A stretch of 52,711 nucleotides of DNA. It comes from Oscillospiraceae bacterium. GTDB lineage: Bacteria > Bacillota > Clostridia > Oscillospirales > Oscillospiraceae. The notes below the pieces were generated by a model. That model did no database searches and was not told the origin of the DNA. It saw nothing but the letters and a program-made list of their open reading frames with translations. The stretch lies in assembly GCA_017416245.1 (NCBI GenBank), contig JAFQCX010000034.1, forward strand, positions 1 to 52,711, written 5' to 3'. The position numbers and the translations under genes were made by a program. Positions 1-52,711 of this stretch are shown here, piece by piece (the first letter of the stretch is position 1; the number at the start of each line of letters is the position of its first letter).

Positions 1-89
1 AATCGATTTGCATTTTCCCCCTTGGGAGAAAATGATAGTTCGCCTCGGTCAAGCCCTCGGCGGCAACGCTCATCCGCGTTGCATTTAAA

Positions 90-116
90 TGGGTTCGATT
101 CCGGGCTTCTATACCA
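90..116 (+). other. tRNA 3'-end-like fragment
   Basis: GGTTCGATTCC at 92-102 looks like a T-loop. It is followed with correct tRNA spacing by five bases, seven bases, A and CCA (114-116). No matching acceptor 5' strand (ATAGAAG-like) is visible in bases 1-90, and the T-stem pairs poorly. A hairpin GCAACGC/GCGTTGC lies just upstream at 62-81. It shares 13 bases (GGTTCGATTCCGG) with the tRNA-Leu on the opposite strand. It could be a tRNA remnant or attachment-site scar, or chance similarity. Confidence 0.25.
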
Positions 117-123
117 ACAAAAG

Positions 124-148
124 GCACCCCTTTTGGGGTGCATTTTGC
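124..148. terminator. bidirectional terminator downstream of tRNA-Leu
   Basis: Stem GCACCCC / GGGGTGC (124-130 and 135-141) with a four-base loop. Read on the minus strand it ends in CTTTTGTT directly after the tRNA-Leu CCA; read on the plus strand it ends in ATTTTG. Confidence 0.75.
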
Positions 149-235
149 TGGTGCCGCTGACCGGAATCGAACCGGTACGGATTTTACTCCGAGGGATTTT
201 AAGTCCCTTGTGTCTACCTATTCCACCACAGCGGC
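149..235 (-). tRNA. tRNA-Leu (anticodon UAA)
   Basis: This is an 87-nt class II tRNA read on the minus strand. The acceptor strands GCCGCTG (from 235) and CAGCGGC (153-159) pair over all seven positions, followed by the discriminator A and an encoded CCA (149-151). The anticodon loop CTTAAAA (197-203) gives anticodon UAA at 199-201, flanked by GGGA/TCCC. The T-arm is CCGG-TTCGATT-CCGG. The long variable arm fits Leu. Its own promoter (308-336) and terminator (124-148) make it a monocistronic tRNA unit. Confidence 0.97.
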
Positions 236-307
236 AGATATTTCATTTCTTATTGTGCGCCGCCGGCGGCGCTCGGGCTCGCGGCCACAGCGGCGCATAG
301 CTCCGTT

Positions 308-336
308 ATAGTAGCACATTTTTAACTGCCCGTCAA
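308..336 (-). promoter_or_regulatory. promoter of tRNA-Leu
   Basis: On the minus strand TTGACG (331-336) and TACTAT (308-313) are separated by exactly 17 bp and point at the tRNA-Leu gene about 70 bp away. The leader between them is GC-rich and self-complementary (CGCCGCCGGCGGCG near 258-271). Confidence 0.6.
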
Positions 337-369
337 GAATAGGTTTTCCCGCATTTTTGCAAAAATAGG

Positions 370-398
370 TTGTAATTTTCCCGAAAATGATGTAAAAT
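370..398 (+). promoter_or_regulatory. candidate promoter of gpmI
   Basis: TTGTAA (370-375) and TAAAAT (393-398) with a 17-bp spacer, about 57 bp upstream of the gpmI start. Confidence 0.5.
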
Positions 399-455
399 AA
401 TATGACAAATAAAATGCGATAGTATGTGCATATAGATATTGGAGGATTTCTTCTT

Positions 456-2018
456 ATGGAAAAACCGATCGTTTTAGTGATTATGGACGGTGTTGGCAAG
501 GGTGACGGCGGCAGCGGCGATGCCGTTGCGGTTGCAAAAACCCCCACGCTGGATCATCTGCTAGCCACCTGTCCCCATACATACCTGAAGGCTCACGGCA
601 CTGCCGTCGGTCTGCCCTCCGATGAGGATATGGGCAACTCCGAGGTTGGCCACAACGCTCTGGGCTGCGGTCAGGTATATTCTCAGGGCGCCAAGCTGGT
701 GGGCGAGTCCATTGAAAAGGGCTCTCTGTTTGCGTCCTCTACCTGGATCGACCTGGTAGAAAATGCCAAGGCAGGCCACGCTATGCACTTTTTGGGCCTG
801 CTGTCTGACGGCAATGTCCACTCCAACATTCACCATCTGATCGCCCTTTTGAAGGCTGCCCACACCGCCGGCGTAAAGAAGGCCTACTGCCACATTCTGC
901 TGGACGGCCGTGACGTGCCCGCCACCTCCGCTTTGGAGTATGTGGAAATGCTGGAAAACGTGCTGAGCGAGCTGAACACTGAGGGCTGCGACTACGCCAT
1001 CGCCTCCGGCGGCGGCCGTATGCAGGTGACTATGGACCGTTACGAGGCCAACTGGGCTATGGTGGAAAACGGCTGGAAGACCCACGTGCAGGGCATTGGC
1101 CGTCAGTTCGCATCCGCCAAGGAAGCCATTGAGACCTATCGCGCAGAGACCGGCGTGATCGACCAGGATCTGCCCGCTTTTGTGGTTGCAAGAAACGGCG
1201 CGCCTGTTGCCAAGATCGCCAACGGCGACTCCGTTGTTCTGTTCAACTTCCGTGGTGACCGGGCGCAGGAAATTTCCCTGGCCTTCGACAAGAAGGACTT
1301 TGACAAGTTCGACCGTGGCGACTACACCGGCGTGAAGTTTGCCGGTATGCTCCAGTACGACGGAGACCTGAACATCCCCGAAAACTATCTGGTGCAGCCC
1401 CCTGTAATTACCAACACCCTTACCGAGGTGATGGTTGAGGCCGGCATCAACGAATTTGCCTGCTCCGAGACCCAGAAATACGGCCACGTGACCTACTTCT
1501 GGAACGGCAACCGTTCCGGCAAGGTATCGGAGGAGCTGGAGACCTATTTGGAGATCCCCTCTGATGTGATCCCCTTCGAGCAGGCCCCTGCAATGAAGTG
1601 CAGAGAGGTCACCGCAGCTATGTTAGAGGCTATGGAGTCCAAGAAATTCCAGTTCCTGCGCTGCAACTATCCCAACGGCGATATGGTTGGCCACACCGGC
1701 GTTATGGACGCTGTTGTCACCTCTATGGAGGCTCTGGACGAGTGTCTGGCTAAGGTGCTGGCGTGCGCTGACAAGAACGGCTACACCGTGCTCATCACCG
1801 CCGACCACGGCAATGCCGACCAGATGACCGAAACCAAGAAGGGCAAGACCTCTGTGCGTACTGCCCACTCCTTAAATCCCGTTCCCTTTATCATCTACGA
1901 TAAGGACAGAAGCTGGGCTGTGAAGGAAGGAGCTTTCGGCCTTGCCAACGTAGCGCCCACTGTTGTGAAGATGATGGGCCTGACTGCTCCCGACTGCTGG
2001 GAAGACAGCATTGTATAA
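456..2018 (+). CDS. gpmI: 2,3-bisphosphoglycerate-independent phosphoglycerate mutase
   Basis: Interconverts 3- and 2-phosphoglycerate in cytosolic glycolysis/gluconeogenesis, using two Mn ions and a phosphoserine intermediate. The 520-residue product matches the usual ~510. It begins with the metal-binding MDG (Asp11) and carries the catalytic serine in GNSEVGHNALG (Ser62, the same number as in Bacillus enzymes). Further conserved blocks are DGRDVPATSA, the substrate-binding NFRGDRAQEIS and the C-terminal metal site TADHGNADQM. ATG at 456 is chosen because GGAGGA (441-446) lies nine bases upstream; an upstream in-frame ATG at 426 has no such site. It is probably cotranscribed with the Asp23 gene 38 bp downstream. 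It is not beside the other glycolytic genes it often joins. Confidence 0.97.
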   Translation: MEKPIVLVIMDGVGKGDGGSGDAVAVAKTPTLDHLLATCPHTYLKAHGTAVGLPSDEDMGNSEVGHNALGCGQVYSQGAKLVGESIEKGSLFASSTWIDLVENAKAGHAMHFLGLLSDGNVHSNIHHLIALLKAAHTAGVKKAYCHILLDGRDVPATSALEYVEMLENVLSELNTEGCDYAIASGGGRMQVTMDRYEANWAMVENGWKTHVQGIGRQFASAKEAIETYRAETGVIDQDLPAFVVARNGAPVAKIANGDSVVLFNFRGDRAQEISLAFDKKDFDKFDRGDYTGVKFAGMLQYDGDLNIPENYLVQPPVITNTLTEVMVEAGINEFACSETQKYGHVTYFWNGNRSGKVSEELETYLEIPSDVIPFEQAPAMKCREVTAAMLEAMESKKFQFLRCNYPNGDMVGHTGVMDAVVTSMEALDECLAKVLACADKNGYTVLITADHGNADQMTETKKGKTSVRTAHSLNPVPFIIYDKDRSWAVKEGAFGLANVAPTVVKMMGLTAPDCWEDSIV

Positions 2019-2056
2019 CATCCGCAACAACCGAAACGCAACCTAGGAGGTATTTT

Positions 2057-2413
2057 ATGATTCGTGAAAACACTGAAAACGGTTCTGTAAACGTCAGCGC
2101 TAACGTATATACAGATATCGCCGGCACTGCCGCCATCAACTGTATGAGCGTCAAGGGTATGGTTGCCCGTTCCGTTTCCGACGGTGTATACCACCTGCTG
2201 AGAAGAGAATCTATGGGCAAGGGTGTCAAGGTGGAATTCCACGAGGACAACACCATCTCCATCGACCTGCACGTAATGGTGGGCAACGGTGTTAACCTGA
2301 CCGCTGTCGGCAACGCAATTATCGAAGAAGTTCGTTATATGGTTCACAACTGCACCGGAACTGAAGTCCGCGCCGTGAATGTATATATAGATTCCATTTC
2401 TATTGATAAATAA
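2057..2413 (+). CDS. Asp23/Gls24 family envelope stress protein
   Basis: A 118-residue protein of the Asp23 (YloU/Gls24) family. The family links membrane/envelope homeostasis with fatty-acid use, but the molecular activity is not settled. The family pattern is visible as alternating beta-strand segments (SVNVSANVYTDIAG, VEFHEDNTISIDLHVMV) and the AVGNAIIEEVRYMVHNCTG helix. No signal peptide or transmembrane segment is present. AGGAGG lies seven bases before the ATG. The gene stands directly before a FakA/YloV-like gene, the order seen for yloU-yloV in Bacillus subtilis, which supports the family call. Confidence 0.9.
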   Translation: MIRENTENGSVNVSANVYTDIAGTAAINCMSVKGMVARSVSDGVYHLLRRESMGKGVKVEFHEDNTISIDLHVMVGNGVNLTAVGNAIIEEVRYMVHNCTGTEVRAVNVYIDSISIDK

Positions 2414-2458
2414 AAAGAACCGCCGGGGGATCTCCCGGCTAAAACGGAGGTACTACCA

Positions 2459-4087
2459 TTGAGGCAGACGATTAACGGCGCAGATTTCCGCAGACTGGTG
2501 ATCAGCGCAGCTGCATCTGTTGAGATCAACAAACAGAAGCTTAACGAATTGAACGTATTCCCCGTGCCGGACGGCGATACCGGCACCAATATGTCTATGA
2601 CCATCAATGCCGCAGCGGCAGACTTGCGCAAGGCTGAAGACCCCTCTCTGGAGAAAGCGTCCGCCATTGCCGCCTCTGCTATGCTCCGCGGCGCAAGAGG
2701 CAACTCCGGCGTTATCCTCTCCCTGCTGTTCCGTGGCATTTCCCGCAAGCTCAAGGGCGCGGAGAACTGCAACGGCGTTCTGTGGGCAGAGGCGCTGCAG
2801 GAGGGTGTGGATGCTGCCTATAAGGCAGTTATGAAGCCTGCTGAGGGCACGATCCTCACCGTTGCCAGACTGGCTGCAGGCAAGGCATTGGAAGCAGCCA
2901 AGGAGAACAGCTACTTTGAATTTGTTCACGAGGCCGCCATTGAAGAGGCAAAGATCGCTCTGGCTGACACCGTCAACCAAAACCCCGTGCTGAAAAAGGC
3001 CGGCGTTGTGGATGCCGGCGGCAAGGGCTGGCTGGTTGCTTTGGAGGCAATGCTGTGCGCCCTGCGGGGTGAGGATATCGTTGCCCCCGAGGGCAGTGCA
3101 GAGGCAACTGCCGAGGAGGCGACCTTCTCCGATTTCGATACCGATGATATCACCTTTACCTACTGCACAGAGTTCATCATCTCCCGGGAAAACGATAACG
3201 ATCCCGAGAAGCTGCGGGAATTCCTCAGCAGCCTGGGCGACAGCCTGGTGCTGGTGGACGACGAGGAGATCATCAAGGTCCACGTGCACACCAACGACCC
3301 CGGCAAGGCTCTGCACGAAGCTATTGACTACGGCTCTTTTGTCACGGTCAAGATCGAGAATATGCGTCTGCAGCACACCGAAAAGGTTATGAGTGAGCAG
3401 GAGATCGCCCCCAAGATCGCTGAGCCTGAGAAGGCATTGGGTGTGGTATCCGTTTGCGCCGGCGACGGCTTGGCAGATGTGTTTATGGACCTGGGCGTTG
3501 ACGGCATTATTTCCGGCGGTCAGACCATGAACCCCAGTACCCAGGATATTCTTGAGGTGGTTAACAAGGTGCCTGCTGAAACCGTGTTTGTTCTGCCCAA
3601 CAACAAGAACATCATTATGGCTGCCCAGCAGGTGGACGCTTTGACCCCCAAGAACGTGGTGGTCATCTCCAGCAAGACCGTTCCCCAGGGCATCACCGCT
3701 ATGCTGAACTTCAACCCTGAGGGCGAGGTGCAGGAGAATGTGGACGCCATGACCGAGTCCCTTGATACTGTGGACACCATGCAGATCACCTATGCTGCCC
3801 GCAATTCCGATTTTGACGGACACGATATCCACGAGGGTGACTATCTGGCGCTCTACGGCGGCGCCCTGTTCGGCACAGGCCGTGATGTGAAGGCGCTGCT
3901 GAAGGCGCTGGCGCAAAAGGTCAACAAGTCCGGCAAGGAGTATATCACCATTTACTATGGCGAAGACATTACCGAAAAGCAGGCCCAGAAAACTGCTGAC
4001 CTGTTTGCGGATATCTGCCCCAATGCGGATGTGAATTTGCTCCGGGGTGGCCAGCCCGTATATTATTATTTGATCTCAGCAGAATAA
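2459..4087 (+). CDS. fakA: FakA/YloV-like kinase with DhaL domain
   Basis: Homologue of fatty acid kinase subunit FakA (YloV), which phosphorylates fatty acids presented by a FakB (DegV) partner for phospholipid synthesis. The 542-residue product starts with a DhaL-type ATP-binding domain. The metal/ATP ligand loop FPVPDGDTGTNMS is near residues 32-44, followed by RGARGNSGVILS and VDAGGKGW. The C-terminal half has the extra FakA domains, ending in YYYLISAE. The start is TTG at 2459, placed eight bases after GGAGG (2446-2450). No fakB is visible in the window, so the substrate assignment rests on family and on the Asp23 neighbour. Confidence 0.88.
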   Translation: MRQTINGADFRRLVISAAASVEINKQKLNELNVFPVPDGDTGTNMSMTINAAAADLRKAEDPSLEKASAIAASAMLRGARGNSGVILSLLFRGISRKLKGAENCNGVLWAEALQEGVDAAYKAVMKPAEGTILTVARLAAGKALEAAKENSYFEFVHEAAIEEAKIALADTVNQNPVLKKAGVVDAGGKGWLVALEAMLCALRGEDIVAPEGSAEATAEEATFSDFDTDDITFTYCTEFIISRENDNDPEKLREFLSSLGDSLVLVDDEEIIKVHVHTNDPGKALHEAIDYGSFVTVKIENMRLQHTEKVMSEQEIAPKIAEPEKALGVVSVCAGDGLADVFMDLGVDGIISGGQTMNPSTQDILEVVNKVPAETVFVLPNNKNIIMAAQQVDALTPKNVVVISSKTVPQGITAMLNFNPEGEVQENVDAMTESLDTVDTMQITYAARNSDFDGHDIHEGDYLALYGGALFGTGRDVKALLKALAQKVNKSGKEYITIYYGEDITEKQAQKTADLFADICPNADVNLLRGGQPVYYYLISAE

Positions 4088-4092
4088 GTACG

Positions 4093-4122
4093 AAAGGGTG
4101 TGTTGCATAACACACCCTTTTT
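4093..4122 (+). terminator. intrinsic terminator after fakA
   Basis: Perfect 9-bp stem GGGTGTGTT / AACACACCC (4096-4104 and 4109-4117), GCAT loop, then TTTTT. It closes the gpmI-asp23-fakA unit. Confidence 0.9.
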
Positions 4123-4142
4123 CAGAAGGACAAAGAACCCCC

Positions 4143-4291
4143 AAACCGTCAAAATGCAGAATCAAAAACACAACGGCCTCCCCTCAGGGGTGCTCCGCGC
4201 AGAGACCATTCATCAGGGATGGTGGCAAAAGGCTTTGATTTTGACGGATGAGGGGTGAAACACCTTGCGCCGCAAGACATTTTGACAGTTT
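4143..4291. repeat. MITE-like element with 14-bp terminal inverted repeats
   Basis: AAACCGTCAAAATG (4143-4156) and CATTTTGACAGTTT (4278-4291) are inverted copies matching at 13 of 14 positions. A second inverted copy of the inner ten bases (ATTTTGACGG) sits at 4238-4247. The interior has no open reading frame but contains the palindrome CTTGCGCCGCAAG (4264-4276). This is the size and layout of a non-autonomous miniature element. No second copy is seen in this window. Confidence 0.4.
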
Positions 4292-4345
4292 GACGCTTCT
4301 TTGCCCTCTGTAAAATAACACTTTAAATGGGGAGGGATTTTCTCT

Positions 4346-5176
4346 ATGAATAAGCCGAAAAATGCCGTTTTAGAGAGGATCAACGCGGTGAGCGCCTATC
4401 TTTCCGGGCAGAAAATCGGTATTCACGCCGCAGGCGCAGGTTACTTTATTGTTCTTTCTGTTTTCCCCCTGCTGGTGCTGGTGCTGTCGCTATTGCGCTA
4501 CACCGGCTTGCAGGTGGAAACCCTGACAGATCTGGTAGCCGGCTTTCTGCCGGAGGCTTTGCTTCCCTCAGCCAAGCGGCTGATCATCAGCACCTATCGA
4601 AACACCTCCGGCGCAGTGATCTCCCTGTCCGCCCTTACCGGCCTGTGGTCGGCAAGCCGGGGTGTTTACGGCCTGCTCATTGGGCTTAACGCCATTTACA
4701 ACGTGGAAGAAAACCGCAGCTACCTGTACACAAGAGGAGTCAGCGTGTTTTACACCTTTTTGTTTCTTTTGATGCTGCTGGCCACCCTGGTGCTGAACGT
4801 GTTCGGCACCACCATCGTGCAGGCCCTGCACTTTGAAGACTCTCCCCTTACTGCCTTCCTGTGGGAGGTGGTGGATTGGCGGTTTATTCTGATGCTTCTT
4901 TTGCAAACCGGTCTGTTTTCCGCTATGTTTATGGCTCTGCCCAACAAGAGAAACACCTTCCGGCAAAGTCTGCCGGGGGCGTTGCTGGCATCGGTGGGCT
5001 GGCTGGTGTTTTCCGACCTGTTCTCCATCTATGTGGAGAATTTCTCCGGCTATGCCAACATCTACGGCTCGGTTTATGCGGTGGCGCTGAGTATGCTGTG
5101 GCTGTATTTCTGCATTTCCATCGTGTTTTACGGTGGCGTGCTGAATCAGTATTTGATCTCCCAAGGCAAAAAATAA
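4346..5176 (+). CDS. YihY/virulence factor BrkB family membrane protein
   Basis: A 276-residue integral membrane protein of the YihY/BrkB family, which was once mislabelled RNase BN. Its transport or envelope role is unproven. About six hydrophobic segments are visible, including GYFIVLSVFPLLVLVLSLL, FYTFLFLLMLLATLVLNVFG and the C-terminal YAVALSMLWLYFCISIVFYGG. The family-typical AxSYYxxLSxFPL-like motif appears as AGAGYFIVLSVFP near residues 29-41. GGAGGG (4331-4336) fixes the ATG. It appears monocistronic, lying between a terminator and the DUF5685 gene 66 bp downstream. Confidence 0.9.
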   Translation: MNKPKNAVLERINAVSAYLSGQKIGIHAAGAGYFIVLSVFPLLVLVLSLLRYTGLQVETLTDLVAGFLPEALLPSAKRLIISTYRNTSGAVISLSALTGLWSASRGVYGLLIGLNAIYNVEENRSYLYTRGVSVFYTFLFLLMLLATLVLNVFGTTIVQALHFEDSPLTAFLWEVVDWRFILMLLLQTGLFSAMFMALPNKRNTFRQSLPGALLASVGWLVFSDLFSIYVENFSGYANIYGSVYAVALSMLWLYFCISIVFYGGVLNQYLISQGKK

Positions 5177-5242
5177 TTTTCCAAATTGTTACAAGTTATT
5201 CACATCACAGGATTATACTGAAGAGGATGGGAGGTGCTGCAA

Positions 5243-6079
5243 ATGTTCGGTTTGGTTTCTGCCAATCTGCAGGAGCTGTCCAAGGCGGAAAAAGCCCGTT
5301 ATAGCGCCGTGTATTGCGGCATTTGCCGGCAGATCCGTGAGCAATGCTCCTCTGCCGCCCGCATTGGGCTCAGCTACGATATGGCCTTTCTTGCCCTTCT
5401 GCTTATGAGCCTTTATGAGCCGGAGGAGGAAACCGGCAACCGGGCCTGCGGTCTGCACCCCATAAAGCCCAGGGCCTGGGTGGATAACGAATATATCCGC
5501 TACTGCGCCTGTATGAATGTGGCGCTGTGCTACTACAAGGCGTTGGACGACGGGCAGGACGAAGGAAAGCTGCAAGCTAAAGTGTTATGTAAACTATTTG
5601 GCAGGGATTTGGAAGCAATCGCTGCTCTCTATCCCCGCCAATGCGCTGCCATCGAAAGCTGCCTGAAGGAACTGGCGCAGCTGGAAAAAGAGAACTGTCC
5701 CAATCCCGACCTGCCGGCAGGCTGCTTCGGCAAGCTGCTGGGGGAGCTGTTTGTCTATCGGGAGGATCTGTGGGCTGATTCTCTGCGGCATATGGGCGAT
5801 GCGTTGGGTAGGTTCATCTACTTAGCCGATGGGGTGATGGACTACCGCAAGGATCGCAAAAACAAGCAATATAATCCCTTTTTGGCTATGGAACAAGGGG
5901 AAAAATACCCCCAATGGGAGGAGTTTTTGGTGCTGGCTATGGGCCGCTGCACCGATTATTACGAACGCCTGCCCCTGGTGCAGGACAAAGGGATTTTGGA
6001 TAACATTCTGTATAGCGGCATATGGATCGCATACCGAAGAAAGGTGAGGAACAAGGAAGATGGTCGAGGATCCTTATAA
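5243..6079 (+). CDS. DUF5685 family protein
   Basis: A 278-residue soluble protein of the uncharacterised DUF5685 family. Its N-terminus [20 protein letters not shown] and the cluster YCGICRQI near residue 29 are typical. Several other cysteines and histidine/aspartate pairs (for example [20 protein letters not shown]) suggest an all-helical metal-binding fold, but that is inference. ATG at 5243 is preferred over GTG at 5234 because GGGAGG (5229-5234) overlaps the GTG. The next gene, a J-domain protein, starts 20 bases before this one ends. That tight overlap implies translational coupling and a shared function. Confidence 0.85.
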
Positions 6080-6650
6080 GGTTTTAGGTGTCAGCCGGGA
6101 TGCCTCCGACGAGGAGATCAAACGGGCATATCGACGTCTTGCCAAGAAATACCACCCGGACGTAAATCCCGGTGACCCTGTTGCGGCAAAGAAAATGCAG
6201 CAGGTGAATGCCGCCTACGAACAGATCAAAAACCCTCAGAACACCCAAAGCACCGACCCCTTCGGCGGCTATCGCCAGAGGCAGTCCGACGGGCAGTACC
6301 GGCAGGCGGCTTTCCAATATATTCGCTTCCACCGGTATCGGGAGGCGCTGAACGTGCTGCAATCCGACAGCAAGCGCGATGCCCAATGGTACTATCTGTC
6401 CGCCCTTGCTCACAACGGATTGGGCAATCAGGTCACCGCCTTGGAGCATATCCGCCGGGCGGTTTCCATGGAGCCTGACAATTACACCTATCTGCAAGCT
6501 CTGAATGCCATTGAAAACGGCGGCACGGTGTACCGCCGGCAGGCAGGCAATTATCGGGGATACGCCTGGGGCGGCTCTTCCTTAGGCTCACTGTGTCTGT
6601 GCTATTTTCTGCAGCTGTTCTGCTGCCGCGGCAGATTCTTTTGTTGTTAA
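6060..6650 (+). CDS. J-domain (DnaJ-like) protein with cysteine-rich tail
   Basis: A 196-residue co-chaperone-like protein. Residues 4-60 form a J-domain ([20 protein letters not shown]) with the HPD tripeptide ([11 protein letters not shown]) that stimulates DnaK ATPase. There is no Gly/Phe-rich region or zinc finger, so it is a type III J-protein. Residues about 85-150 resemble TPR helices ([40 protein letters not shown]). The tail is short, aromatic/cysteine-rich ([18 protein letters not shown]) and could be membrane-associated or acylated. It overlaps the DUF5685 gene by 20 bases, and the pair likely works together. Confidence 0.9.
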
Positions 6651-6670
6651 ATCAGCACCCATAAAACAAA

Positions 6671-6706
6671 AAAACCTTCCTATGAAAACCATAGGAAGGT
6701 TTTTTA
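6671..6706 (+). terminator. intrinsic terminator after the J-domain gene
   Basis: AACCTTCCTATG pairs with CATAGGAAGGTT around a five-base loop, followed by TTTTTAT. Confidence 0.9.
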
Positions 6707-6731
6707 TATTTGTGCCAGCGCAACAGATTTC

Positions 6732-7185
6732 AAGGCTCCCTCTGACGAGGGAGCTGTCAGCGAAGCTGACTGAGGGAGAGATTTTTAACGGTTAAGTCGA
6801 TGCATTCACATACACCGAGAAAATTGCGGTCAATATCCAAATTGCAAAATCGCAACACTGTCAAATCCATAGCTTCTAATTCGGTTGTACGAATCGCATC
6901 TTTTTTGGTCTGCTCTAAAGTATAATGCCCTCCACCGTCAAGTTCGATGACCAGCTTTGCCTTTGCGCAATAAAAATCAACAATGTAATTTCCAATTGCC
7001 TTTTGTCGTTGAAAACGCACCGGATAATTCCTCAAATACTCATACCACAGTTTGCGTTCCCACGGAGTCATATTCTTTCTTAATTCCTTTGCAAGAGGGA
7101 TATTTGCTTTGTTGTATGCCTTCATATTCTCTCCCTCCGTCAAAAATCAAAGATTTTTGCCACCTCCCTCCTCAGAGGGAGGCTT
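6732..7185. mobile_element. repeat-boxed DUF559 unit (putative mini mobile element)
   Basis: Two related arms in inverted orientation enclose one small gene. The left arm (6732-6779) reads AAGGCTCCCTCTGACGAGGG, then AGCTG, then hairpin TCAGCGAAGCTGA, then GAGGGAGA. The right arm (7130-7185, read on the minus strand) has AAGCCTCCCTCTGAGGAGGG, then AGGTGG, hairpin CAAAAATC/GATTTTTG, then GGAGGGAGA. The arms agree in the outer and inner blocks but carry different central hairpins. The inner block of the right arm supplies the ribosome binding site and the left arm supplies the last codons and stop of the gene, so gene and arms form one unit. Mobility is inferred. Confidence 0.5.
6757..7125 (-). 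CDS. DUF559 endonuclease-fold protein
   Basis: A 122-residue protein of the DUF559 family, which has a restriction-endonuclease-like fold related to Vsr mismatch endonucleases. Features include the N-terminal RKNMTPWERKLWYEYLRNY, the QKAIGNYIVDFYCAKAKLVIELDGGGHY core whose D..E.DG spacing fits the metal-binding catalytic motif, and TVLRFCNLDID. ATG at 7125 follows GGAGGGAGA; an upstream TTG at 7143 lies inside the repeat arm and is not favoured. The last residues (LSLSQLR) and the stop codon are encoded by the left repeat arm. The gene is AT-richer than the flanking genes and stands alone on its strand between repeats, suggesting independent acquisition. A target or role is unknown. Confidence 0.85.
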   Translation of the reverse strand: MKAYNKANIPLAKELRKNMTPWERKLWYEYLRNYPVRFQRQKAIGNYIVDFYCAKAKLVIELDGGGHYTLEQTKKDAIRTTELEAMDLTVLRFCNLDIDRNFLGVCECIDLTVKNLSLSQLR

Positions 7186-7216
7186 TGGCGCGGCGCAATA
7201 TTCAAAATACACACCG

Positions 7217-7753
7217 TTAAAAAAACTTAATTTTGATTTTTTTAGGCATTTTCCACTTGTGCTTTTTCCAAATTTTATTCTTCATAATGATTAGCACAGC
7301 GGTGGCTATAACCGCAGACAAAATAAACCCAATCCACAAGGGTGATAAAACCCATAACCAAGACCAGGTTATATTGCCTGTCAATTTTAATGTTATAAAC
7401 ACGATCGCCAACGTACCTAAAAAGCTTAAATTGATCGTTTCTTCCGTATTTTCAAAATATCGTCCGCTTTCAAGGGAGAAACGGCACTCTTCTAAAATGC
7501 GAATCGTATTTTCTTCGACTTTTGTGCGAAAATTATCTTCTGGTATTTTCTCGCCCAACAGCAACTCATTAACCGAGATTTTCAACGTTTCGCACAACGG
7601 CTGTAGCAATGACACATCTGGAAAGCCGTTTCCGTTTTCCCACCGGGATACGGTTTTGTTACTGACTTCCAATTTCTCCGCAACCTGTTCTTGTGTTAAA
7701 TTTTGTTCTTTTCTGCAATTTGCAATGAATCTTCCGATTTTTTCTTGATCCAT
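7217..7753 (-). CDS. XRE-family regulator with C-terminal membrane segments
   Basis: A 178-residue protein. Residues 5-60 form a helix-turn-helix of the Cro/CI (XRE) type (LTQEQVAEKLEVSNKTVSRWENGNGFPDVSLLQPLCETL). Residues about 108-160 hold two hydrophobic segments (LSFLGTLAIVFITLKL and WLWVLSPLWIGFILSAVIATAVLII), and the tail is lysine-rich. This anchors the DNA-binding head at the membrane. AGGAGA precedes the ATG. The gene has a lower GC content than its neighbours. No target gene is evident; the adjacent DUF559 unit may simply have landed beside it. Confidence 0.88.
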   Translation of the reverse strand: MDQEKIGRFIANCRKEQNLTQEQVAEKLEVSNKTVSRWENGNGFPDVSLLQPLCETLKISVNELLLGEKIPEDNFRTKVEENTIRILEECRFSLESGRYFENTEETINLSFLGTLAIVFITLKLTGNITWSWLWVLSPLWIGFILSAVIATAVLIIMKNKIWKKHKWKMPKKIKIKFF

Positions 7754-7840
7754 ATCATCATCTCCTTGCAGAAATTATATTACATCTATCATTAGAATAA
7801 CAGGACACAGAGCGAGAATATGGTGTTTTTTCCTCTCTTC

Positions 7841-7866
7841 GTAGGGGCGTATCAATTGCTCATCCG
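7841..7866 (+). repeat. family A palindromic repeat (copy 1)
   Basis: GTAGGGGCGTATCAATTGCT followed by CATCCG. Part of the dispersed GTAGGGGCG...CGTCCG family, and the first half of an inverted pair with the copy at 7891-7915. Confidence 0.6.
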
Positions 7867-7890
7867 TTCGTACCATTGTGTGCCGCAGTA

Positions 7891-7915
7891 GCGGACGGTC
7901 AATGGCCGCCCCTAC
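7891..7915 (-). repeat. family A palindromic repeat (copy 2)
   Basis: GCGGACGGTCAATGGCCGCC then CCTAC, the reverse orientation of the family, 24 bp from copy 1. Confidence 0.65.
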
Positions 7916-7919
7916 ATAT

Positions 7920-8567
7920 TTACACTTTAAACTGATTTAAGTATTCGTAGAGGGGGATGAGCTTTTCCAAAAATGCCCCGGCGCGCTTGCCCAGCTCCGG
8001 CCCGAATATTTCAGGGCTTACCGGCTCGTCTACCGTACAGGCGATCTTACCCTTCCAGGCATAGAAGGGCGCGAGCTCGGGTGTGGGCGCTTCCTTGGGG
8101 CGCTTATAGGTCTCCACCGCAAGGGGTACGCCGGTGGCCTTTTCCGTATCGGCGATCAGCTTGCAAAAGTCCTTGGGCTTTGCCGCAATAGCTTTGCGAA
8201 AATCCTCCAGCACAGAGGGTCTGGGGTGCCACCAGATAAGGCCGTAGCTGACACCCTCGGGGCGAATCTCAAAATACAGGCAGGGATTCTCCGCCCACCA
8301 TTCCACGTCCTGCCGGATGCAGATCCACAGGCTCTCCTTATAGGGTGTGACAGGGTGCATCCGGGCATCCCGATAGATGCGGCTGACCTTCAGCAGATTC
8401 CCCGTTTTGTCCAAAAAGGGCTGAAATAAGTCCTTGCCCAGAGCCTTCATTGGCTCGTACAGGTGGTTTACATAATCTTTCTTGTGTTCTAAAAACCATT
8501 CCCGGTTATTATTCATACGGATTCCCCAAAGGAAATCCACCGTTTCGGGAGAAAAACCGTTAAACAT
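7920..8567 (-). CDS. DUF2461 family protein
   Basis: A 215-residue protein of the DUF2461 (TIGR02453-type) family of unknown biochemical function. Recognised by the N-terminal FLWGIRMNNNREWFLEHKKDY, the central ISRIYRDARMHP-like run (KVSRIYRDARMHPVTPYKES) and the YFEIRPEGVSYGLIWWHP strand. No signal peptide, membrane segment or obvious catalytic motif is seen. AGAGGAA precedes the ATG. It is flanked on both sides by family A and B repeats and does not form a tight operon with its neighbours. Confidence 0.88.
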   Translation of the reverse strand: MFNGFSPETVDFLWGIRMNNNREWFLEHKKDYVNHLYEPMKALGKDLFQPFLDKTGNLLKVSRIYRDARMHPVTPYKESLWICIRQDVEWWAENPCLYFEIRPEGVSYGLIWWHPRPSVLEDFRKAIAAKPKDFCKLIADTEKATGVPLAVETYKRPKEAPTPELAPFYAWKGKIACTVDEPVSPEIFGPELGKRAGAFLEKLIPLYEYLNQFKV

Positions 8568-8599
8568 ACATGTTCCTCTTTTTATGTGTTTTGCTCTGC

Positions 8600-8667
8600 G
8601 GGCGGCGAAACGCCGCCCCTACATTTGCCGGGGATTGCCACGGGCGGCAAACCGCCCTCGCGATGAC
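8600..8667. repeat. family A-like hairpin plus family B right half
   Basis: GGGCGGCG-AAA-CGCCGCCCCTAC (8600-8622) is a family A-like palindrome. It is followed at 8630-8667 by GGGGATTGCCACG...CTCGCGATGAC, the right half of family B with variable hairpin GGGCGG/CCGCCC. Confidence 0.55.
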
Positions 8668-8676
8668 AAAAATCAT

Positions 8677-9690
8677 TTAATGGGCGCCGGAAAGGGGACG
8701 CATAACGCTGTATACATCAAAGCGGGTATCGTGGAGTTCCGTCAGGAACACCAGATTGATCGCTGTATCAGCCACGCCGCTGTTTGGCGCAAAATCTCCC
8801 GCCTGGATGGCGTCCATACCCTCTACGTACATACGGGTGCGGCCTGTGGGCATTGTGAAATCTGCGGTTTTTACAAAGGACACCGCAAAGCGGTCTGTGG
8901 CGCAGGCGGACAGAAGCACACTTGCCGCCCTGGTAAGCAGCTGCGCCTTATCGCCATTGACCATAATCGAAGTGGTTTCGGGGAAGCAGAAATCGTCCAG
9001 CACCACCTCGTCAAAGCCCAGCGACCGCAGCTCCATAATGATCTGGGTCAGATAGGACAGGGTTCCCTGGCTGCCGGGATTCAGCCAATAGCAGCCGTCG
9101 TCGTCCATATACAGGTAGCCACCGGAGGAGTGGTGCACACCGTCGGGCACGTGATTTAGGCCGTAATTCCAGTCACGCAGGGCAGGAATGCGGGCAATGG
9201 CATATCTGCCGCTGCGCTGCAGATAGTCGATCAGCTCGTCCATTGCCTGGGTGTTGATGCCGCTGTTGCGCTTGCTGTCCACGGAAGAAGAATAGTAGAA
9301 ATCGCCCTTGATACCCTTTACGTCCACCATCACGGCGGTTTCGGAGGGCAGAGCCTGGATCTGGGATTTTACGGTGTCGATATCCTGCAAGTCGCTGAGC
9401 TCCACATAGTAGCCTGCCAGCTGCATTAACTCTGTGCTGCCGCCTGCCATCTCATCATTTTGATCCAGCCGGATAGGGATATCCTGCTGATCCGGCGGCA
9501 CTGCCAGCTGACCTTCCCCGATGGGAGGCAGGTCAAAGTCCAGCTTTACCTTGCCGTCGGCAGTATACACCACATATCTTTGCAGCCAAACGAACCAGCA
9601 GGCGCCGGCCACCGCCAGCACCACGGCGATCACCGCCAGCACACCCAGTATGCGCTTGAGCACCCGTTGGGTGCGGTAAGGTATGGTCAT
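8677..9690 (-). CDS. membrane-anchored glycoside hydrolase-like protein (DUF4015-type)
   Basis: A 337-residue protein with one N-terminal transmembrane anchor (about residues 14-36, GVLAVIAVVLAVAGACWFVW) and an extracytoplasmic TIM-barrel-like domain related to DUF4015 putative glycoside hydrolases. Visible family features are the strand pieces TAVMVDVKG near residue 120, IARIPALRD near 180 and the acidic strand DEVVLDDFCFP near 230, where barrel active-site acids would lie. ATG at 9690 follows AAGGAG and overlaps the prmA stop as ATGA, so the two genes are translationally coupled. The substrate is unknown; assignment to the hydrolase family is moderate. Confidence 0.65.
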   Translation of the reverse strand: MTIPYRTQRVLKRILGVLAVIAVVLAVAGACWFVWLQRYVVYTADGKVKLDFDLPPIGEGQLAVPPDQQDIPIRLDQNDEMAGGSTELMQLAGYYVELSDLQDIDTVKSQIQALPSETAVMVDVKGIKGDFYYSSSVDSKRNSGINTQAMDELIDYLQRSGRYAIARIPALRDWNYGLNHVPDGVHHSSGGYLYMDDDGCYWLNPGSQGTLSYLTQIIMELRSLGFDEVVLDDFCFPETTSIMVNGDKAQLLTRAASVLLSACATDRFAVSFVKTADFTMPTGRTRMYVEGMDAIQAGDFAPNSGVADTAINLVFLTELHDTRFDVYSVMRPLSGAH

Positions 9691-10628
9691 AGTGTTCTCC
9701 TTTTTGCGCTGACGCACCGCCAATCTTCCTTGGCCTTGGTTATCGTTACGGTAAGTCCCGCCTTATCCAATGCCGTCAGCACGTCCTGCAATCGCGTATC
9801 TAAAATGCCTGAGCAGATCAGGGTCGTATGCTCGCTCATAAACTGAGGAAGCACAGAGGCAAGTCCGATGATCACGTCCGCCACAATGTTCACCAGCAGC
9901 ACGTCATAGCTGCCCTGGGACAAGCTGCTCATCAGCGCCTTATCCTCTGTCACATTGCCTGTGCAGGCGGCAAACTGTGGGGCTGTAAAGCCGTTATAGG
10001 CTGCGTTTTCCCTTGCAATATCCTCTGCCTTGGGGTCTATGTCCACGCCGATGGCAGTTTTTGCCCCCAGGCGCAATGCCGCTATGGAAAGTATGCCGCT
10101 GCCACTGCCCAGATCCAGGCAAGACATCCCCTCGGTTACCACGTCCTCCATGGTTTCCAGCACCATTTGGGTGGAGGGATGGGCGCCTGTGCCGAAGGTC
10201 AGACCGGGATCAAGCACAATGGGAAGCCTGCCCTGTGTATCTGTGTCTGCCAGCCAATAGGGCAGCACCACCAGGTTTTTGCCCACTTCCTGGGGCGGAT
10301 AGTTGTCTTTCCAGCTTTCTTCCCAGTTTTCCTCTGCCAGAGGGGTTACAGTCATCTGCAAGCCCAGGTCTTTTACCACCCTTTCCAGGCGGGCAAGGGA
10401 CTCCTCGTCCGTGTCCTCTAAATACAGCTTAATATGGCTGAGGCCCTGGAGCTTTTTCTGAAAACCCTCGTCAATATAGTCCCAATAGGCGCGATTTTCT
10501 TCCAAAAAGCTCTCAAATTCCCCCTGATCCTCCAGCACCAGCTCGCTGAAGCCGTGGGCCGTCAGCTTGGCAGCCACGTCCTCTATGCTGTTGGAGGTGG
10601 TGGTTACGGTAATTTCCAAATAGGTCAT
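9687..10628 (-). CDS. prmA: ribosomal protein L11 methyltransferase
   Basis: SAM-dependent enzyme that trimethylates ribosomal protein L11. The 313-residue product has the PrmA layout: an N-terminal substrate-recognition domain (TYLEITVTTTSNSIEDVAAKL), then a Rossmann methyltransferase with LDPGLTFGTGAHPST, SAM motif I CLDLGSGSGILSIAALRLGA, motif II IGVDIDP and the catalytic loop DVLLVNIVADVI. ATG at 10628 is chosen with TGAGG seven bases upstream over TTG at 10634. The stop overlaps the next start (ATGA). Confidence 0.95.
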   Translation of the reverse strand: MTYLEITVTTTSNSIEDVAAKLTAHGFSELVLEDQGEFESFLEENRAYWDYIDEGFQKKLQGLSHIKLYLEDTDEESLARLERVVKDLGLQMTVTPLAEENWEESWKDNYPPQEVGKNLVVLPYWLADTDTQGRLPIVLDPGLTFGTGAHPSTQMVLETMEDVVTEGMSCLDLGSGSGILSIAALRLGAKTAIGVDIDPKAEDIARENAAYNGFTAPQFAACTGNVTEDKALMSSLSQGSYDVLLVNIVADVIIGLASVLPQFMSEHTTLICSGILDTRLQDVLTALDKAGLTVTITKAKEDWRCVSAKRRTL

Positions 10629-10714
10629 AAGCAAACCTCATTGTCTTTTTTCACTATTTTATCGCAAACACAGCAAAATAACAACCTGTAAAGTGTAAAT
10701 TTTTTGTGCAGTAC

Positions 10715-10743
10715 TTTCCATTTGGCTGTTTTTGGTATATAAT
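10715..10743 (+). promoter_or_regulatory. promoter of yfmF-yfmH-lgt
   Basis: TTTCCA (10715-10720) and TATAAT (10738-10743), 17-bp spacer, 30 bp before the yfmF start. Confidence 0.65.
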
Positions 10744-10772
10744 ACTCACAATGACGAAATTTTGGAGGAAGT

Positions 10773-12035
10773 ATGATTCACACAATCCCCCTTTTACCGG
10801 AAATCCAGTTGCGGTGTTTTCGGGATACACGTTTTAAACAGGAGGGTCTGAGCATTCAGTTTGTCCGTCCTATGCGCAAGGAAGAAGCCGCCCTCAACGC
10901 CCTTCTGCCTGCGGTTTTGCTGCGGGGCTGTGAGACTGCCCCCGACCTGCGGGATATTACCCTGCGGCTGGACGATCTGTACGGCGCATCCTTAGGCGCG
11001 CAGGTACGCCGCGTGGGTGACTATCAGACCACAGGTCTTGGCTGCAGCTTTATGCGGGAGGACTATGCCCTTGCAGGAGACAAGGTCTTTGCCCCCATGG
11101 TCGCCTTCTTGGAGGAACTGATGTTCCGCCCCAAGCTGGAAAACGGCATTTTCTCTGAAGATTTTGTGGCAGGCGAAAAACGAAATCTTTTGGCCGCCAT
11201 TGCCGCCCAGCGCAATAATAAGCGAGCCTATGCCCATGCGCAAATGCTCAAAAAGATGTGCAGCGGCGACTCCTTCGGCATTCCCCGTTTGGGCGAAAAG
11301 GAGGACGTGGAGGTGATCACGCCCCAAGGTCTGTACGCCCATTATCAAACGGTCTTAAAAGAGAGTCCCATTCTGCTTTTCTACGTGGGCGCAGCCGACC
11401 CTCAGGAAATTGCCGACCTGCTCCGTCCCATATTCGCCAAACTGGACCGCGCGCCTGTGGCGCTGCCGCCCCAAAGCCCCTTCCGCGATTGCGGCAAGGG
11501 TGACGTGGTGGAGAAAATGGACGTTGCCCAGGGCAAATTGTGTATGGGCTTTACCACGCCCATTACCCTGCGGGATAAGGATTTTGTTCCCCTGCAGATT
11601 CTCAACACCATCTTCGGCGGCGGTATGATCTCCAAGCTGTTTATGACCGTGCGGGAGAAGCTGTCCCTTTGCTATGACATCTCCTCCACCTGCTACGGCA
11701 ACAAGGGTATTATTACCGTATCGGCAGGCATTGACTGCGATAAGGATACGGCGGTGCGGCAGGAGATCATGCGGCAGCTTGCCGCCTGTCAGGCAGGGGA
11801 TTTCACGGAGGAGGAGTTGTCCGCCGCCAAGCAGGCGCTGCTGGCCCAGCTGCAAAGCACCCACGATTCCCCCGGCGCCATTGCGGGCTACTATACAACC
11901 GCTGCCCTCAGCGGTCTGCCCCTGACCCCCGATGCTTATGCCCAGGCCATAGAGAAGGCCACAGCTGAGGATGTGGCAAAGGCCGCAAAATCTTTGGAGC
12001 TTCACACCGTTTACTTTTTAAGGGGGGAGAAATAA
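10773..12035 (+). CDS. yfmF: M16-family protein YfmF (EF-P modification-associated, non-catalytic subunit)
   Basis: A 420-residue M16 (pitrilysin-like) protein without the HxxEH zinc motif, the mark of the non-catalytic partner in a two-gene M16 pair. YfmF/YfmH are named in databases for association with 5-aminopentanol modification of elongation factor P, although their exact step is unclear. The M16 fold is visible in the C-terminal half (LNTIFGGGMISKLFMTVREKLSLCYDI), which matches the R/Y substrate-binding region of M16 proteases. GGAGG precedes the ATG. The stop codon shares an A with the next ATG (TAATG), so expression with yfmH is coupled. Confidence 0.9.
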   Translation: MIHTIPLLPEIQLRCFRDTRFKQEGLSIQFVRPMRKEEAALNALLPAVLLRGCETAPDLRDITLRLDDLYGASLGAQVRRVGDYQTTGLGCSFMREDYALAGDKVFAPMVAFLEELMFRPKLENGIFSEDFVAGEKRNLLAAIAAQRNNKRAYAHAQMLKKMCSGDSFGIPRLGEKEDVEVITPQGLYAHYQTVLKESPILLFYVGAADPQEIADLLRPIFAKLDRAPVALPPQSPFRDCGKGDVVEKMDVAQGKLCMGFTTPITLRDKDFVPLQILNTIFGGGMISKLFMTVREKLSLCYDISSTCYGNKGIITVSAGIDCDKDTAVRQEIMRQLAACQAGDFTEEELSAAKQALLAQLQSTHDSPGAIAGYYTTAALSGLPLTPDAYAQAIEKATAEDVAKAAKSLELHTVYFLRGEK

Positions 12036-13315
12036 TGGAAAAACAGTTCTACCCCGAGGTTGGGGAAACCCTCTACAGAACCACTTTAGAAAACGGCTTG
12101 CAGATCCTGGTGCTGCCCCGTTCCGGCTTTTCCAAAAAGCTGTGCTATTTCGTTACGGATTTCGGCGCCATTCACACAAAGTTTACTATGGACGGCGCAG
12201 ACTATAACGTGCCTGCGGGCATTGCCCACTATTTGGAGCATAAGCTTTTCGATATGCCCGACCGGGATGTTACCGAGGAGTTTGCCACCCTGGGCGCCAG
12301 CCCCAATGCCTTTACCGGCTACGATATGACCGCCTATTATTTCTCCTGCACAGAGCATTTTCAGGAGAATTTAAGGCTGCTTCTGGAATTTGTTTCCACT
12401 CCCTATTTTACGGAGCAGAGCGTTGCCAAGGAGCAGGGTATTATCGGTCAGGAGATCGGTATGAACGAGGATAACCCCGACAGTGTCCTGTTTGAACTGC
12501 TGGCTGACGCTATGTACGAAAACCACCCCATTCAAACCCCCATTTTAGGCTCGCGGGAATCCATCGCCCAAATTACACCTGAGGTTTTACACGCCTGTCA
12601 CAAGGCGTTTTACCGGCCGGACAATATGCTTTTGTGCGCAGTTGGCGATATCGACCCCAAGGAAGTGGAGACCATTGCAAAAGAGCTTTTGCAGGATATT
12701 CCCTGCCCCAAGGTGACGGCGCAGCGGCAGTGGGAGGAGGACCTCACTGTAAAGACGCCCTACGTCACCCGTTCTATGGAGGTGGCGATGCCCATGTTCC
12801 AGCTGGGCTTTAAGAGTCTGCCTCTGCCGGACGGGGATGCCGGTGTCCGGCAGGAGATCATCGGAGATATGGCGGCGGAGGCCCTGTTCGGCGAATCCTC
12901 CAGACTATATCTGCGGCTGTATAATGAGGGTCTGATTGATGCCTCCTTCGGCGGTGGCTATGAAACCATCGAGGGAATGAGTATGCTCTCCGCCTCCGGC
13001 GACAGCGAAGACCCCCAAGCCGTGGCGAATGCCATTTTGCAGGAGGCTGCGGCGCTGGCAGAAACGGGCATCAGCCAGGAGGACTTTTTGCGAATGAAGC
13101 GCAGCGCGCTGGGTCGGCGGATCCGAGGCATCGACAGCTTCGACTCCACCTGTTTCCGGCTGTGCGCCTATCACCTTTCCAAATTCGACTACTTCCGTTT
13201 CCCCCATATTTACGAGGAAGTCACCAAAGAAGAAATTCAACAATTTATCAAAGATGTGGTCACCGAAAAGCGTATGTGTCTGGCAGTGATCACCCCTAAC
13301 AAGGAGGAAGCATAA
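12035..13315 (+). CDS. yfmH: M16-family zinc protease YfmH
   Basis: A 426-residue zinc peptidase of family M16. The inverted zinc motif HYLEH (His65, Glu68, His69) is intact, and the third ligand glutamate is likely in the following EQGIIGQEIGMNEDNPD region. The C-terminal lobe has the FGESSRLYLRLYNEGLI segment. It is the catalytic half of a YfmF-YfmH pair and overlaps yfmF by one base. No signal peptide is present, so it is cytosolic. The lgt start follows immediately. Confidence 0.93.
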   Translation: MEKQFYPEVGETLYRTTLENGLQILVLPRSGFSKKLCYFVTDFGAIHTKFTMDGADYNVPAGIAHYLEHKLFDMPDRDVTEEFATLGASPNAFTGYDMTAYYFSCTEHFQENLRLLLEFVSTPYFTEQSVAKEQGIIGQEIGMNEDNPDSVLFELLADAMYENHPIQTPILGSRESIAQITPEVLHACHKAFYRPDNMLLCAVGDIDPKEVETIAKELLQDIPCPKVTAQRQWEEDLTVKTPYVTRSMEVAMPMFQLGFKSLPLPDGDAGVRQEIIGDMAAEALFGESSRLYLRLYNEGLIDASFGGGYETIEGMSMLSASGDSEDPQAVANAILQEAAALAETGISQEDFLRMKRSALGRRIRGIDSFDSTCFRLCAYHLSKFDYFRFPHIYEEVTKEEIQQFIKDVVTEKRMCLAVITPNKEEA

Positions 13316-14269
13316 ATGCAATGGATCGAAAGCGTTTCCACCATCACATTCCCCTCTCTGGGAATTAAAATCGATCCCCCTGTGGGATTCACCGTAGGCT
13401 CTTTTGAGCTGCGGTTTTACGGCTTGATCATTGCCGTGGGCCTGCTGCTGGCCTGCATTTACGGTCTGAAACGGCGCAAGCAGTTCGGTCTTTCTGAGGA
13501 TCAGGTGCTGGACGGGGCTATGATCATTGTGCCCTTTGCCATTCTCTGCGCCCGGGCCTACTACTGCATCTTCGCCTGGCACGAATTTGAAGCCAATCCC
13601 ATTGAAGTGCTGTATATCTGGAACGGTGGCATTGCCATTTACGGCGGCGTGATCGGCGCGCTTTTGGGCATCATCGTCTACTGCAAGATCCGAAAAATTT
13701 CCGTGGGCGCGGCCTTCGACATCACATCACTGGGCTTTTTGATCGGTCAGAGCATCGGCCGCTGGGGCAATTTCTTTAACAGAGAGGCCTTCGGCGAGGA
13801 AACCACCTCTTTTTTGCGGATGGGTCTGTTCCTCACTGCTGATCAGACGGCTGTTTCCACCGAGCATTTTTATCACCCCACCTTTTTGTATGAATCGGTG
13901 TGGAATGCCATCGGCTTTGTGCTGCTGCACTTTTTGTCCAAGCGCCGGAAATACGATGGACAAGTCGCCCTGGGCTACGTTGCTTGGTACGGTCTCGGCA
14001 GGACCTTCATCGAGGGCCTGCGCACGGATAGCCTCTACTGGGGTCCCTTCCGCGTGAGCCAAATGCTGGCAGCAGTGAGTTGCTTTGCCGCTGTGGTAGT
14101 ACTGCTTTGGCAGGCATTCCGTGACCACAAGCCGGAAAACCTGTATGTCAACCGGGTCGCCGCCCTGGCTGCGGAAGCTGCTGCGGAGGAAACCGCCGAA
14201 GAAGCTATTGAGAAAGCTGAGGAAGTGTCTACTGAGGAAACCGAGGAAATCTCCTCTGAAGAATCCTAA
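13316..14269 (+). CDS. lgt: prolipoprotein diacylglyceryl transferase
   Basis: Transfers diacylglycerol from phosphatidylglycerol to the lipobox cysteine of prolipoproteins, in the cytoplasmic membrane. The product has about seven membrane segments and the Lgt signature GRWGNFFNREAFG at residues 148-160. The essential FYG/LRFYGLIIAVG region is near residue 33 and the GRTFIEGLR motif near 235. The last ~40 residues are an acidic Glu/Ala-rich tail (repeated EETAEEA/EETEE) not needed in typical Lgt. AAGGAGG is positioned inside the yfmH end and the ATG begins at the base after the yfmH stop. The lipoprotein at 32.9-33.9 kb is a plausible substrate. Confidence 0.96.
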   Translation: MQWIESVSTITFPSLGIKIDPPVGFTVGSFELRFYGLIIAVGLLLACIYGLKRRKQFGLSEDQVLDGAMIIVPFAILCARAYYCIFAWHEFEANPIEVLYIWNGGIAIYGGVIGALLGIIVYCKIRKISVGAAFDITSLGFLIGQSIGRWGNFFNREAFGEETTSFLRMGLFLTADQTAVSTEHFYHPTFLYESVWNAIGFVLLHFLSKRRKYDGQVALGYVAWYGLGRTFIEGLRTDSLYWGPFRVSQMLAAVSCFAAVVVLLWQAFRDHKPENLYVNRVAALAAEAAAEETAEEAIEKAEEVSTEETEEISSEES

Positions 14270-14271
14270 CT

Positions 14272-14300
14272 GTAGGGGACGGGTTACCCGTCCCCTTTTT
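14272..14300 (+). terminator. terminator after lgt formed by a family A repeat
   Basis: GTAGGGGACGGG-TTA-CCCGTCCCC followed by TTTTT. The repeat palindrome with its T-run gives a textbook intrinsic terminator. A second hairpin GGGAGGCG-AAA-CGCCTCCC follows at 14302-14320. Confidence 0.8.
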
Positions 14301-14332
14301 CGGGAGGCGAAACGCCTCCCCTGCAACATAAA

Positions 14333-14366
14333 AGAAAAAAACCTGCCTTTTTCTTCAAAAGGCAGG
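14333..14366 (-). terminator. terminator after the XRE gene
   Basis: On the minus strand AACCTGCCTTTT pairs with AAAAGGCAGGTT and is followed by a long T-run. It sits directly after the stop of the XRE gene at 14368. Confidence 0.85.
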
Positions 14367-14367
14367 T

Positions 14368-14571
14368 TTATCTTTTTTGAAATTCTTCGCCGGTGATCAG
14401 ATAATTGATTGACACATTATAGTATTTTGACATTGCAACCAGCAACGCAAGGGACGGCTCCCGTTTGCCGTTTTCATAATAGGACAGCGCCTCTCGAGAA
14501 ATATTCAAATCCATTGCAACCTTTTGCTGATTTAACCTTCGCTGCTTTCGAATGTTTTTTAGCCCAATCAC
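14368..14571 (-). CDS. small XRE-family transcriptional regulator
   Basis: A 67-residue stand-alone helix-turn-helix repressor of the Cro/CI type (KNIRKQRRLNQQKVAMDLNISREALSYYENGKREPSLALLVAMSKYYNVSINYLITG), essentially one DNA-binding domain. I choose GTG at 14571 because AAGGGG ends seven bases upstream; TTG at 14574 would leave only four. It is divergent from the membrane protein gene at 14664. The 90-bp gap holds two identical-spacing palindromes, its likely operators. One overlaps a TACAAT -10-like box on this strand, suggesting autoregulation. Confidence 0.88.
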   Translation of the reverse strand: MIGLKNIRKQRRLNQQKVAMDLNISREALSYYENGKREPSLALLVAMSKYYNVSINYLITGEEFQKR

Positions 14572-14592
14572 CAAATCACCCCTTGCATTTAT

Positions 14593-14609
14593 TGTAACAT
14601 TGTGTTACA
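14593..14609. promoter_or_regulatory. palindromic operator 1
   Basis: TGTAAC-ATTGT-GTTACA, a perfect 6-5-6 inverted repeat. It overlaps TACAAT (14591-14596 on the minus strand), a candidate -10 box of the XRE gene. Confidence 0.7.
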
Positions 14610-14617
14610 CTGTTTTA

Positions 14618-14634
14618 TGTAACATTCTGTTACA
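14618..14634. promoter_or_regulatory. palindromic operator 2
   Basis: TGTAAC-ATTCT-GTTACA, the same 6-5-6 palindrome, 25 bp centre-to-centre from operator 1. It lies just upstream of GATAAT (14643-14648), a candidate -10 for the membrane protein gene. Confidence 0.7.
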
Positions 14635-14663
14635 TAAAACTTGATAATAGAGGAGATGTTACT

Positions 14664-15371
14664 ATGTCATTCCAAATACTAGCCACGCTTATTTTCTTTG
14701 CCCTTATTTTTCCGATTGCTGGTATTCTAATTGCATTGGGCGCAAGCATCGAGCTCGCCTGCACCATTGCTGTCATTGGGTCGCTTGTTGGTGCTTGTGT
14801 ATTAGCGGCCAAAGCCGTCGAAAAAAGCAAAACAAAAGCCCAACAAATTTATACTTATAACGAGAAAACCAAATCTCTTAAAATCATTTCTCCTAATCAT
14901 AGTAAATTGCGTTGGATACTTCAAGTTGAACCTACCCACACCGCCCAATATAAATATAATCCCGCAACCTTAGAATACACCGGTGTAACCATAGGCGGTG
15001 TATCAACAGGCAGTTTTCATATTAATGAAGCATCCGTTTCAGGCGCTGCTTTTCAAAACACCGGAAAATGCCACCTTGTTCTCAAGGATATGGGACAATA
15101 TGAAATACTAAATGAAATTGTTCTCCCAGACAGCTTGGTCTCTAATGCGAAAAGCACTCCTGTCGTAAAGGATTTTTTGCAAGGAAATCGGCTTGTTTTG
15201 AAACACACTGGCAGCGATACCGAACTTACGGCAAGTGAGCGGGAATCCATAGCTGCCGGAAGAAGACAGGGCAGGCAAGATGTTGTGATTAACGCCACAC
15301 TGCGTGCTATCGCTGCAAGTTATTTAACGAAGGCAGAATGTGATGCAATCAAAAATTGGTTGTGCGGATAA
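14664..15371 (+). CDS. membrane protein of unknown function under XRE control
   Basis: A 235-residue protein I do not recognise. The first ~50 residues form two hydrophobic segments (ILATLIFFALIFPIAGILIALG and ACTIAVIGSLVGACVLAAKAV). The rest is a soluble domain rich in beta strands (YKYNPATLEYTGVTIGGVSTGSFHI). The end is a helical, positively charged region (SERESIAAGRRQGRQDVVINATLRAIAASYLTKAECDAIKNWL) that resembles a short oligomerisation or SHOCT-like tail. GAGGAG precedes the ATG. The gene is AT-richer than its neighbours. Its promoter carries two operators shared with the divergent XRE gene, so it is likely the sole target. A regulator plus membrane effector module is the simplest reading. 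Confidence 0.75.
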   Translation: MSFQILATLIFFALIFPIAGILIALGASIELACTIAVIGSLVGACVLAAKAVEKSKTKAQQIYTYNEKTKSLKIISPNHSKLRWILQVEPTHTAQYKYNPATLEYTGVTIGGVSTGSFHINEASVSGAAFQNTGKCHLVLKDMGQYEILNEIVLPDSLVSNAKSTPVVKDFLQGNRLVLKHTGSDTELTASERESIAAGRRQGRQDVVINATLRAIAASYLTKAECDAIKNWLCG

Positions 15372-15386
15372 ATTGAAATAACATTA

Positions 15387-15420
15387 ACACAGCGGAGCAG
15401 AATACCCTGCTCCGCTGTGT
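15387..15420 (+). terminator. hairpin after the membrane protein gene
   Basis: Perfect 14-bp stem ACACAGCGGAGCAG / CTGCTCCGCTGTGT with a six-base loop, followed by CGTTTCC. The T-run is weak. Confidence 0.55.
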
Positions 15421-15449
15421 CGTTTCCTTCCTGTTCGGAAGTATATTTC

Positions 15450-15554
15450 GTAGGGGACGGGTTTCCCGTCCCCTTTTTGCGGACGAGCAATGCTCGCCCC
15501 TACGTTAAAAAATATTGGCACGTACCTGTAGGGGCCGGCGTCCCCGACGGCCCG
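15450..15554. repeat. cluster of three family A repeats
   Basis: GTAGGGGACGGG...CCCGTCCCC plus TTTTT (15450-15478), GCGGACGAGCAATGCTCGCC plus CCTAC (15479-15503, opposite orientation) and GTAGGGGCCGGCG...GACGGCCCG (15528-15554). Confidence 0.65.
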
Positions 15555-15561
15555 TTTCCCC

Positions 15562-15638
15562 GGGAGATTGCCACGTCGGGCATTCGCCCTCCTCGCAATG
15601 ACATAAGGAAAGGGAACGGCGCATAGGCCGTTCCCTAC
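15562..15638. repeat. family B right half and an adjoining hairpin
   Basis: GGGAGATTGCCACGTCGGGC...CTCGCAATGAC (15562-15602) is the right half of family B. GGGAACGGC-GCATAG-GCCGTTCCC (15612-15635) then forms a 9-bp hairpin that, read on the minus strand, lies just downstream of the flavodiiron gene and may end it (tail TTTCCTT). Confidence 0.55.
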
Positions 15639-15652
15639 ATTTTTATTTTTTA

Positions 15653-17446
15653 TTAACCTAATGGCTCGAAATCGGCTGCGCCGTGCTTGCACAGGGGGCA
15701 GACAATGTCGTCGGGGAGGGTATCGCCCTCGTAGACCCAGCCGCAAATCTTGCACACGAAGCCCTTCTTTTCGCTGTCGGGCTTAGGTTTGACGTTCTGC
15801 AGGTAATAGGTGTAGGTCATGGTTTCTACCTTACTCAGGTTGGCGCACTGAGTCACATCGCAGATGAACATAATGTGCGTGCCCAAGTCCACTTGATTTA
15901 TGACCTTACAGCTGATAAAGGCGTTGGCATATTTATCCAAAATCAGCAGGCCGTTTGCTGCGCGCTGCACGTGGTCAAAGCCTGCCAGCTTATCGGTATC
16001 CCGTCCGGAATGGAAGCCAAACCTCTCAAAGATGGCAAAGGGCGCATCCTGAGAAAGCGTGGAAATATTCAGCTTGCCTGTTTTGGTGATCACGTCACAG
16101 GAGTAGTTCAGCTTATTCACGGTGACTGCCAAGCGGTTGGGGGTGCTGGTGACCTGGGTGACAGTGTTCACAATCAGGCCGTTGTCCTTAACCCCGTCGT
16201 TGGTGGTAACCACGTACAGACCGTAGCCGATATTGAACAGGGCGGTGGGGTCTACGAAGTCGTCCTGCACGTCGGCAGCGGTGTAGGAGGCGGACAGCTC
16301 GTCAGCAAGACGGCCAATTTCCTTCACATTTGCCTCGCTCATAGCGGACATAATCGTTACGTTATTCTCCGCGTAGGTAATGTTCTTGGAATTCTCCAGC
16401 TTGCTCTTCATTACCTTGATAGCAGTGGGCGCCCAGGAGCCGTTTTCGATCATAGCCACAGTGCGGTTTTGGAAGTTCCGCTCGGTGAGCTTATCCAAAT
16501 AGGTACGCATATAGGGGAATACATCGGCATTGTAGGTGGTGGTTGCCAGCACCAGCTTGTCGTAGCGGAAGGCATCGGACACTGCCTGCGCCATATCGCA
16601 GCGGGCAAGGTCGTAAACCACTACATTGGGCACTTCCCGTTTCCGCAGCTCCAGCGCCAGCAGCTCTGCAGCCTCCTTGGTGTGGCCGTAAATGGAGGTA
16701 TAGGCGATCACGATGCCGTCAGACTCGGGGGTATAGCTGGACCACAGGTCATAGAGCTTGATATAATGGCCCAGATCCTCAGTAAGGACAGGTCCGTGGA
16801 GGGGGCAGATGATCTGAATATCCAAGGTTGCGGCAACCTTCAGAATGTTCTGCACCTGCTTGCCATACTTGCCCACGATGCCGATAAAGTAGCGGCGAGC
16901 CTCGTCGTCCCAATCCTCTTTCACGTCCAGTGCGCCAAACTTTCCGAAGCCGTCAGCAGAGAACAGCACCTTATCGTAGCTGTCGTAGGTCATCATAACC
17001 TCGGGCCAGTGGACCATAGGCGCAAAAGCGAAGGTCAGGGTGTGCTTGCCCAGGGAAAGCGTGCCGAAATTTTCCACGCACAGGGTATTTTTCATTTGCA
17101 GTTTGGGGAAGAACTGGGCGATCATCACGAAGGTCTTTTTGTTTGCCACCACAGTTACCTGGGGATATGTATTCACAAAGGCCTCAACAGATGCGGCGTG
17201 GTCCGGCTCCATGTGCTGCACTACCAGATAGTCCGGCTCGCGGCCGGCAAGGGCTTTCTTCACATTGCCCAGCCACTCGGCAGTTTTGCTGGCATCGATG
17301 GTGTCCATAACCGCCACCTTCTCGTCCAGGATCACATAAGAATTATACGCCATACCGTTGGGAACTACATATTGCCCCTCGAACAGGTCCACATCGTGGT
17401 CGTTGGCGCCTACATATAAAATCGTATCCGTCACTTTTTTCAGCAT
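15653..17446 (-). CDS. fprA: four-domain flavodiiron protein (flavorubredoxin-like)
   Basis: Cytosolic O2 (or NO) reductase protecting anaerobes. The 597-residue chain has four modules. The first is a beta-lactamase-like diiron domain with ligands H78xE80xD82H83, H146, D165 and H217, all present. The second is a flavodoxin domain from about residue 245 (AYTSIYGHT, FMN phosphate loop). The third is a flavin-reductase-like FMN domain at about 400-540 (ALFNIGYGLYVVTTNDG). The fourth is a C-terminal rubredoxin at about 562-597 (FVCKICGWVYEGD...VCPLCKHG). The added reductase and rubredoxin could pass electrons from NAD(P)H internally. AGGAGG fixes the ATG. The promoter carries a PerR-like box, and the gene diverges from a ZIP transporter. 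Confidence 0.94.
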   Translation of the reverse strand: MLKKVTDTILYVGANDHDVDLFEGQYVVPNGMAYNSYVILDEKVAVMDTIDASKTAEWLGNVKKALAGREPDYLVVQHMEPDHAASVEAFVNTYPQVTVVANKKTFVMIAQFFPKLQMKNTLCVENFGTLSLGKHTLTFAFAPMVHWPEVMMTYDSYDKVLFSADGFGKFGALDVKEDWDDEARRYFIGIVGKYGKQVQNILKVAATLDIQIICPLHGPVLTEDLGHYIKLYDLWSSYTPESDGIVIAYTSIYGHTKEAAELLALELRKREVPNVVVYDLARCDMAQAVSDAFRYDKLVLATTTYNADVFPYMRTYLDKLTERNFQNRTVAMIENGSWAPTAIKVMKSKLENSKNITYAENNVTIMSAMSEANVKEIGRLADELSASYTAADVQDDFVDPTALFNIGYGLYVVTTNDGVKDNGLIVNTVTQVTSTPNRLAVTVNKLNYSCDVITKTGKLNISTLSQDAPFAIFERFGFHSGRDTDKLAGFDHVQRAANGLLILDKYANAFISCKVINQVDLGTHIMFICDVTQCANLSKVETMTYTYYLQNVKPKPDSEKKGFVCKICGWVYEGDTLPDDIVCPLCKHGAADFEPLG

Positions 17447-17485
17447 AAAGCATTCCTCCTGTTATGGGGCGGCCCTGCCTGCCCA

Positions 17486-17507
17486 TTATCTTATGGATAT
17501 AAGATAA
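17486..17507. promoter_or_regulatory. 22-bp palindrome at the fprA -10/start region
   Basis: TTATCTTAT-GGAT-ATAAGATAA, a perfect 9-4-9 inverted repeat overlapping the fprA -10 (17501-17506). It could be a second operator or a hairpin at the transcript 5' end. Confidence 0.45.
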
Positions 17508-17529
17508 CATATTTTTCCCATTTTGTCAA
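17501..17529 (-). promoter_or_regulatory. promoter of fprA
   Basis: On the minus strand TTGACA (17524-17529) and TATCTT (17501-17506), 17-bp spacer. Confidence 0.8.
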
Positions 17530-17546
17530 TAAGAATAATTCTTATT
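17528..17546. promoter_or_regulatory. Fur/PerR-type operator box
   Basis: AATAAGAAT-A-ATTCTTATT, a perfect 9-1-9 palindrome typical of Fur-family sites. It overlaps the fprA -35 by two bases. The same element at the same offset stands before perR (41869-41887). Confidence 0.75.
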
Positions 17547-17559
17547 CTCGAAATATTTC

Positions 17560-17588
17560 TTGACATTTTTTTCTATGCTGTATAGAAT
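17560..17588 (+). promoter_or_regulatory. promoter of the ZIP transporter gene
   Basis: TTGACA (17560-17565) and TAGAAT (17583-17588), 17-bp spacer, 14 bp from the Fur/PerR-type box. Confidence 0.7.
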
Positions 17589-17598
17589 GATAGTGGAA

Positions 17599-17651
17599 GG
17601 CAGAGCAACATACCATTCTTTGTAAAACAAGTTCCGTTTTATTGCTCTGCC
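17599..17651 (+). promoter_or_regulatory. stem-loop in the ZIP transporter leader
   Basis: GGCAGAGCAA (17599-17608) pairs perfectly with TTGCTCTGCC (17642-17651), enclosing a small TTGT-AAA-ACAA hairpin. It begins about 11 bp after the -10 and ends seven bases before the AGGAG site. It resembles none of the riboswitch classes I know. Confidence 0.4.
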
Positions 17652-17667
17652 CTAAAGGAGTGAGGCT

Positions 17668-18426
17668 ATGAAATTGGTACTACTGACCGCCTTAGGCGTA
17701 GGCGGCGCAACCATATTCGGTACGGTGCTGGGTTTTCTTTTCAAGAATATCTCTCATAAATTCAGCGATATCGTTCTGTCCTTCGCAGCCGGCGTGATGC
17801 TGGCAGCGGCAGTGATCGGGCTCATTCTCCCCTCCCTGGAATATGGCGGGGAGCTGGGGCTTGTATATACCATCACCGGTGTGTTTGCCGGCGCGCTGTG
17901 CGTGAACCTGTTCGATAAATTAGTGCCCCATTTGCACCGGCTCAGCGGCGCAGATCAGGAAAGCCACCCCGGTGACACCAACAAGCTGAACAAGGTTTTA
18001 CTGTTCGTCACTGCCATTGCCATTCACAATCTGCCGGAGGGCATTGCCGCAGGCGTTGGCTTTGGCGCAGGCGACACCTCAGAAGCCCTGACTGTTGCAG
18101 GCGGCATTGCGCTGCAGAACATCCCCGAGGGTATGGTGATCATCGGGCCTATGCTGGCAGCCGGCTTCAAGCCCTCCCGCACCTTTTTGGTGGCGGCAGC
18201 CACCGGCGTGGTGGAGATCGTGGGCACGCTGTTTGGCTACTTTGCCGTTACTGTTTCCACTGCGATCTTGCCCTTTGCCCTGGCATTTGCAGGCGGCACG
18301 ATGTTATATGTTATCAGCGATGAGATGATCCCCGAAACCCACGCCCACGGCGCGGAACGGGGCGCGACCTATTCCCTTTTGGTTGGCTTCTGCCTGATGC
18401 TGGTGTTTGATGTGCTGCTCAATTAA
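17668..18426 (+). CDS. ZIP family metal transporter
   Basis: Integral membrane importer of divalent metals (Zn, Fe or Mn), ZupT-like. The 252-residue chain has about eight membrane segments. The two metal-site helices carry HNLPEG (TAIAIHNLPEGIAAG, near residue 120) and QNIPEG (IALQNIPEGMVI, near 152), plus a late DEMIPETHAHG histidine/acid cluster. GGAG seven bases upstream fixes the ATG. It shares an intergenic region with fprA, including a Fur/PerR-type box, so metal import and oxygen defence may be controlled together. The transported metal cannot be told from sequence. Confidence 0.93.
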   Translation: MKLVLLTALGVGGATIFGTVLGFLFKNISHKFSDIVLSFAAGVMLAAAVIGLILPSLEYGGELGLVYTITGVFAGALCVNLFDKLVPHLHRLSGADQESHPGDTNKLNKVLLFVTAIAIHNLPEGIAAGVGFGAGDTSEALTVAGGIALQNIPEGMVIIGPMLAAGFKPSRTFLVAAATGVVEIVGTLFGYFAVTVSTAILPFALAFAGGTMLYVISDEMIPETHAHGAERGATYSLLVGFCLMLVFDVLLN

Positions 18427-18449
18427 AGCATAGCAGCCCGCCCCTTGCA

Positions 18450-18472
18450 CTACGGCCAATGGCCGCCCCTAC
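18450..18472 (-). repeat. family A repeat
   Basis: CTACGGCCAATGGCCGCCCC then TAC, a slightly divergent copy in reverse orientation. Confidence 0.6.
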
Positions 18473-18492
18473 AGTTTCCTTCCATAGTTTTA

Positions 18493-18528
18493 GAGCCTGT
18501 TGCAAAATACTGCAACAGGCTCGTTTTG
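18493..18528. terminator. bidirectional terminator between zip and the PHP gene
   Basis: Perfect 12-bp stem GAGCCTGTTGCA / TGCAACAGGCTC with a six-base loop, GTTTTG on the plus side and TAAAAC on the minus side. It separates two convergent genes. Confidence 0.75.
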
Positions 18529-18531
18529 CTC

Positions 18532-19557
18532 TCAGGTCAGTTCCTTTGCCCGGTAGGCGCGGGTGGTGGCATAGTTGCCGTCCGCATCGGTGACTACGAT
18601 ACGGATCCAGTTCCGGGGATCATCCTTTTTCTTGCAGCCTTCGATCCACCCGGACAGATCAAAGGTTGCTTCCTGCAAAAGGCCGTCAGCGCCTTCTGCC
18701 TTGGCTGTTCTGGCGGAACGGGTGCCGGTTTCTGCCACGATCCGCTTGGCATCGGAGCAAACAATATGCAGCTTGCCATCCTCAATAGCCAGCTCCTTGA
18801 TTTCAGGGCCGGTGGACGCGTACAGATCGCCCTTTTCCATCGCCTCGATGACCGCGCTGTATTCCAGCTTCTCGGCGCCGATCATTACCCAGCCGCCACC
18901 TACAAAGGCTTCCACGTGAGCATCGTCCGCCGCAACAGGCACCACATTGTTGCCCAGGCTGACCAAATCTCTGTAAACCTGGCTGTTATCTCTATCTGCG
19001 GGGGTCACAGGCAGGCAATCTGTGTTGTAGATCTCCAATCCCCACAAACCCTTCAGGTCTGCATAATCGGGGTAGGAATGCATAGACCAGTGAGGGTGGT
19101 TATAGGTAACCAAAAAGCCCCTCTTATTGGCCTCGGCAATCAGCGCGTTGATATTTTCCACGCTATATACCCGGGGGAATCCCTGACAATCTATTTTCGC
19201 CAGATGGGGTTTGGCATCTGCATCGTTCCGATCAGGCAACCAGGGCTGCCACAGATTATCCGGCCGCTTGGCAATAAAATTCAGGTGGTAGGATCCCATC
19301 CAAAGCCGATTATTTGCCCATTGCGGCGGACAATCGGTGATGTTGTGTTCTGCGCCGGTGAGCATCAGAAAATCATCCTCATTCATAGCAGAATGATCCG
19401 CGATCACATTGTGGTCTGTGATAGACAAGATCTGATAGCCTTTGGCTTTATAAAAGGCCTTCATCTCCTCCGGCTTGGGTGTGCCGTCGGAAATGGTGGT
19501 GTGGCAGTGCAGTCCTGCCTTAAAATAGCGGGGCACCTTGGGAAGCAAATATTTCAT
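18532..19557 (-). CDS. PHP domain metal-dependent phosphoesterase
   Basis: A 341-residue protein with an N-terminal PHP (polymerase and histidinol phosphatase) fold. The metal ligands are seen in AGLHCHTTISDG (HxH), ITDHN, the GAEHN segment, FLVTYNHPHW and PVAADDAHV. Members of this group hydrolyse phosphoesters of nucleotides or sugars. The C-terminal ~110 residues are an unassigned beta-rich region. No signal peptide is seen. GGAGG precedes the ATG. The gene starts 21 bp after the exonuclease gene and is probably in its operon. Confidence 0.88.
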   Translation of the reverse strand: MKYLLPKVPRYFKAGLHCHTTISDGTPKPEEMKAFYKAKGYQILSITDHNVIADHSAMNEDDFLMLTGAEHNITDCPPQWANNRLWMGSYHLNFIAKRPDNLWQPWLPDRNDADAKPHLAKIDCQGFPRVYSVENINALIAEANKRGFLVTYNHPHWSMHSYPDYADLKGLWGLEIYNTDCLPVTPADRDNSQVYRDLVSLGNNVVPVAADDAHVEAFVGGGWVMIGAEKLEYSAVIEAMEKGDLYASTGPEIKELAIEDGKLHIVCSDAKRIVAETGTRSARTAKAEGADGLLQEATFDLSGWIEGCKKKDDPRNWIRIVVTDADGNYATTRAYRAKELT

Positions 19558-19578
19558 GAGATGATCCTCCTATGTTGA

Positions 19579-20559
19579 TTACTGGGGAAGCTTACTGCGC
19601 CGACGGCGGCGCTGGGAAGAGGACGGGCGTTTTCTCTCCGGCTCTGCCTTTTCTGCCCGGCGGGCATAGGCCTCAGCCGCCTCGGAGGTGGCCTCGTAGG
19701 TAAGCCTGCTGACCCGCACTGTGCCATCCGGCTGCTCCGACAACCGCACGCGGATCAAAAACTTTCCGCAGGCAGGGCAGGTGGCCAAGTCCATATAGCG
19801 GTGTCCCGGCTGGGAAAACCAGCGAGTGCCGGTCATCTGCTTGCCGCAGGTGGGGCACTTGTTTTCCTCCTCGGTCATAGCCTTCAAAGCTGCGTGTTTA
19901 TCGGCGTAATCATAAAATACCTTGCGGCTGATGCAACCGGGAAGCTCTGCTCCATGGAAGCCGTCCACGTGGCTCTTGAGAGCCTGTCCGTACTCCTGCG
20001 TACCCTTCTTCAAGTCCAGCTTTGCGCAGATCAGCGCCGTATGGTAGGCATCGCCCAAGGCATCGTGGGCAGGGCGGGTGGCCTCGATCCCAAAGATCTC
20101 CATAGCGGTTTTCAGCGCTTTCTGCGAAGAAGAGCCGTCGGTTTGGGCATTGAAGATCATCTGGGCATTGTACCAGCGGTCTACCCAGTTCTCCTCCAGC
20201 CCGTACAGGCGAAGATTTTCCCGCAAAATGGTGATATCATCAAAGCCCCAGGTGAGAAACACTACATCCTCGCCGCACCACTGACGAAACGCGGTCATCG
20301 CATCTATCATAGGCACGCCGTTTTCCCGCAGCTGCGCCTCTTTAATGCCGGTGAGCTTGCTGACTCTGCGGTTTAAGCGGCGGTAATATTTGGGTTTGAT
20401 CAGCACCTGAAATTCATCGGTCACCTGCTGATCCTCCGTCACGCGGACAGCGCCGATCTGAATGATCTCCCCGCGAATTTGCACGGGAAGCACCTTTTTG
20501 GCAGAGGGTGAGCCGGGCCAGGGCTGATTCCATTCCATATCTAAAACGATATAGTTCAT
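19579..20559 (-). CDS. DEDDh 3'-5' exonuclease with C-terminal zinc ribbon
   Basis: A 326-residue nuclease. Exo I is LDMEWNQP (Asp7, Glu9), Exo II contains WGFDDITILRENL, and Exo III is PAHDALGDAYHTALI, with the His/Asp of the DEDDh type. This fold also occurs in KapD and the DnaQ proofreading subunit. Residues about 230-270 form a zinc ribbon (CPTCGKQ...CPACGKF) and the tail is Arg/Ser-rich (RRRRRRSK), suggesting nucleic-acid binding. The ATG lies ten bases after TGAGG. The substrate (RNA or DNA) is not determinable. Confidence 0.88.
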   Translation of the reverse strand: MNYIVLDMEWNQPWPGSPSAKKVLPVQIRGEIIQIGAVRVTEDQQVTDEFQVLIKPKYYRRLNRRVSKLTGIKEAQLRENGVPMIDAMTAFRQWCGEDVVFLTWGFDDITILRENLRLYGLEENWVDRWYNAQMIFNAQTDGSSSQKALKTAMEIFGIEATRPAHDALGDAYHTALICAKLDLKKGTQEYGQALKSHVDGFHGAELPGCISRKVFYDYADKHAALKAMTEEENKCPTCGKQMTGTRWFSQPGHRYMDLATCPACGKFLIRVRLSEQPDGTVRVSRLTYEATSEAAEAYARRAEKAEPERKRPSSSQRRRRRSKLPQ

Positions 20560-20662
20560 AATCTTGAAACCTCATAAAATTCTTACTTTCGAGTATCATA
20601 CCACACCTGCTATAGATATGCAAACACAAAGTTATCTTTCTGCAAATACATAAGCAGAATCA

Positions 20663-20691
20663 TTGCCAAACGGAATTCCCTGTGATATAAT
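20663..20691 (+). promoter_or_regulatory. promoter of the ABC exporter operon
   Basis: TTGCCA (20663-20668) and TATAAT (20686-20691), 17-bp spacer, with an extended -10 TG at 20683. Confidence 0.75.
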
Positions 20692-20719
20692 ATCCTGAAT
20701 TGTATGGGAGGTGAAGGCT

Positions 20720-22501
20720 TTGATATTCGGAAAACATATCAATGGCTATTATCTACGCTTTGCGCCCCGTTTGCTTTTGGGTCTGGCGACCCTGATTTTG
20801 ATCGACTATTTACAGCTTGCCATTCCCAATCTGTACCAGCTGGTCGTCAACGGAATGAACGACGGCTATGTTTTGATAGACGGCGCAGAAGTGGTTTTCA
20901 ATATGGAGTTCCTTTTGGACAGAGTTTGTATGCCCCTGGTGGGGATCATTCTGTGTATGGTATTCGGCCGCTTCCTGTGGCGTATCTGCTTCTTTGGCGC
21001 CGGCATCGGTGTGGAAAGCGATCTGCGCAACCGTATGTTCAGCCATTGCAAGGATCTGAGCCGGGAATACTATCAGGTGAACAAGGTGGGCAATCTGATG
21101 AGCCTGTTCACCAACGATCTGGACACCATTCAGGAATCCTTCAGCTGGGGACTGCTGATGATGTGCGATGCCGTATTTCTGGGCATTCTGGCCATCGTAA
21201 AAATGTGGGATATGGACATTTTGCTCACATCCTTATCCTTGATCCCTATGGCATTTTTGCTGGTATCGTCCATTATTGTAGGCAATCAGCTTACCAAGAA
21301 GTGGGATGCCCGGCAGGAGGCCTTTTCCAATCTGTCTGACTTCTCGCAGGAGAGTTTTTCCGGCATTGCGGTGATCAAGGCTTTTGTGAAAGAGGCAAAG
21401 GAGCTGCTCTTTTTTAAGCAGCTGAACAAAGAAAACGAGGAGGCCAACATTGCCTTTACCAAAGCATCTATCACCTTCCGGGTGATGGTTATGCTGTTTG
21501 TGGAGAGCGTGATCTGCGTGATTTTGGGCTACGGCGGGTATCTTGTCTATGCAGGCAAGTTCAATGCCGGTCAGCTGGTGGAGTTTATCGGCTATTTCAA
21601 CGCAATCATCTGGCCCATTATGGCAGTATCCGAGCTGATCGATATGACCTCCCGGGGCAAGGCCTCCGTGAAGCGTATCTCCGAGCTTTTGGACGCCCGG
21701 CAGGACGTGGTGGACAAGCCCGGTGTGGAGCCGCTTACGGACATTCGTGGCGATATCGAATTCCGAAACCTCTCCTTCCGCTATCCCGACGGGGAATTTG
21801 ACGCGCTGGAGAATATCAGCTTTACCATTTCCGCCGGCGAGAATGTAGGCCTTGTGGGCAAGACCGGCTCGGGAAAAACCACATTGGTGGATCTGATCCT
21901 GCGCACCTACAACGTGCCCGACGGCACACTGTTCATTGACGGCAGGGATGTGAATACCGTAGCCATTCGTGATGTGCGGGCAGGCTGCGCCTATGTACCC
22001 CAGGACAACTTCCTGTTCTCTGATACGATCGCAAACAACATCGGCTTCGGCGTGGACGACAAGCAGACAGACCGTATCCGCGCAGTTGCCAAGCTGGCGG
22101 ATGTTCACAGCAACATCGAGGAGTTCTCCTTAGGCTACAAAACGGTGCTGGGTGAGCGTGGCGTGACCGTTTCCGGCGGACAGAAGCAGCGGATCTCCAT
22201 TGCCCGGGCGCTGTTAAAGGATGCGCCCATTCTGATTCTGGACGATTCCGTATCTGCGGTGGACACCAAAACGGAAAAGACCATTTTGGAAAACCTGCGA
22301 TCTACCCGCGCCGGCAAGACCACTATTTTGATCGCCCACAGGATCTCCACCATTGAAAAAATGGACAAGATCCTTTTTATCGACGACGGCCGTTTGGTGG
22401 CTGTGGGCTCTCACCAAGGGTTGTATGAAACCTGCCCGGCTTACCAAAAAATGGTAGACCTGCAGCGGCTGGAGGAGGAAGGAGGCGAACAAAATGGCTG
22501 A
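20720..22501 (+). CDS. heterodimeric ABC exporter subunit with degenerate ATP site
   Basis: A 593-residue half-transporter: six membrane segments (to about residue 310), then a nucleotide-binding domain. Walker A is GKTGSGKT near residue 381 and the signature motif is VSGGQKQR near 485. The Walker B run ILILDDS has Asp where the catalytic glutamate is expected, so one of the two ATP sites is degenerate, as in YheI/YheH, BmrCD and TM287/288-type exporters. The start is TTG at 20720, nine bases after GGGAGG; the in-frame GTG at 20711 overlaps that site. Its last eight bases overlap the partner gene. The exported compound is unknown. Confidence 0.93.
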   Translation: MIFGKHINGYYLRFAPRLLLGLATLILIDYLQLAIPNLYQLVVNGMNDGYVLIDGAEVVFNMEFLLDRVCMPLVGIILCMVFGRFLWRICFFGAGIGVESDLRNRMFSHCKDLSREYYQVNKVGNLMSLFTNDLDTIQESFSWGLLMMCDAVFLGILAIVKMWDMDILLTSLSLIPMAFLLVSSIIVGNQLTKKWDARQEAFSNLSDFSQESFSGIAVIKAFVKEAKELLFFKQLNKENEEANIAFTKASITFRVMVMLFVESVICVILGYGGYLVYAGKFNAGQLVEFIGYFNAIIWPIMAVSELIDMTSRGKASVKRISELLDARQDVVDKPGVEPLTDIRGDIEFRNLSFRYPDGEFDALENISFTISAGENVGLVGKTGSGKTTLVDLILRTYNVPDGTLFIDGRDVNTVAIRDVRAGCAYVPQDNFLFSDTIANNIGFGVDDKQTDRIRAVAKLADVHSNIEEFSLGYKTVLGERGVTVSGGQKQRISIARALLKDAPILILDDSVSAVDTKTEKTILENLRSTRAGKTTILIAHRISTIEKMDKILFIDDGRLVAVGSHQGLYETCPAYQKMVDLQRLEEEGGEQNG

Positions 22502-24371
22502 TTATTTACCCCTTCTCATTGTGGGCGGCATCATCGGCACGTTTTCCTTATTGTTCCTCATCGCCTACCTTGCTATGAAGAAAAAGGCAGACAAGGAGTT
22601 TGAACGGACCTTGGCGGACAAGGCCATTGTGAAACGGCTTGCCCGGTATGCCATTCCTTTCTGGAAGGACTTTGTTGTTGTGTTCGTCATTATGCTCCTT
22701 TCCATCGGTCACAACATCCTCTCCCCTCTGCTGGTGGGTCACATTGAGGAGCTTGTGAAGGCGGAGTTCGACCTGCCTTACCTGTTTACACTGGTGGGCA
22801 TCTACGCCGGCATTCTGCTGATCAGTTTGGTTTGCACCTATTTGCAGGCGATCCTGCTGCAGAAAATCGGTCAGAAAATTCTCTCCCAGCTGCGAATGGA
22901 CATTTTCACCCACATTGAAAGCCTGTCCCACGAGCAGCTGAACAACATCCCCGTGGGCAAGCTGGTCACCCGTGTCACCAACGACACCAACGCCATTTCC
23001 ATGATGTTCACAAACGTCCTGGTGACCCTGGTAAAAAATGTGATGGTGCTGTGCGGTGTGCTGATCTCTATGCTGGCGGTCAACTACGCATTGACGCTGA
23101 TCCTGCTGTGCTTTGTGCCCTTTGTGGCGCTGTTTACCGTTATTTTCCGCAAATTCTCCCGGAAGGCCCATCGGGCGGTGACTGATTCCCGTACGGATCT
23201 GAACACCTATCTGTCGGAACATCTCTCCGGCATGAAGATCATTCAGATCTTCAACCGGGAAGATGAAAAGATGGCAGATTTTCTGGAGAAAAGCAAAAAG
23301 CTCTCCCACGCGAAAAAGCAGCGGATGTTCGTCTTTGGTATCTTCCGGCCTATGGTGTATATGCTCTATATCAGCTCCGTGCTGTGCCTGCTGTATTTCG
23401 GCGCCAAGAGCTACATTCAGGACTTTTCCCTGCTGGGTCAGGTGATCACCAGCGGTACGGTGGTGACCTTCTATATGTACGCCACCCGTTTCTTTGATCC
23501 CATTCAGGCGCTGGCTGAGCAGTTTGACACTCTGCAATCCGCCTTTGCCTCCGCCGAGAAGATCTTCACCATTTTGGATATGGTGCCGGAGGTGGTGGAC
23601 GAGCCGGACGCCATTGACCTGCCGGAGATCAAGGGCGAGATCGAGTTTAAGGACGTTTGGTTCGCCTACAAGCCCGGCGAGTGGGTGCTGCAGGGAGTTT
23701 CCTTCCACGTGCAGCCTAAGCAGACCGTGGCCTTTGTGGGCTCTACCGGCTCGGGCAAGACCACCATTTTGAGTCTGATCTGCCGCAACTACGATATTCA
23801 AAAGGGGCAGATCCTCATTGACGGCATCGACATCAGGAAAATCAAAATTTCTTCTCTGCGCCGCCACTTCGGGCAGATGCTGCAGGACGTGTTCCTGTTC
23901 TCCGGCACCATCGGCAGCAATATTCTGCTGCGAATGGAGGGTGTCAGCGACCAGGAGGTTATGGAGGCCTGCCGGTATGTGAACGCCGACTCCTTTATCA
24001 ACAAGCTGGAGGCCGGTCTTAACGAGCCGGTGCGGGAGCGGGGCAACAACTTCTCTGCCGGTCAGCGGCAGCTACTGAGCTTTGCCCGTACCATTATCCA
24101 CAAGCCATCGGTGATGATCCTGGATGAGGCAACCGCCAACATCGACACGGAAACCGAGCTGCTCATTCAGGATTCTTTGGAGAAGATGAAAAACATCGGC
24201 ACCATGCTGATCGTTGCCCACCGTCTGTCCACCATTCAGCACGCGGACAACATTATTCTGCTGTCCAAGGGCAAAATCGTGGAGCAGGGCACCCATCAGG
24301 AGCTACTGGCGAAAAAGGGAAAATACCACCATTTGTATACGCTCCAGTATCAAAAGCAACAGCTGTCTTAA
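22494..24371 (+). CDS. heterodimeric ABC exporter subunit with canonical ATP site
   Basis: A 625-residue half-transporter partnering the gene before it. It adds one N-terminal membrane helix (LPLLIVGGIIGTFSLLFLIAYLAM) before the six-helix domain. The NBD has Walker A GSTGSGKTT and Walker B VMILDEATAN with the catalytic glutamate. Its signature motif is altered to FSAGQRQLL, and it pairs across the interface with the partner's Walker A. The canonical Glu here and Asp in the partner make the pair asymmetric. The start overlaps the upstream stop (ATGGCTGA), and GGAGG lies inside the partner. A terminator follows at once. Confidence 0.93.
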   Translation: MADYLPLLIVGGIIGTFSLLFLIAYLAMKKKADKEFERTLADKAIVKRLARYAIPFWKDFVVVFVIMLLSIGHNILSPLLVGHIEELVKAEFDLPYLFTLVGIYAGILLISLVCTYLQAILLQKIGQKILSQLRMDIFTHIESLSHEQLNNIPVGKLVTRVTNDTNAISMMFTNVLVTLVKNVMVLCGVLISMLAVNYALTLILLCFVPFVALFTVIFRKFSRKAHRAVTDSRTDLNTYLSEHLSGMKIIQIFNREDEKMADFLEKSKKLSHAKKQRMFVFGIFRPMVYMLYISSVLCLLYFGAKSYIQDFSLLGQVITSGTVVTFYMYATRFFDPIQALAEQFDTLQSAFASAEKIFTILDMVPEVVDEPDAIDLPEIKGEIEFKDVWFAYKPGEWVLQGVSFHVQPKQTVAFVGSTGSGKTTILSLICRNYDIQKGQILIDGIDIRKIKISSLRRHFGQMLQDVFLFSGTIGSNILLRMEGVSDQEVMEACRYVNADSFINKLEAGLNEPVRERGNNFSAGQRQLLSFARTIIHKPSVMILDEATANIDTETELLIQDSLEKMKNIGTMLIVAHRLSTIQHADNIILLSKGKIVEQGTHQELLAKKGKYHHLYTLQYQKQQLS

Positions 24372-24376
24372 AAACC

Positions 24377-24413
24377 AGCCCGCGTGTAAAAAAATACACG
24401 CGGGCTTTCCCTT
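24377..24413 (+). terminator. terminator after the ABC operon
   Basis: 12-bp stem AGCCCGCGTGTA / TACACGCGGGCT with an A-rich loop, then TTCCCTTT. Confidence 0.75.
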
Positions 24414-24484
24414 TGGGGATAATGCTTGCATATAACGGATAAATTTTGTATAATACGGTTAGCAAAAGAAAGAGAGGCTCTAGT

Positions 24485-25087
24485 ATGGCAAAGCTCTATT
24501 TTAAATACGGAGCTATGGGCTCCAGCAAAACCGCCCAGGCATTGATCACCAAGTATAACTACGAGGAAAACAACCTGAACGTTTGGCTCATTAAGCCCAG
24601 CGCCGATGTGCGTGACGGGGCAGATATTCTGAAAAGCCGCATCGGACTTTCCTCCCCTGTCCACGTGATCGCCCCGGCAACTGACATTTATCGGCTGTTT
24701 GTGGACACCAAAAAGGACGCCTGCAACGTGATCATTGTGGACGAGTGCCAGTTCTTGACCCCGGAGCAGATCGATCAGCTTCGCTATATCGTCAACGATT
24801 TTAACATCCCTGTGATGTGCTTCGGTCTGCGTACGGATTTTCAGACCAAGCTCTTCCCCGGCTCCCGCCGACTGATGGAGGTGGCAGATGCCATTCAGGA
24901 GATCAAGACCATTTGCGATTGCGGCGCAAAGGCTACGGTGAATGCCCGTATCGACAGCAACGGCCATATTATCACCGAAGGCGCGCAGGTGGTTTTGGGC
25001 GGCAACGACAGCTATATCGCCATGTGTCACAAGTGTTATGTAAACGGAATTCGAGAAAACAAAATCATCAAGCTGCACGGTAAATAG
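24485..25087 (+). CDS. tdk: thymidine kinase (TK1-type)
   Basis: Phosphorylates thymidine to dTMP in pyrimidine salvage. The 200-residue chain has the clostridial form of the P-loop (GAMGSSKTAQAL, residues 9-20), Walker B VIIVDECQFL with the catalytic acid and the lasso region near the end. The TK1 structural zinc site is CDCGAK...CHKC. The start is ATG at 24485 after GAGAGG; an earlier in-frame ATG at 24446 lacks a site. It precedes deoC and deoB, forming a deoxynucleoside salvage cluster, though a family B repeat and a 159-bp gap separate it from deoC. Confidence 0.94.
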   Translation: MAKLYFKYGAMGSSKTAQALITKYNYEENNLNVWLIKPSADVRDGADILKSRIGLSSPVHVIAPATDIYRLFVDTKKDACNVIIVDECQFLTPEQIDQLRYIVNDFNIPVMCFGLRTDFQTKLFPGSRRLMEVADAIQEIKTICDCGAKATVNARIDSNGHIITEGAQVVLGGNDSYIAMCHKCYVNGIRENKIIKLHGK

Positions 25088-25128
25088 TTTTCTGTGGGGG
25101 TAAGTCTTATATCCCTAACTTAAAAACG

Positions 25129-25216
25129 GTCATTCCGAGCCTGTGTTAGCAGGCGTGGGAATCCCCAACTTATACAGGGGATTGCCACACCAGTCTGCGG
25201 ACTGGTTCGCAATGAC
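25129..25216. repeat. family B repeat, full copy
   Basis: GTCATTCCGAG, hairpin CCTG/CAGG, GTGGGAATCCCC, spacer, GGGGATTGCCACA, hairpin ACCAGTC-TGCG-GACTGGT, CGCAATGAC. It lies between tdk and deoC. Confidence 0.7.
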
Positions 25217-25246
25217 CGCCAACTTAACTTTTAAGGAGTAATTATA

Positions 25247-25915
25247 ATGGAACTGAAAGAGATCCTCGCCAAGTGCGACCACACTTTACTTGCCCAGACC
25301 GCTACCTGGGAGCAAATTAAGGCTATCTGCGATGACGGTATGCACTACCACACCGCATCTGTGTGCATCCCCGCCTCCTTTGTAAAGCAGGCCAAGGAAT
25401 ATGTGGGTGACAAACTGGCCATCTGCACCGTCATCGGTTTCCCCAACGGCTACGCTACCACAAAAGCTAAGTGCTTTATGGCAAGCGACGCTGTGGAAAA
25501 TGGCGCAGACGAAGTGGATATGGTCATCAACATCGGCTGGGCAAAAGAGGGCAAGTGGGCCGAAATCACCGATGAGATCGCCCAAATCAAGGCCGCCTGC
25601 AAAGGAAAGCTGCTGAAGGTGATCATTGAAACCTGTCTGCTCACCGACGAGGAAAAGATCGCGCTGTGCAAGTGCGTTACCGATGCGAAGGCCGACTACA
25701 TCAAGACCTCCACCGGCTTCTCCACCGCCGGCGCTACCTTTGCGGACGTGGAGCTGTTTGCCAAGCACATCGGCCCTGACGTGAAGATCAAGGCCGCCGG
25801 CGGCATTTCCAGCCTGGAGGATGCAGAGAAGTTTATTGCCCTGGGCGCATCCCGTCTGGGCACCTCCCGCATTGTAAAAATTGCAAAGGGCCTGAAAAAC
25901 GACGGCTCTTACTAA
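25247..25915 (+). CDS. deoC: deoxyribose-phosphate aldolase
   Basis: Cleaves 2-deoxyribose-5-phosphate into acetaldehyde and glyceraldehyde-3-phosphate. The 222-residue TIM barrel shows the catalytic residues in order: Asp91 (ADEVDMVIN), the Schiff-base Lys153 in [10 protein letters not shown] and Lys182 in [17 protein letters not shown] precedes the ATG. With deoB 129 bp downstream it forms the deoxynucleoside degradation route, while tdk upstream acts in salvage. No deoR-like regulator or nucleoside phosphorylase is seen nearby. Confidence 0.97.
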
Positions 25916-25946
25916 TACCGATAAGACGACGTTTTATGCATCGCCC

Positions 25947-26015
25947 ACGGACGGCCAACGGCCGCCCCTACACCGCCGATTTCTTACTTCCGTAGGGGTG
26001 AGCATTGCTCGTCCG
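25947..26015. repeat. pair of family A repeats between deoC and deoB
   Basis: CACGGACGGCCAACGGCCGC then CCCTAC (25947-25971) and GTAGGGGTGAGCATTGCTCG then TCCG (25992-26015), in opposite orientation. Confidence 0.6.
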
Positions 26016-26044
26016 AAACACCGCGGGCAAGCAAGGAGTTATTT

Positions 26045-27208
26045 ATGAAGCGTGTTTTTTTGATCGTGCTGGATTCCTTCGGCATCGGCGCAATGCCGGA
26101 TTCCGATGCCTTCGGCGATGTGGGGGTGAACACCCTGGCGTCCTGCGCCACATCGCGCCATCTGCACATTCCCAATCTGATAAAAGCGGGCTTGGGCAAC
26201 ATTGACGGGGTGACCTGTCTGCCGAAAGCCGATTTACCCACAGGAGCAGTATGCCGTCTGGCAGAGGCCTCTCAGGGCAAGGATACCACCATCGGCCACT
26301 GGGAGATCGCGGGCATCGTTTCCAAAACGCCCATGCCCACCTATCCGGACGGCTTTCCTGAGGAGATCTTAGCACCCTTCCGTGAGGCAACCGGCAGAGG
26401 TGTGCTTGCCAACGCCCCCTGGTCGGGCACTGCGGTGATCGATAAGTACGGCGCAGAGCATATGCGCACCGGGGATCTGATCGTATACACCTCCGCTGAC
26501 TCGGTATTTCAGATCGCCGCCCACGAGGACATTGTGCCCCCGGAACAGCTTTACGAATACTGCCGGATCGCCCGTAAATTATTACAGGGAAAGCACGGCG
26601 TGGGTCGGGTCATCGCCCGTCCGTTTATCGGTGAGCCCGGCACTTTCTCCCGCACCTCCAACCGCCACGACTTTTCCTTAGAGCCGCCGGCAGACACCCT
26701 TTTGGACGCACTGCAAAAGGCAGGCTACGCCACCATCGGCGTGGGCAAGATCCACGATATTTTTGCCGGTCAGGGCGTCAGCGAGCACGTTTACAACAAG
26801 AGTAACGCAAATGGTATGGATCACACCGCCGCCTATGCCAAACAGGACTTTGAAGGCCTGTGCTTTGTGAATCTGGTGGACTTTGATATGCAGTTCGGTC
26901 ACCGGCGGGATGTGGACGGCTACGCCAAGGCGCTTTCGGAATTTGATGCCTGGCTGGGCGATTTCCTCCCCACTTTGGGAGAAGACGATATGGTGATCAT
27001 CACCGCCGACCACGGCTGCGATCCTGCCTACACTGCCACCACCGACCACACCCGGGAGTATGTGCCCATGCTGGCATTGGGCAAGGGTATTCAGCCTGTC
27101 AACCTGGGCACAAGAGCCAGCTTTGCAGACATTGCCGCAACCGTTGCAGATATGTTCGGTGTTTCCCTTGACACCCCCGGCAAAAGCTTCGCAAATAAAC
27201 TGTTTTAA
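26045..27208 (+). CDS. deoB: phosphopentomutase
   Basis: Converts (deoxy)ribose-1-phosphate to the 5-phosphate, supplying the DeoC substrate. The 387-residue chain is an alkaline-phosphatase-superfamily enzyme. The metal residue is in FLIVLDSFGIGAMPD (Asp10), the catalytic phosphothreonine is in KDTTIGHWEI (Thr81/82), and the late metal block is DMVIITADHGCDP...DHTREYVP. AAGGAG precedes the ATG. The MATE gene follows after 29 bp and may be cotranscribed. Confidence 0.97.
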   Translation: MKRVFLIVLDSFGIGAMPDSDAFGDVGVNTLASCATSRHLHIPNLIKAGLGNIDGVTCLPKADLPTGAVCRLAEASQGKDTTIGHWEIAGIVSKTPMPTYPDGFPEEILAPFREATGRGVLANAPWSGTAVIDKYGAEHMRTGDLIVYTSADSVFQIAAHEDIVPPEQLYEYCRIARKLLQGKHGVGRVIARPFIGEPGTFSRTSNRHDFSLEPPADTLLDALQKAGYATIGVGKIHDIFAGQGVSEHVYNKSNANGMDHTAAYAKQDFEGLCFVNLVDFDMQFGHRRDVDGYAKALSEFDAWLGDFLPTLGEDDMVIITADHGCDPAYTATTDHTREYVPMLALGKGIQPVNLGTRASFADIAATVADMFGVSLDTPGKSFANKLF

Positions 27209-27237
27209 TCTGATTTTACAGACTCCGGGAGTGTGTT

Positions 27238-28581
27238 ATGAGTAAGACCTTAACAATGACACAGGGAAACCCGCTGCGGCTGTTGGTGGTGTTTTCTCTG
27301 CCCTTGATGTTCGGCAACGTGTTCCAGCAGCTGTATGCCGTGGTGGACACCGCCATCGTTGGGCGGGGCGTGGGCATAGATGCCCTGGCTGCCTTGGGCA
27401 GCGTGGACTGGCTGAACTGGATGATGCTGGGCATCGCCACCGGCTTTACCCAGGGCTTCAGTGTGCGGGTTGCCCAAAAATTCGGTGAGAACAACCAAAA
27501 GGATCTGCAGCTTTATATGGGGCAATCCGCTTTGGCAGCCGTTGTTCTGGCTGCCCTTTGCCTGCTGCTGGGTCAGCTTGCCCTGCCTGTATTTTTGCAT
27601 TTCCTGCGCGTGCCTGAGGCTCTGTATTCTATGGCGATCCTCTACACCCGCATTCTTTTCGGGGCGATCCCCGTGGTGTTCCTGTACAATTATGCCTCCG
27701 CAATGCTCCGCGCCGTAGGCAACAGCAAAACGCCCCTTTTGGCTATGGTGGTAGCTTCGGTCACCAACATTGCGCTGGATATCATAGCGGTATTTGGTTT
27801 GGGCTGGGGCATTGCCGGCGCAGCAGCCGCTACTGTGTGCGCCCAAGGGGTGTCCGTGGTGATCTGTGTGGTAAAAATCTACCGCACGCCTCAGCTGCGC
27901 TTCTATAAGCAAAATCTTCATCCCCAGTGGGATATTCTGAAAGACCTGTTCAAGCTGGGCTTTCCTGCCGCCATCAAGAACCTGATGATCGCCATTGGCG
28001 GTATGGCAGTTATGGCGGTGGTGAACGCCTTTGACACCACCTTTATTGCAGGCTTTACCGCCTCCAACAAGCTCTACGGCCTATTGGAGATCGCCGCCCT
28101 TTCCTACGGTCACGCGATCATTACCTACGTGGGGCAAAACTACGGCGCAATGCGCTTTGACAGGATCCGCAGCGGTATGAAAAGCGCCACGGTGCTGGCC
28201 CTTGCTACCTCTTTGGTGATCGCCGCGCTTATGTTCCTGTTTGGCAGACCCATTACTATGCTCTTTATCTCCACCGAGAACCCTGCCGAAGCTTTAATGG
28301 CAGGCAATGTGGCCTATACCTATCTGTGCGTAATGGCAGGTTGCCTGCCTGTGCTTTATATGCTATACCTTCTGCTTTCTGCATTGCAGGGGTTAGGCGA
28401 TATGATACGGCCAATGGTTTCCGGCTTTTTGGAGCTGGCTATGCGACTTTCCGTAGTCGTTGCGGTTGCCGTCACAGGCTATGCCAACGGCATTTTCGGC
28501 GCTGAGGTCGCCGCTTGGATCGGCGCCACCATATACCTTGGCTTCCATTACAGGAAGTTCATTAAAAAAATACAAGCCTAA
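27238..28581 (+). CDS. MATE family efflux transporter
   Basis: A 447-residue membrane antiporter of the multidrug and toxic-compound extrusion family with about twelve membrane segments in two homologous halves. The opening GNPLRLLVVFSLPLMFGNVFQQLYAVVDTAIVGRGVGIDALAALG is typical. Substrates are not predictable. GGGAG precedes the ATG. The 29-bp gap to deoB suggests one transcript, an accidental-looking partnership with nucleoside salvage. Confidence 0.93.
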   Translation: MSKTLTMTQGNPLRLLVVFSLPLMFGNVFQQLYAVVDTAIVGRGVGIDALAALGSVDWLNWMMLGIATGFTQGFSVRVAQKFGENNQKDLQLYMGQSALAAVVLAALCLLLGQLALPVFLHFLRVPEALYSMAILYTRILFGAIPVVFLYNYASAMLRAVGNSKTPLLAMVVASVTNIALDIIAVFGLGWGIAGAAAATVCAQGVSVVICVVKIYRTPQLRFYKQNLHPQWDILKDLFKLGFPAAIKNLMIAIGGMAVMAVVNAFDTTFIAGFTASNKLYGLLEIAALSYGHAIITYVGQNYGAMRFDRIRSGMKSATVLALATSLVIAALMFLFGRPITMLFISTENPAEALMAGNVAYTYLCVMAGCLPVLYMLYLLLSALQGLGDMIRPMVSGFLELAMRLSVVVAVAVTGYANGIFGAEVAAWIGATIYLGFHYRKFIKKIQA

Positions 28582-28609
28582 AGCTTGTGCTATTCCGAGT
28601 CCCCAGGGC

Positions 28610-28632
28610 GGGACGGGAAACCCGTCCCCTAC
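28610..28632 (-). repeat. family A repeat
   Basis: GGGACGGGAAACCCGTCCCC then TAC, at the left edge of the hairpin-rich region. Confidence 0.6.
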
Positions 28633-29036
28633 AAATACCTACACTGAACGAAACGAATCCCATCGCTCTCCCCTTTGTCGTTCTATCTCTCTGATGATGG
28701 GGATTCTAAAGGGGGGAGTGAGAGGAGCGCTGCCTGCGGCAGGTGAAGCGACTCGAACGAGTAGCCGCGGTCTGTGTGCAACGCAGGTGTTCATCACCAA
28801 GGCGCACACAGGGCACCGCAATAGACCTTCTTTCCTGTTGTGGTACCCGGCGAATGTCCTCGGCATTACGCCTTCGTCCCTCGCCGACCACTGCCACTCG
28901 CTCCCCTTCCTGTTTCCGCCACCGGCGGCGGTCGGGTCGCTCCCCGTCTGGGGGTCCGGGACCATACGGGAGGTCCCGGCGGCTCTTTGCATACTTTCTC
29001 GCCGGTGAGAAAGTATGATAGCATTGCGTTGCCTTT

Positions 29037-29078
29037 GGGGATTGCCACAACCAGTCTGCGGACTGGTTTCGCAATGAC
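29037..29078. repeat. family B right half
   Basis: GGGGATTGCCACA, hairpin ACCAGTC-TGCG-GACTGGT, then CGCAATGAC, nearly identical to the right half of the copy at 25129-25216. Confidence 0.65.
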
Positions 29079-29090
29079 ATTTTTGACACG

Positions 29091-29120
29091 ATAAAACGGG
29101 TGCGAATTTCGCACCCGTTA
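29091..29120 (-). terminator. terminator after the CapA-like gene
   Basis: On the minus strand AACGGGTGCGAA / TTCGCACCCGTT followed by TTATCG, immediately after the stop of the CapA-like gene. Confidence 0.75.
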
Positions 29121-29122
29121 TA

Positions 29123-30385
29123 TTATTCACCTTTGATCCTTGCCTCGATCCGCTCTAAGGCATATTGCATCTTCTCATAAGTGCCCTGGGTAATCTTGTG
29201 AAGATACCCGCTTTCATAAGCCTCCATAGCAGGCTCGATCCGCACCACCTTCAGGGGTTTTTCTTCCTCGCTGACGGTAAATATGGGGGTGGTGGAGTAG
29301 CCTGTGATTTTGGCTTTTCCCGTGCGGAGATCCTTGGTGATCTCCAAATCCAGCACTACCGAATACTCTGTGCCGCTACGGCTGGCATCCGAGAAGAAAT
29401 CACCCAGCGAATAGGCAACAAACTGCCCCTTTTCGTTATCGTAGGTCATTTTCTGCACGTAGTGGGAATGGGTGCCGATAATGGCGTCCACCCCGTTTGC
29501 CTGCATCAGGCTGACGATCTTCTCCTGGCTGGCGCTGATGGTGTTGTTAAACTCACTGCCCCAGTGAAGCAGGGCGATGGTCACGTCCGGTTTTTCCTTT
29601 TCCACCGCCGACAGAATGGATGTGATCTTCTCCGTATCCACATTCTGGTACACACTGTCGTAATCGGAATACAGCACATTGACGCAATTTTCGTTGCCCG
29701 CAGGCAGCGCCATGCCGTCCATACCCTTGGTGAATGCCACAAAAGCCAGCTTCACACCTTGCACCGTGCGAATGGTATAGCCTTTTTGCGCCTTGAACTC
29801 TGCGTTGCCGGCATAGACCCCAAGGGGCTCCATACCCGTGCTGCGTACCGCATCAATGGAGGACACCAGGCCCGAAAGACCCCGGTTGATGGAATAGGAA
29901 TTTGCCATCTGCACCAAATCCACACCGGCCTTTTGCAGAGCCACCGCCATGGATTGGGGAGCAGAAAAGCTGCTGCCGTAGGGCTCACCGTGGAAATTGC
30001 CCTCAAAGTTCACAGAGGAAATGTCCGCATCCGCAAGCAAATGCGCCACATCCATAAAGGTATCGGTATACACATAGCTTGTGCCGCCGGATGCCACGGT
30101 GGCATCGTTCACATTCAGATCCCCCACCGCCACATAATGGATGGTGGTGGTGTCAGGCTTGGCGGTTTCCTGGATCTCTTCCTGGGTCTGTTCTGTTTGC
30201 TGGGAGGTTTCCGGCACGTCCGCCTGAGGCGGCTTTTTGGACAGGCTGAAGATCAGCACACCGCAGCCCAGCAGCACCACCGCTGCCGCAATGATCCGCA
30301 AACGCAGGCTGTTTTTCTGTTTTTTGGCCCGTTCTTCCGCCTTTTGCTGGCGCAGACGTTTCCGTTCCTCAGGGCTTGGGAGCAT
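29123..30385 (-). CDS. CapA-family membrane-anchored metallophosphatase-like protein
   Basis: A 420-residue protein with a basic cytoplasmic head rich in Lys/Arg/Glu (likely coiled coil), one membrane anchor (about residues 29-48) and a Gln/Glu/Thr linker. The outer domain is of the CapA/PgsA (poly-gamma-glutamate capsule) family: YVAVGDLNVND, the ligand-rich SSVNFEGNF, VDLVQMANSYSINRG, ALLHWGSEFN and IIGTHSHYVQ. The fold is a calcineurin-like phosphoesterase. NSYSINRG differs from the common NNH(A/S)xD run, so activity is uncertain. No capsule genes are nearby. ATG at 30385 lies eight bases after AGGAGG; GTG at 30394 adjoins that site. Confidence 0.85.
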   Translation of the reverse strand: MLPSPEERKRLRQQKAEERAKKQKNSLRLRIIAAAVVLLGCGVLIFSLSKKPPQADVPETSQQTEQTQEEIQETAKPDTTTIHYVAVGDLNVNDATVASGGTSYVYTDTFMDVAHLLADADISSVNFEGNFHGEPYGSSFSAPQSMAVALQKAGVDLVQMANSYSINRGLSGLVSSIDAVRSTGMEPLGVYAGNAEFKAQKGYTIRTVQGVKLAFVAFTKGMDGMALPAGNENCVNVLYSDYDSVYQNVDTEKITSILSAVEKEKPDVTIALLHWGSEFNNTISASQEKIVSLMQANGVDAIIGTHSHYVQKMTYDNEKGQFVAYSLGDFFSDASRSGTEYSVVLDLEITKDLRTGKAKITGYSTTPIFTVSEEEKPLKVVRIEPAMEAYESGYLHKITQGTYEKMQYALERIEARIKGE

Positions 30386-30461
30386 TTCGGACACCTCCTT
30401 TCCATAGATTTTATTATTTTACACCATTTTTCGCGTTTTCACAAGTCCCCAAATCAAAACC

Positions 30462-30490
30462 TTTACTTTCCCCTCCTTTTGGGTTAAAAT
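30462..30490 (+). promoter_or_regulatory. promoter of the small membrane protein-gluQRS unit
   Basis: TTTACT (30462-30467) and TAAAAT (30485-30490), 17-bp spacer. Confidence 0.6.
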
Positions 30491-30514
30491 ATAGAAAAAT
30501 TGGAGGTGATCGGA

Positions 30515-30766
30515 ATGTACCGGGACGCAAAGGAAGAGCTGAAACGGCTGGAGGATGCCCTGTTGGAGGAAGAACCCCAACAGGAAGAGGAGGACTCTCA
30601 ATGGAATATTGACGACGAAGCCCTGTCTGACATCCCCGATCTGCCGGCGCCGGACAGACGTGACCGGCTTATTTTCTGGCTGACCGTCACCATTATTGTC
30701 CTCACTGCAGGCATTGTGGCTATGGTAGCATTCTGGCTCATCCGTTACGGAGGTGCGTTTTTATGA
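30515..30766 (+). CDS. small single-pass membrane protein of unknown function
   Basis: An 83-residue protein I cannot assign. Residues 1-50 are strongly acidic and helical (YRDAKEELKRLEDALLEEEPQQEEEDSQ) and residues about 55-78 form one membrane helix (FWLTVTIIVLTAGIVAMVAFWLI). The ATG at 30515 follows GGAGG by eight bases; the in-frame TTG at 30500 precedes that site. The stop overlaps the gluQRS start as ATGA, so the two are translated together. Confidence 0.8.
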   Translation: MYRDAKEELKRLEDALLEEEPQQEEEDSQWNIDDEALSDIPDLPAPDRRDRLIFWLTVTIIVLTAGIVAMVAFWLIRYGGAFL

Positions 30767-31683
30767 GCGCGCCTGTTGGTCGCTTTGCCCCCACCCCCTC
30801 GGGCAGAATGCATTTGGGAAACGTCTTTGCCGGGCTGATCGCCTGGCTCTCGGTAAAATCCCGGGGTGGCAGTATGGTCTTGCGTATGGAGGATCTGGAC
30901 ACCCAGCGCACCAGCCCGGAATTTGCAGAGGTGCTTCGCAAGGATCTGCAATGGCTGGGTCTTACCTGGGATCTGGAGACCCCACCCCAAAGTCAGCGAA
31001 GCGCTGTTTACAACCGCTATTTCGAAAAGCTTCGGGATTTGGACTTGCTTTACCCCTGCTACTGCACCCGCAGTCAGCTGCATAACGTAAACGCCCCCCA
31101 TTTATCCGACGGCACTTACGTCTACCCCGGCACCTGCCGCCATCTCACCGAAGAAGAACGACAGACCTTTGGCAGAGCCCCTGCCTGGCGGGTGAAAGTC
31201 CCCGACAGAATTTGGACGGTAGATGACCACGTACAGGGCATCTATACAGAAAACCTTGCCACCGACTGCGGTGATTTTGTGGTACGGCGGGCAGACGGGG
31301 TATATGTGTACCAGCTGGCCGTTACCGTAGATGACGGTGAGGCAGGCGTCACTGAGGTGGTGCGGGGTATGGATCTACTCAGTTCTGCCCCCCGGCAGAT
31401 GTATTTACAGGAACTGTTTGGCTTTTCTCACCCTGCTTACGGCCACGTGCCGATGCTCCTTGCCACCGACGGCCGACGGCTCAGCAAGCGGGATAAGGAT
31501 ATGGATCTGGGCTATTTGCAAGAACGGGTGAAGCCGGAAGCGCTTATCGGTTTGCTGGCATACAGCGCCCACTTGATCGACAATCTGACACCCATTTCCC
31601 CCCTGGAGCTTGCAAAGGAATTCTCCTGGGAAAAGCTACGGAAGGAAGACATCTGTCTGGACATCTCTCCCCTTTTGGGGTAA
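30763..31683 (+). CDS. gluQ: glutamyl-Q tRNA(Asp) synthetase
   Basis: Paralogue of glutamyl-tRNA synthetase lacking the anticodon-binding domain; it attaches glutamate to queuosine in tRNA-Asp. The 306-residue catalytic core has the HIGH-like PSGRMHLG (residues 12-19), the zinc-binding CYCTRSQL...YPGTC and the KMSKS-like RLSKRD. Its length fits GluQRS, not GltX. It overlaps the upstream small membrane protein gene by four bases. No queuosine synthesis gene is in this window. Confidence 0.93.
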   Translation: MSAPVGRFAPTPSGRMHLGNVFAGLIAWLSVKSRGGSMVLRMEDLDTQRTSPEFAEVLRKDLQWLGLTWDLETPPQSQRSAVYNRYFEKLRDLDLLYPCYCTRSQLHNVNAPHLSDGTYVYPGTCRHLTEEERQTFGRAPAWRVKVPDRIWTVDDHVQGIYTENLATDCGDFVVRRADGVYVYQLAVTVDDGEAGVTEVVRGMDLLSSAPRQMYLQELFGFSHPAYGHVPMLLATDGRRLSKRDKDMDLGYLQERVKPEALIGLLAYSAHLIDNLTPISPLELAKEFSWEKLRKEDICLDISPLLG

Positions 31684-31745
31684 TGCTTGCTTTTCAGCAG
31701 CGCAAGTGCTACAATAAAATCAATCATTACATAGGAGGTTTTTCT

Positions 31746-32669
31746 ATGGCAAAACCGATTTTGGTAGTCATGGCAGCCGGTATGGGCAGCCGTTACGGCG
31801 GTCTGAAGCAGATCGACCCTGTTGGCTCTTGCGGAGAGGCCATTTTGGACTACTCCCTGTTCGATGCCCACGAGGCAGGCTTTGAAACCGCCGTTATTAT
31901 TATAAAGGAAGCCATCAAAAAGGATTTTATGGACACCGTAGGCAAGCGTTTGGAGGCCTGCCCTATGGAGATCCGCTATGCCTATCAGGAGCTTGACAAG
32001 CTTCCTGCCGGCTTTGAAATCCCCCCGGAACGGGTCAAGCCCTGGGGCACCAGCCATGCCGTTCTGTGCGCTAAGGATGTGATCGGCGATGCGCCCTTTG
32101 CGGTCATCAATTCCGATGACTACTATGGCAAGGATGCCTTCAAGGTGATCTACAACTACTTAAGCAATGCCAAAACCGGCGACGTGCTGGATTGCTGCAT
32201 GGTGGGCTATTTGCTGAAGAACACCGTCACCGACAACGGCAGCGTTGCCCGTGGCGTTTGCGCTGTGGATGCCAAGGGCTATCTTGCCCAGATCAACGAG
32301 CGCACCCGGATCGAAAAGCGGGACGGCGGCATTTCCTATACTGAGGACGGCGAAAGCTGGGTGTTTTTGGAAGACGACACCGTGGTTTCCATGAATATGT
32401 GGGGTCTGACTCCCGGATTTTTGGATATGCTGGAAGCCCAGTTCCCGGATTTCCTGAAAACCCAAGCGCCCGGCAATCCCTTAAAGGCAGAATTCCTGCT
32501 GCCCCGGAGCGTAGATACCGAACTGAAGGCAGGCAAGCTGACCGTGCAGGTGCTGACCTCCCGGGATAAGTGGTACGGTGTGACCTATGCCGCCGACAAG
32601 CCCGTGGTCGTGGCTGCACTGGCAGAAAAGACCCGGCAGGGTCAATATCCTGACGGTCTTTGGAAATAA
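31746..32669 (+). CDS. sugar-phosphate nucleotidyltransferase-like protein
   Basis: A 307-residue GT-A fold nucleotidyltransferase. The NTP-binding loop MAAGMGSRYGGLKQIDPVG is at residues about 9-27 and a metal-binding acidic pair lies in AVINSDDYYGKDAF. The family includes GlmU/RmlA/LicC-like enzymes. AAGMGSRYGG with this length is common in clostridial proteins of unproven substrate. The ATG at 31746 follows AGGAGG; the earlier in-frame ATG at 31683 has none. It stands 62 bp after gluQRS without a clear partner. Confidence 0.85.
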   Translation: MAKPILVVMAAGMGSRYGGLKQIDPVGSCGEAILDYSLFDAHEAGFETAVIIIKEAIKKDFMDTVGKRLEACPMEIRYAYQELDKLPAGFEIPPERVKPWGTSHAVLCAKDVIGDAPFAVINSDDYYGKDAFKVIYNYLSNAKTGDVLDCCMVGYLLKNTVTDNGSVARGVCAVDAKGYLAQINERTRIEKRDGGISYTEDGESWVFLEDDTVVSMNMWGLTPGFLDMLEAQFPDFLKTQAPGNPLKAEFLLPRSVDTELKAGKLTVQVLTSRDKWYGVTYAADKPVVVAALAEKTRQGQYPDGLWK

Positions 32670-32709
32670 TTTTCGAACCTTTTTACCATAGCGGAATATC
32701 TTGGAATGA

Positions 32710-32722
32710 GCGGTGGTTCACC
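32710..32722 (+). other. small leader hairpin before the 47-aa gene
   Basis: CGGTG-GTT-CACCG, about 26 bp before the ATG. Confidence 0.3.
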
Positions 32723-32748
32723 GCAAAAAATTTCGGAGGTATTTGGTT

Positions 32749-32892
32749 ATGTGTAACAACAATGGTTTCTGCGGCGGTAATATTTGCTGGATCATCCTGA
32801 TCATCCTGTTGCTGTGCAACTGCGGCGGCAACGGCGGTTTTTTAGGCAACGGCAACGGCTGTGGCTGCGACAATAATTGCGGCTGCTGCTAA
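32749..32892 (+). CDS. 47-residue Cys/Gly/Asn-rich membrane micro-protein
   Basis: Short gene: ATG, 47 codons, TAA, with GGAGG ten bases upstream and its own terminator. The product opens MCNNNGFCGGNICW, has one hydrophobic stretch (WIILIILLLC, residues 14-23), then CNCGGNGGFLGNGNGCGCDN and NCGCC. Nine cysteines in 47 residues suggest metal binding or disulfide cross-linking. Similar small CNN/CGG proteins occur in clostridia without assigned function; some look like spore or surface micro-proteins. Confidence 0.7.
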   Translation: MCNNNGFCGGNICWIILIILLLCNCGGNGGFLGNGNGCGCDNNCGCC

Positions 32893-32898
32893 AAAGAA

Positions 32899-32932
32899 CA
32901 AAGGGTGCGTCTTTCGACGCACCCTTATTTTA
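32899..32932 (+). terminator. terminator after the micro-protein gene
   Basis: 11-bp stem AAGGGTGCGTC / GACGCACCCTT with TTTC loop and ATTTTATT tail. The T-rich sides could serve the convergent lipoprotein gene too. Confidence 0.85.
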
Positions 32933-32933
32933 T

Positions 32934-33875
32934 TCACTTTGACAGGATTCTGTTGTTGCAATGGATTTGGTAGTTGCCTGTATTGTTATTCCACTGGGTA
33001 GCCTTGGCTACAGAGGTAGTCCAATCCCTCACGCTTCCCCCATAGACGATCTTTGTAAGGCCGCTGCAGCCGCTGAAGGCCTTGTCGCCGATCTCAGTAA
33101 CGGTCTTGGGAATATAAACGGTCTTAATGGAGGACTTGCCTGCAAACGCATCCTTGCCGATGGCTGTAACGGTCTGGCCGTTGATTTTTTCCGGAATAAT
33201 CAGCTCGCTGCCTGTCCAATTACCTAAGCCGGTAATGGTGCTTCCCCGCACTTCATAGGGCACAGTGCCTTCTGCGGGGATTGTATAGTGCTTCTGTTCA
33301 AAATCACAATCCTTACACCAGTAGTAGTCAGTCAAACCAGTTGCTGTGGTTGTGGCTGCACGACCAGGGGTAACTCCTGTCCTATGGTCTGCCTTGTCCA
33401 CCACAATGGTTACCAGCTTTTTGTCGCACTGGGTGCATTGCTGATACTGTGTGCTCTCCTTGGTGCAGGTGGCCGCATCCCCCAGCCAGTTGCTTGCCGT
33501 ATGGGCGGTCATAGGAATGACCTCGGTTACTACCTTTTCTCCGCAAAGGGTGCAGGCTTTGTGTCTGCTGCCCTCTTTTGTGCAGTTTGCAGTTTCATCC
33601 ACGATCCAGTTGCCCAAAACGTGCTCGCACAACGCAACTGTGGTTTCCGTTGTTTCTGCGGTAGTCTGGCTGGGCGTTGTGTCTTCTGTGGCGTTAACGC
33701 TGGGTTTTGTATTTTCTGTATTGCCGGTGGTTTCCGTTGTGGTTTCTGCGGTAGAGCTGGACTCGGTGGTATCCGGCTTTTTCTTTTTGCAGCCGTTCAT
33801 AGACACCAGCAGCGCCGCCAAAACGCTCACCACGATCAGCGTCTTAACTATGTATTTCCATTTGGTATGTTTCAT
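32934..33875 (-). CDS. surface lipoprotein with cysteine-pair repeats and BspA-type leucine-rich repeats
   Basis: A 313-residue exported protein. The N-terminus is a lipoprotein signal (KYIVKTLIVVSVLAALLVSMNGC, Cys29 lipidated), followed by a Thr/Ser/Glu-rich linker (residues about 33-80). Next come two or three repeats built around CTxEGxxHxACxxCG-like segments (CTKEGSRHKACTLCGEK, CTKESTQYQQCTQCDKK, YYWCKDCD). It ends with a BspA-type leucine-rich repeat segment (LIIPEKINGQTVTAIGKDAFAGKSSIKTVYIPKTVTEIGDKAFSGCSGLTKIVYGG). Such proteins are surface adhesins or ligand binders in gut clostridia. GAGGAG precedes the ATG. Lipidation would need the Lgt encoded at 13.3 kb. Confidence 0.87.
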   Translation of the reverse strand: MKHTKWKYIVKTLIVVSVLAALLVSMNGCKKKKPDTTESSSTAETTTETTGNTENTKPSVNATEDTTPSQTTAETTETTVALCEHVLGNWIVDETANCTKEGSRHKACTLCGEKVVTEVIPMTAHTASNWLGDAATCTKESTQYQQCTQCDKKLVTIVVDKADHRTGVTPGRAATTTATGLTDYYWCKDCDFEQKHYTIPAEGTVPYEVRGSTITGLGNWTGSELIIPEKINGQTVTAIGKDAFAGKSSIKTVYIPKTVTEIGDKAFSGCSGLTKIVYGGSVRDWTTSVAKATQWNNNTGNYQIHCNNRILSK

Positions 33876-34032
33876 AAAATCGCTCCTCGTAAATTTGCTG
33901 CTGCAGCACGATTTATTTTTTCTTTTCTAAGAGTATAGCAAAAATATATGAACAATTCAAGTATGTTCTGTTTTACAGTTTTTTCTTTTTCTCAGGAAAC
34001 AGGCCGGTTGCAGCGCCTCAAATGGATTTTTC

Positions 34033-34061
34033 TTGCTATTTTCAAAAGAAACGGCTATAAT
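34033..34061 (+). promoter_or_regulatory. promoter of the pyrophosphatase gene
   Basis: TTGCTA (34033-34038) and TATAAT (34056-34061), 17-bp spacer. Confidence 0.7.
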
Positions 34062-34092
34062 AGATGATGTGATATTATGAGGAGGTCTTGCT

Positions 34093-35706
34093 ATGGATCC
34101 TATTTATGTAACCGGGCATCGCAACCCCGACACCGACTCCATTGTGGCCGCTATGGCCTATACCTCCCTGCGAAACGCTCTTGGCGACAGGGAATACGAG
34201 GCCGCCTGTCTGGGTCACGTATCCGATGAAACAAATATCGTTCTGAACCGCTTCGGCTTTCAGCCCCCCAAGCGGATCACCAGTATGTTCACACAGGTGA
34301 AGGATCTGGATTTTGACACACCTCCCTTTTTGAGCCCTGCGGTGACCATCGGCCGCGCCTGGAAAATTATGCAGCAGCAGGCGAATCTTTCTGCCCTGCC
34401 TGTTGCCAACGACGATGGCACCCTCTACGGTATGCTCTCCAGAGAAAACGTAGCCAGCTACAATATGGAACGGGATTCCTCCTCTGTATTGGAGTCTGTG
34501 CCCCTGTTTAACGTACTGTCTGTGCTGGAGGGCAAGATCCTCAATGCCGCAGGAGAAAACACCGACACCATCAGCGGCGAGCTGTCCATCGCCCTGCCTC
34601 AGGAACGGGAAAATCTCCTGTTCAACCGCAAGGATGCCATTGTTCTGTGCGGCCATCAGCCGGAGATGATCCGCCGGGCCTTGGAGATGAATGTAAACTG
34701 CCTGGTTCTGTGTCAGGCAGAGCTTTCTGAGGAGCTGCGGAAGCTTCCCACCACCACCTGCATTATTGCCACCCCCTATGATGCCTATCGGGCTGCCCGG
34801 CTGATCTTCCAGGCTGCGCCCATCGGCCGCATCTGCCGCACAGAGAATCTGGTGTGCTTCCACCTGGAGGACAAGGTGGACGACGTGAAGGAGCAGGTGC
34901 TGAAATTCCGCGAGCACTGCTACCCCATTTTGGACGAGAACGAGAAGGTCGTGGGTGTGCTCACCCGTTACCATCTGCTGCGCCCCCGGAGAAAGCGGGT
35001 GGTTTTGGTGGACCACAACGAGGTGTCCCAGTCCGTTCCCGGCCTGGAGGAGGCGGAGATCCTGGAGATCATCGACCATCACCGCCTTGCCGATATTCAA
35101 ACCACCAACCCCATCTATGTGAGAAATGAGCCGGTAGGCTCTACCAATACCATTATCGCCTCTATGTTTCAGGACAAGGGCCTTATGCCCTCTGAGAAAA
35201 TGGCAGGTATGATGGCTGCCGCCATTATCTCCGACACGGTTATGTTCAAATCCCCCACCTGCACCGACAAGGATATCCGCGCAGCAGAGCGTATGGCACG
35301 CATTGCCAATGTATCCCTGGAGGAGCTGGGCAGAGAGATCTTTTCCGCCTCTTTGGGCAACAGAACGGCTTCCGATCTGCTGTATGCCGACTACAAGGAG
35401 TTCCATATTGCCGGTCACGATCTGGCGGTGGCACAGGTCACCTGTGTGGACAGCCCCAAAATGCTGGAGCGCAAGGACGAGTTCTTGCAGCTTATGCGGG
35501 AAAATGTGGATAAGGGCAAGCTGTCTATGATGATTTTGATGCTCACCGACGTGCTGAAAGAAGGCACCCAACTGATCTATATCGGTGATGACGAAATTAT
35601 CCACCAGGCCTTTGGCGAAGTTCCCAAGGAAAACACCCTGTTCCTGCCCGGTGTCATGAGCCGTAAGAAGCAGGTAATTCCTATGCTGTCGGCTCTGTGG
35701 GGCTAA
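34093..35706 (+). CDS. manganese-dependent inorganic pyrophosphatase with regulatory CBS/DRTGG domains
   Basis: Family II pyrophosphatase that removes PPi in the cytosol. Catalytic DHH motifs are split around an insert: GHRNPDTDS at residues 8-16, then about 230 residues of CBS-DRTGG-CBS regulatory sequence, then VLVDHNE and IIDHHRL, and the C-terminal MSRKKQ substrate site. At 537 residues it matches the CBS-PPase class, whose activity is modulated by adenine nucleotides and diadenosine polyphosphates. GAGGAGG precedes the ATG. It stands alone under its own promoter. Confidence 0.95.
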   Translation: MDPIYVTGHRNPDTDSIVAAMAYTSLRNALGDREYEAACLGHVSDETNIVLNRFGFQPPKRITSMFTQVKDLDFDTPPFLSPAVTIGRAWKIMQQQANLSALPVANDDGTLYGMLSRENVASYNMERDSSSVLESVPLFNVLSVLEGKILNAAGENTDTISGELSIALPQERENLLFNRKDAIVLCGHQPEMIRRALEMNVNCLVLCQAELSEELRKLPTTTCIIATPYDAYRAARLIFQAAPIGRICRTENLVCFHLEDKVDDVKEQVLKFREHCYPILDENEKVVGVLTRYHLLRPRRKRVVLVDHNEVSQSVPGLEEAEILEIIDHHRLADIQTTNPIYVRNEPVGSTNTIIASMFQDKGLMPSEKMAGMMAAAIISDTVMFKSPTCTDKDIRAAERMARIANVSLEELGREIFSASLGNRTASDLLYADYKEFHIAGHDLAVAQVTCVDSPKMLERKDEFLQLMRENVDKGKLSMMILMLTDVLKEGTQLIYIGDDEIIHQAFGEVPKENTLFLPGVMSRKKQVIPMLSALWG

Positions 35707-35777
35707 AAATTCGCAATTACAGCATAGAAATTCCTATAAATTTATGATATAGTAGCTTTTTGGAAAGGAGAGGTGAT

Positions 35778-36722
35778 ATGGGTTTTGAAAGCCTTTTGGG
35801 CAACGAACGGCTGAAAGAAAATTTGCGTGTCAGCGTTGGCCGCGGCCGTATCTCCCATTTCTATCTTCTCTCCGGCCCTGTAGGCTCCGGCAAGCGTACC
35901 CTGGCAAAGCTTTTGTCTGCGGCAATTCTCTGCCAAAGCAGCGAAAAGCCCTGCCTAAGCTGCAACATCTGCCGCAAGGTGATGGAATCCACCCACCCCG
36001 ACTGCATTACCGTAGACGACCCCGAACACAAGAACGTGGCAGTTAAAATCGTGCGGGATGCCCGGGCGGATATGTATATTATGCCCAACGAGAGCAGCCG
36101 GAAAATCTATATTTTCCCCCAGGAATTGGGCGTGGAAGGGCAGAACGCCCTGCTGAAGATACTGGAAGAGCCGCCCCCCTACGGCGTTTTTATCCTGCTG
36201 TCGGACAACCCCGAAAAGCTGCTGCCCACGGTGCGCTCCCGCTGCACGGAGCTGAGTCTGTTAGCGCTGCCGGAGGAGACCCTGCGGCAAGCCTTGAGGC
36301 GGGAATTCCCCGAGGCAGACGCGCAGAGCATTGATGCCGCTATTCATCGCAGCGGCGGTTACTTAGGACAAGCCAAAGCCCTTTTATCCGAGGGCGCGAT
36401 CAGCCCACAGACGGAAATATTCGCCCAATGCTTTGCCCGGCGGGATACTGCCGGTCTGCTGCAGGCCCTGGTGCCTATGGAAAAGTGGAAGCGGGATCAG
36501 GCAATTGCAGAATGGCAGACCTGGCTGCAGCTGCTGGAAGGCGGCCTTCTGTGCCACAACGGGCAAAAAGCCACCTCCCCCTTAGCAAGACAGCTTGCCG
36601 ATAACCGCAGCTCTTTTGAACTGATGCAAGCTATTGGCCTCTTGCAAAAAGTGATCGAATACGCACAAGGCAATGTGTCGGTAGCCGCAATTTGCGGGTA
36701 TCTGCAATGGGCCTTGAGATAA
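35778..36722 (+). CDS. holB: DNA polymerase III delta' subunit
   Basis: Clamp-loader AAA+ subunit. The 314-residue protein has a P-loop-like GPVGSGKRT (residues about 39-47), zinc cysteines (CLSCNIC and an upstream Cys) and the sensor/Arg-finger region QNALLKILEEPPPYGVFILLSDNPEKLLPTVRSRC, typical of DnaX/HolB. AAAGGAGAGG precedes the ATG at 35778; a TTG at 35760 precedes that site. It is followed by ricT after 45 bp, the order holB-ricT (yaaT) common in Firmicutes. Confidence 0.94.
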   Translation: MGFESLLGNERLKENLRVSVGRGRISHFYLLSGPVGSGKRTLAKLLSAAILCQSSEKPCLSCNICRKVMESTHPDCITVDDPEHKNVAVKIVRDARADMYIMPNESSRKIYIFPQELGVEGQNALLKILEEPPPYGVFILLSDNPEKLLPTVRSRCTELSLLALPEETLRQALRREFPEADAQSIDAAIHRSGGYLGQAKALLSEGAISPQTEIFAQCFARRDTAGLLQALVPMEKWKRDQAIAEWQTWLQLLEGGLLCHNGQKATSPLARQLADNRSSFELMQAIGLLQKVIEYAQGNVSVAAICGYLQWALR

Positions 36723-36767
36723 TAAGGTGTGCTCATAACAAGGCGTACACATAATAAGGAGTATACA

Positions 36768-37985
36768 ATGGAAGACCAAAATACAACTCTGCCCCAGCCC
36801 ACCCAAAAGGTGGAGGTGGTGGACATTCAGTTCCGCCCCGGGCAAAAGATTTACTTTTTTGACCCTGCCGGGCATTCGCTGAAAGCGGGTGACCACGTGA
36901 TCATCGACACCGCCAGAGGGCCGGAATTCGGCATCTGCGCAAGTGGCAATCACACCGTGTCCGGCAAGGATATCGTGGTGCCTCTGCGGCCTGTGCTGCG
37001 GCCTGCCACCCGGCAGGATGAAGAAACCGCCGCAAAAAACCACGAAAAAGAACAGAAAGCCTATCAGTTCTGCCTGGAAAAAATTACCGAGCAACGACTT
37101 GATATGCAGCTGGTATCTGCTGAATGCGCTTTTGACGGCAGCAGGATCCTCTTCTTCTTCACCGCTGACGAGCGTGTGGATTTCCGCGACCTGGTAAAAA
37201 CCCTGGCCAGCACCTTCCATACCCGCATCGAGCTGCGGCAGATCGGTGTCCGTGACAAGGCTAAAATGGTTGGCGGCTTAGGCATCTGCGGACGCCCCTT
37301 CTGCTGCGCCAGCTTCCTGGATGATTTCCAGCCCGTTTCCATTAAAATGGCTAAGACTCAGAACCTCAGCCTGAACCCCACCAAGATCTCCGGCACCTGC
37401 GGACGGCTGATGTGCTGCCTGAAATACGAGCAGGACGCCTATGAGGATCTGCTCCGCACCGCGCCCAAGGCGGAATCCTTTGTGGACACTCCCGACGGAC
37501 GGGGCACTGTAGTTGAGGTGGATCTGCTCCGGCAGCGGGTCAAGGTAAAAATGGAAGACCAGCCCGAGGTCCTCGGCACCTACGCTAACAGCGACATTGC
37601 CATTTTGCGCAGCGGCAAAGCAAAGAAGACCGACCCTCCCATTCCTGCTGATCTGGCCCCCATTTCCGGCAAGGGCAAGCGGGAGAAGAAGGCAGAAGCG
37701 CTGGAGGACAAGGCAGTGCTGCTGGACTCCATTCGTTTGCGCTACTCTGAGGAGACCATTGCCGAGGAGGTAGCGCCGGAGGATGTGGCGCCGGAAGCAG
37801 AAAAAGCGCCCCGTCAAAATCGCCGCCACAAGCAAAGAAACAACAAGCCGAATCCGCAGGAAAAGGCAGAAAAGCCCAAGCAGGAGGCTGCCGAGGAGGG
37901 CAAAAAGCCCGCAGGTCGCCGGCCTAACTACCGTCGTCGCCGTCGCGGTGGCAAGCCCAGCGGTGAGAAAAAGGCAGAATCGTAA
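36768..37985 (+). CDS. ricT: RicT/YaaT family PSP1-domain protein
   Basis: Subunit of the RicAFT complex, which in Bacillus subtilis promotes RNase Y-dependent mRNA processing and binds iron-sulfur clusters. The PSP1 domain spans about residues 10-270. The hallmark cysteines are present: GICGRPFCC and CGRLMCC with a third CC pair. Beyond residue 280 a long low-complexity tail (Glu/Lys/Pro, ending in NYRRRRRGGKPSG) is added, suggesting RNA binding. ATG at 36768 follows AAGGAG; the earlier in-frame ATG at 36729 does not. It lies in a holB-ricT unit ending in a terminator. Confidence 0.93.
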   Translation: MEDQNTTLPQPTQKVEVVDIQFRPGQKIYFFDPAGHSLKAGDHVIIDTARGPEFGICASGNHTVSGKDIVVPLRPVLRPATRQDEETAAKNHEKEQKAYQFCLEKITEQRLDMQLVSAECAFDGSRILFFFTADERVDFRDLVKTLASTFHTRIELRQIGVRDKAKMVGGLGICGRPFCCASFLDDFQPVSIKMAKTQNLSLNPTKISGTCGRLMCCLKYEQDAYEDLLRTAPKAESFVDTPDGRGTVVEVDLLRQRVKVKMEDQPEVLGTYANSDIAILRSGKAKKTDPPIPADLAPISGKGKREKKAEALEDKAVLLDSIRLRYSEETIAEEVAPEDVAPEAEKAPRQNRRHKQRNNKPNPQEKAEKPKQEAAEEGKKPAGRRPNYRRRRRGGKPSGEKKAES

Positions 37986-37990
37986 GATGA

Positions 37991-38028
37991 AAACAGAGGA
38001 AGTCAGTGGACTTCCTCTGTTTTTTATA
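37991..38028 (+). terminator. terminator after ricT
   Basis: 14-bp stem AAACAGAGGAAGTC / GACTTCCTCTGTTT with AGTG loop and TTTAT tail. It may also act on the convergent phosphatase gene. Confidence 0.9.
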
Positions 38029-38728
38029 ATTCTAATGTGTTGTTATAGGTCAGACCCAGCCCGCCGGCATACAGGTGGGACATATCCGACAGGCACAGGC
38101 ACTTGGGGGCGGTGATGCCGTTTTCATTGTTTTTGAATTCCAACACGGTCACGCCGGTGTGGGTCAGGTGGAAAGAGGCCCAGACCATATGGGCAGGAAT
38201 GTGCAGCAAGGAGCTGAGCCAGGCACGGGTGAAGGCCGCGTGGCAAAACAGCGCCACCTTGTCCTCGTTTTTCCGCAGGATGCGGTAGACGCCATTTTCC
38301 TCCCGGTAGCCAAGGCGCTCCAAAAAGTCCTTGCCGCCGGCCGCTATGTAGTCAAGGGCTGCCTGCATTTGGGATTCCCGGAAGCCGGGGCATTCACAGG
38401 CCCGGTCAAAGGGCAGATCCCGGTTGCCGTCTGCCAAAAACCATGTGTTCTGCACATCGGTGACGGATTTGCTGATGCCGTCCGGGAAGGTGGTCAGCCG
38501 TTCATCCAGGATTTCGTGGGTCCATTCCTCGATCCGGCAGGGCATCCCCAGCAATCTGCAGGCAGGCTCTGCGGTCAACTTTGCCCGTCCCATTGGGGAA
38601 GAATAGATCTGCTGGATGCCGGAGTCAAACAGCCGCTTGCCTACCGCTTCCGCCTGCTGCTTTCCCTTTTCCGTCAGAGAATCGTTGGCGTAGTCCGGGT
38701 CGCCGTGCCGCACAATATACAGTAACAT
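38024..38728 (-). CDS. histidine phosphatase family protein
   Basis: A 234-residue phosphoglycerate mutase-superfamily enzyme with the phosphohistidine RHG motif at the N-terminus (LLYIVRHGDPDYAND), SSPMGRAKLTAEP, and the second catalytic histidine in ALFCHAAFTRAWL. A mid-chain insertion (about residues 90-140) is not shared with small phosphoglycerate mutases, so the substrate is not assigned. GGAGG precedes the ATG. It is convergent with ricT and stands between that terminator and a divergent promoter. Confidence 0.9.
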   Translation of the reverse strand: MLLYIVRHGDPDYANDSLTEKGKQQAEAVGKRLFDSGIQQIYSSPMGRAKLTAEPACRLLGMPCRIEEWTHEILDERLTTFPDGISKSVTDVQNTWFLADGNRDLPFDRACECPGFRESQMQAALDYIAAGGKDFLERLGYREENGVYRILRKNEDKVALFCHAAFTRAWLSSLLHIPAHMVWASFHLTHTGVTVLEFKNNENGITAPKCLCLSDMSHLYAGGLGLTYNNTLEL

Positions 38729-38819
38729 TCTTTTTTCCTCCGATTTATGAACGCTGGTTTTCCTTTAGTATAGCACCAAGGTGAAAAAATGCAAGCCAGG
38801 AAACAGGATGCCCGGCAGT

Positions 38820-38848
38820 TTGACTAGATGCTGTATGTATGCTATAAT
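38820..38848 (+). promoter_or_regulatory. promoter of the FAD oxidoreductase gene
   Basis: TTGACT (38820-38825) and TATAAT (38843-38848), 17-bp spacer, 29 bp before the start. Confidence 0.8.
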
Positions 38849-38877
38849 CCTACAAAATGCTTTTAGGAGGGGTCATT

Positions 38878-40164
38878 ATGTACAACATTCAGAAGAAAAG
38901 CCTGGGCAAGTACCAAATCGTAGTTTGCGGCGGCGGCATTGCCGGCGTTTGCGCAGCGGTAACTGCAGCCAGAGAGGGCGCCAAGGTGCTTTTGCTGGAA
39001 AGAGGCGGCTGTCTGGGCGGCACTTTGACAGAAGGCCACGTCCCTCAGATCATGGACGGCTTCAACAAAGGGGGCCTGGTGAAGGAGATCTTCCACTTTC
39101 TGAATGAACATAATATGACCTGCGCCCGCAAGGGAAACAAGGTAGACGAGCAGGGCAACCGTATCCCGGGCAGTATGGTAGACACAGAAGGCGCGAAATA
39201 CTTCTTTGACAAGATCTGCCTGGAGTCCGGCGTAAAGGTGCTGTATTTCAGCCAGGTTATGGCTGTGGATGTGGAGGATAAAAAGATCCGTGAGCTCCTG
39301 ATCGCCACAGAAAACGGCAACTACACAGCCCAGGCTGACATTTACATCGACGCAACCGGCAACGGCACCGTTGCGGATCTTGCCGGCTGCAAGTGGGAAT
39401 GCGGAGATCCCGATGAGGGCAGAGTGTCCCCTACCTCCATAAGCTCCTGTGTGATCGGTATGCCTGCCGATTACAACGGCACCGATACCAGCGCAGAGAA
39501 AACCGCATACGGGCAGATGCTTCTGTCCCACGGCATCGACGTAACTATGCAGCAGGCATTTGCAGTGAAGCTGCCCTCCCTGCAAAGCTGGCATTTTGGC
39601 GTGAATTTCGGCTACAACGCTATGCCGGATGATATCCATTCCCTTTCCGACGCAGTTACAAAGGGAAGAATGGAGACCTTTGAGACCATAGAAAAGCACA
39701 AGAAGATCCCGGGCTATGAAACGCTGCATATGGCGTTTTCCAGCACCCACGTGGGTGTTCGGGAGGGCCGGAGAATTTTCGGTGAATACCGCATTACGGA
39801 TGCAGATATTTTGGAAGGGCGAAAGTTTGAGGACGGCATCTGCACGGTCACCTTCGGCGTGGATGTTCACAAGCTGAAGGAGGACGATACCACCGACGGC
39901 AAGAGAGGTTACCGCACGATCCCCTACCACATTCCCTACCGCAGCCTGGTGCCACAGGATTGTGACAACCTGCTGCTTGCAGGCAGATGCATTTCCGGCG
40001 ATTTTTATCCCCACGCATCCTACCGGGTAATGGGCAATATGGCCGCCACCGGCGAAGCCGGCGGCTTCGCTGCCGCAGTCTGTGTGAAGGAAGGCCTTTT
40101 GCCCCGTGAATTCGATGGCAAACGGGCAAGCGCATTTATGAAAATCCGTGGCTACGAAATTTAA
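38878..40164 (+). CDS. FAD-dependent oxidoreductase (PF12831-type)
   Basis: A 428-residue flavoprotein of the FAD_oxidored group. The Rossmann dinucleotide motif is VVCGGGIAGVCAAVTAAREGAKVLLLERG near residues 15-42, and the matching C-terminal flavin piece is LLLAGRCISGDFYPHASYRVMGNMAATGEAGGFAA. Middle sequence IYIDATGNGTVADLAGC is a family motif. Substrate is unknown; relatives act in heterodisulfide reductase, xylitol or fumarate-like contexts. AGGAGG precedes the ATG. It faces the oxygen-defence operon across a shared terminator, but has no Fur/PerR-type box of its own. Confidence 0.9.
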   Translation: MYNIQKKSLGKYQIVVCGGGIAGVCAAVTAAREGAKVLLLERGGCLGGTLTEGHVPQIMDGFNKGGLVKEIFHFLNEHNMTCARKGNKVDEQGNRIPGSMVDTEGAKYFFDKICLESGVKVLYFSQVMAVDVEDKKIRELLIATENGNYTAQADIYIDATGNGTVADLAGCKWECGDPDEGRVSPTSISSCVIGMPADYNGTDTSAEKTAYGQMLLSHGIDVTMQQAFAVKLPSLQSWHFGVNFGYNAMPDDIHSLSDAVTKGRMETFETIEKHKKIPGYETLHMAFSSTHVGVREGRRIFGEYRITDADILEGRKFEDGICTVTFGVDVHKLKEDDTTDGKRGYRTIPYHIPYRSLVPQDCDNLLLAGRCISGDFYPHASYRVMGNMAATGEAGGFAAAVCVKEGLLPREFDGKRASAFMKIRGYEI

Positions 40165-40171
40165 AATCCGT

Positions 40172-40216
40172 AAAAATGGCGCATTTCCAAGAAGGAAATG
40201 CGCCATTTTTTTATTT
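40172..40216. terminator. bidirectional terminator
   Basis: 14-bp perfect stem AATGGCGCATTTCC / GGAAATGCGCCATT with a five-base loop. T-runs on both sides end the FAD gene (plus) and the perR operon (minus). Confidence 0.9.
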
Positions 40217-40357
40217 TATGATCTCCATCACCTTGCCGCAGCAGCGGGGGATGGGCTCCCCTGCTTTTACGTCCAAAAGCTTATGGCAGATTGGGCAGTA
40301 AACCTGACAGTCCTTATGCGCCCGTACTACGGGAATCAAGCCTTCTTTCAGTTCCAT
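40211..40357 (-). CDS. 48-residue desulforedoxin-like iron protein
   Basis: Small gene: ATG at 40357, 48 codons and TAA, two bases after the stop of the BFD gene. Translation: opens MELKEGLIPVVRAHKDCQVY, then CPICHKLLDVKAGEPIPRCC and GKVMEIIK. The four cysteines CPIC...CCGKVM fit the desulforedoxin/rubredoxin-like iron site (Desulforedoxin ends CCGEDMV). Its place at the end of the perR operon points to an electron-transfer or peroxide-related role. No strong ribosome binding site is seen, but translation may be coupled to the upstream stop. Confidence 0.7.
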   Translation of the reverse strand: MELKEGLIPVVRAHKDCQVYCPICHKLLDVKAGEPIPRCCGKVMEIIK

Positions 40358-40359
40358 AA

Positions 40360-40554
40360 TTATCGACCCATGATCTCAGAGATGGTATCCAGAATCTTAT
40401 CGTGGCAGCCACCGCAACCGGTGGAACAATGGGTGATGGCCTGGACTTCCTTGAAAGTTTCCTCTACTTCCTCAAACTTTTGGCACTTTTCCAGCGCTTC
40501 CTCTACATCAAAACGACTGACTTGCTTGCAGTTGCAGATCATATAATTGACCAT
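40360..40554 (-). CDS. BFD-like [2Fe-2S]-binding protein
   Basis: A 64-residue protein with the bacterioferritin-associated-ferredoxin cysteine pattern MICNCKQVS...CSTGCGGCHDKI. Members carry a [2Fe-2S] cluster and act with bacterioferritin or other iron/redox enzymes. GAGGTG precedes the ATG. It is separated by two bases from the desulforedoxin-like gene and follows rubrerythrin, so it is the third redox protein of the operon. Confidence 0.88.
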   Translation of the reverse strand: MVNYMICNCKQVSRFDVEEALEKCQKFEEVEETFKEVQAITHCSTGCGGCHDKILDTISEIMGR

Positions 40555-40586
40555 ATTAACACCTCATTACACAATATTGCACAATG

Positions 40587-40606
40587 GGCGGGGGCAAGCC
40601 CCCGCC
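40587..40606 (-). other. intercistronic hairpin between rubrerythrin and BFD genes
   Basis: 9-bp GC-rich stem GGCGGGGGC-AA-GCCCCCGCC without a T-run. It may affect relative transcript stability inside the operon. Confidence 0.5.
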
Positions 40607-40620
40607 GCATGGCATAATAC

Positions 40621-41214
40621 TTACTTAAAATATCTCTCCAGCAAACCCTTCAGAGCAACACCGTGGCGAGCCTCATCGCGAGCCATCTCATGAACGGTGT
40701 CGTGGATGGCATCCAGGCCGTTCTTCTTAGCGCAGGAGGCCAGGTCGAACTTACCCTGCGTTGCGCCGAACTCGCAGTCCACACGCCATGCCAGGTTATC
40801 CTTGGTGGTAGCCTTCATATTGGGCTCCAGGTCCTCGCCCAACAGCTCTGCAAACTTTGCAGCGTGCTCAGCCTCTTCGTAAGCTGCCTTCTCCCAGTAC
40901 AGGCCGATCTCGGGGTAGCCCTCGCGGTGGGCAATGCGAGCCATGCACAGGTACATACCCACCTCGCTGCACTCGCCGTTGAAATTAGCCATCAGCTGAT
41001 CGAAGATGTACTTCTTGTCCTCAGCGGAGATGTCGGGGTTGTTCTTCACGGTCTGGGCATAAACACCGTACTCGTGAACGGCTGCCAGCTTCTGCTCACC
41101 GGCCTGCTCCACGAACTTGGAAGCGGGAACCTTACATACGGGGCACTTGAAATCGGCTGCCAACTCATCGGCAGTGTGAACGTAACCACAAACAGAGCAT
41201 ACAAACTTTTTCAT
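40621..41214 (-). CDS. rbr: reverse rubrerythrin
   Basis: Peroxide reductase of anaerobes with the domains in reverse order: N-terminal rubredoxin (CSVCGYVH...CPVCKVP, residues about 6-30) followed by a four-helix diiron domain with repeated E..H / E..E motifs (ECSEVGMYLCMARIAHREG, YEEAEHAAKFAE, DEARHGVALKG). Size 197 residues. GGAGG precedes the ATG. It sits third in the operon after perR and rubredoxin, giving an intact electron route from rubredoxin to the diiron site. Confidence 0.95.
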   Translation of the reverse strand: MKKFVCSVCGYVHTADELAADFKCPVCKVPASKFVEQAGEQKLAAVHEYGVYAQTVKNNPDISAEDKKYIFDQLMANFNGECSEVGMYLCMARIAHREGYPEIGLYWEKAAYEEAEHAAKFAELLGEDLEPNMKATTKDNLAWRVDCEFGATQGKFDLASCAKKNGLDAIHDTVHEMARDEARHGVALKGLLERYFK

Positions 41215-41263
41215 AATAATTTTCCTCCAAAATTTTGATTTTTATTTTTTATATGTTAATTTT

Positions 41264-41392
41264 TTATTCTTCTTTTTCTTCGACTTCTTCGAACTGGTCG
41301 GGACCTACACCGCACAGCGGGCACTCATAATCCTCAGGCAACTCGTCGCCTTCATAGACGTAGTCACAGACCGTACATACGAACTTTTTCAT
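41264..41392 (-). CDS. rubredoxin
   Basis: A 42-residue rubredoxin: [39 protein letters not shown] with four cysteines as CxxC...CPLC holding one iron. It is too short for length-filtered gene finding. Its ATG overlaps the perR stop as ATGA, showing translational coupling with the regulator. It is probably the electron donor for rubrerythrin and the flavodiiron protein. Confidence 0.93.
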
Positions 41393-41796
41393 ACCGCTTC
41401 TCCTTTCTTATTTGCGCAGGCTTGGCATTTGCCAACGAAGGTCAGCTGGCAGGTGTCGATCACTCCGCCGGTTTCCCCCGTTACCTGCTGATTCAGCGCC
41501 TCCGGCACTGCAATTTGGGGCAGATCTGTGATGGCCTCGCAGCCCATACACACGAAATGCACGTGAGGGGTCGTGTTGCCATCGAACCGTTCCACCCCGT
41601 TCACCGTGCCTAAGCTCACGATCTCACCTTTGTTCTTGAACATAGACAGGTTCCGGTAAACTGTACCCAGCGAAAGGTCCGGATATTCCGGTTTCAGGTG
41701 GGTAAATACCATTTCAGCGGAAGGATGCTCCTTCGTCTGCCGCAGATAGGCCAGAATCGCGTTTCTTTTACGGAATTGCTTGGTGGTCGTATCCAT
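41389..41796 (-). CDS. perR: PerR-type peroxide-sensing Fur-family repressor
   Basis: A 135-residue Fur-family regulator. The winged-helix head ends near residue 70. The metal ligands of PerR are visible as His24 (EHPSAEMVF), Asp72 (ERFDGN), His78 and His80 (TTPHVHFVC); the structural zinc site has C83xxC86 and CQAC. A peroxide-sensing PerR is favoured over Fur by the redox genes that follow. ATG at 41796 follows AAGGAG; an earlier in-frame ATG (41853) lies without a site. The promoter overlaps a 19-bp palindrome, consistent with autorepression. Confidence 0.9.
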
Positions 41797-41841
41797 CGTA
41801 TTACTCCTTCCTAAACGAGAACGTTTCTTATTTACATCCAT

Positions 41842-41870
41842 ACTATAGCACACCCTTTTCTATTTGTCAA
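41842..41870 (-). promoter_or_regulatory. promoter of the perR operon
   Basis: On the minus strand TTGACA (41865-41870) and TATAGT (41842-41847), 17-bp spacer. Confidence 0.85.
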
Positions 41871-41887
41871 TAGGAATTATTCTCATT
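41869..41887. promoter_or_regulatory. Fur/PerR-type operator box of perR
   Basis: AATAGGAAT-T-ATTCTCATT, a 9-1-9 inverted repeat with two mismatched pairs. It overlaps the -35 by two bases, exactly as at the fprA promoter. Confidence 0.75.
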
Positions 41888-41917
41888 TTCAAAATTTTTT
41901 GCAAAATTTTCTTTTCG

Positions 41918-41946
41918 TTGCAATTATTGGAGAATACGTATATAAT
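41918..41946 (+). promoter_or_regulatory. promoter of the ARH-like gene
   Basis: TTGCAA (41918-41923) and TATAAT (41941-41946), 17-bp spacer, divergent from perR and about 30 bp from its operator box. Confidence 0.7.
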
Positions 41947-41975
41947 TAATGTATAATGAAACAGGAGGTGGGACT

Positions 41976-43076
41976 GTGGAGAAGAATCTGCCTTTTTACC
42001 GGGGCTGTCTGCTGGGTATGGCCGTAGGCGATGCTATGGGCTACACCATCGACGGCAAGACCTGGCCTGAGATCCAGGAGAATTACGGACCCAACGGTCT
42101 GCTGGGCTACGACCTGCAGGAGGCAGAGTATGCCCAAGTCACCTCCTACACCCAGTTTGCCGCCTTTCTGTGCAACGGTCTGCTGCTGTCGGTTTCCCGG
42201 GGCAAGGTGGATTACCTGCGGTATGCCAAGCTGGCCCTCAAGGAGTGGACCCGCAGTCAGCATTTCTATCGCGATCCGGAAACCAGCCTCTGCTGGCTGG
42301 CAAAGCTCCCCCAATTCCGCAGAAAGCACTGTCGGGACGCCCGTATGCTGGACAATCTGCGCCTGGAGCAGTTTGGCGCTATGGACTCTCCCAAAAATCA
42401 CAACAATGCCCCCGGCGCGCTTACTGCCGCCGTGGCCGTGGCTATGTTTTATAATGAAAAGCGGCTGACCCCGGAACAGGTGGGCACTTTGACCGGCGAG
42501 CTGATCGCGCTGACCCACGGAGATCCCGAGGCTTTTTTGTCCGGCGTGGTGCTGGCTTACGCCATCACCGGCATTTTGCACGAGCCGGGTCTTCCCCTTG
42601 CCGACCAGTTCCAGCAGGCCATCGCCGTGATGGATGGTCAGTTCCGCAGCCGTTTCTTCCAGGCGGAGGACCTTGCGCTGCAGTTGCGGCGAGCAATCGC
42701 TTTGGCCAAATCCGGCACGGTTTCTGTGCAGGAGGGTATGGAGCAGCTGGGCTGTATGGACGCGCCCCAATGTCTGGCGGGAGCGATGTACGCCTGCCTG
42801 TTATATCCTAATGATTTTGACAGTGCCATTATTACCGCCGTAAATCACTCAGGGTTCAGCGCCGCCGTAGGCGCCATCACCGGCGCGATACTGGGCGCCA
42901 AACTGGGCGAGGATGCCCTGCCGGATTTCTATTTGGAATCCCTGGACTGCATAGATGCGCTGCGCTGTCTTGCAGCGGATATGATCAGCGGCGCTCCTGC
43001 CCTCAGCATTTTCGACGATAGCTGGGATCACAAATACGTGCAAGGATTTCCCCCTGAGGGGCTTCCGCAAATTTGA
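41976..43076 (+). CDS. ADP-ribosylglycohydrolase-fold protein lacking metal-binding motifs
   Basis: A 366-residue protein of the DraG/ARH family, which normally removes ADP-ribose from proteins using two Mg/Mn ions. The fold motifs are clear: GMAVGDAMG (residues 15-22), NGLLLS, HNNAPGAL, THGDPEAFLSG and AVNHSG...GAITGAILGA. However, the metal-binding TDDTQM run is replaced by TSYTQF (about 56-61) and the GDSDS/T run after AVNHS by GFSAA (about 293-297). Hydrolysis is therefore unlikely; it may bind ADP-ribose-like ligands or regulate. The start is GTG at 41976, seven bases after AGGAGG; ATG at 41949 overlaps the promoter. Confidence 0.85.
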   Translation: MEKNLPFYRGCLLGMAVGDAMGYTIDGKTWPEIQENYGPNGLLGYDLQEAEYAQVTSYTQFAAFLCNGLLLSVSRGKVDYLRYAKLALKEWTRSQHFYRDPETSLCWLAKLPQFRRKHCRDARMLDNLRLEQFGAMDSPKNHNNAPGALTAAVAVAMFYNEKRLTPEQVGTLTGELIALTHGDPEAFLSGVVLAYAITGILHEPGLPLADQFQQAIAVMDGQFRSRFFQAEDLALQLRRAIALAKSGTVSVQEGMEQLGCMDAPQCLAGAMYACLLYPNDFDSAIITAVNHSGFSAAVGAITGAILGAKLGEDALPDFYLESLDCIDALRCLAADMISGAPALSIFDDSWDHKYVQGFPPEGLPQI

Positions 43077-43092
43077 AAGAGAGGGATAGCTT

Positions 43093-43368
43093 ATGTTTAA
43101 CAACATCGGAGGAAAAATCAAAACCGTTGCAATGACCTTATGTATCATCGAAAGTGTTGTGTCGGCGATTTACGGACTGGTTCTTATCGCAACTGATAAA
43201 CGCACAATTCTTCCCGGCATTTTACTGATATTGATTGGCCCGATTATTGCTTGGCTCGGCTCTTTTCTGCTTTATGGATTCGGCCAGCTCATTGAAAATA
43301 GCGATATTTTGGTGCGGCAAGGATATCTTCGCAAGGCGCTTGAACAGGAAGAAGAACAGGAAAGTTAA
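43093..43368 (+). CDS. small two-pass membrane protein
   Basis: A 91-residue protein with two hydrophobic segments (TVAMTLCIIESVVSAIYGLVLIA and ILPGILLILIGPIIAWLGSFLLYGFG) and an acidic tail (QLIENSDILVRQGYLRKALEQEEEQES). Proteins of this size and layout (MF.NIG.KIK... LIGP...W.GSF..YGFGQLIE) are common in gut clostridia without a known role. GAGAGGG precedes the ATG. The gene is AT-richer than the flanking operon. It begins 17 bp after the ARH-like gene and could be cotranscribed. Confidence 0.8.
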   Translation: MFNNIGGKIKTVAMTLCIIESVVSAIYGLVLIATDKRTILPGILLILIGPIIAWLGSFLLYGFGQLIENSDILVRQGYLRKALEQEEEQES

Positions 43369-43409
43369 GAAAAACCTATAAAAAATATTGCTTTTTCCTG
43401 AAAAAGCCC

Positions 43410-43438
43410 TTGCAAAACGAAAATTATGGTGCTATAAT
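43410..43438 (+). promoter_or_regulatory. promoter of the rimP-nusA-infB operon
   Basis: TTGCAA (43410-43415) and TATAAT (43433-43438), 17-bp spacer. Confidence 0.8.
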
Positions 43439-43468
43439 ACCACCGTAAGTAAGATTGACGATTCGGAA

Positions 43469-43495
43469 AGAGAGGGGTTCGCCCCTCTCTTTTTT
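43469..43495 (+). terminator. intrinsic terminator in the rimP operon leader (putative attenuator)
   Basis: 9-bp stem AGAGAGGGG / CCCCTCTCT with TTCG tetraloop and a T-run to 43495. It lies about 30 bp after the promoter and about 26 bp before rimP, so transcription of the operon must read through it. Confidence 0.75.
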
Positions 43496-43521
43496 GAACG
43501 TTTTAAAAGGATGTGAATGAT

Positions 43522-43974
43522 TTGAAGGTATCCGATTTGGTTGCCGAATTTGCAACACCTGTGGTAGAGCAGCTGGGCTGCAAGATCTGGGATGTGGAAT
43601 ACGTCCGGGAGGGCGCAGAACGGTATCTGCGGGTATACATCGACAAAGACGGCGGCGTGGACATTGACGACTGCGAAAAAGTTCACCGTGCTCTCGACCC
43701 CATTCTGGACGAGAAAGACCCCATTGCGGAAAGCTATCACTTCGAGGTATGCTCCGCCGGCATTGAACGGACGCTGAAGCGCCCCGCCGATTTCGCCCAA
43801 TTTATGGGCAGCCCCATTCTGGTGAAGCTGTACCGCCCCAGAAACGGTTTGAAGGAGATCCCCTGCGTGCTCCGCGGTTACGAGGATGGAAAGCTCACCG
43901 TAGAATCAGGAAAAGAAAGCATTACATTTGAAAAATCCGAGGTCGCATTGGTGCGGCTCCGCGTAGAATTTTAA
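43522..43974 (+). CDS. rimP: ribosome maturation factor RimP
   Basis: Assists 30S subunit assembly. The product has the usual length and shows YLRVYIDKDGGVDIDDCEKVHRALDPILDE and the family run HFEVCSAGIERTLKRPADF, then the SH3-like C-terminal domain. I choose TTG at 43522 because AAGGATGTGA (43507-43516), close to the full anti-SD complement, ends five bases before it. GTG at 43513 and ATG at 43511 fall inside that site. It is the first gene of the nusA-infB operon. Confidence 0.92.
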   Translation: MKVSDLVAEFATPVVEQLGCKIWDVEYVREGAERYLRVYIDKDGGVDIDDCEKVHRALDPILDEKDPIAESYHFEVCSAGIERTLKRPADFAQFMGSPILVKLYRPRNGLKEIPCVLRGYEDGKLTVESGKESITFEKSEVALVRLRVEF

Positions 43975-43993
43975 AAGGAGGAAACGAACGACA

Positions 43994-45097
43994 ATGGCAC
44001 AGAGAAAGAGCAAGAAGAACGAAGTACCCCAGGTAGATATCGGCGCAGAAATTTTCGCCAGCCTGCGGGATTTGGAAAAAATCAAAGGCATTCCCGTTAC
44101 CTATATGGTAGAACGTCTGAAGCAGGCGCTCACCAACGCCTACCGCAGAGACCGTGAGGATCACAAGGACATCCCCGCAGAGAATGTGGTGGTCGATCTG
44201 AGCGAAAAGGGTCTTTTCATGTATTCTGTAAAGACCGCTGTGGAGGAAGTGGAAGACCCCGCTGTAGAAATGCACATCGACACCGCCCGGAACATTAACC
44301 CCGACGTTCAGGTGGGTGAATCCGTAAGCATTCCCGTTGACATTCAGAAGTTCGGCCGGATCGCCGCACAGACCGCCAAGCAGGTGGTGATCCAGGGCAT
44401 CCGTGAGGCAGAACGTGGCGCAACCTTCGAAAGCTACTCCTCCAAATCTCAGGAGCTGCTCACCGGCACTGTTTTCCGCATCGACCCCAACGGCGATATT
44501 TTTGTACACATCGGTCAGGGCAACGATCAAAGCGATGCTGTTCTGTGTGTTGACGAGCAGATCCCCGGCGAAAGTTATGAGCCCGGCGATCTGATCCGCG
44601 TATATGTACTGGACGTGCGCAAGGTGACCCGTGGTCCTATGGTCCACGTTTCCCGTACCCACCCCAATGTGGTGCGCCGTCTGTTTGAGCTGGAAACTCC
44701 CGAAATTGCCGACGGCCAGGTGGAGATCCGCAACATCTCCCGTGAGCCCGGCTCCCGCAGCAAGATCGCTGTGCGGGCTACTATGGAGAATGTGGATCCT
44801 GTGGGCGCTTGCGTCGGTCCTCGCGGCGGACGTGTGGGCGCCATCGTTGACGAGCTGAACGGCGAGAAGATCGACATCGTGGTTTGGAGTGAAGACCCCT
44901 GCGAGTATGTGAAGGCTGCGCTCAGCCCCGCAGACGTGGTCAGCGTGGAGATGGACCCCACCAACCCCAAGGCCTGCCGTGTGATCGTGCCCGATGATCA
45001 GCTGAGCCTTGCCATCGGCAAGGAGGGTCAGAACGCCCGTCTGGCCGCCAAGCTCACCGGTCTGAAAATCGACATCAAGCCTGCTTCTCAGGCATAA
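43994..45097 (+). CDS. nusA: transcription termination/antitermination factor NusA
   Basis: RNA polymerase-binding factor affecting pausing and termination. The 367-residue short form typical of Firmicutes has the N-terminal RNAP-binding domain (to about 120), S1 (LLTGTVFRIDPNGDIFVHIG), KH1 (RMATMENVDPVGACVGPRGGRV-like) and KH2 (LSLAIGKEGQNARLAAKLTG), and no extra C-terminal repeats. AAAAGGAGG precedes the ATG. The leader terminator before rimP is a plausible target of NusA feedback. Confidence 0.97.
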   Translation: MAQRKSKKNEVPQVDIGAEIFASLRDLEKIKGIPVTYMVERLKQALTNAYRRDREDHKDIPAENVVVDLSEKGLFMYSVKTAVEEVEDPAVEMHIDTARNINPDVQVGESVSIPVDIQKFGRIAAQTAKQVVIQGIREAERGATFESYSSKSQELLTGTVFRIDPNGDIFVHIGQGNDQSDAVLCVDEQIPGESYEPGDLIRVYVLDVRKVTRGPMVHVSRTHPNVVRRLFELETPEIADGQVEIRNISREPGSRSKIAVRATMENVDPVGACVGPRGGRVGAIVDELNGEKIDIVVWSEDPCEYVKAALSPADVVSVEMDPTNPKACRVIVPDDQLSLAIGKEGQNARLAAKLTGLKIDIKPASQA

Positions 45098-45107
45098 ATC
45101 ATAATCG

Positions 45108-45191
45108 GTCATTCCGAGGCACGCAAGTGCCGTGGAAATCCCCTTTTTATGGAGGATTGCCACGTCGCCGCAAGCGGCTCCTCGCAATGAC
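45108..45191. repeat. family B repeat within the nusA operon
   Basis: GTCATTCCGAG, hairpin GGCAC-GCAA-GTGCC, GTGGAAATCCCC, then GGAGGATTGCCACG, hairpin GCCGC-AA-GCGGC, CTCGCAATGAC. It fills the gap between nusA and ylxR. Confidence 0.7.
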
Positions 45192-45214
45192 AGAATTTTA
45201 AGGAGGTTGCCTAT

Positions 45215-45484
45215 ATGCAAAAGAAAATTCCCCAGCGGCAGTGTATGGGTTGCCGTGAACGCAAAGCAAAAAAGGAACTGCTGCGGGTGGTCCGCGGAAC
45301 GGACGGTGTTGTCAGCCTGGACTTCGGCGGCAAGCTGAACGGTCGCGGCGCGTATATTTGCCCCGATCCCGAGTGCCTGAAGAAAGCGCAAAAGGCAAAA
45401 TCTCTGGAGCGGAGCCTGGAGGTCCCAATCCCTCAGGAGGTTTACGACCGCCTGCTTCGGGAAATGGAGGCAGCCAATGGATAA
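45215..45484 (+). CDS. rnpM: YlxR/RnpM RNA-binding protein
   Basis: An 89-residue protein of the YlxR family. RnpM binds the RNase P RNA in Bacillus. Features: QRQCMGCRERKAKKELLR at the start and the GRGAYICPDPECLKKAQKAKSLERSLEV end, with three cysteines. AAGGAGG precedes the ATG. It overlaps ylxQ by eight bases and is separated from nusA by a family B repeat. Confidence 0.92.
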   Translation: MQKKIPQRQCMGCRERKAKKELLRVVRGTDGVVSLDFGGKLNGRGAYICPDPECLKKAQKAKSLERSLEVPIPQEVYDRLLREMEAANG

Positions 45485-45911
45485 AGCCCTGAACTATATG
45501 GCTTTGGCCAGAAAAGCAGGCCGCATCGAATTGGGCGAAGAGCCCGTCGGCGCTGCCGCCCGCGCTCAGAAGGCGCGGCTTGTGGTGGTTGCAGAGGATG
45601 CTACCGACCACACCTGGCGCAGAGCGAAAAGCTTTGTTTCAGGCAGTGAGCAGATTTGTTTGAAGGTCCCTTATTCCAAAGACCAGCTTGGACAGGCCAT
45701 CGGCCGTTCCCAACTGGCTCTGGCCGCATTTACCGACCCTGCGCTGGCGCTTGCCTTTGTAAAGGCACTGGGTCAGCCCGATCGCTACAAGGCCGAACTG
45801 GAAAGTCTGGACAAACGCGCAACGCGTATCCGCCAGCGCCAGCAGGAGGCCAAAGCCCACGAGAAGAACAGGGCTGCCGGTCGTAAAAGCGCCGGGAAAA
45901 AGGGATATTGA
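45477..45911 (+). CDS. YlxQ-type L7Ae/L30e RNA-binding protein
   Basis: A 144-residue member of the ribosomal L7Ae/L30e family in the conserved nusA-ylxR-ylxQ-infB order. The first ~100 residues hold the kink-turn-binding fold (LARKAGRIELGEEPVGAAARAQKARLVVVAEDATDH) and the rest is a basic tail (RATRIRQRQQEAKAHEKNRAAGRKSAGKKG). It overlaps ylxR and precedes infB by 21 bp. Confidence 0.9.
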   Translation: MDKALNYMALARKAGRIELGEEPVGAAARAQKARLVVVAEDATDHTWRRAKSFVSGSEQICLKVPYSKDQLGQAIGRSQLALAAFTDPALALAFVKALGQPDRYKAELESLDKRATRIRQRQQEAKAHEKNRAAGRKSAGKKGY

Positions 45912-45932
45912 TTATGGAGGTGTGTTTCGTAT

Positions 45933-48278
45933 ATGAGTTTAATCAAGTATCGTTTGAAAGAGGTTGCAACCGATTTTGGTTTGAAGCCTAAGGATATTGC
46001 CGAAATTATGGCAAAATTCTTCGAGCCTGCCAAGTCCAACACACAGGTGTTGACCGAGGATGAGCTGAACGTCATTTTTGACTATTTGACATTGACCAAT
46101 CAGATTTCCTCTTTGGAGGCTGTCTTTGCCGTTCAGCCCAAGCCCAAGGCAGAAGAGCCCAAGGTCGAAGAACCCAAGGCAGAAGAAAAGCCCGCTGCCG
46201 GTGAAAAGGCTGCAGAAAAGACTGCGGATGCTCCCAAGCCCCAGCCCAAGGCAGAAAAGCCCCCGAAGCCTGCCGAGCCGGAGCGTAAGCGTGAGCGCCG
46301 CGTGGTAGATACCTCTGCGGTGCAGGTGAACGTAAACCGTTTCGACGACCACGCAGATGACCTGGTCAGCGAGCGTATGCAGAACTACCAGGGCGGTAAG
46401 CAGCGCTTTGGCAAAAAGGGTCAGCAGCAACAGCAGAAGCGGGATAACAAGTTCGCCAAGGGCAACAAATCCCGCAACGAGGAACAGGAAAAGCTCCGCC
46501 GCCTGCAAATGGAGATCGCCCGCAAAGCCCCTGTAACCGTTAAGATCCCCGAGGAGATCACCGTTGGCGAGCTGGCAAGCCGTATGAAGAAGACCGCCGG
46601 CGAAGTCATCAAGCTGCTGATGAAGAACGGCGTTATGGCCGGTCTGAATCAGACCATCGACTTCGACACCGCTGAATTTGTAGCGGTGGAGCTGGGCTGC
46701 AAGGTTGAAAAGGAGATCACAGTTACCATCGAGGAACGGATCATTGACGACCACGAGGATACCGCTGAGGAGCTGAAGGGCCGCGCACCTGTTGTGGTGG
46801 TTATGGGTCACGTTGACCACGGTAAGACCTCCACGCTGGACGCCATCCGCAACACCTCCGTCACCGCCGGTGAGGCCGGTGGTATCACCCAGCACATCGG
46901 CGCATATACTGTCGAATGTAACGGTCAGCCCATCACATTTTTGGACACCCCCGGCCACGCAGCCTTTACCTCTATGCGTGCCCGTGGCGCTATGTGTACT
47001 GACATCGCTATCCTGGTGGTTGCCGCCGACGACGGCATTATGCCCCAGACCATCGAATCCATCAACCACGCCAAGGCTGCAAACGTGCCTATCATCGTTG
47101 CCATCAACAAGATGGATAAGCCCGAGGCCAACCCCGACCGCATCAAGCAGCAGCTGACTGAGTATGAGCTGATCCCCGAAGAATGGGGCGGCGACACCAT
47201 CATCTGTCCCATCTCCGCAAAAACAGGTATGGGTCTGGACAATCTGTTGGAAATGGTGCTGCTCACTGCCGAAGTGCAGGAGCTGAAGGCCAACCCCGAC
47301 CGTCGGGCAAAAGGTACTGTTATCGAGGCCCGTCTGGATAAGACCCGCGGTCCTATCGCAACCCTGCTGGTGCAGAACGGCACCCTGAATCAGGGCGATA
47401 TCATCATCGCCGGCACTGCCGTAGGCCGTGTGCGTACTATGACCAACGATAAGGGTCGTACCGTCAAGAATGCCGGTCCTTCCATTCCTGTGGAGATCAC
47501 CGGCCTTGCAGAAGTTCCTGCCCCCGGTGACGAGTTCAACGCCGTTATTGACGAGCGTATGGCCCGTGAGCTGGTTGAGCAGAGAAAGCAGGCTGCTAAG
47601 GACGCTGCCGCCAACGCTATGCAGAAGGTGACTCTGGATAACCTGTTCGCCAAGATGCAAGAGGGCGAGATGAAGGAGCTGGCGCTGATCGTCAAGGCTG
47701 ACGTACAGGGCTCTGCCGAGGCTGTGAAGGCGTCCCTGGAGAAGATCTCCAACGAGGAGGTCCGTGTCCGCGTCATTCACACCGGCGTTGGCGCTATCAA
47801 CGAATCCGACATTCTGCTGGCATCCACCGCAGGCGCGATCATTGTTGGCTTTAATGTCCGTCCCGATGCAGGCGCACAGGTATCTGCTCAGAGAACGGCT
47901 GTGGATATGCGGTTCTACCGGGTCATCTACGATGCCATCGACGAGATCGAGGCTGCTATGAAGGGTATGCTGGCGCCCAAGTTTGAGGAAGTGGTCATCG
48001 GCCACGCCGAAGTGCGTATGACCTACAAGGTATCCGCTGTGGGTACCATCGCAGGTTGTATGGTGAAGGACGGCAAGGTCACCCGTGACGCGCAGGTTCG
48101 CGTACTCCGTGACAACGTGGTCATCCACGAGGGCGAAGTTGGCTCTCTGCAGCGGTTCAAGGACCAGGCCAAGGAGGTCACTGCCGGCTTTGAGTGCGGT
48201 ATGAGCATTTTGAAGTTCAACGACATTAAGGAAGGCGACATTTTCGAATGCTTCGCCATGGAAGAAGTAAAACGGTAA
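45933..48278 (+). CDS. infB: translation initiation factor IF-2
   Basis: GTPase that brings fMet-tRNA to the 30S subunit. The 781-residue protein has an N-terminal helix ([15 protein letters not shown]), a low-complexity Lys/Glu/Pro/Ala segment of imperfect KAEEPK repeats (residues about 68-130) and a basic Gln/Lys stretch. Next is an IF2 N2 helical piece ([25 protein letters not shown]), then the G domain with G1 [10 protein letters not shown]3 DTPGHAAF and G4 NKMDKP, and domains II-IV to the end. TGGAGGTG precedes the ATG. Confidence 0.97.
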
Positions 48279-48284
48279 AAAGAA

Positions 48285-48320
48285 GTGCCGCACCGCAAAT
48301 GCGGTGTGGCACACTTTTTC
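48285..48320 (+). terminator. hairpin between infB and rbfA
   Basis: 12-bp stem GTGCCGCACCGC / GCGGTGTGGCAC (one G-U pair) with AAAT loop, then ACTTTTTCC. It has the form of a weak intrinsic terminator inside the operon, so it may lower downstream expression. Confidence 0.55.
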
Positions 48321-48322
48321 CC

Positions 48323-48350
48323 AATGCAAAATGCAGAATGCATAATGCAT
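48323..48350 (+). repeat. four tandem 7-bp copies of AATGCAN
   Basis: AATGCAA-AATGCAG-AATGCAT-AATGCAT, immediately before the rbfA ribosome binding site. Confidence 0.7.
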
Positions 48351-48366
48351 AATTAAGGAGTAATTT

Positions 48367-48744
48367 ATGGCATCTAACAGAATAGGACGTATTAACGAAG
48401 AAATTCAGAAGGAATTATCCTCCCTGATTCGCAACTTAAAAGACCCCCGGGTGCAGGACACCATGATTTCCATCACCCACGTGGAAACCACCCCGGACTT
48501 GCGTTATGCCAAGGTCTATGTTAGCTTTTTGCAGGAAGAAAAGGCAAACGATGCCCTCAAGGGATTAAAATCTGCAGGCGGATACCTGCGCCGGGAGTTG
48601 GGCAGTGCCCTCAACCTGCGCTACACCCCGGAACTGAACTGGGCGCTGGATGACTCCATCACCTACGGCGCAAAAATGATGAAGCTTATTAACTCACTTG
48701 AGGTAAATAAAGATGAAGATTCTGACGAGAAAACAGACAGCTGA
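48367..48744 (+). CDS. rbfA: 30S ribosome-binding factor A
   Basis: Late 16S rRNA/30S maturation factor with a KH-like fold. The 125-residue product shows the family blocks SNRIGRINEEIQKELSSLIRNLKDPRV and DLRYAKVYVSFL, ending in LNLRYTPELNWALDDSITYG. AAGGAG precedes the ATG. It overlaps nrnA by 32 bases. Confidence 0.95.
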   Translation: MASNRIGRINEEIQKELSSLIRNLKDPRVQDTMISITHVETTPDLRYAKVYVSFLQEEKANDALKGLKSAGGYLRRELGSALNLRYTPELNWALDDSITYGAKMMKLINSLEVNKDEDSDEKTDS

Positions 48745-49660
48745 GTTCTTAAACGAAAACGATAACTTCGTGATCCTCACCCACCGCCGTCCCGACGGGG
48801 ATACCCTGGGCAGCGCTGCCCTGCTGTGCAGAGGTCTGCGGAAGCTGGGAAAGAATGCCCACATTCTTCGCAACCCGGAGATCACGGAGAAGTATGCCCA
48901 TCTCCACCAGGGTCTGACCACAGAGCAGGTGGCTGAGGGTGCTGTTTTGATTGCCGTGGATACTGCGTCACGGGGTATGCTCCCCGAGGCATTTTCTCAG
49001 TACGCTGACCGCATCATCCTGCGGATCGACCACCACGCTACCGCCGATTCCTTTACGGACTGCGAGCTGGTAGAGCCGGAAACCGCCGCCTGCGGAGAAT
49101 TGGTTGCCAGAGTTCTATCCTTGATGGGTGTTCAGCTGGACAAAACTATGGCAAATGCCCTTTACACCGCCATCTCCACCGACACCGGCTGTTTCCGCTA
49201 TGCCAACACCACCGCTGAAACCTTTGAGGTTGCCGCCCATTGTGCTTATTGCGGTGCTGACCTGTTTGCCATCAATCAGGCGCTGTTTGAGACCCGTAGC
49301 TTGGGTCGGCTGCGCTTGGAGGGCTGGCTCATTGAGCATATGCTTTTCCTGCAGGAGGGCAAGGTTGCCATCTGCGCCCTGCCCAAGGCTATTGAAGAGG
49401 AACTGGGTCTGACGGAAGATGATTTGGAGAACATCTCCGGCTTCCCCCGCTCTATTGAGGGGGTCAAAATCGCCGCTACTATTCGGGAAGACGGTGAAAA
49501 CCGGGTAAAAATCTCCGTGCGGGCAGTGCCGGGCTACGATGCAGCCGCTATCTGCGCCCAATTCGGCGGTGGCGGCCACAAGGGCGCTGCCGGCGCAAGT
49601 ATGAATTGTTCGATGGCAGAGGCGGTAGAGGCTATCAAGAAAGTAATGCCAACACTATAA
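48713..49660 (+). CDS. nrnA: bifunctional oligoribonuclease/PAP phosphatase NrnA
   Basis: Degrades nano-RNA and dephosphorylates 3'-phosphoadenosine 5'-phosphate. The 315-residue protein has the DHH domain with THRRPDGDTLGS (residues 23-34), DTASRG and IDHHATADSF. The DHHA1 half carries SISTDTGCFRYAN-like active site sequence and the C-terminal FGGGGHKGAAGAS. GAGG lies nine bases before the ATG, inside rbfA, which it overlaps by 32 bases. The rbfA-nrnA-truB order is conserved in Firmicutes. Confidence 0.94.
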   Translation: MKILTRKQTAEFLNENDNFVILTHRRPDGDTLGSAALLCRGLRKLGKNAHILRNPEITEKYAHLHQGLTTEQVAEGAVLIAVDTASRGMLPEAFSQYADRIILRIDHHATADSFTDCELVEPETAACGELVARVLSLMGVQLDKTMANALYTAISTDTGCFRYANTTAETFEVAAHCAYCGADLFAINQALFETRSLGRLRLEGWLIEHMLFLQEGKVAICALPKAIEEELGLTEDDLENISGFPRSIEGVKIAATIREDGENRVKISVRAVPGYDAAAICAQFGGGGHKGAAGASMNCSMAEAVEAIKKVMPTL

Positions 49661-49672
49661 ACCGTAACGGAA

Positions 49673-49692
49673 CCGGCGAGAGATTTCGCCGG
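49673..49692 (+). other. hairpin in the nrnA-truB gap
   Basis: CCGGCGA...TCGCCGG stem about 13 bp after the nrnA stop. A second hairpin GCGGCG...CGCCGC follows at 49755-49773. Confidence 0.4.
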
Positions 49693-49701
49693 AGATGAAG
49701 G

Positions 49702-49730
49702 TTGAAGGCCGACGCTGTATCGTGTATACT
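49702..49730 (+). promoter_or_regulatory. candidate internal promoter before truB
   Basis: TTGAAG (49702-49707) and TATACT (49725-49730), 17-bp spacer, 62 bp before truB. Confidence 0.45.
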
Positions 49731-49792
49731 GCGAGGACTTCAAAACGCACATATGCGGCGAAAGATCCGCCGCCCACTTATTAGAGGAGAAC

Positions 49793-50656
49793 ATGGACGG
49801 AATTGTAATTATAGACAAGCCGGCGGGCTGGACCAGCCAGGATGTGACCGCCAAGCTGCGGGGTGTGTTTCAGACCCGCCGTATCGGTCACGGTGGCACA
49901 CTGGATCCTATGGCAACCGGCGTTCTGCCGGTGTTCGTGGGCAGAGCCACCCGGGGCGTGGAGTTCTTTGAACACGCAGACAAGGTCTACGAAACCACAT
50001 TGCGCTTGGGTCTGACCACCGACACCGAGGACACCACCGGGAGCATCCTGCAAGAAAAGCCGGTGTGCGTAACAGAATCGGACGTTTTGGCGGTTTTGGA
50101 GCAGTTCAAGGGTGAAATCCAGCAGATACCGCCTATGTACTCCGCCATCAAGATAAACGGCCAAAAGCTGGTGGACCTGGCGCGGAAGGGCAAGGAAGTG
50201 GAGCGAAAAAGTCGCGCCATTACCATTTTCGCCCTGGATTTTCTGGGAATGACGGGTAACGATGTGAGATTGCGGGTGCATTGCTCCAAGGGCACGTACA
50301 TCCGCACTCTTTGCAAGGATATTGGCGAAAAGCTGGGCTGCGGCGGCTGTATGGCGCAGCTGCGGCGGATTGCTGCGGGCAGTTATACGGAAGCGGACGC
50401 GATTCCCTTGGCCACACTGGTGGATTGTGAAAATCCTGGGCAGTACCTGCAAAATGTGGATACACTGTTTATGGAGCATCCTGCCGTGACCCTGACGGAA
50501 AAACAGGCGCTACGCACCCGCAACGGCAATTCCTTTTCTATCGATTTGGCAGACGGCACCTACCGGGCCTACGACCAAACCGGCGATTTTTTAATGCTGG
50601 CGAAGGTCGAAAACGGTGTTATGTCAACCATTAAGAGCTTTTTTAATGTTATGTAG
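49793..50656 (+). CDS. truB: tRNA pseudouridine(55) synthase
   Basis: Makes pseudouridine 55 in the tRNA T-loop. The 287-residue protein has the TruB catalytic block GGTLDPMATG with Asp38 as nucleophile, VYETTLRLG, YSAIKINGQKLVDLARKG and the C-terminal CSKGTYIRTLCKDIG. AGGAG precedes the ATG. Its stop TAG (50654-50656) is supplied by the family A repeat that follows. Confidence 0.96.
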   Translation: MDGIVIIDKPAGWTSQDVTAKLRGVFQTRRIGHGGTLDPMATGVLPVFVGRATRGVEFFEHADKVYETTLRLGLTTDTEDTTGSILQEKPVCVTESDVLAVLEQFKGEIQQIPPMYSAIKINGQKLVDLARKGKEVERKSRAITIFALDFLGMTGNDVRLRVHCSKGTYIRTLCKDIGEKLGCGGCMAQLRRIAAGSYTEADAIPLATLVDCENPGQYLQNVDTLFMEHPAVTLTEKQALRTRNGNSFSIDLADGTYRAYDQTGDFLMLAKVENGVMSTIKSFFNVM

Positions 50657-50676
50657 GGGCGAGCATCGCTCGTCCG
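50653..50676 (+). repeat. family A repeat overlapping the truB stop
   Basis: GTAGGGGCGAGCATCGCTCG then TCCG. The TAG of its first four bases is the truB stop codon. Confidence 0.7.
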
Positions 50677-50697
50677 TCTGGATTTTTATTGTATGTT

Positions 50698-50722
50698 GCG
50701 GACGACCACTGGTCGCCCCTAC
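50698..50722 (-). repeat. family A repeat before ribF
   Basis: GCGGACGACCACTGGTCGCC then CCTAC, opposite orientation to the copy at 50653, ending 15 bp before ribF. Confidence 0.65.
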
Positions 50723-50736
50723 AAAAAGGTATTCCT

Positions 50737-51627
50737 ATGAACGAACAAAAGACAATCTATGCCCTGGGTTTTTTTGACGGGGTGCATTTGGGGCATCAGG
50801 CGCTGCTAAAGCAATGCCGCGAGCTGGCAGCCAAGCACGGCTGCAATGCCGGTGTGGTGACCTTCACCTCCCACCCGGACGGCCTTGTTTTGGGTCAGTC
50901 TCCGGCGCTTTTGAACACATCTGATGACCGGGCGCGACTACTTTACGCCTACGGCGTGGATGCTGTGAAGGAAATCCCCTTTGACCGGGAGCTGATGTCC
51001 ACCCACTGGTCAGCCTTTCTAAACAGCCTGGTTGCCATCGGCGCTGCCGGCTTTGTGTGCGGCGACGATTTCCGTTTCGGCGCAGGCGGCTTAGGCACTC
51101 CAAAGAAGCTGGCTGCCTACTGTAACAAACGCAATTTACCCTATGCCGTCGTGCCGGAGCAGGTAATGGACGGAGAACGCATCTCCTCCACCCGCATTCG
51201 GGAATTGCTGGAAGAAGGAAAGCCGGAAAAGGCCGGCCAGATGCTGGGTCACCCCCACATCCTTACCGGCGAGGTACTCGCCGGTAAACAGCTGGGTCGC
51301 ACTATTGGGATCCCCACTGCCAATTTGATTTTCCCGGAGGGCGTGATCGTGCCTAAATTCGGCGTGTACGCCTGCAAGGTAGGGTTTAACGGCAAAGCCT
51401 ACTCCGCTGTGACCAACATCGGCACCCGCCCCACCGTAAACGGCGAGGGGATCACCGCAGAGGCCCACATTTTGGATTTTGAAGGCGACCTGTACGGCAA
51501 GGAGATCACCGTTGCCTTCTGCAAGTTCCTGCGCCCGGAACAGAAATTTGCCAATTTGGATGCATTAAAAGCCCAAATTGCGGAAGATATTGCCCAAACA
51601 CAAGGCATTTTCAAACAAACCTTGTAG
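50737..51627 (+). CDS. ribF: bifunctional riboflavin kinase/FAD synthetase
   Basis: Converts riboflavin to FMN and FMN to FAD. The 296-residue protein has the N-terminal FAD synthetase nucleotidyltransferase domain (GFFDGVHLGHQALL, GDDFRFGAGG, ISSTRIRELLEEGK) and the C-terminal riboflavin kinase domain (LGRTIGIPTANL, VTNIGTRPTVNG). ATG at 50737 is chosen; AAAAGG lies upstream, partly after the repeat, and an earlier ATG at 50689 lies between two repeat copies. Its stop TAG (51625-51627) lies in a following family A repeat. Confidence 0.96.
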   Translation: MNEQKTIYALGFFDGVHLGHQALLKQCRELAAKHGCNAGVVTFTSHPDGLVLGQSPALLNTSDDRARLLYAYGVDAVKEIPFDRELMSTHWSAFLNSLVAIGAAGFVCGDDFRFGAGGLGTPKKLAAYCNKRNLPYAVVPEQVMDGERISSTRIRELLEEGKPEKAGQMLGHPHILTGEVLAGKQLGRTIGIPTANLIFPEGVIVPKFGVYACKVGFNGKAYSAVTNIGTRPTVNGEGITAEAHILDFEGDLYGKEITVAFCKFLRPEQKFANLDALKAQIAEDIAQTQGIFKQTL

Positions 51628-51647
51628 GGGCGGTCATTGGCCGTCCG
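51624..51647 (+). repeat. family A repeat overlapping the ribF stop
   Basis: GTAGGGGCGGTCATTGGCCG then TCCG. It supplies the ribF TAG. Confidence 0.7.
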
Positions 51648-51672
51648 AACGTTGTTTTGCGCCCGTAATATT

Positions 51673-51697
51673 GCGGACGAGCAATGCTCGCCCCTAC
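51673..51697 (-). repeat. family A repeat
   Basis: GCGGACGAGCAATGCTCGCC then CCTAC, inverted partner of the copy at 51624. It is identical to the copy at 15479-15503. Confidence 0.7.
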
Positions 51698-51746
51698 AAT
51701 ATGGGAAAAATGTTTATAAAAACACGGAAAATAGTGAAAATTTCCC

Positions 51747-51775
51747 TTTACTTTTGGAAAAACTTATGGTAAGAT
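51747..51775 (+). promoter_or_regulatory. promoter of rpsO
   Basis: TTTACT (51747-51752) and TAAGAT (51770-51775), 17-bp spacer. A 110-base leader follows, in which S15 autoregulatory structures are often found; only short hairpins such as GGC-TATG-GCC (near 51785) are visible. Confidence 0.6.
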
Positions 51776-51886
51776 AGTCGGGCTGGCTATGGCCGGTAGA
51801 CATTTTGTATGCCCACAGCTCAGTTTTGGGACGACACCGACCCTTTACTTGGCGTGAGGCGAAATAAAAGAAAGGTGGATTCTATT

Positions 51887-52153
51887 ATGATTCAGAAGGA
51901 AAAGAAGACCCAGGTTATCCTGGAAAACGCAACCCATGAGGGCGACACCGGTTCTGCTGAAGTACAGGTCGCTATCCTCACTGCCCGTATCAACGAGCTG
52001 ACCGATCACCTGCGTACCCACAAGCATGACAACCACTCCCGTCGTGGTCTGCTGATGATGGTTGGTAAGCGCCGCAAGATGCTGGACTATCTGGCAAAGA
52101 AGGATATCAACCGTTACCGTGCTCTGATCGCCAAGCTGGGTATCCGTAAGTAA
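51887..52153 (+). CDS. rpsO: 30S ribosomal protein S15
   Basis: Small-subunit protein binding 16S rRNA and bridging to 23S. The 88-residue sequence has the S15 core [66 protein letters not shown] at 51887 follows AAAGGTGG. It is followed by a terminator and then pnp, the usual bacterial order. Confidence 0.97.
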
Positions 52154-52161
52154 GTCAATTG

Positions 52162-52190
52162 CAGGGGCGACGGAAGTCGCCCCTGTTTTT
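52162..52190 (+). terminator. terminator after rpsO
   Basis: Perfect 10-bp stem CAGGGGCGAC / GTCGCCCCTG with GGAA loop and TTTTT. Confidence 0.9.
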
Positions 52191-52200
52191 GCAGGAACTC

Positions 52201-52270
52201 TCGGGAGAGCATTTAGCAGTTGATTGAGTTGTCGGACTCCGACAGCTGACTCAAGTGCTAAACCTCCCGA
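52201..52270 (+). other. 70-nt long hairpin between rpsO and pnp
   Basis: Paired blocks in order: TCGGGAG/CTCCCGA, TTTAGCA/TGCTAAA, TTGAG/CTCAA, TGTCGG/CCGACA around an ACT loop. Only small interior loops interrupt it. It lies upstream of pnp, where long hairpins control PNPase expression in some bacteria. Confidence 0.7.
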
Positions 52271-52280
52271 ACACACAACG

Positions 52281-52363
52281 GTCATTCCGAGGCTTGCAAC
52301 GCAAGCCGTGGGAATCCCCCGGTATTTTGGGGATTGCCACGTCGCTATGCTCCTCGCAATGAC
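52281..52363. repeat. family B repeat before pnp
   Basis: GTCATTCCGAG, hairpin GGCTTGC-AAC-GCAAGCC, GTGGGAATCCCC, spacer, GGGGATTGCCACG, then TCCTCGCAATGAC. It ends ten bases before the pnp ribosome binding site. Confidence 0.7.
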
Positions 52364-52388
52364 AACAATTTTAAGGAGGTAAACACAA

Positions 52389-52711
52389 ATGATTACTCGT
52401 AAACAATTCCCCAATCACAAGGTTTTCGAGATGGAAATCGGCGGCCGCCCCTTTACCGTAGAAACCGGTAAGGTTGCTGAGCTGGCCAATGCTGAGTGCA
52501 TCTGCCGCTACGGTGACACCGTGGTGCTGACCACCTGCACCTGCAACCCCATCCCCAAGTCCGGCATCGACTACTTCCCTCTGACCATCGAGTTCGAGGA
52601 GAGAATGTACGCTGTGGGCCGCATCCCCGGCTCCTTCAACCGTCGTGAGGGCAAGCCCTCCGAGCGGGGCATCCTGAACAGCCGTATCATCGACCGCCCC
52701 ATGCGTCCCCT
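52389..52711 (+). CDS. pnp: polyribonucleotide nucleotidyltransferase, 5' part (cut by window edge)
   Basis: The gene starts at ATG 52389, eight bases after AAGGAGGT, and runs open past the right edge; 107 residues are visible. They match the first RNase PH-like domain of PNPase (GGRPFTVETGKVAELANAECICRYGDTVVL; EFEERMYAVGRIPGSFNRREGKPSERGILNSRIIDRP). PNPase degrades RNA 3'-5' by phosphorolysis. Confidence 0.95.
   Translation, partial: MITRKQFPNHKVFEMEIGGRPFTVETGKVAELANAECICRYGDTVVLTTCTCNPIPKSGIDYFPLTIEFEERMYAVGRIPGSFNRREGKPSERGILNSRIIDRPMRP

Follow-up and report, generated by a model that had tools for sequence, protein, structure and literature searches.

That PerR can control flavodiiron protein (FDP) and rubrerythrin genes has been published before. 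In Clostridium acetobutylicum, according to the available sections of two reports, PerR represses fprA1/2 and the reverse rubrerythrins (PMC7482061, PMC11481553), so that a single PerR regulon of this strict anaerobe covers both flavodiiron proteins and rubrerythrins. The locus described here resembles that regulon in these components, yet the C. acetobutylicum FDPs are, in the same sections, class A, whereas here the flavodiiron core is fused to flavin-reductase and rubredoxin-like domains; here, too, a rubredoxin gene and then a rubrerythrin gene follow perR. Rubredoxin:oxygen oxidoreductase (Roo) is a flavodiiron protein as well. A 2004 study of delta-proteobacteria, in its available excerpts, predicted PerR regulons that have comparable motifs and include perR-rbr-roo operons (PMC545781). 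In these excerpts, Desulfovibrio has sites such as AATAGGAATCGTTCCTGTT, which closely resemble our motif, and a perR-rbr-rdl operon, and the Geobacter perR-rbr-roo operon ties PerR to rubredoxin:oxygen oxidoreductase (PMC545781). In Geobacter, however, roo is described inside the perR operon and with another motif, whereas here fprA is separate, about 24 kb away. The rbr-perR-sor-CD0828 operon of Clostridioides difficile, a perR operon with a rubrerythrin like the present one, is autorepressed and induced by H2O2 in the accessible parts of two papers (PMC8546684, PMC11980386). The C. difficile fdp genes, in contrast, are assigned in the available text to SigB and OseR (Rex too for fdpF) and not to PerR (PMC11481553), whereas a candidate operator lies at fprA here.

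The DNA analysed, referred to as the window, is a stretch of 52,711 nucleotides from an Oscillospiraceae bacterium whose genus is probably Faecousia. Among the matches listed for Faecousia and PerR in the literature, no title concerned this regulon.

Candidate operators at the fprA and perR promoters

The features of the window on which the analysis rests are as follows.

15653-17446, minus strand: fprA, flavodiiron protein of 597 aa (Pfam ODP, Flavodoxin, Flavin_Reduct, RUBY_RBDX)
17501-17529, minus strand: fprA promoter, read from sequence; −35 TTGACA at 17524-17529, 17-bp spacer, −10 TATCTT at 17501-17506
17528-17546, minus strand: candidate PerR operator at fprA, perfect 9-1-9 palindrome, AATAAGAATAATTCTTATT
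17560-17588, plus strand: ZIP promoter; TTGACA at 17560-17565, 17 bp, TAGAAT at 17583-17588
17668-18426, plus strand: ZIP-family (ZupT-like) metal transporter, divergent from fprA (PF02535, 83.9 bits)
40621-41214, minus strand: rubrerythrin with an N-terminal rubredoxin-like domain (Pfam)
41264-41392, minus strand: rubredoxin-like small protein, next after perR (Pfam, tested as 41270-41392; stop codon from sequence)
41389-41796, minus strand: perR, Fur-family peroxide regulator of 135 aa (PF01475)
41814-41832, minus strand: candidate PerR operator 2 at perR, AATAAGAAACGTTCTCGTT, 15/18
41842-41870, minus strand: perR promoter; −35 TTGACA at 41865-41870, 17-bp spacer, −10 TATAGT at 41842-41847
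41869-41887, minus strand: candidate PerR operator 1 at perR, AATAGGAATTATTCTCATT, 7/9 arm pairs matching, overlapping the −35

FprA has the metallo-beta-lactamase-like (PF19583) and flavodoxin domains of the flavodiiron core, followed by a flavin-reductase and then a rubredoxin-like domain (Pfam), and would act as an O2 reductase. Class F flavodiiron proteins carry a C-terminal rubredoxin and NADH:rubredoxin oxidoreductase in the available text of PMC6033852; assignment of FprA to this class was dropped, its C-terminus being composed of the flavin-reductase and rubredoxin-like domains.

A sequence-only reading of this DNA had described a 9-1-9 palindrome at fprA and a related one at perR, each overlapping a TTGACA −35 element by two bases and each with a 17-bp spacer to the −10. 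The sequence confirms every element of this description, with 2 bp shared between operator and minus-strand −35 at fprA and likewise between operator 1 and −35 at perR. Relative to the fprA −35, the operator lies at −17 in the window genome and in the congener G074, and at −19 in G064 and G083. A perfect 9-4-9 inverted repeat (TTATCTTAT/ATAAGATAA, 17486-17507) spans the fprA −10 and the expected start, and is absent by eye from the aligned rows of the relatives. An Rfam search of the window returned tRNA only.

The palindrome of candidate operator 1 at perR is thus real, but the earlier picture of this promoter overlooked candidate operator 2, which lies at +38 from the start of the −35, downstream of the −10 and just past the expected transcription start. 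Across 47 perR promoters anchored on the −35, the downstream site is kept more widely than the upstream one: it lies at +38 in 37 and at +39 in 2, while the upstream site lies at −17 in 12, at −25 in 16, between −22 and −24 in 3 and at −60 in 1, and is missing at threshold from the remaining 15. The window promoter carries both, at −17 (operator 1) and +38 (operator 2). G064 and G074, both close relatives, have AATAAGAAACATTCTTATT as the downstream operator. In locus L026, whose promoter anchor was misplaced in this tally, the site is likewise +38 from its own TTGACA. Divergent from perR is a gene of the ADP-ribosylglycohydrolase family (41976-43076; Pfam).

Conservation of the fprA operator

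Seven sequences make up the clade that carries the box at fprA. Five have a strong box (the window genome, G064, G083, G074 and the named record L173) and two a degraded one (G001 and G069), in which the right arm has decayed and TTGCGA replaces TTGACA. When the alignment is anchored on the site, all seven members agree in 14 of 19 operator columns, whereas the two flanks of 40 columns each hold 3 and 1 invariant columns; the left arm is invariant at 9/9 positions and the right arm at 5/9. Among the five strong-box sequences 17/19 columns are invariant, a partly circular value on which we do not rely, as the selection pattern itself demanded the operator.

The candidate PerR operator at fprA is lineage-specific. 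Over 58 fprA upstream regions in the genus, scores are at least 16/18 in 7, 15 in 2, 14 in 3 and no higher than 12 in 46, so a link between the FDP and PerR is not general in the genus; shuffles of the first 29 upstreams reach 15 in about 0.14%. The seven highest are those of the window genome, L138, L048, L049, L050, L051 and L156 (L054 was dropped from the set, its start missing and its N-terminus lying in L138). L156, from G066, falls outside the box clade and may represent a separate gain. A wider set drew 80 FDP loci from named genomes, of which 79 have a usable upstream (L213 has none); the box occurs in 1/79, the closest sequence L173, and two others score 14-15, though other PerR motifs may occur in those lineages. 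The proposed link between flavodiiron O2 reduction and the rubredoxin/rubrerythrin operon is supported for this locus on sequence grounds, but its fprA half is lineage-specific.

A ZIP transporter gene that diverges from fprA

The fprA palindrome described earlier is real, but it had been assigned without regard to the divergent ZIP gene that shares it. The far edge of the operator is 13 bp from the ZIP −35, and from the start of the operator to that of the ZIP −35 the distance is 32 bp. The NCBIfam ZupT model scores the protein below cut-off (135.3 of 252). A perfect 10-nt inverted repeat (GGCAGAGCAA/TTGCTCTGCC, 17599-17608 and 17642-17651) is located in the expected ZIP leader.

The intergenic operator could chiefly serve ZIP, with fprA affected through promoter adjacency alone, a reading that we regard as unlikely although it fares best among the alternatives to PerR acting on both operators. 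In its favor, each of the five strong-box sequences (G000, G064, G083, G074 and L173) has a ZIP gene diverging from fprA, with its −35 placed 31-32 bp from where the operator starts, and ZIP is not beside fprA in the degraded-box G001 and G069. PerR also controls a zinc importer, ZosA, in Bacillus subtilis, as described in the available part of PMC4324032. The operator, however, overlaps the −35 of fprA in the register of perR operator 1 and does not overlap that of ZIP, and three other fprA genes close to a 37-39%-identical ZIP (L056, L058 and L062) have no box. The ZosA precedent makes it plausible that the operator would co-control ZIP along with fprA; ZosA is, however, a P-type ATPase in the same part of that source (PMC4324032), while the candidate here is a ZIP protein.

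Distribution of the motif

Allowing up to two mismatches, AATNNGAATNATTCNNATT matches the window twice, both times exactly, against an expectation of 0.20; among 100 shuffles, 1 had two matches. In the whole draft assembly (1,550,602 bases, 65.64% complete), the fprA and perR sites are the only exact matches, and none has a single mismatch. Looser searches return more: 90 sites with up to three mismatches, compared with 40 for the reversed pattern, and 56 with up to two mismatches to the shorter core TNAGAATNATTCTNA, compared with 33 for the control, so the loose matches are mostly background. Among the matches listed, the one-mismatch TNAGAATNATTCTNA sites in this genome other than that at perR (L003, L004, L006 and L007) all lie inside ORFs of a mechanical listing, and for this reason were not counted as operators. 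Eight two-mismatch AATNNGAATNATTCNNATT sites (L097-L104) gave no convincing redox promoter among the matches listed; one of them, L102, is located where a gene identified by eye as rubrerythrin-like has its 3′ end, outside its promoter. By eye, the promoter of the genome's second rubrerythrin-like gene has no such site.

Across 61 genomes of the genus, exact AATNNGAATNATTCNNATT occurs at 32 sites in 25 genomes and the reversed control at none. The motif is associated with genes of the Fur family, of which nearly all are perR: 25/32 exact sites lie within 250 bp upstream of such a gene. Five of the other seven precede redox genes, namely fprA (G000 and G074), rubredoxin (G011), and a rubrerythrin-like gene and a nitroreductase (both G018); of the remaining two, one is at a PepSY-domain gene (G033) and the other is in G009, 168 bp upstream of its fprA. 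A lack of enrichment near redox genes, which would have counted against a shared regulator, was not found: the exact sites of the draft itself are confined to fprA and perR.

The extra exact boxes of G018 stand before its second rubrerythrin-like gene, which a flavin-reductase gene follows, and before the nitroreductase (L135, L139), and its regulon is perhaps larger. G069 has a second Fur-family gene (L134, G069:C25:6141-9159; ORF 1519-1911) with AATTAGAATCATTCTAATT directly ahead at 1501-1519 and a [FeFe]-hydrogenase ORF (1878-3017; Pfam) after it, a possible unit of Fur-type regulator and hydrogenase. Contig G063:C17 (L136) carries a pair of Fur-family genes, separated by about 3.3 kb, with one exact box each.

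A 7-1-7 Fur-family palindrome is present at perR's own promoter in all 47 upstream regions examined (L093, in which no perR was found, was left out). Motif scores reach at least 13/18 in 47/47 and at least 14 in 46/47, levels attained by 8.6% and 1.4% of shuffles, with a scoring consensus that was set after the best matches had been inspected.

PerR as the probable regulator

The window PerR matches PF01475 at 78.2 bits (cut-off 23.1), and its best PDB match is B. subtilis PerR (2fe3, 7.6e-18). The sensor ligands H37, D85, H91, H93 and D104, in B. subtilis numbering counted along the 2fe3 alignment, are present in the window protein and in 46/46 aligned rows, and the four cysteines of the structural zinc site in 46/46 (1 of 47 rows, not over 100 aa, was dropped). 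NCBIfam PerR models remain below their curated cut-offs (103.9 of 180 for the best, 84.6 of 200 for another), which are naming thresholds and not a property of PerR; because the best score is under 180, equivalog membership is not claimed.

Exactly one PF01475 gene occurs in 17 of the 18 near-complete genomes of the genus (at least 90% complete, at most 5% contaminated), and none in the other, G021; on these counts, separate Fur and Zur proteins seem to be absent from the near-complete genomes. Over all 61 genomes, 6 are without a match and 15 have two or three, a few of them below cut-off. The sole Fur-family gene of G006 (97% complete) is only a distant match to the window PerR (4.6e-10). 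The six genomes without a detected Fur-family gene (G004, G008, G021, G025, G070 and G082; 4/6 under 90% complete) have no fprA box. Our draft has one PF01475 match, and PerR is presumably the only Fur-family protein of this species.

That a single Fur-family regulator acts at both promoters, most simply the PerR encoded at 41389-41796, had been the central claim of the sequence-only reading. The 47/47 perR upstreams, the 25/32 exact sites, the Fur-family counts and the PerR ligands of the protein lend it support, and we consider it very likely that PerR would act on the operators of both fprA and perR. Use of these operators by another Fur-family protein, a Fur or Zur whose gene falls in the third of the genome that the assembly lacks, appears improbable. 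At 66% completeness, the assembly may be without a second Fur-family gene or additional sites, 15/61 congeners do show two or three PF01475 matches, and a 7-1-7 core is the general shape of Fur-family sites; against this stand the single gene in 17/18 near-complete congeners, with none in the last, and the association of the motif with genes that are nearly all perR. Chance palindromes in AT-rich intergenic DNA, with no regulator, have a negligible probability and are already contradicted: the palindrome is short and AT-rich and has an unrelated perfect 9-4-9 inverted repeat in its neighborhood, but the reversed control has 0 matches in 61 genomes, the geometry is fixed and the operator was kept while its flanks diverged.

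A possible change of regulator at fprA

Many other fprA genes of the genus adjoin a Crp/Fnr-family gene (one copy assigned by Pfam: HTH_Crp_2 and cNMP_binding), and many near relatives seem to run fprA under a different regulator. One such gene is L063:774-1430, and GTGATAAAGTCAC-like dyads are seen upstream of fprA in congeners of this kind. GTGA-N5-TCAC occurs upstream of fprA in 11/17 Crp-adjacent cases and in 2/41 others (Fisher p 3.3e-6), a post hoc comparison in which the motif was noticed in the same sequences before counting and the p-value ignores relatedness; 6/17 Crp-adjacent cases are without it. The 17 genomes were chosen by eye from coordinates, and in G033 and G021 the gene is about 3-4.5 kb from fprA. 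In a 29-row tree without G074 and L173, the box-bearing FprA proteins (n = 5) form one group apart from the Crp-adjacent ones, with support of 100/100.

The Crp/Fnr-family gene was found in 40/61 genomes and not in the strong-box G000, G064, G074 and G083 (P = 0.011, a value that ignores shared ancestry and assembly gaps, with only G083 over 90% complete and 17/57 other genomes also without the gene). The degraded-box G001 and G069 have it, on contigs other than that of fprA. The candidate PerR operator at fprA thus has the look of a replacement specific to this lineage. We tentatively suggest, as a possibility somewhat short of even, that fprA switched regulators within the genus, from Crp/Fnr with GTGA-N5-TCAC elsewhere to a PerR operator shared with ZIP here.

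Proposed mechanism and implications

From the observed sequence, geometry and conservation of the sites and the family of the regulator, we infer PerR binding, repression, the inducer and an effect on ZIP. When peroxide is absent, PerR dimers bound to Fe(II) or Mn(II) would occupy the fprA −35 and the two operators flanking the perR promoter, and would block RNA polymerase at both genes. The fprA operator may also repress the divergent ZIP metal importer. In B. subtilis PerR, H2O2 oxidizes the histidines of the metal site; by analogy, H2O2, and perhaps O2, would oxidize these histidines here and PerR would leave the DNA. The perR-rubredoxin-rubrerythrin operon would then be switched on, providing peroxide removal and autoregulation, and fprA together with it, whose product carries its own flavin-reductase and rubredoxin-like domains and would reduce O2.

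PerR acting at both promoters would tie the O2- and peroxide-removing systems to one sensor, in a small and testable regulon of a genus whose near-complete genomes seem to be without separate Fur and Zur. Its close relatives allow comparison of PerR-linked with probably Crp/Fnr-linked flavodiiron genes. If true, the switch of regulators would be a natural experiment in changing the signal that triggers O2 reduction.
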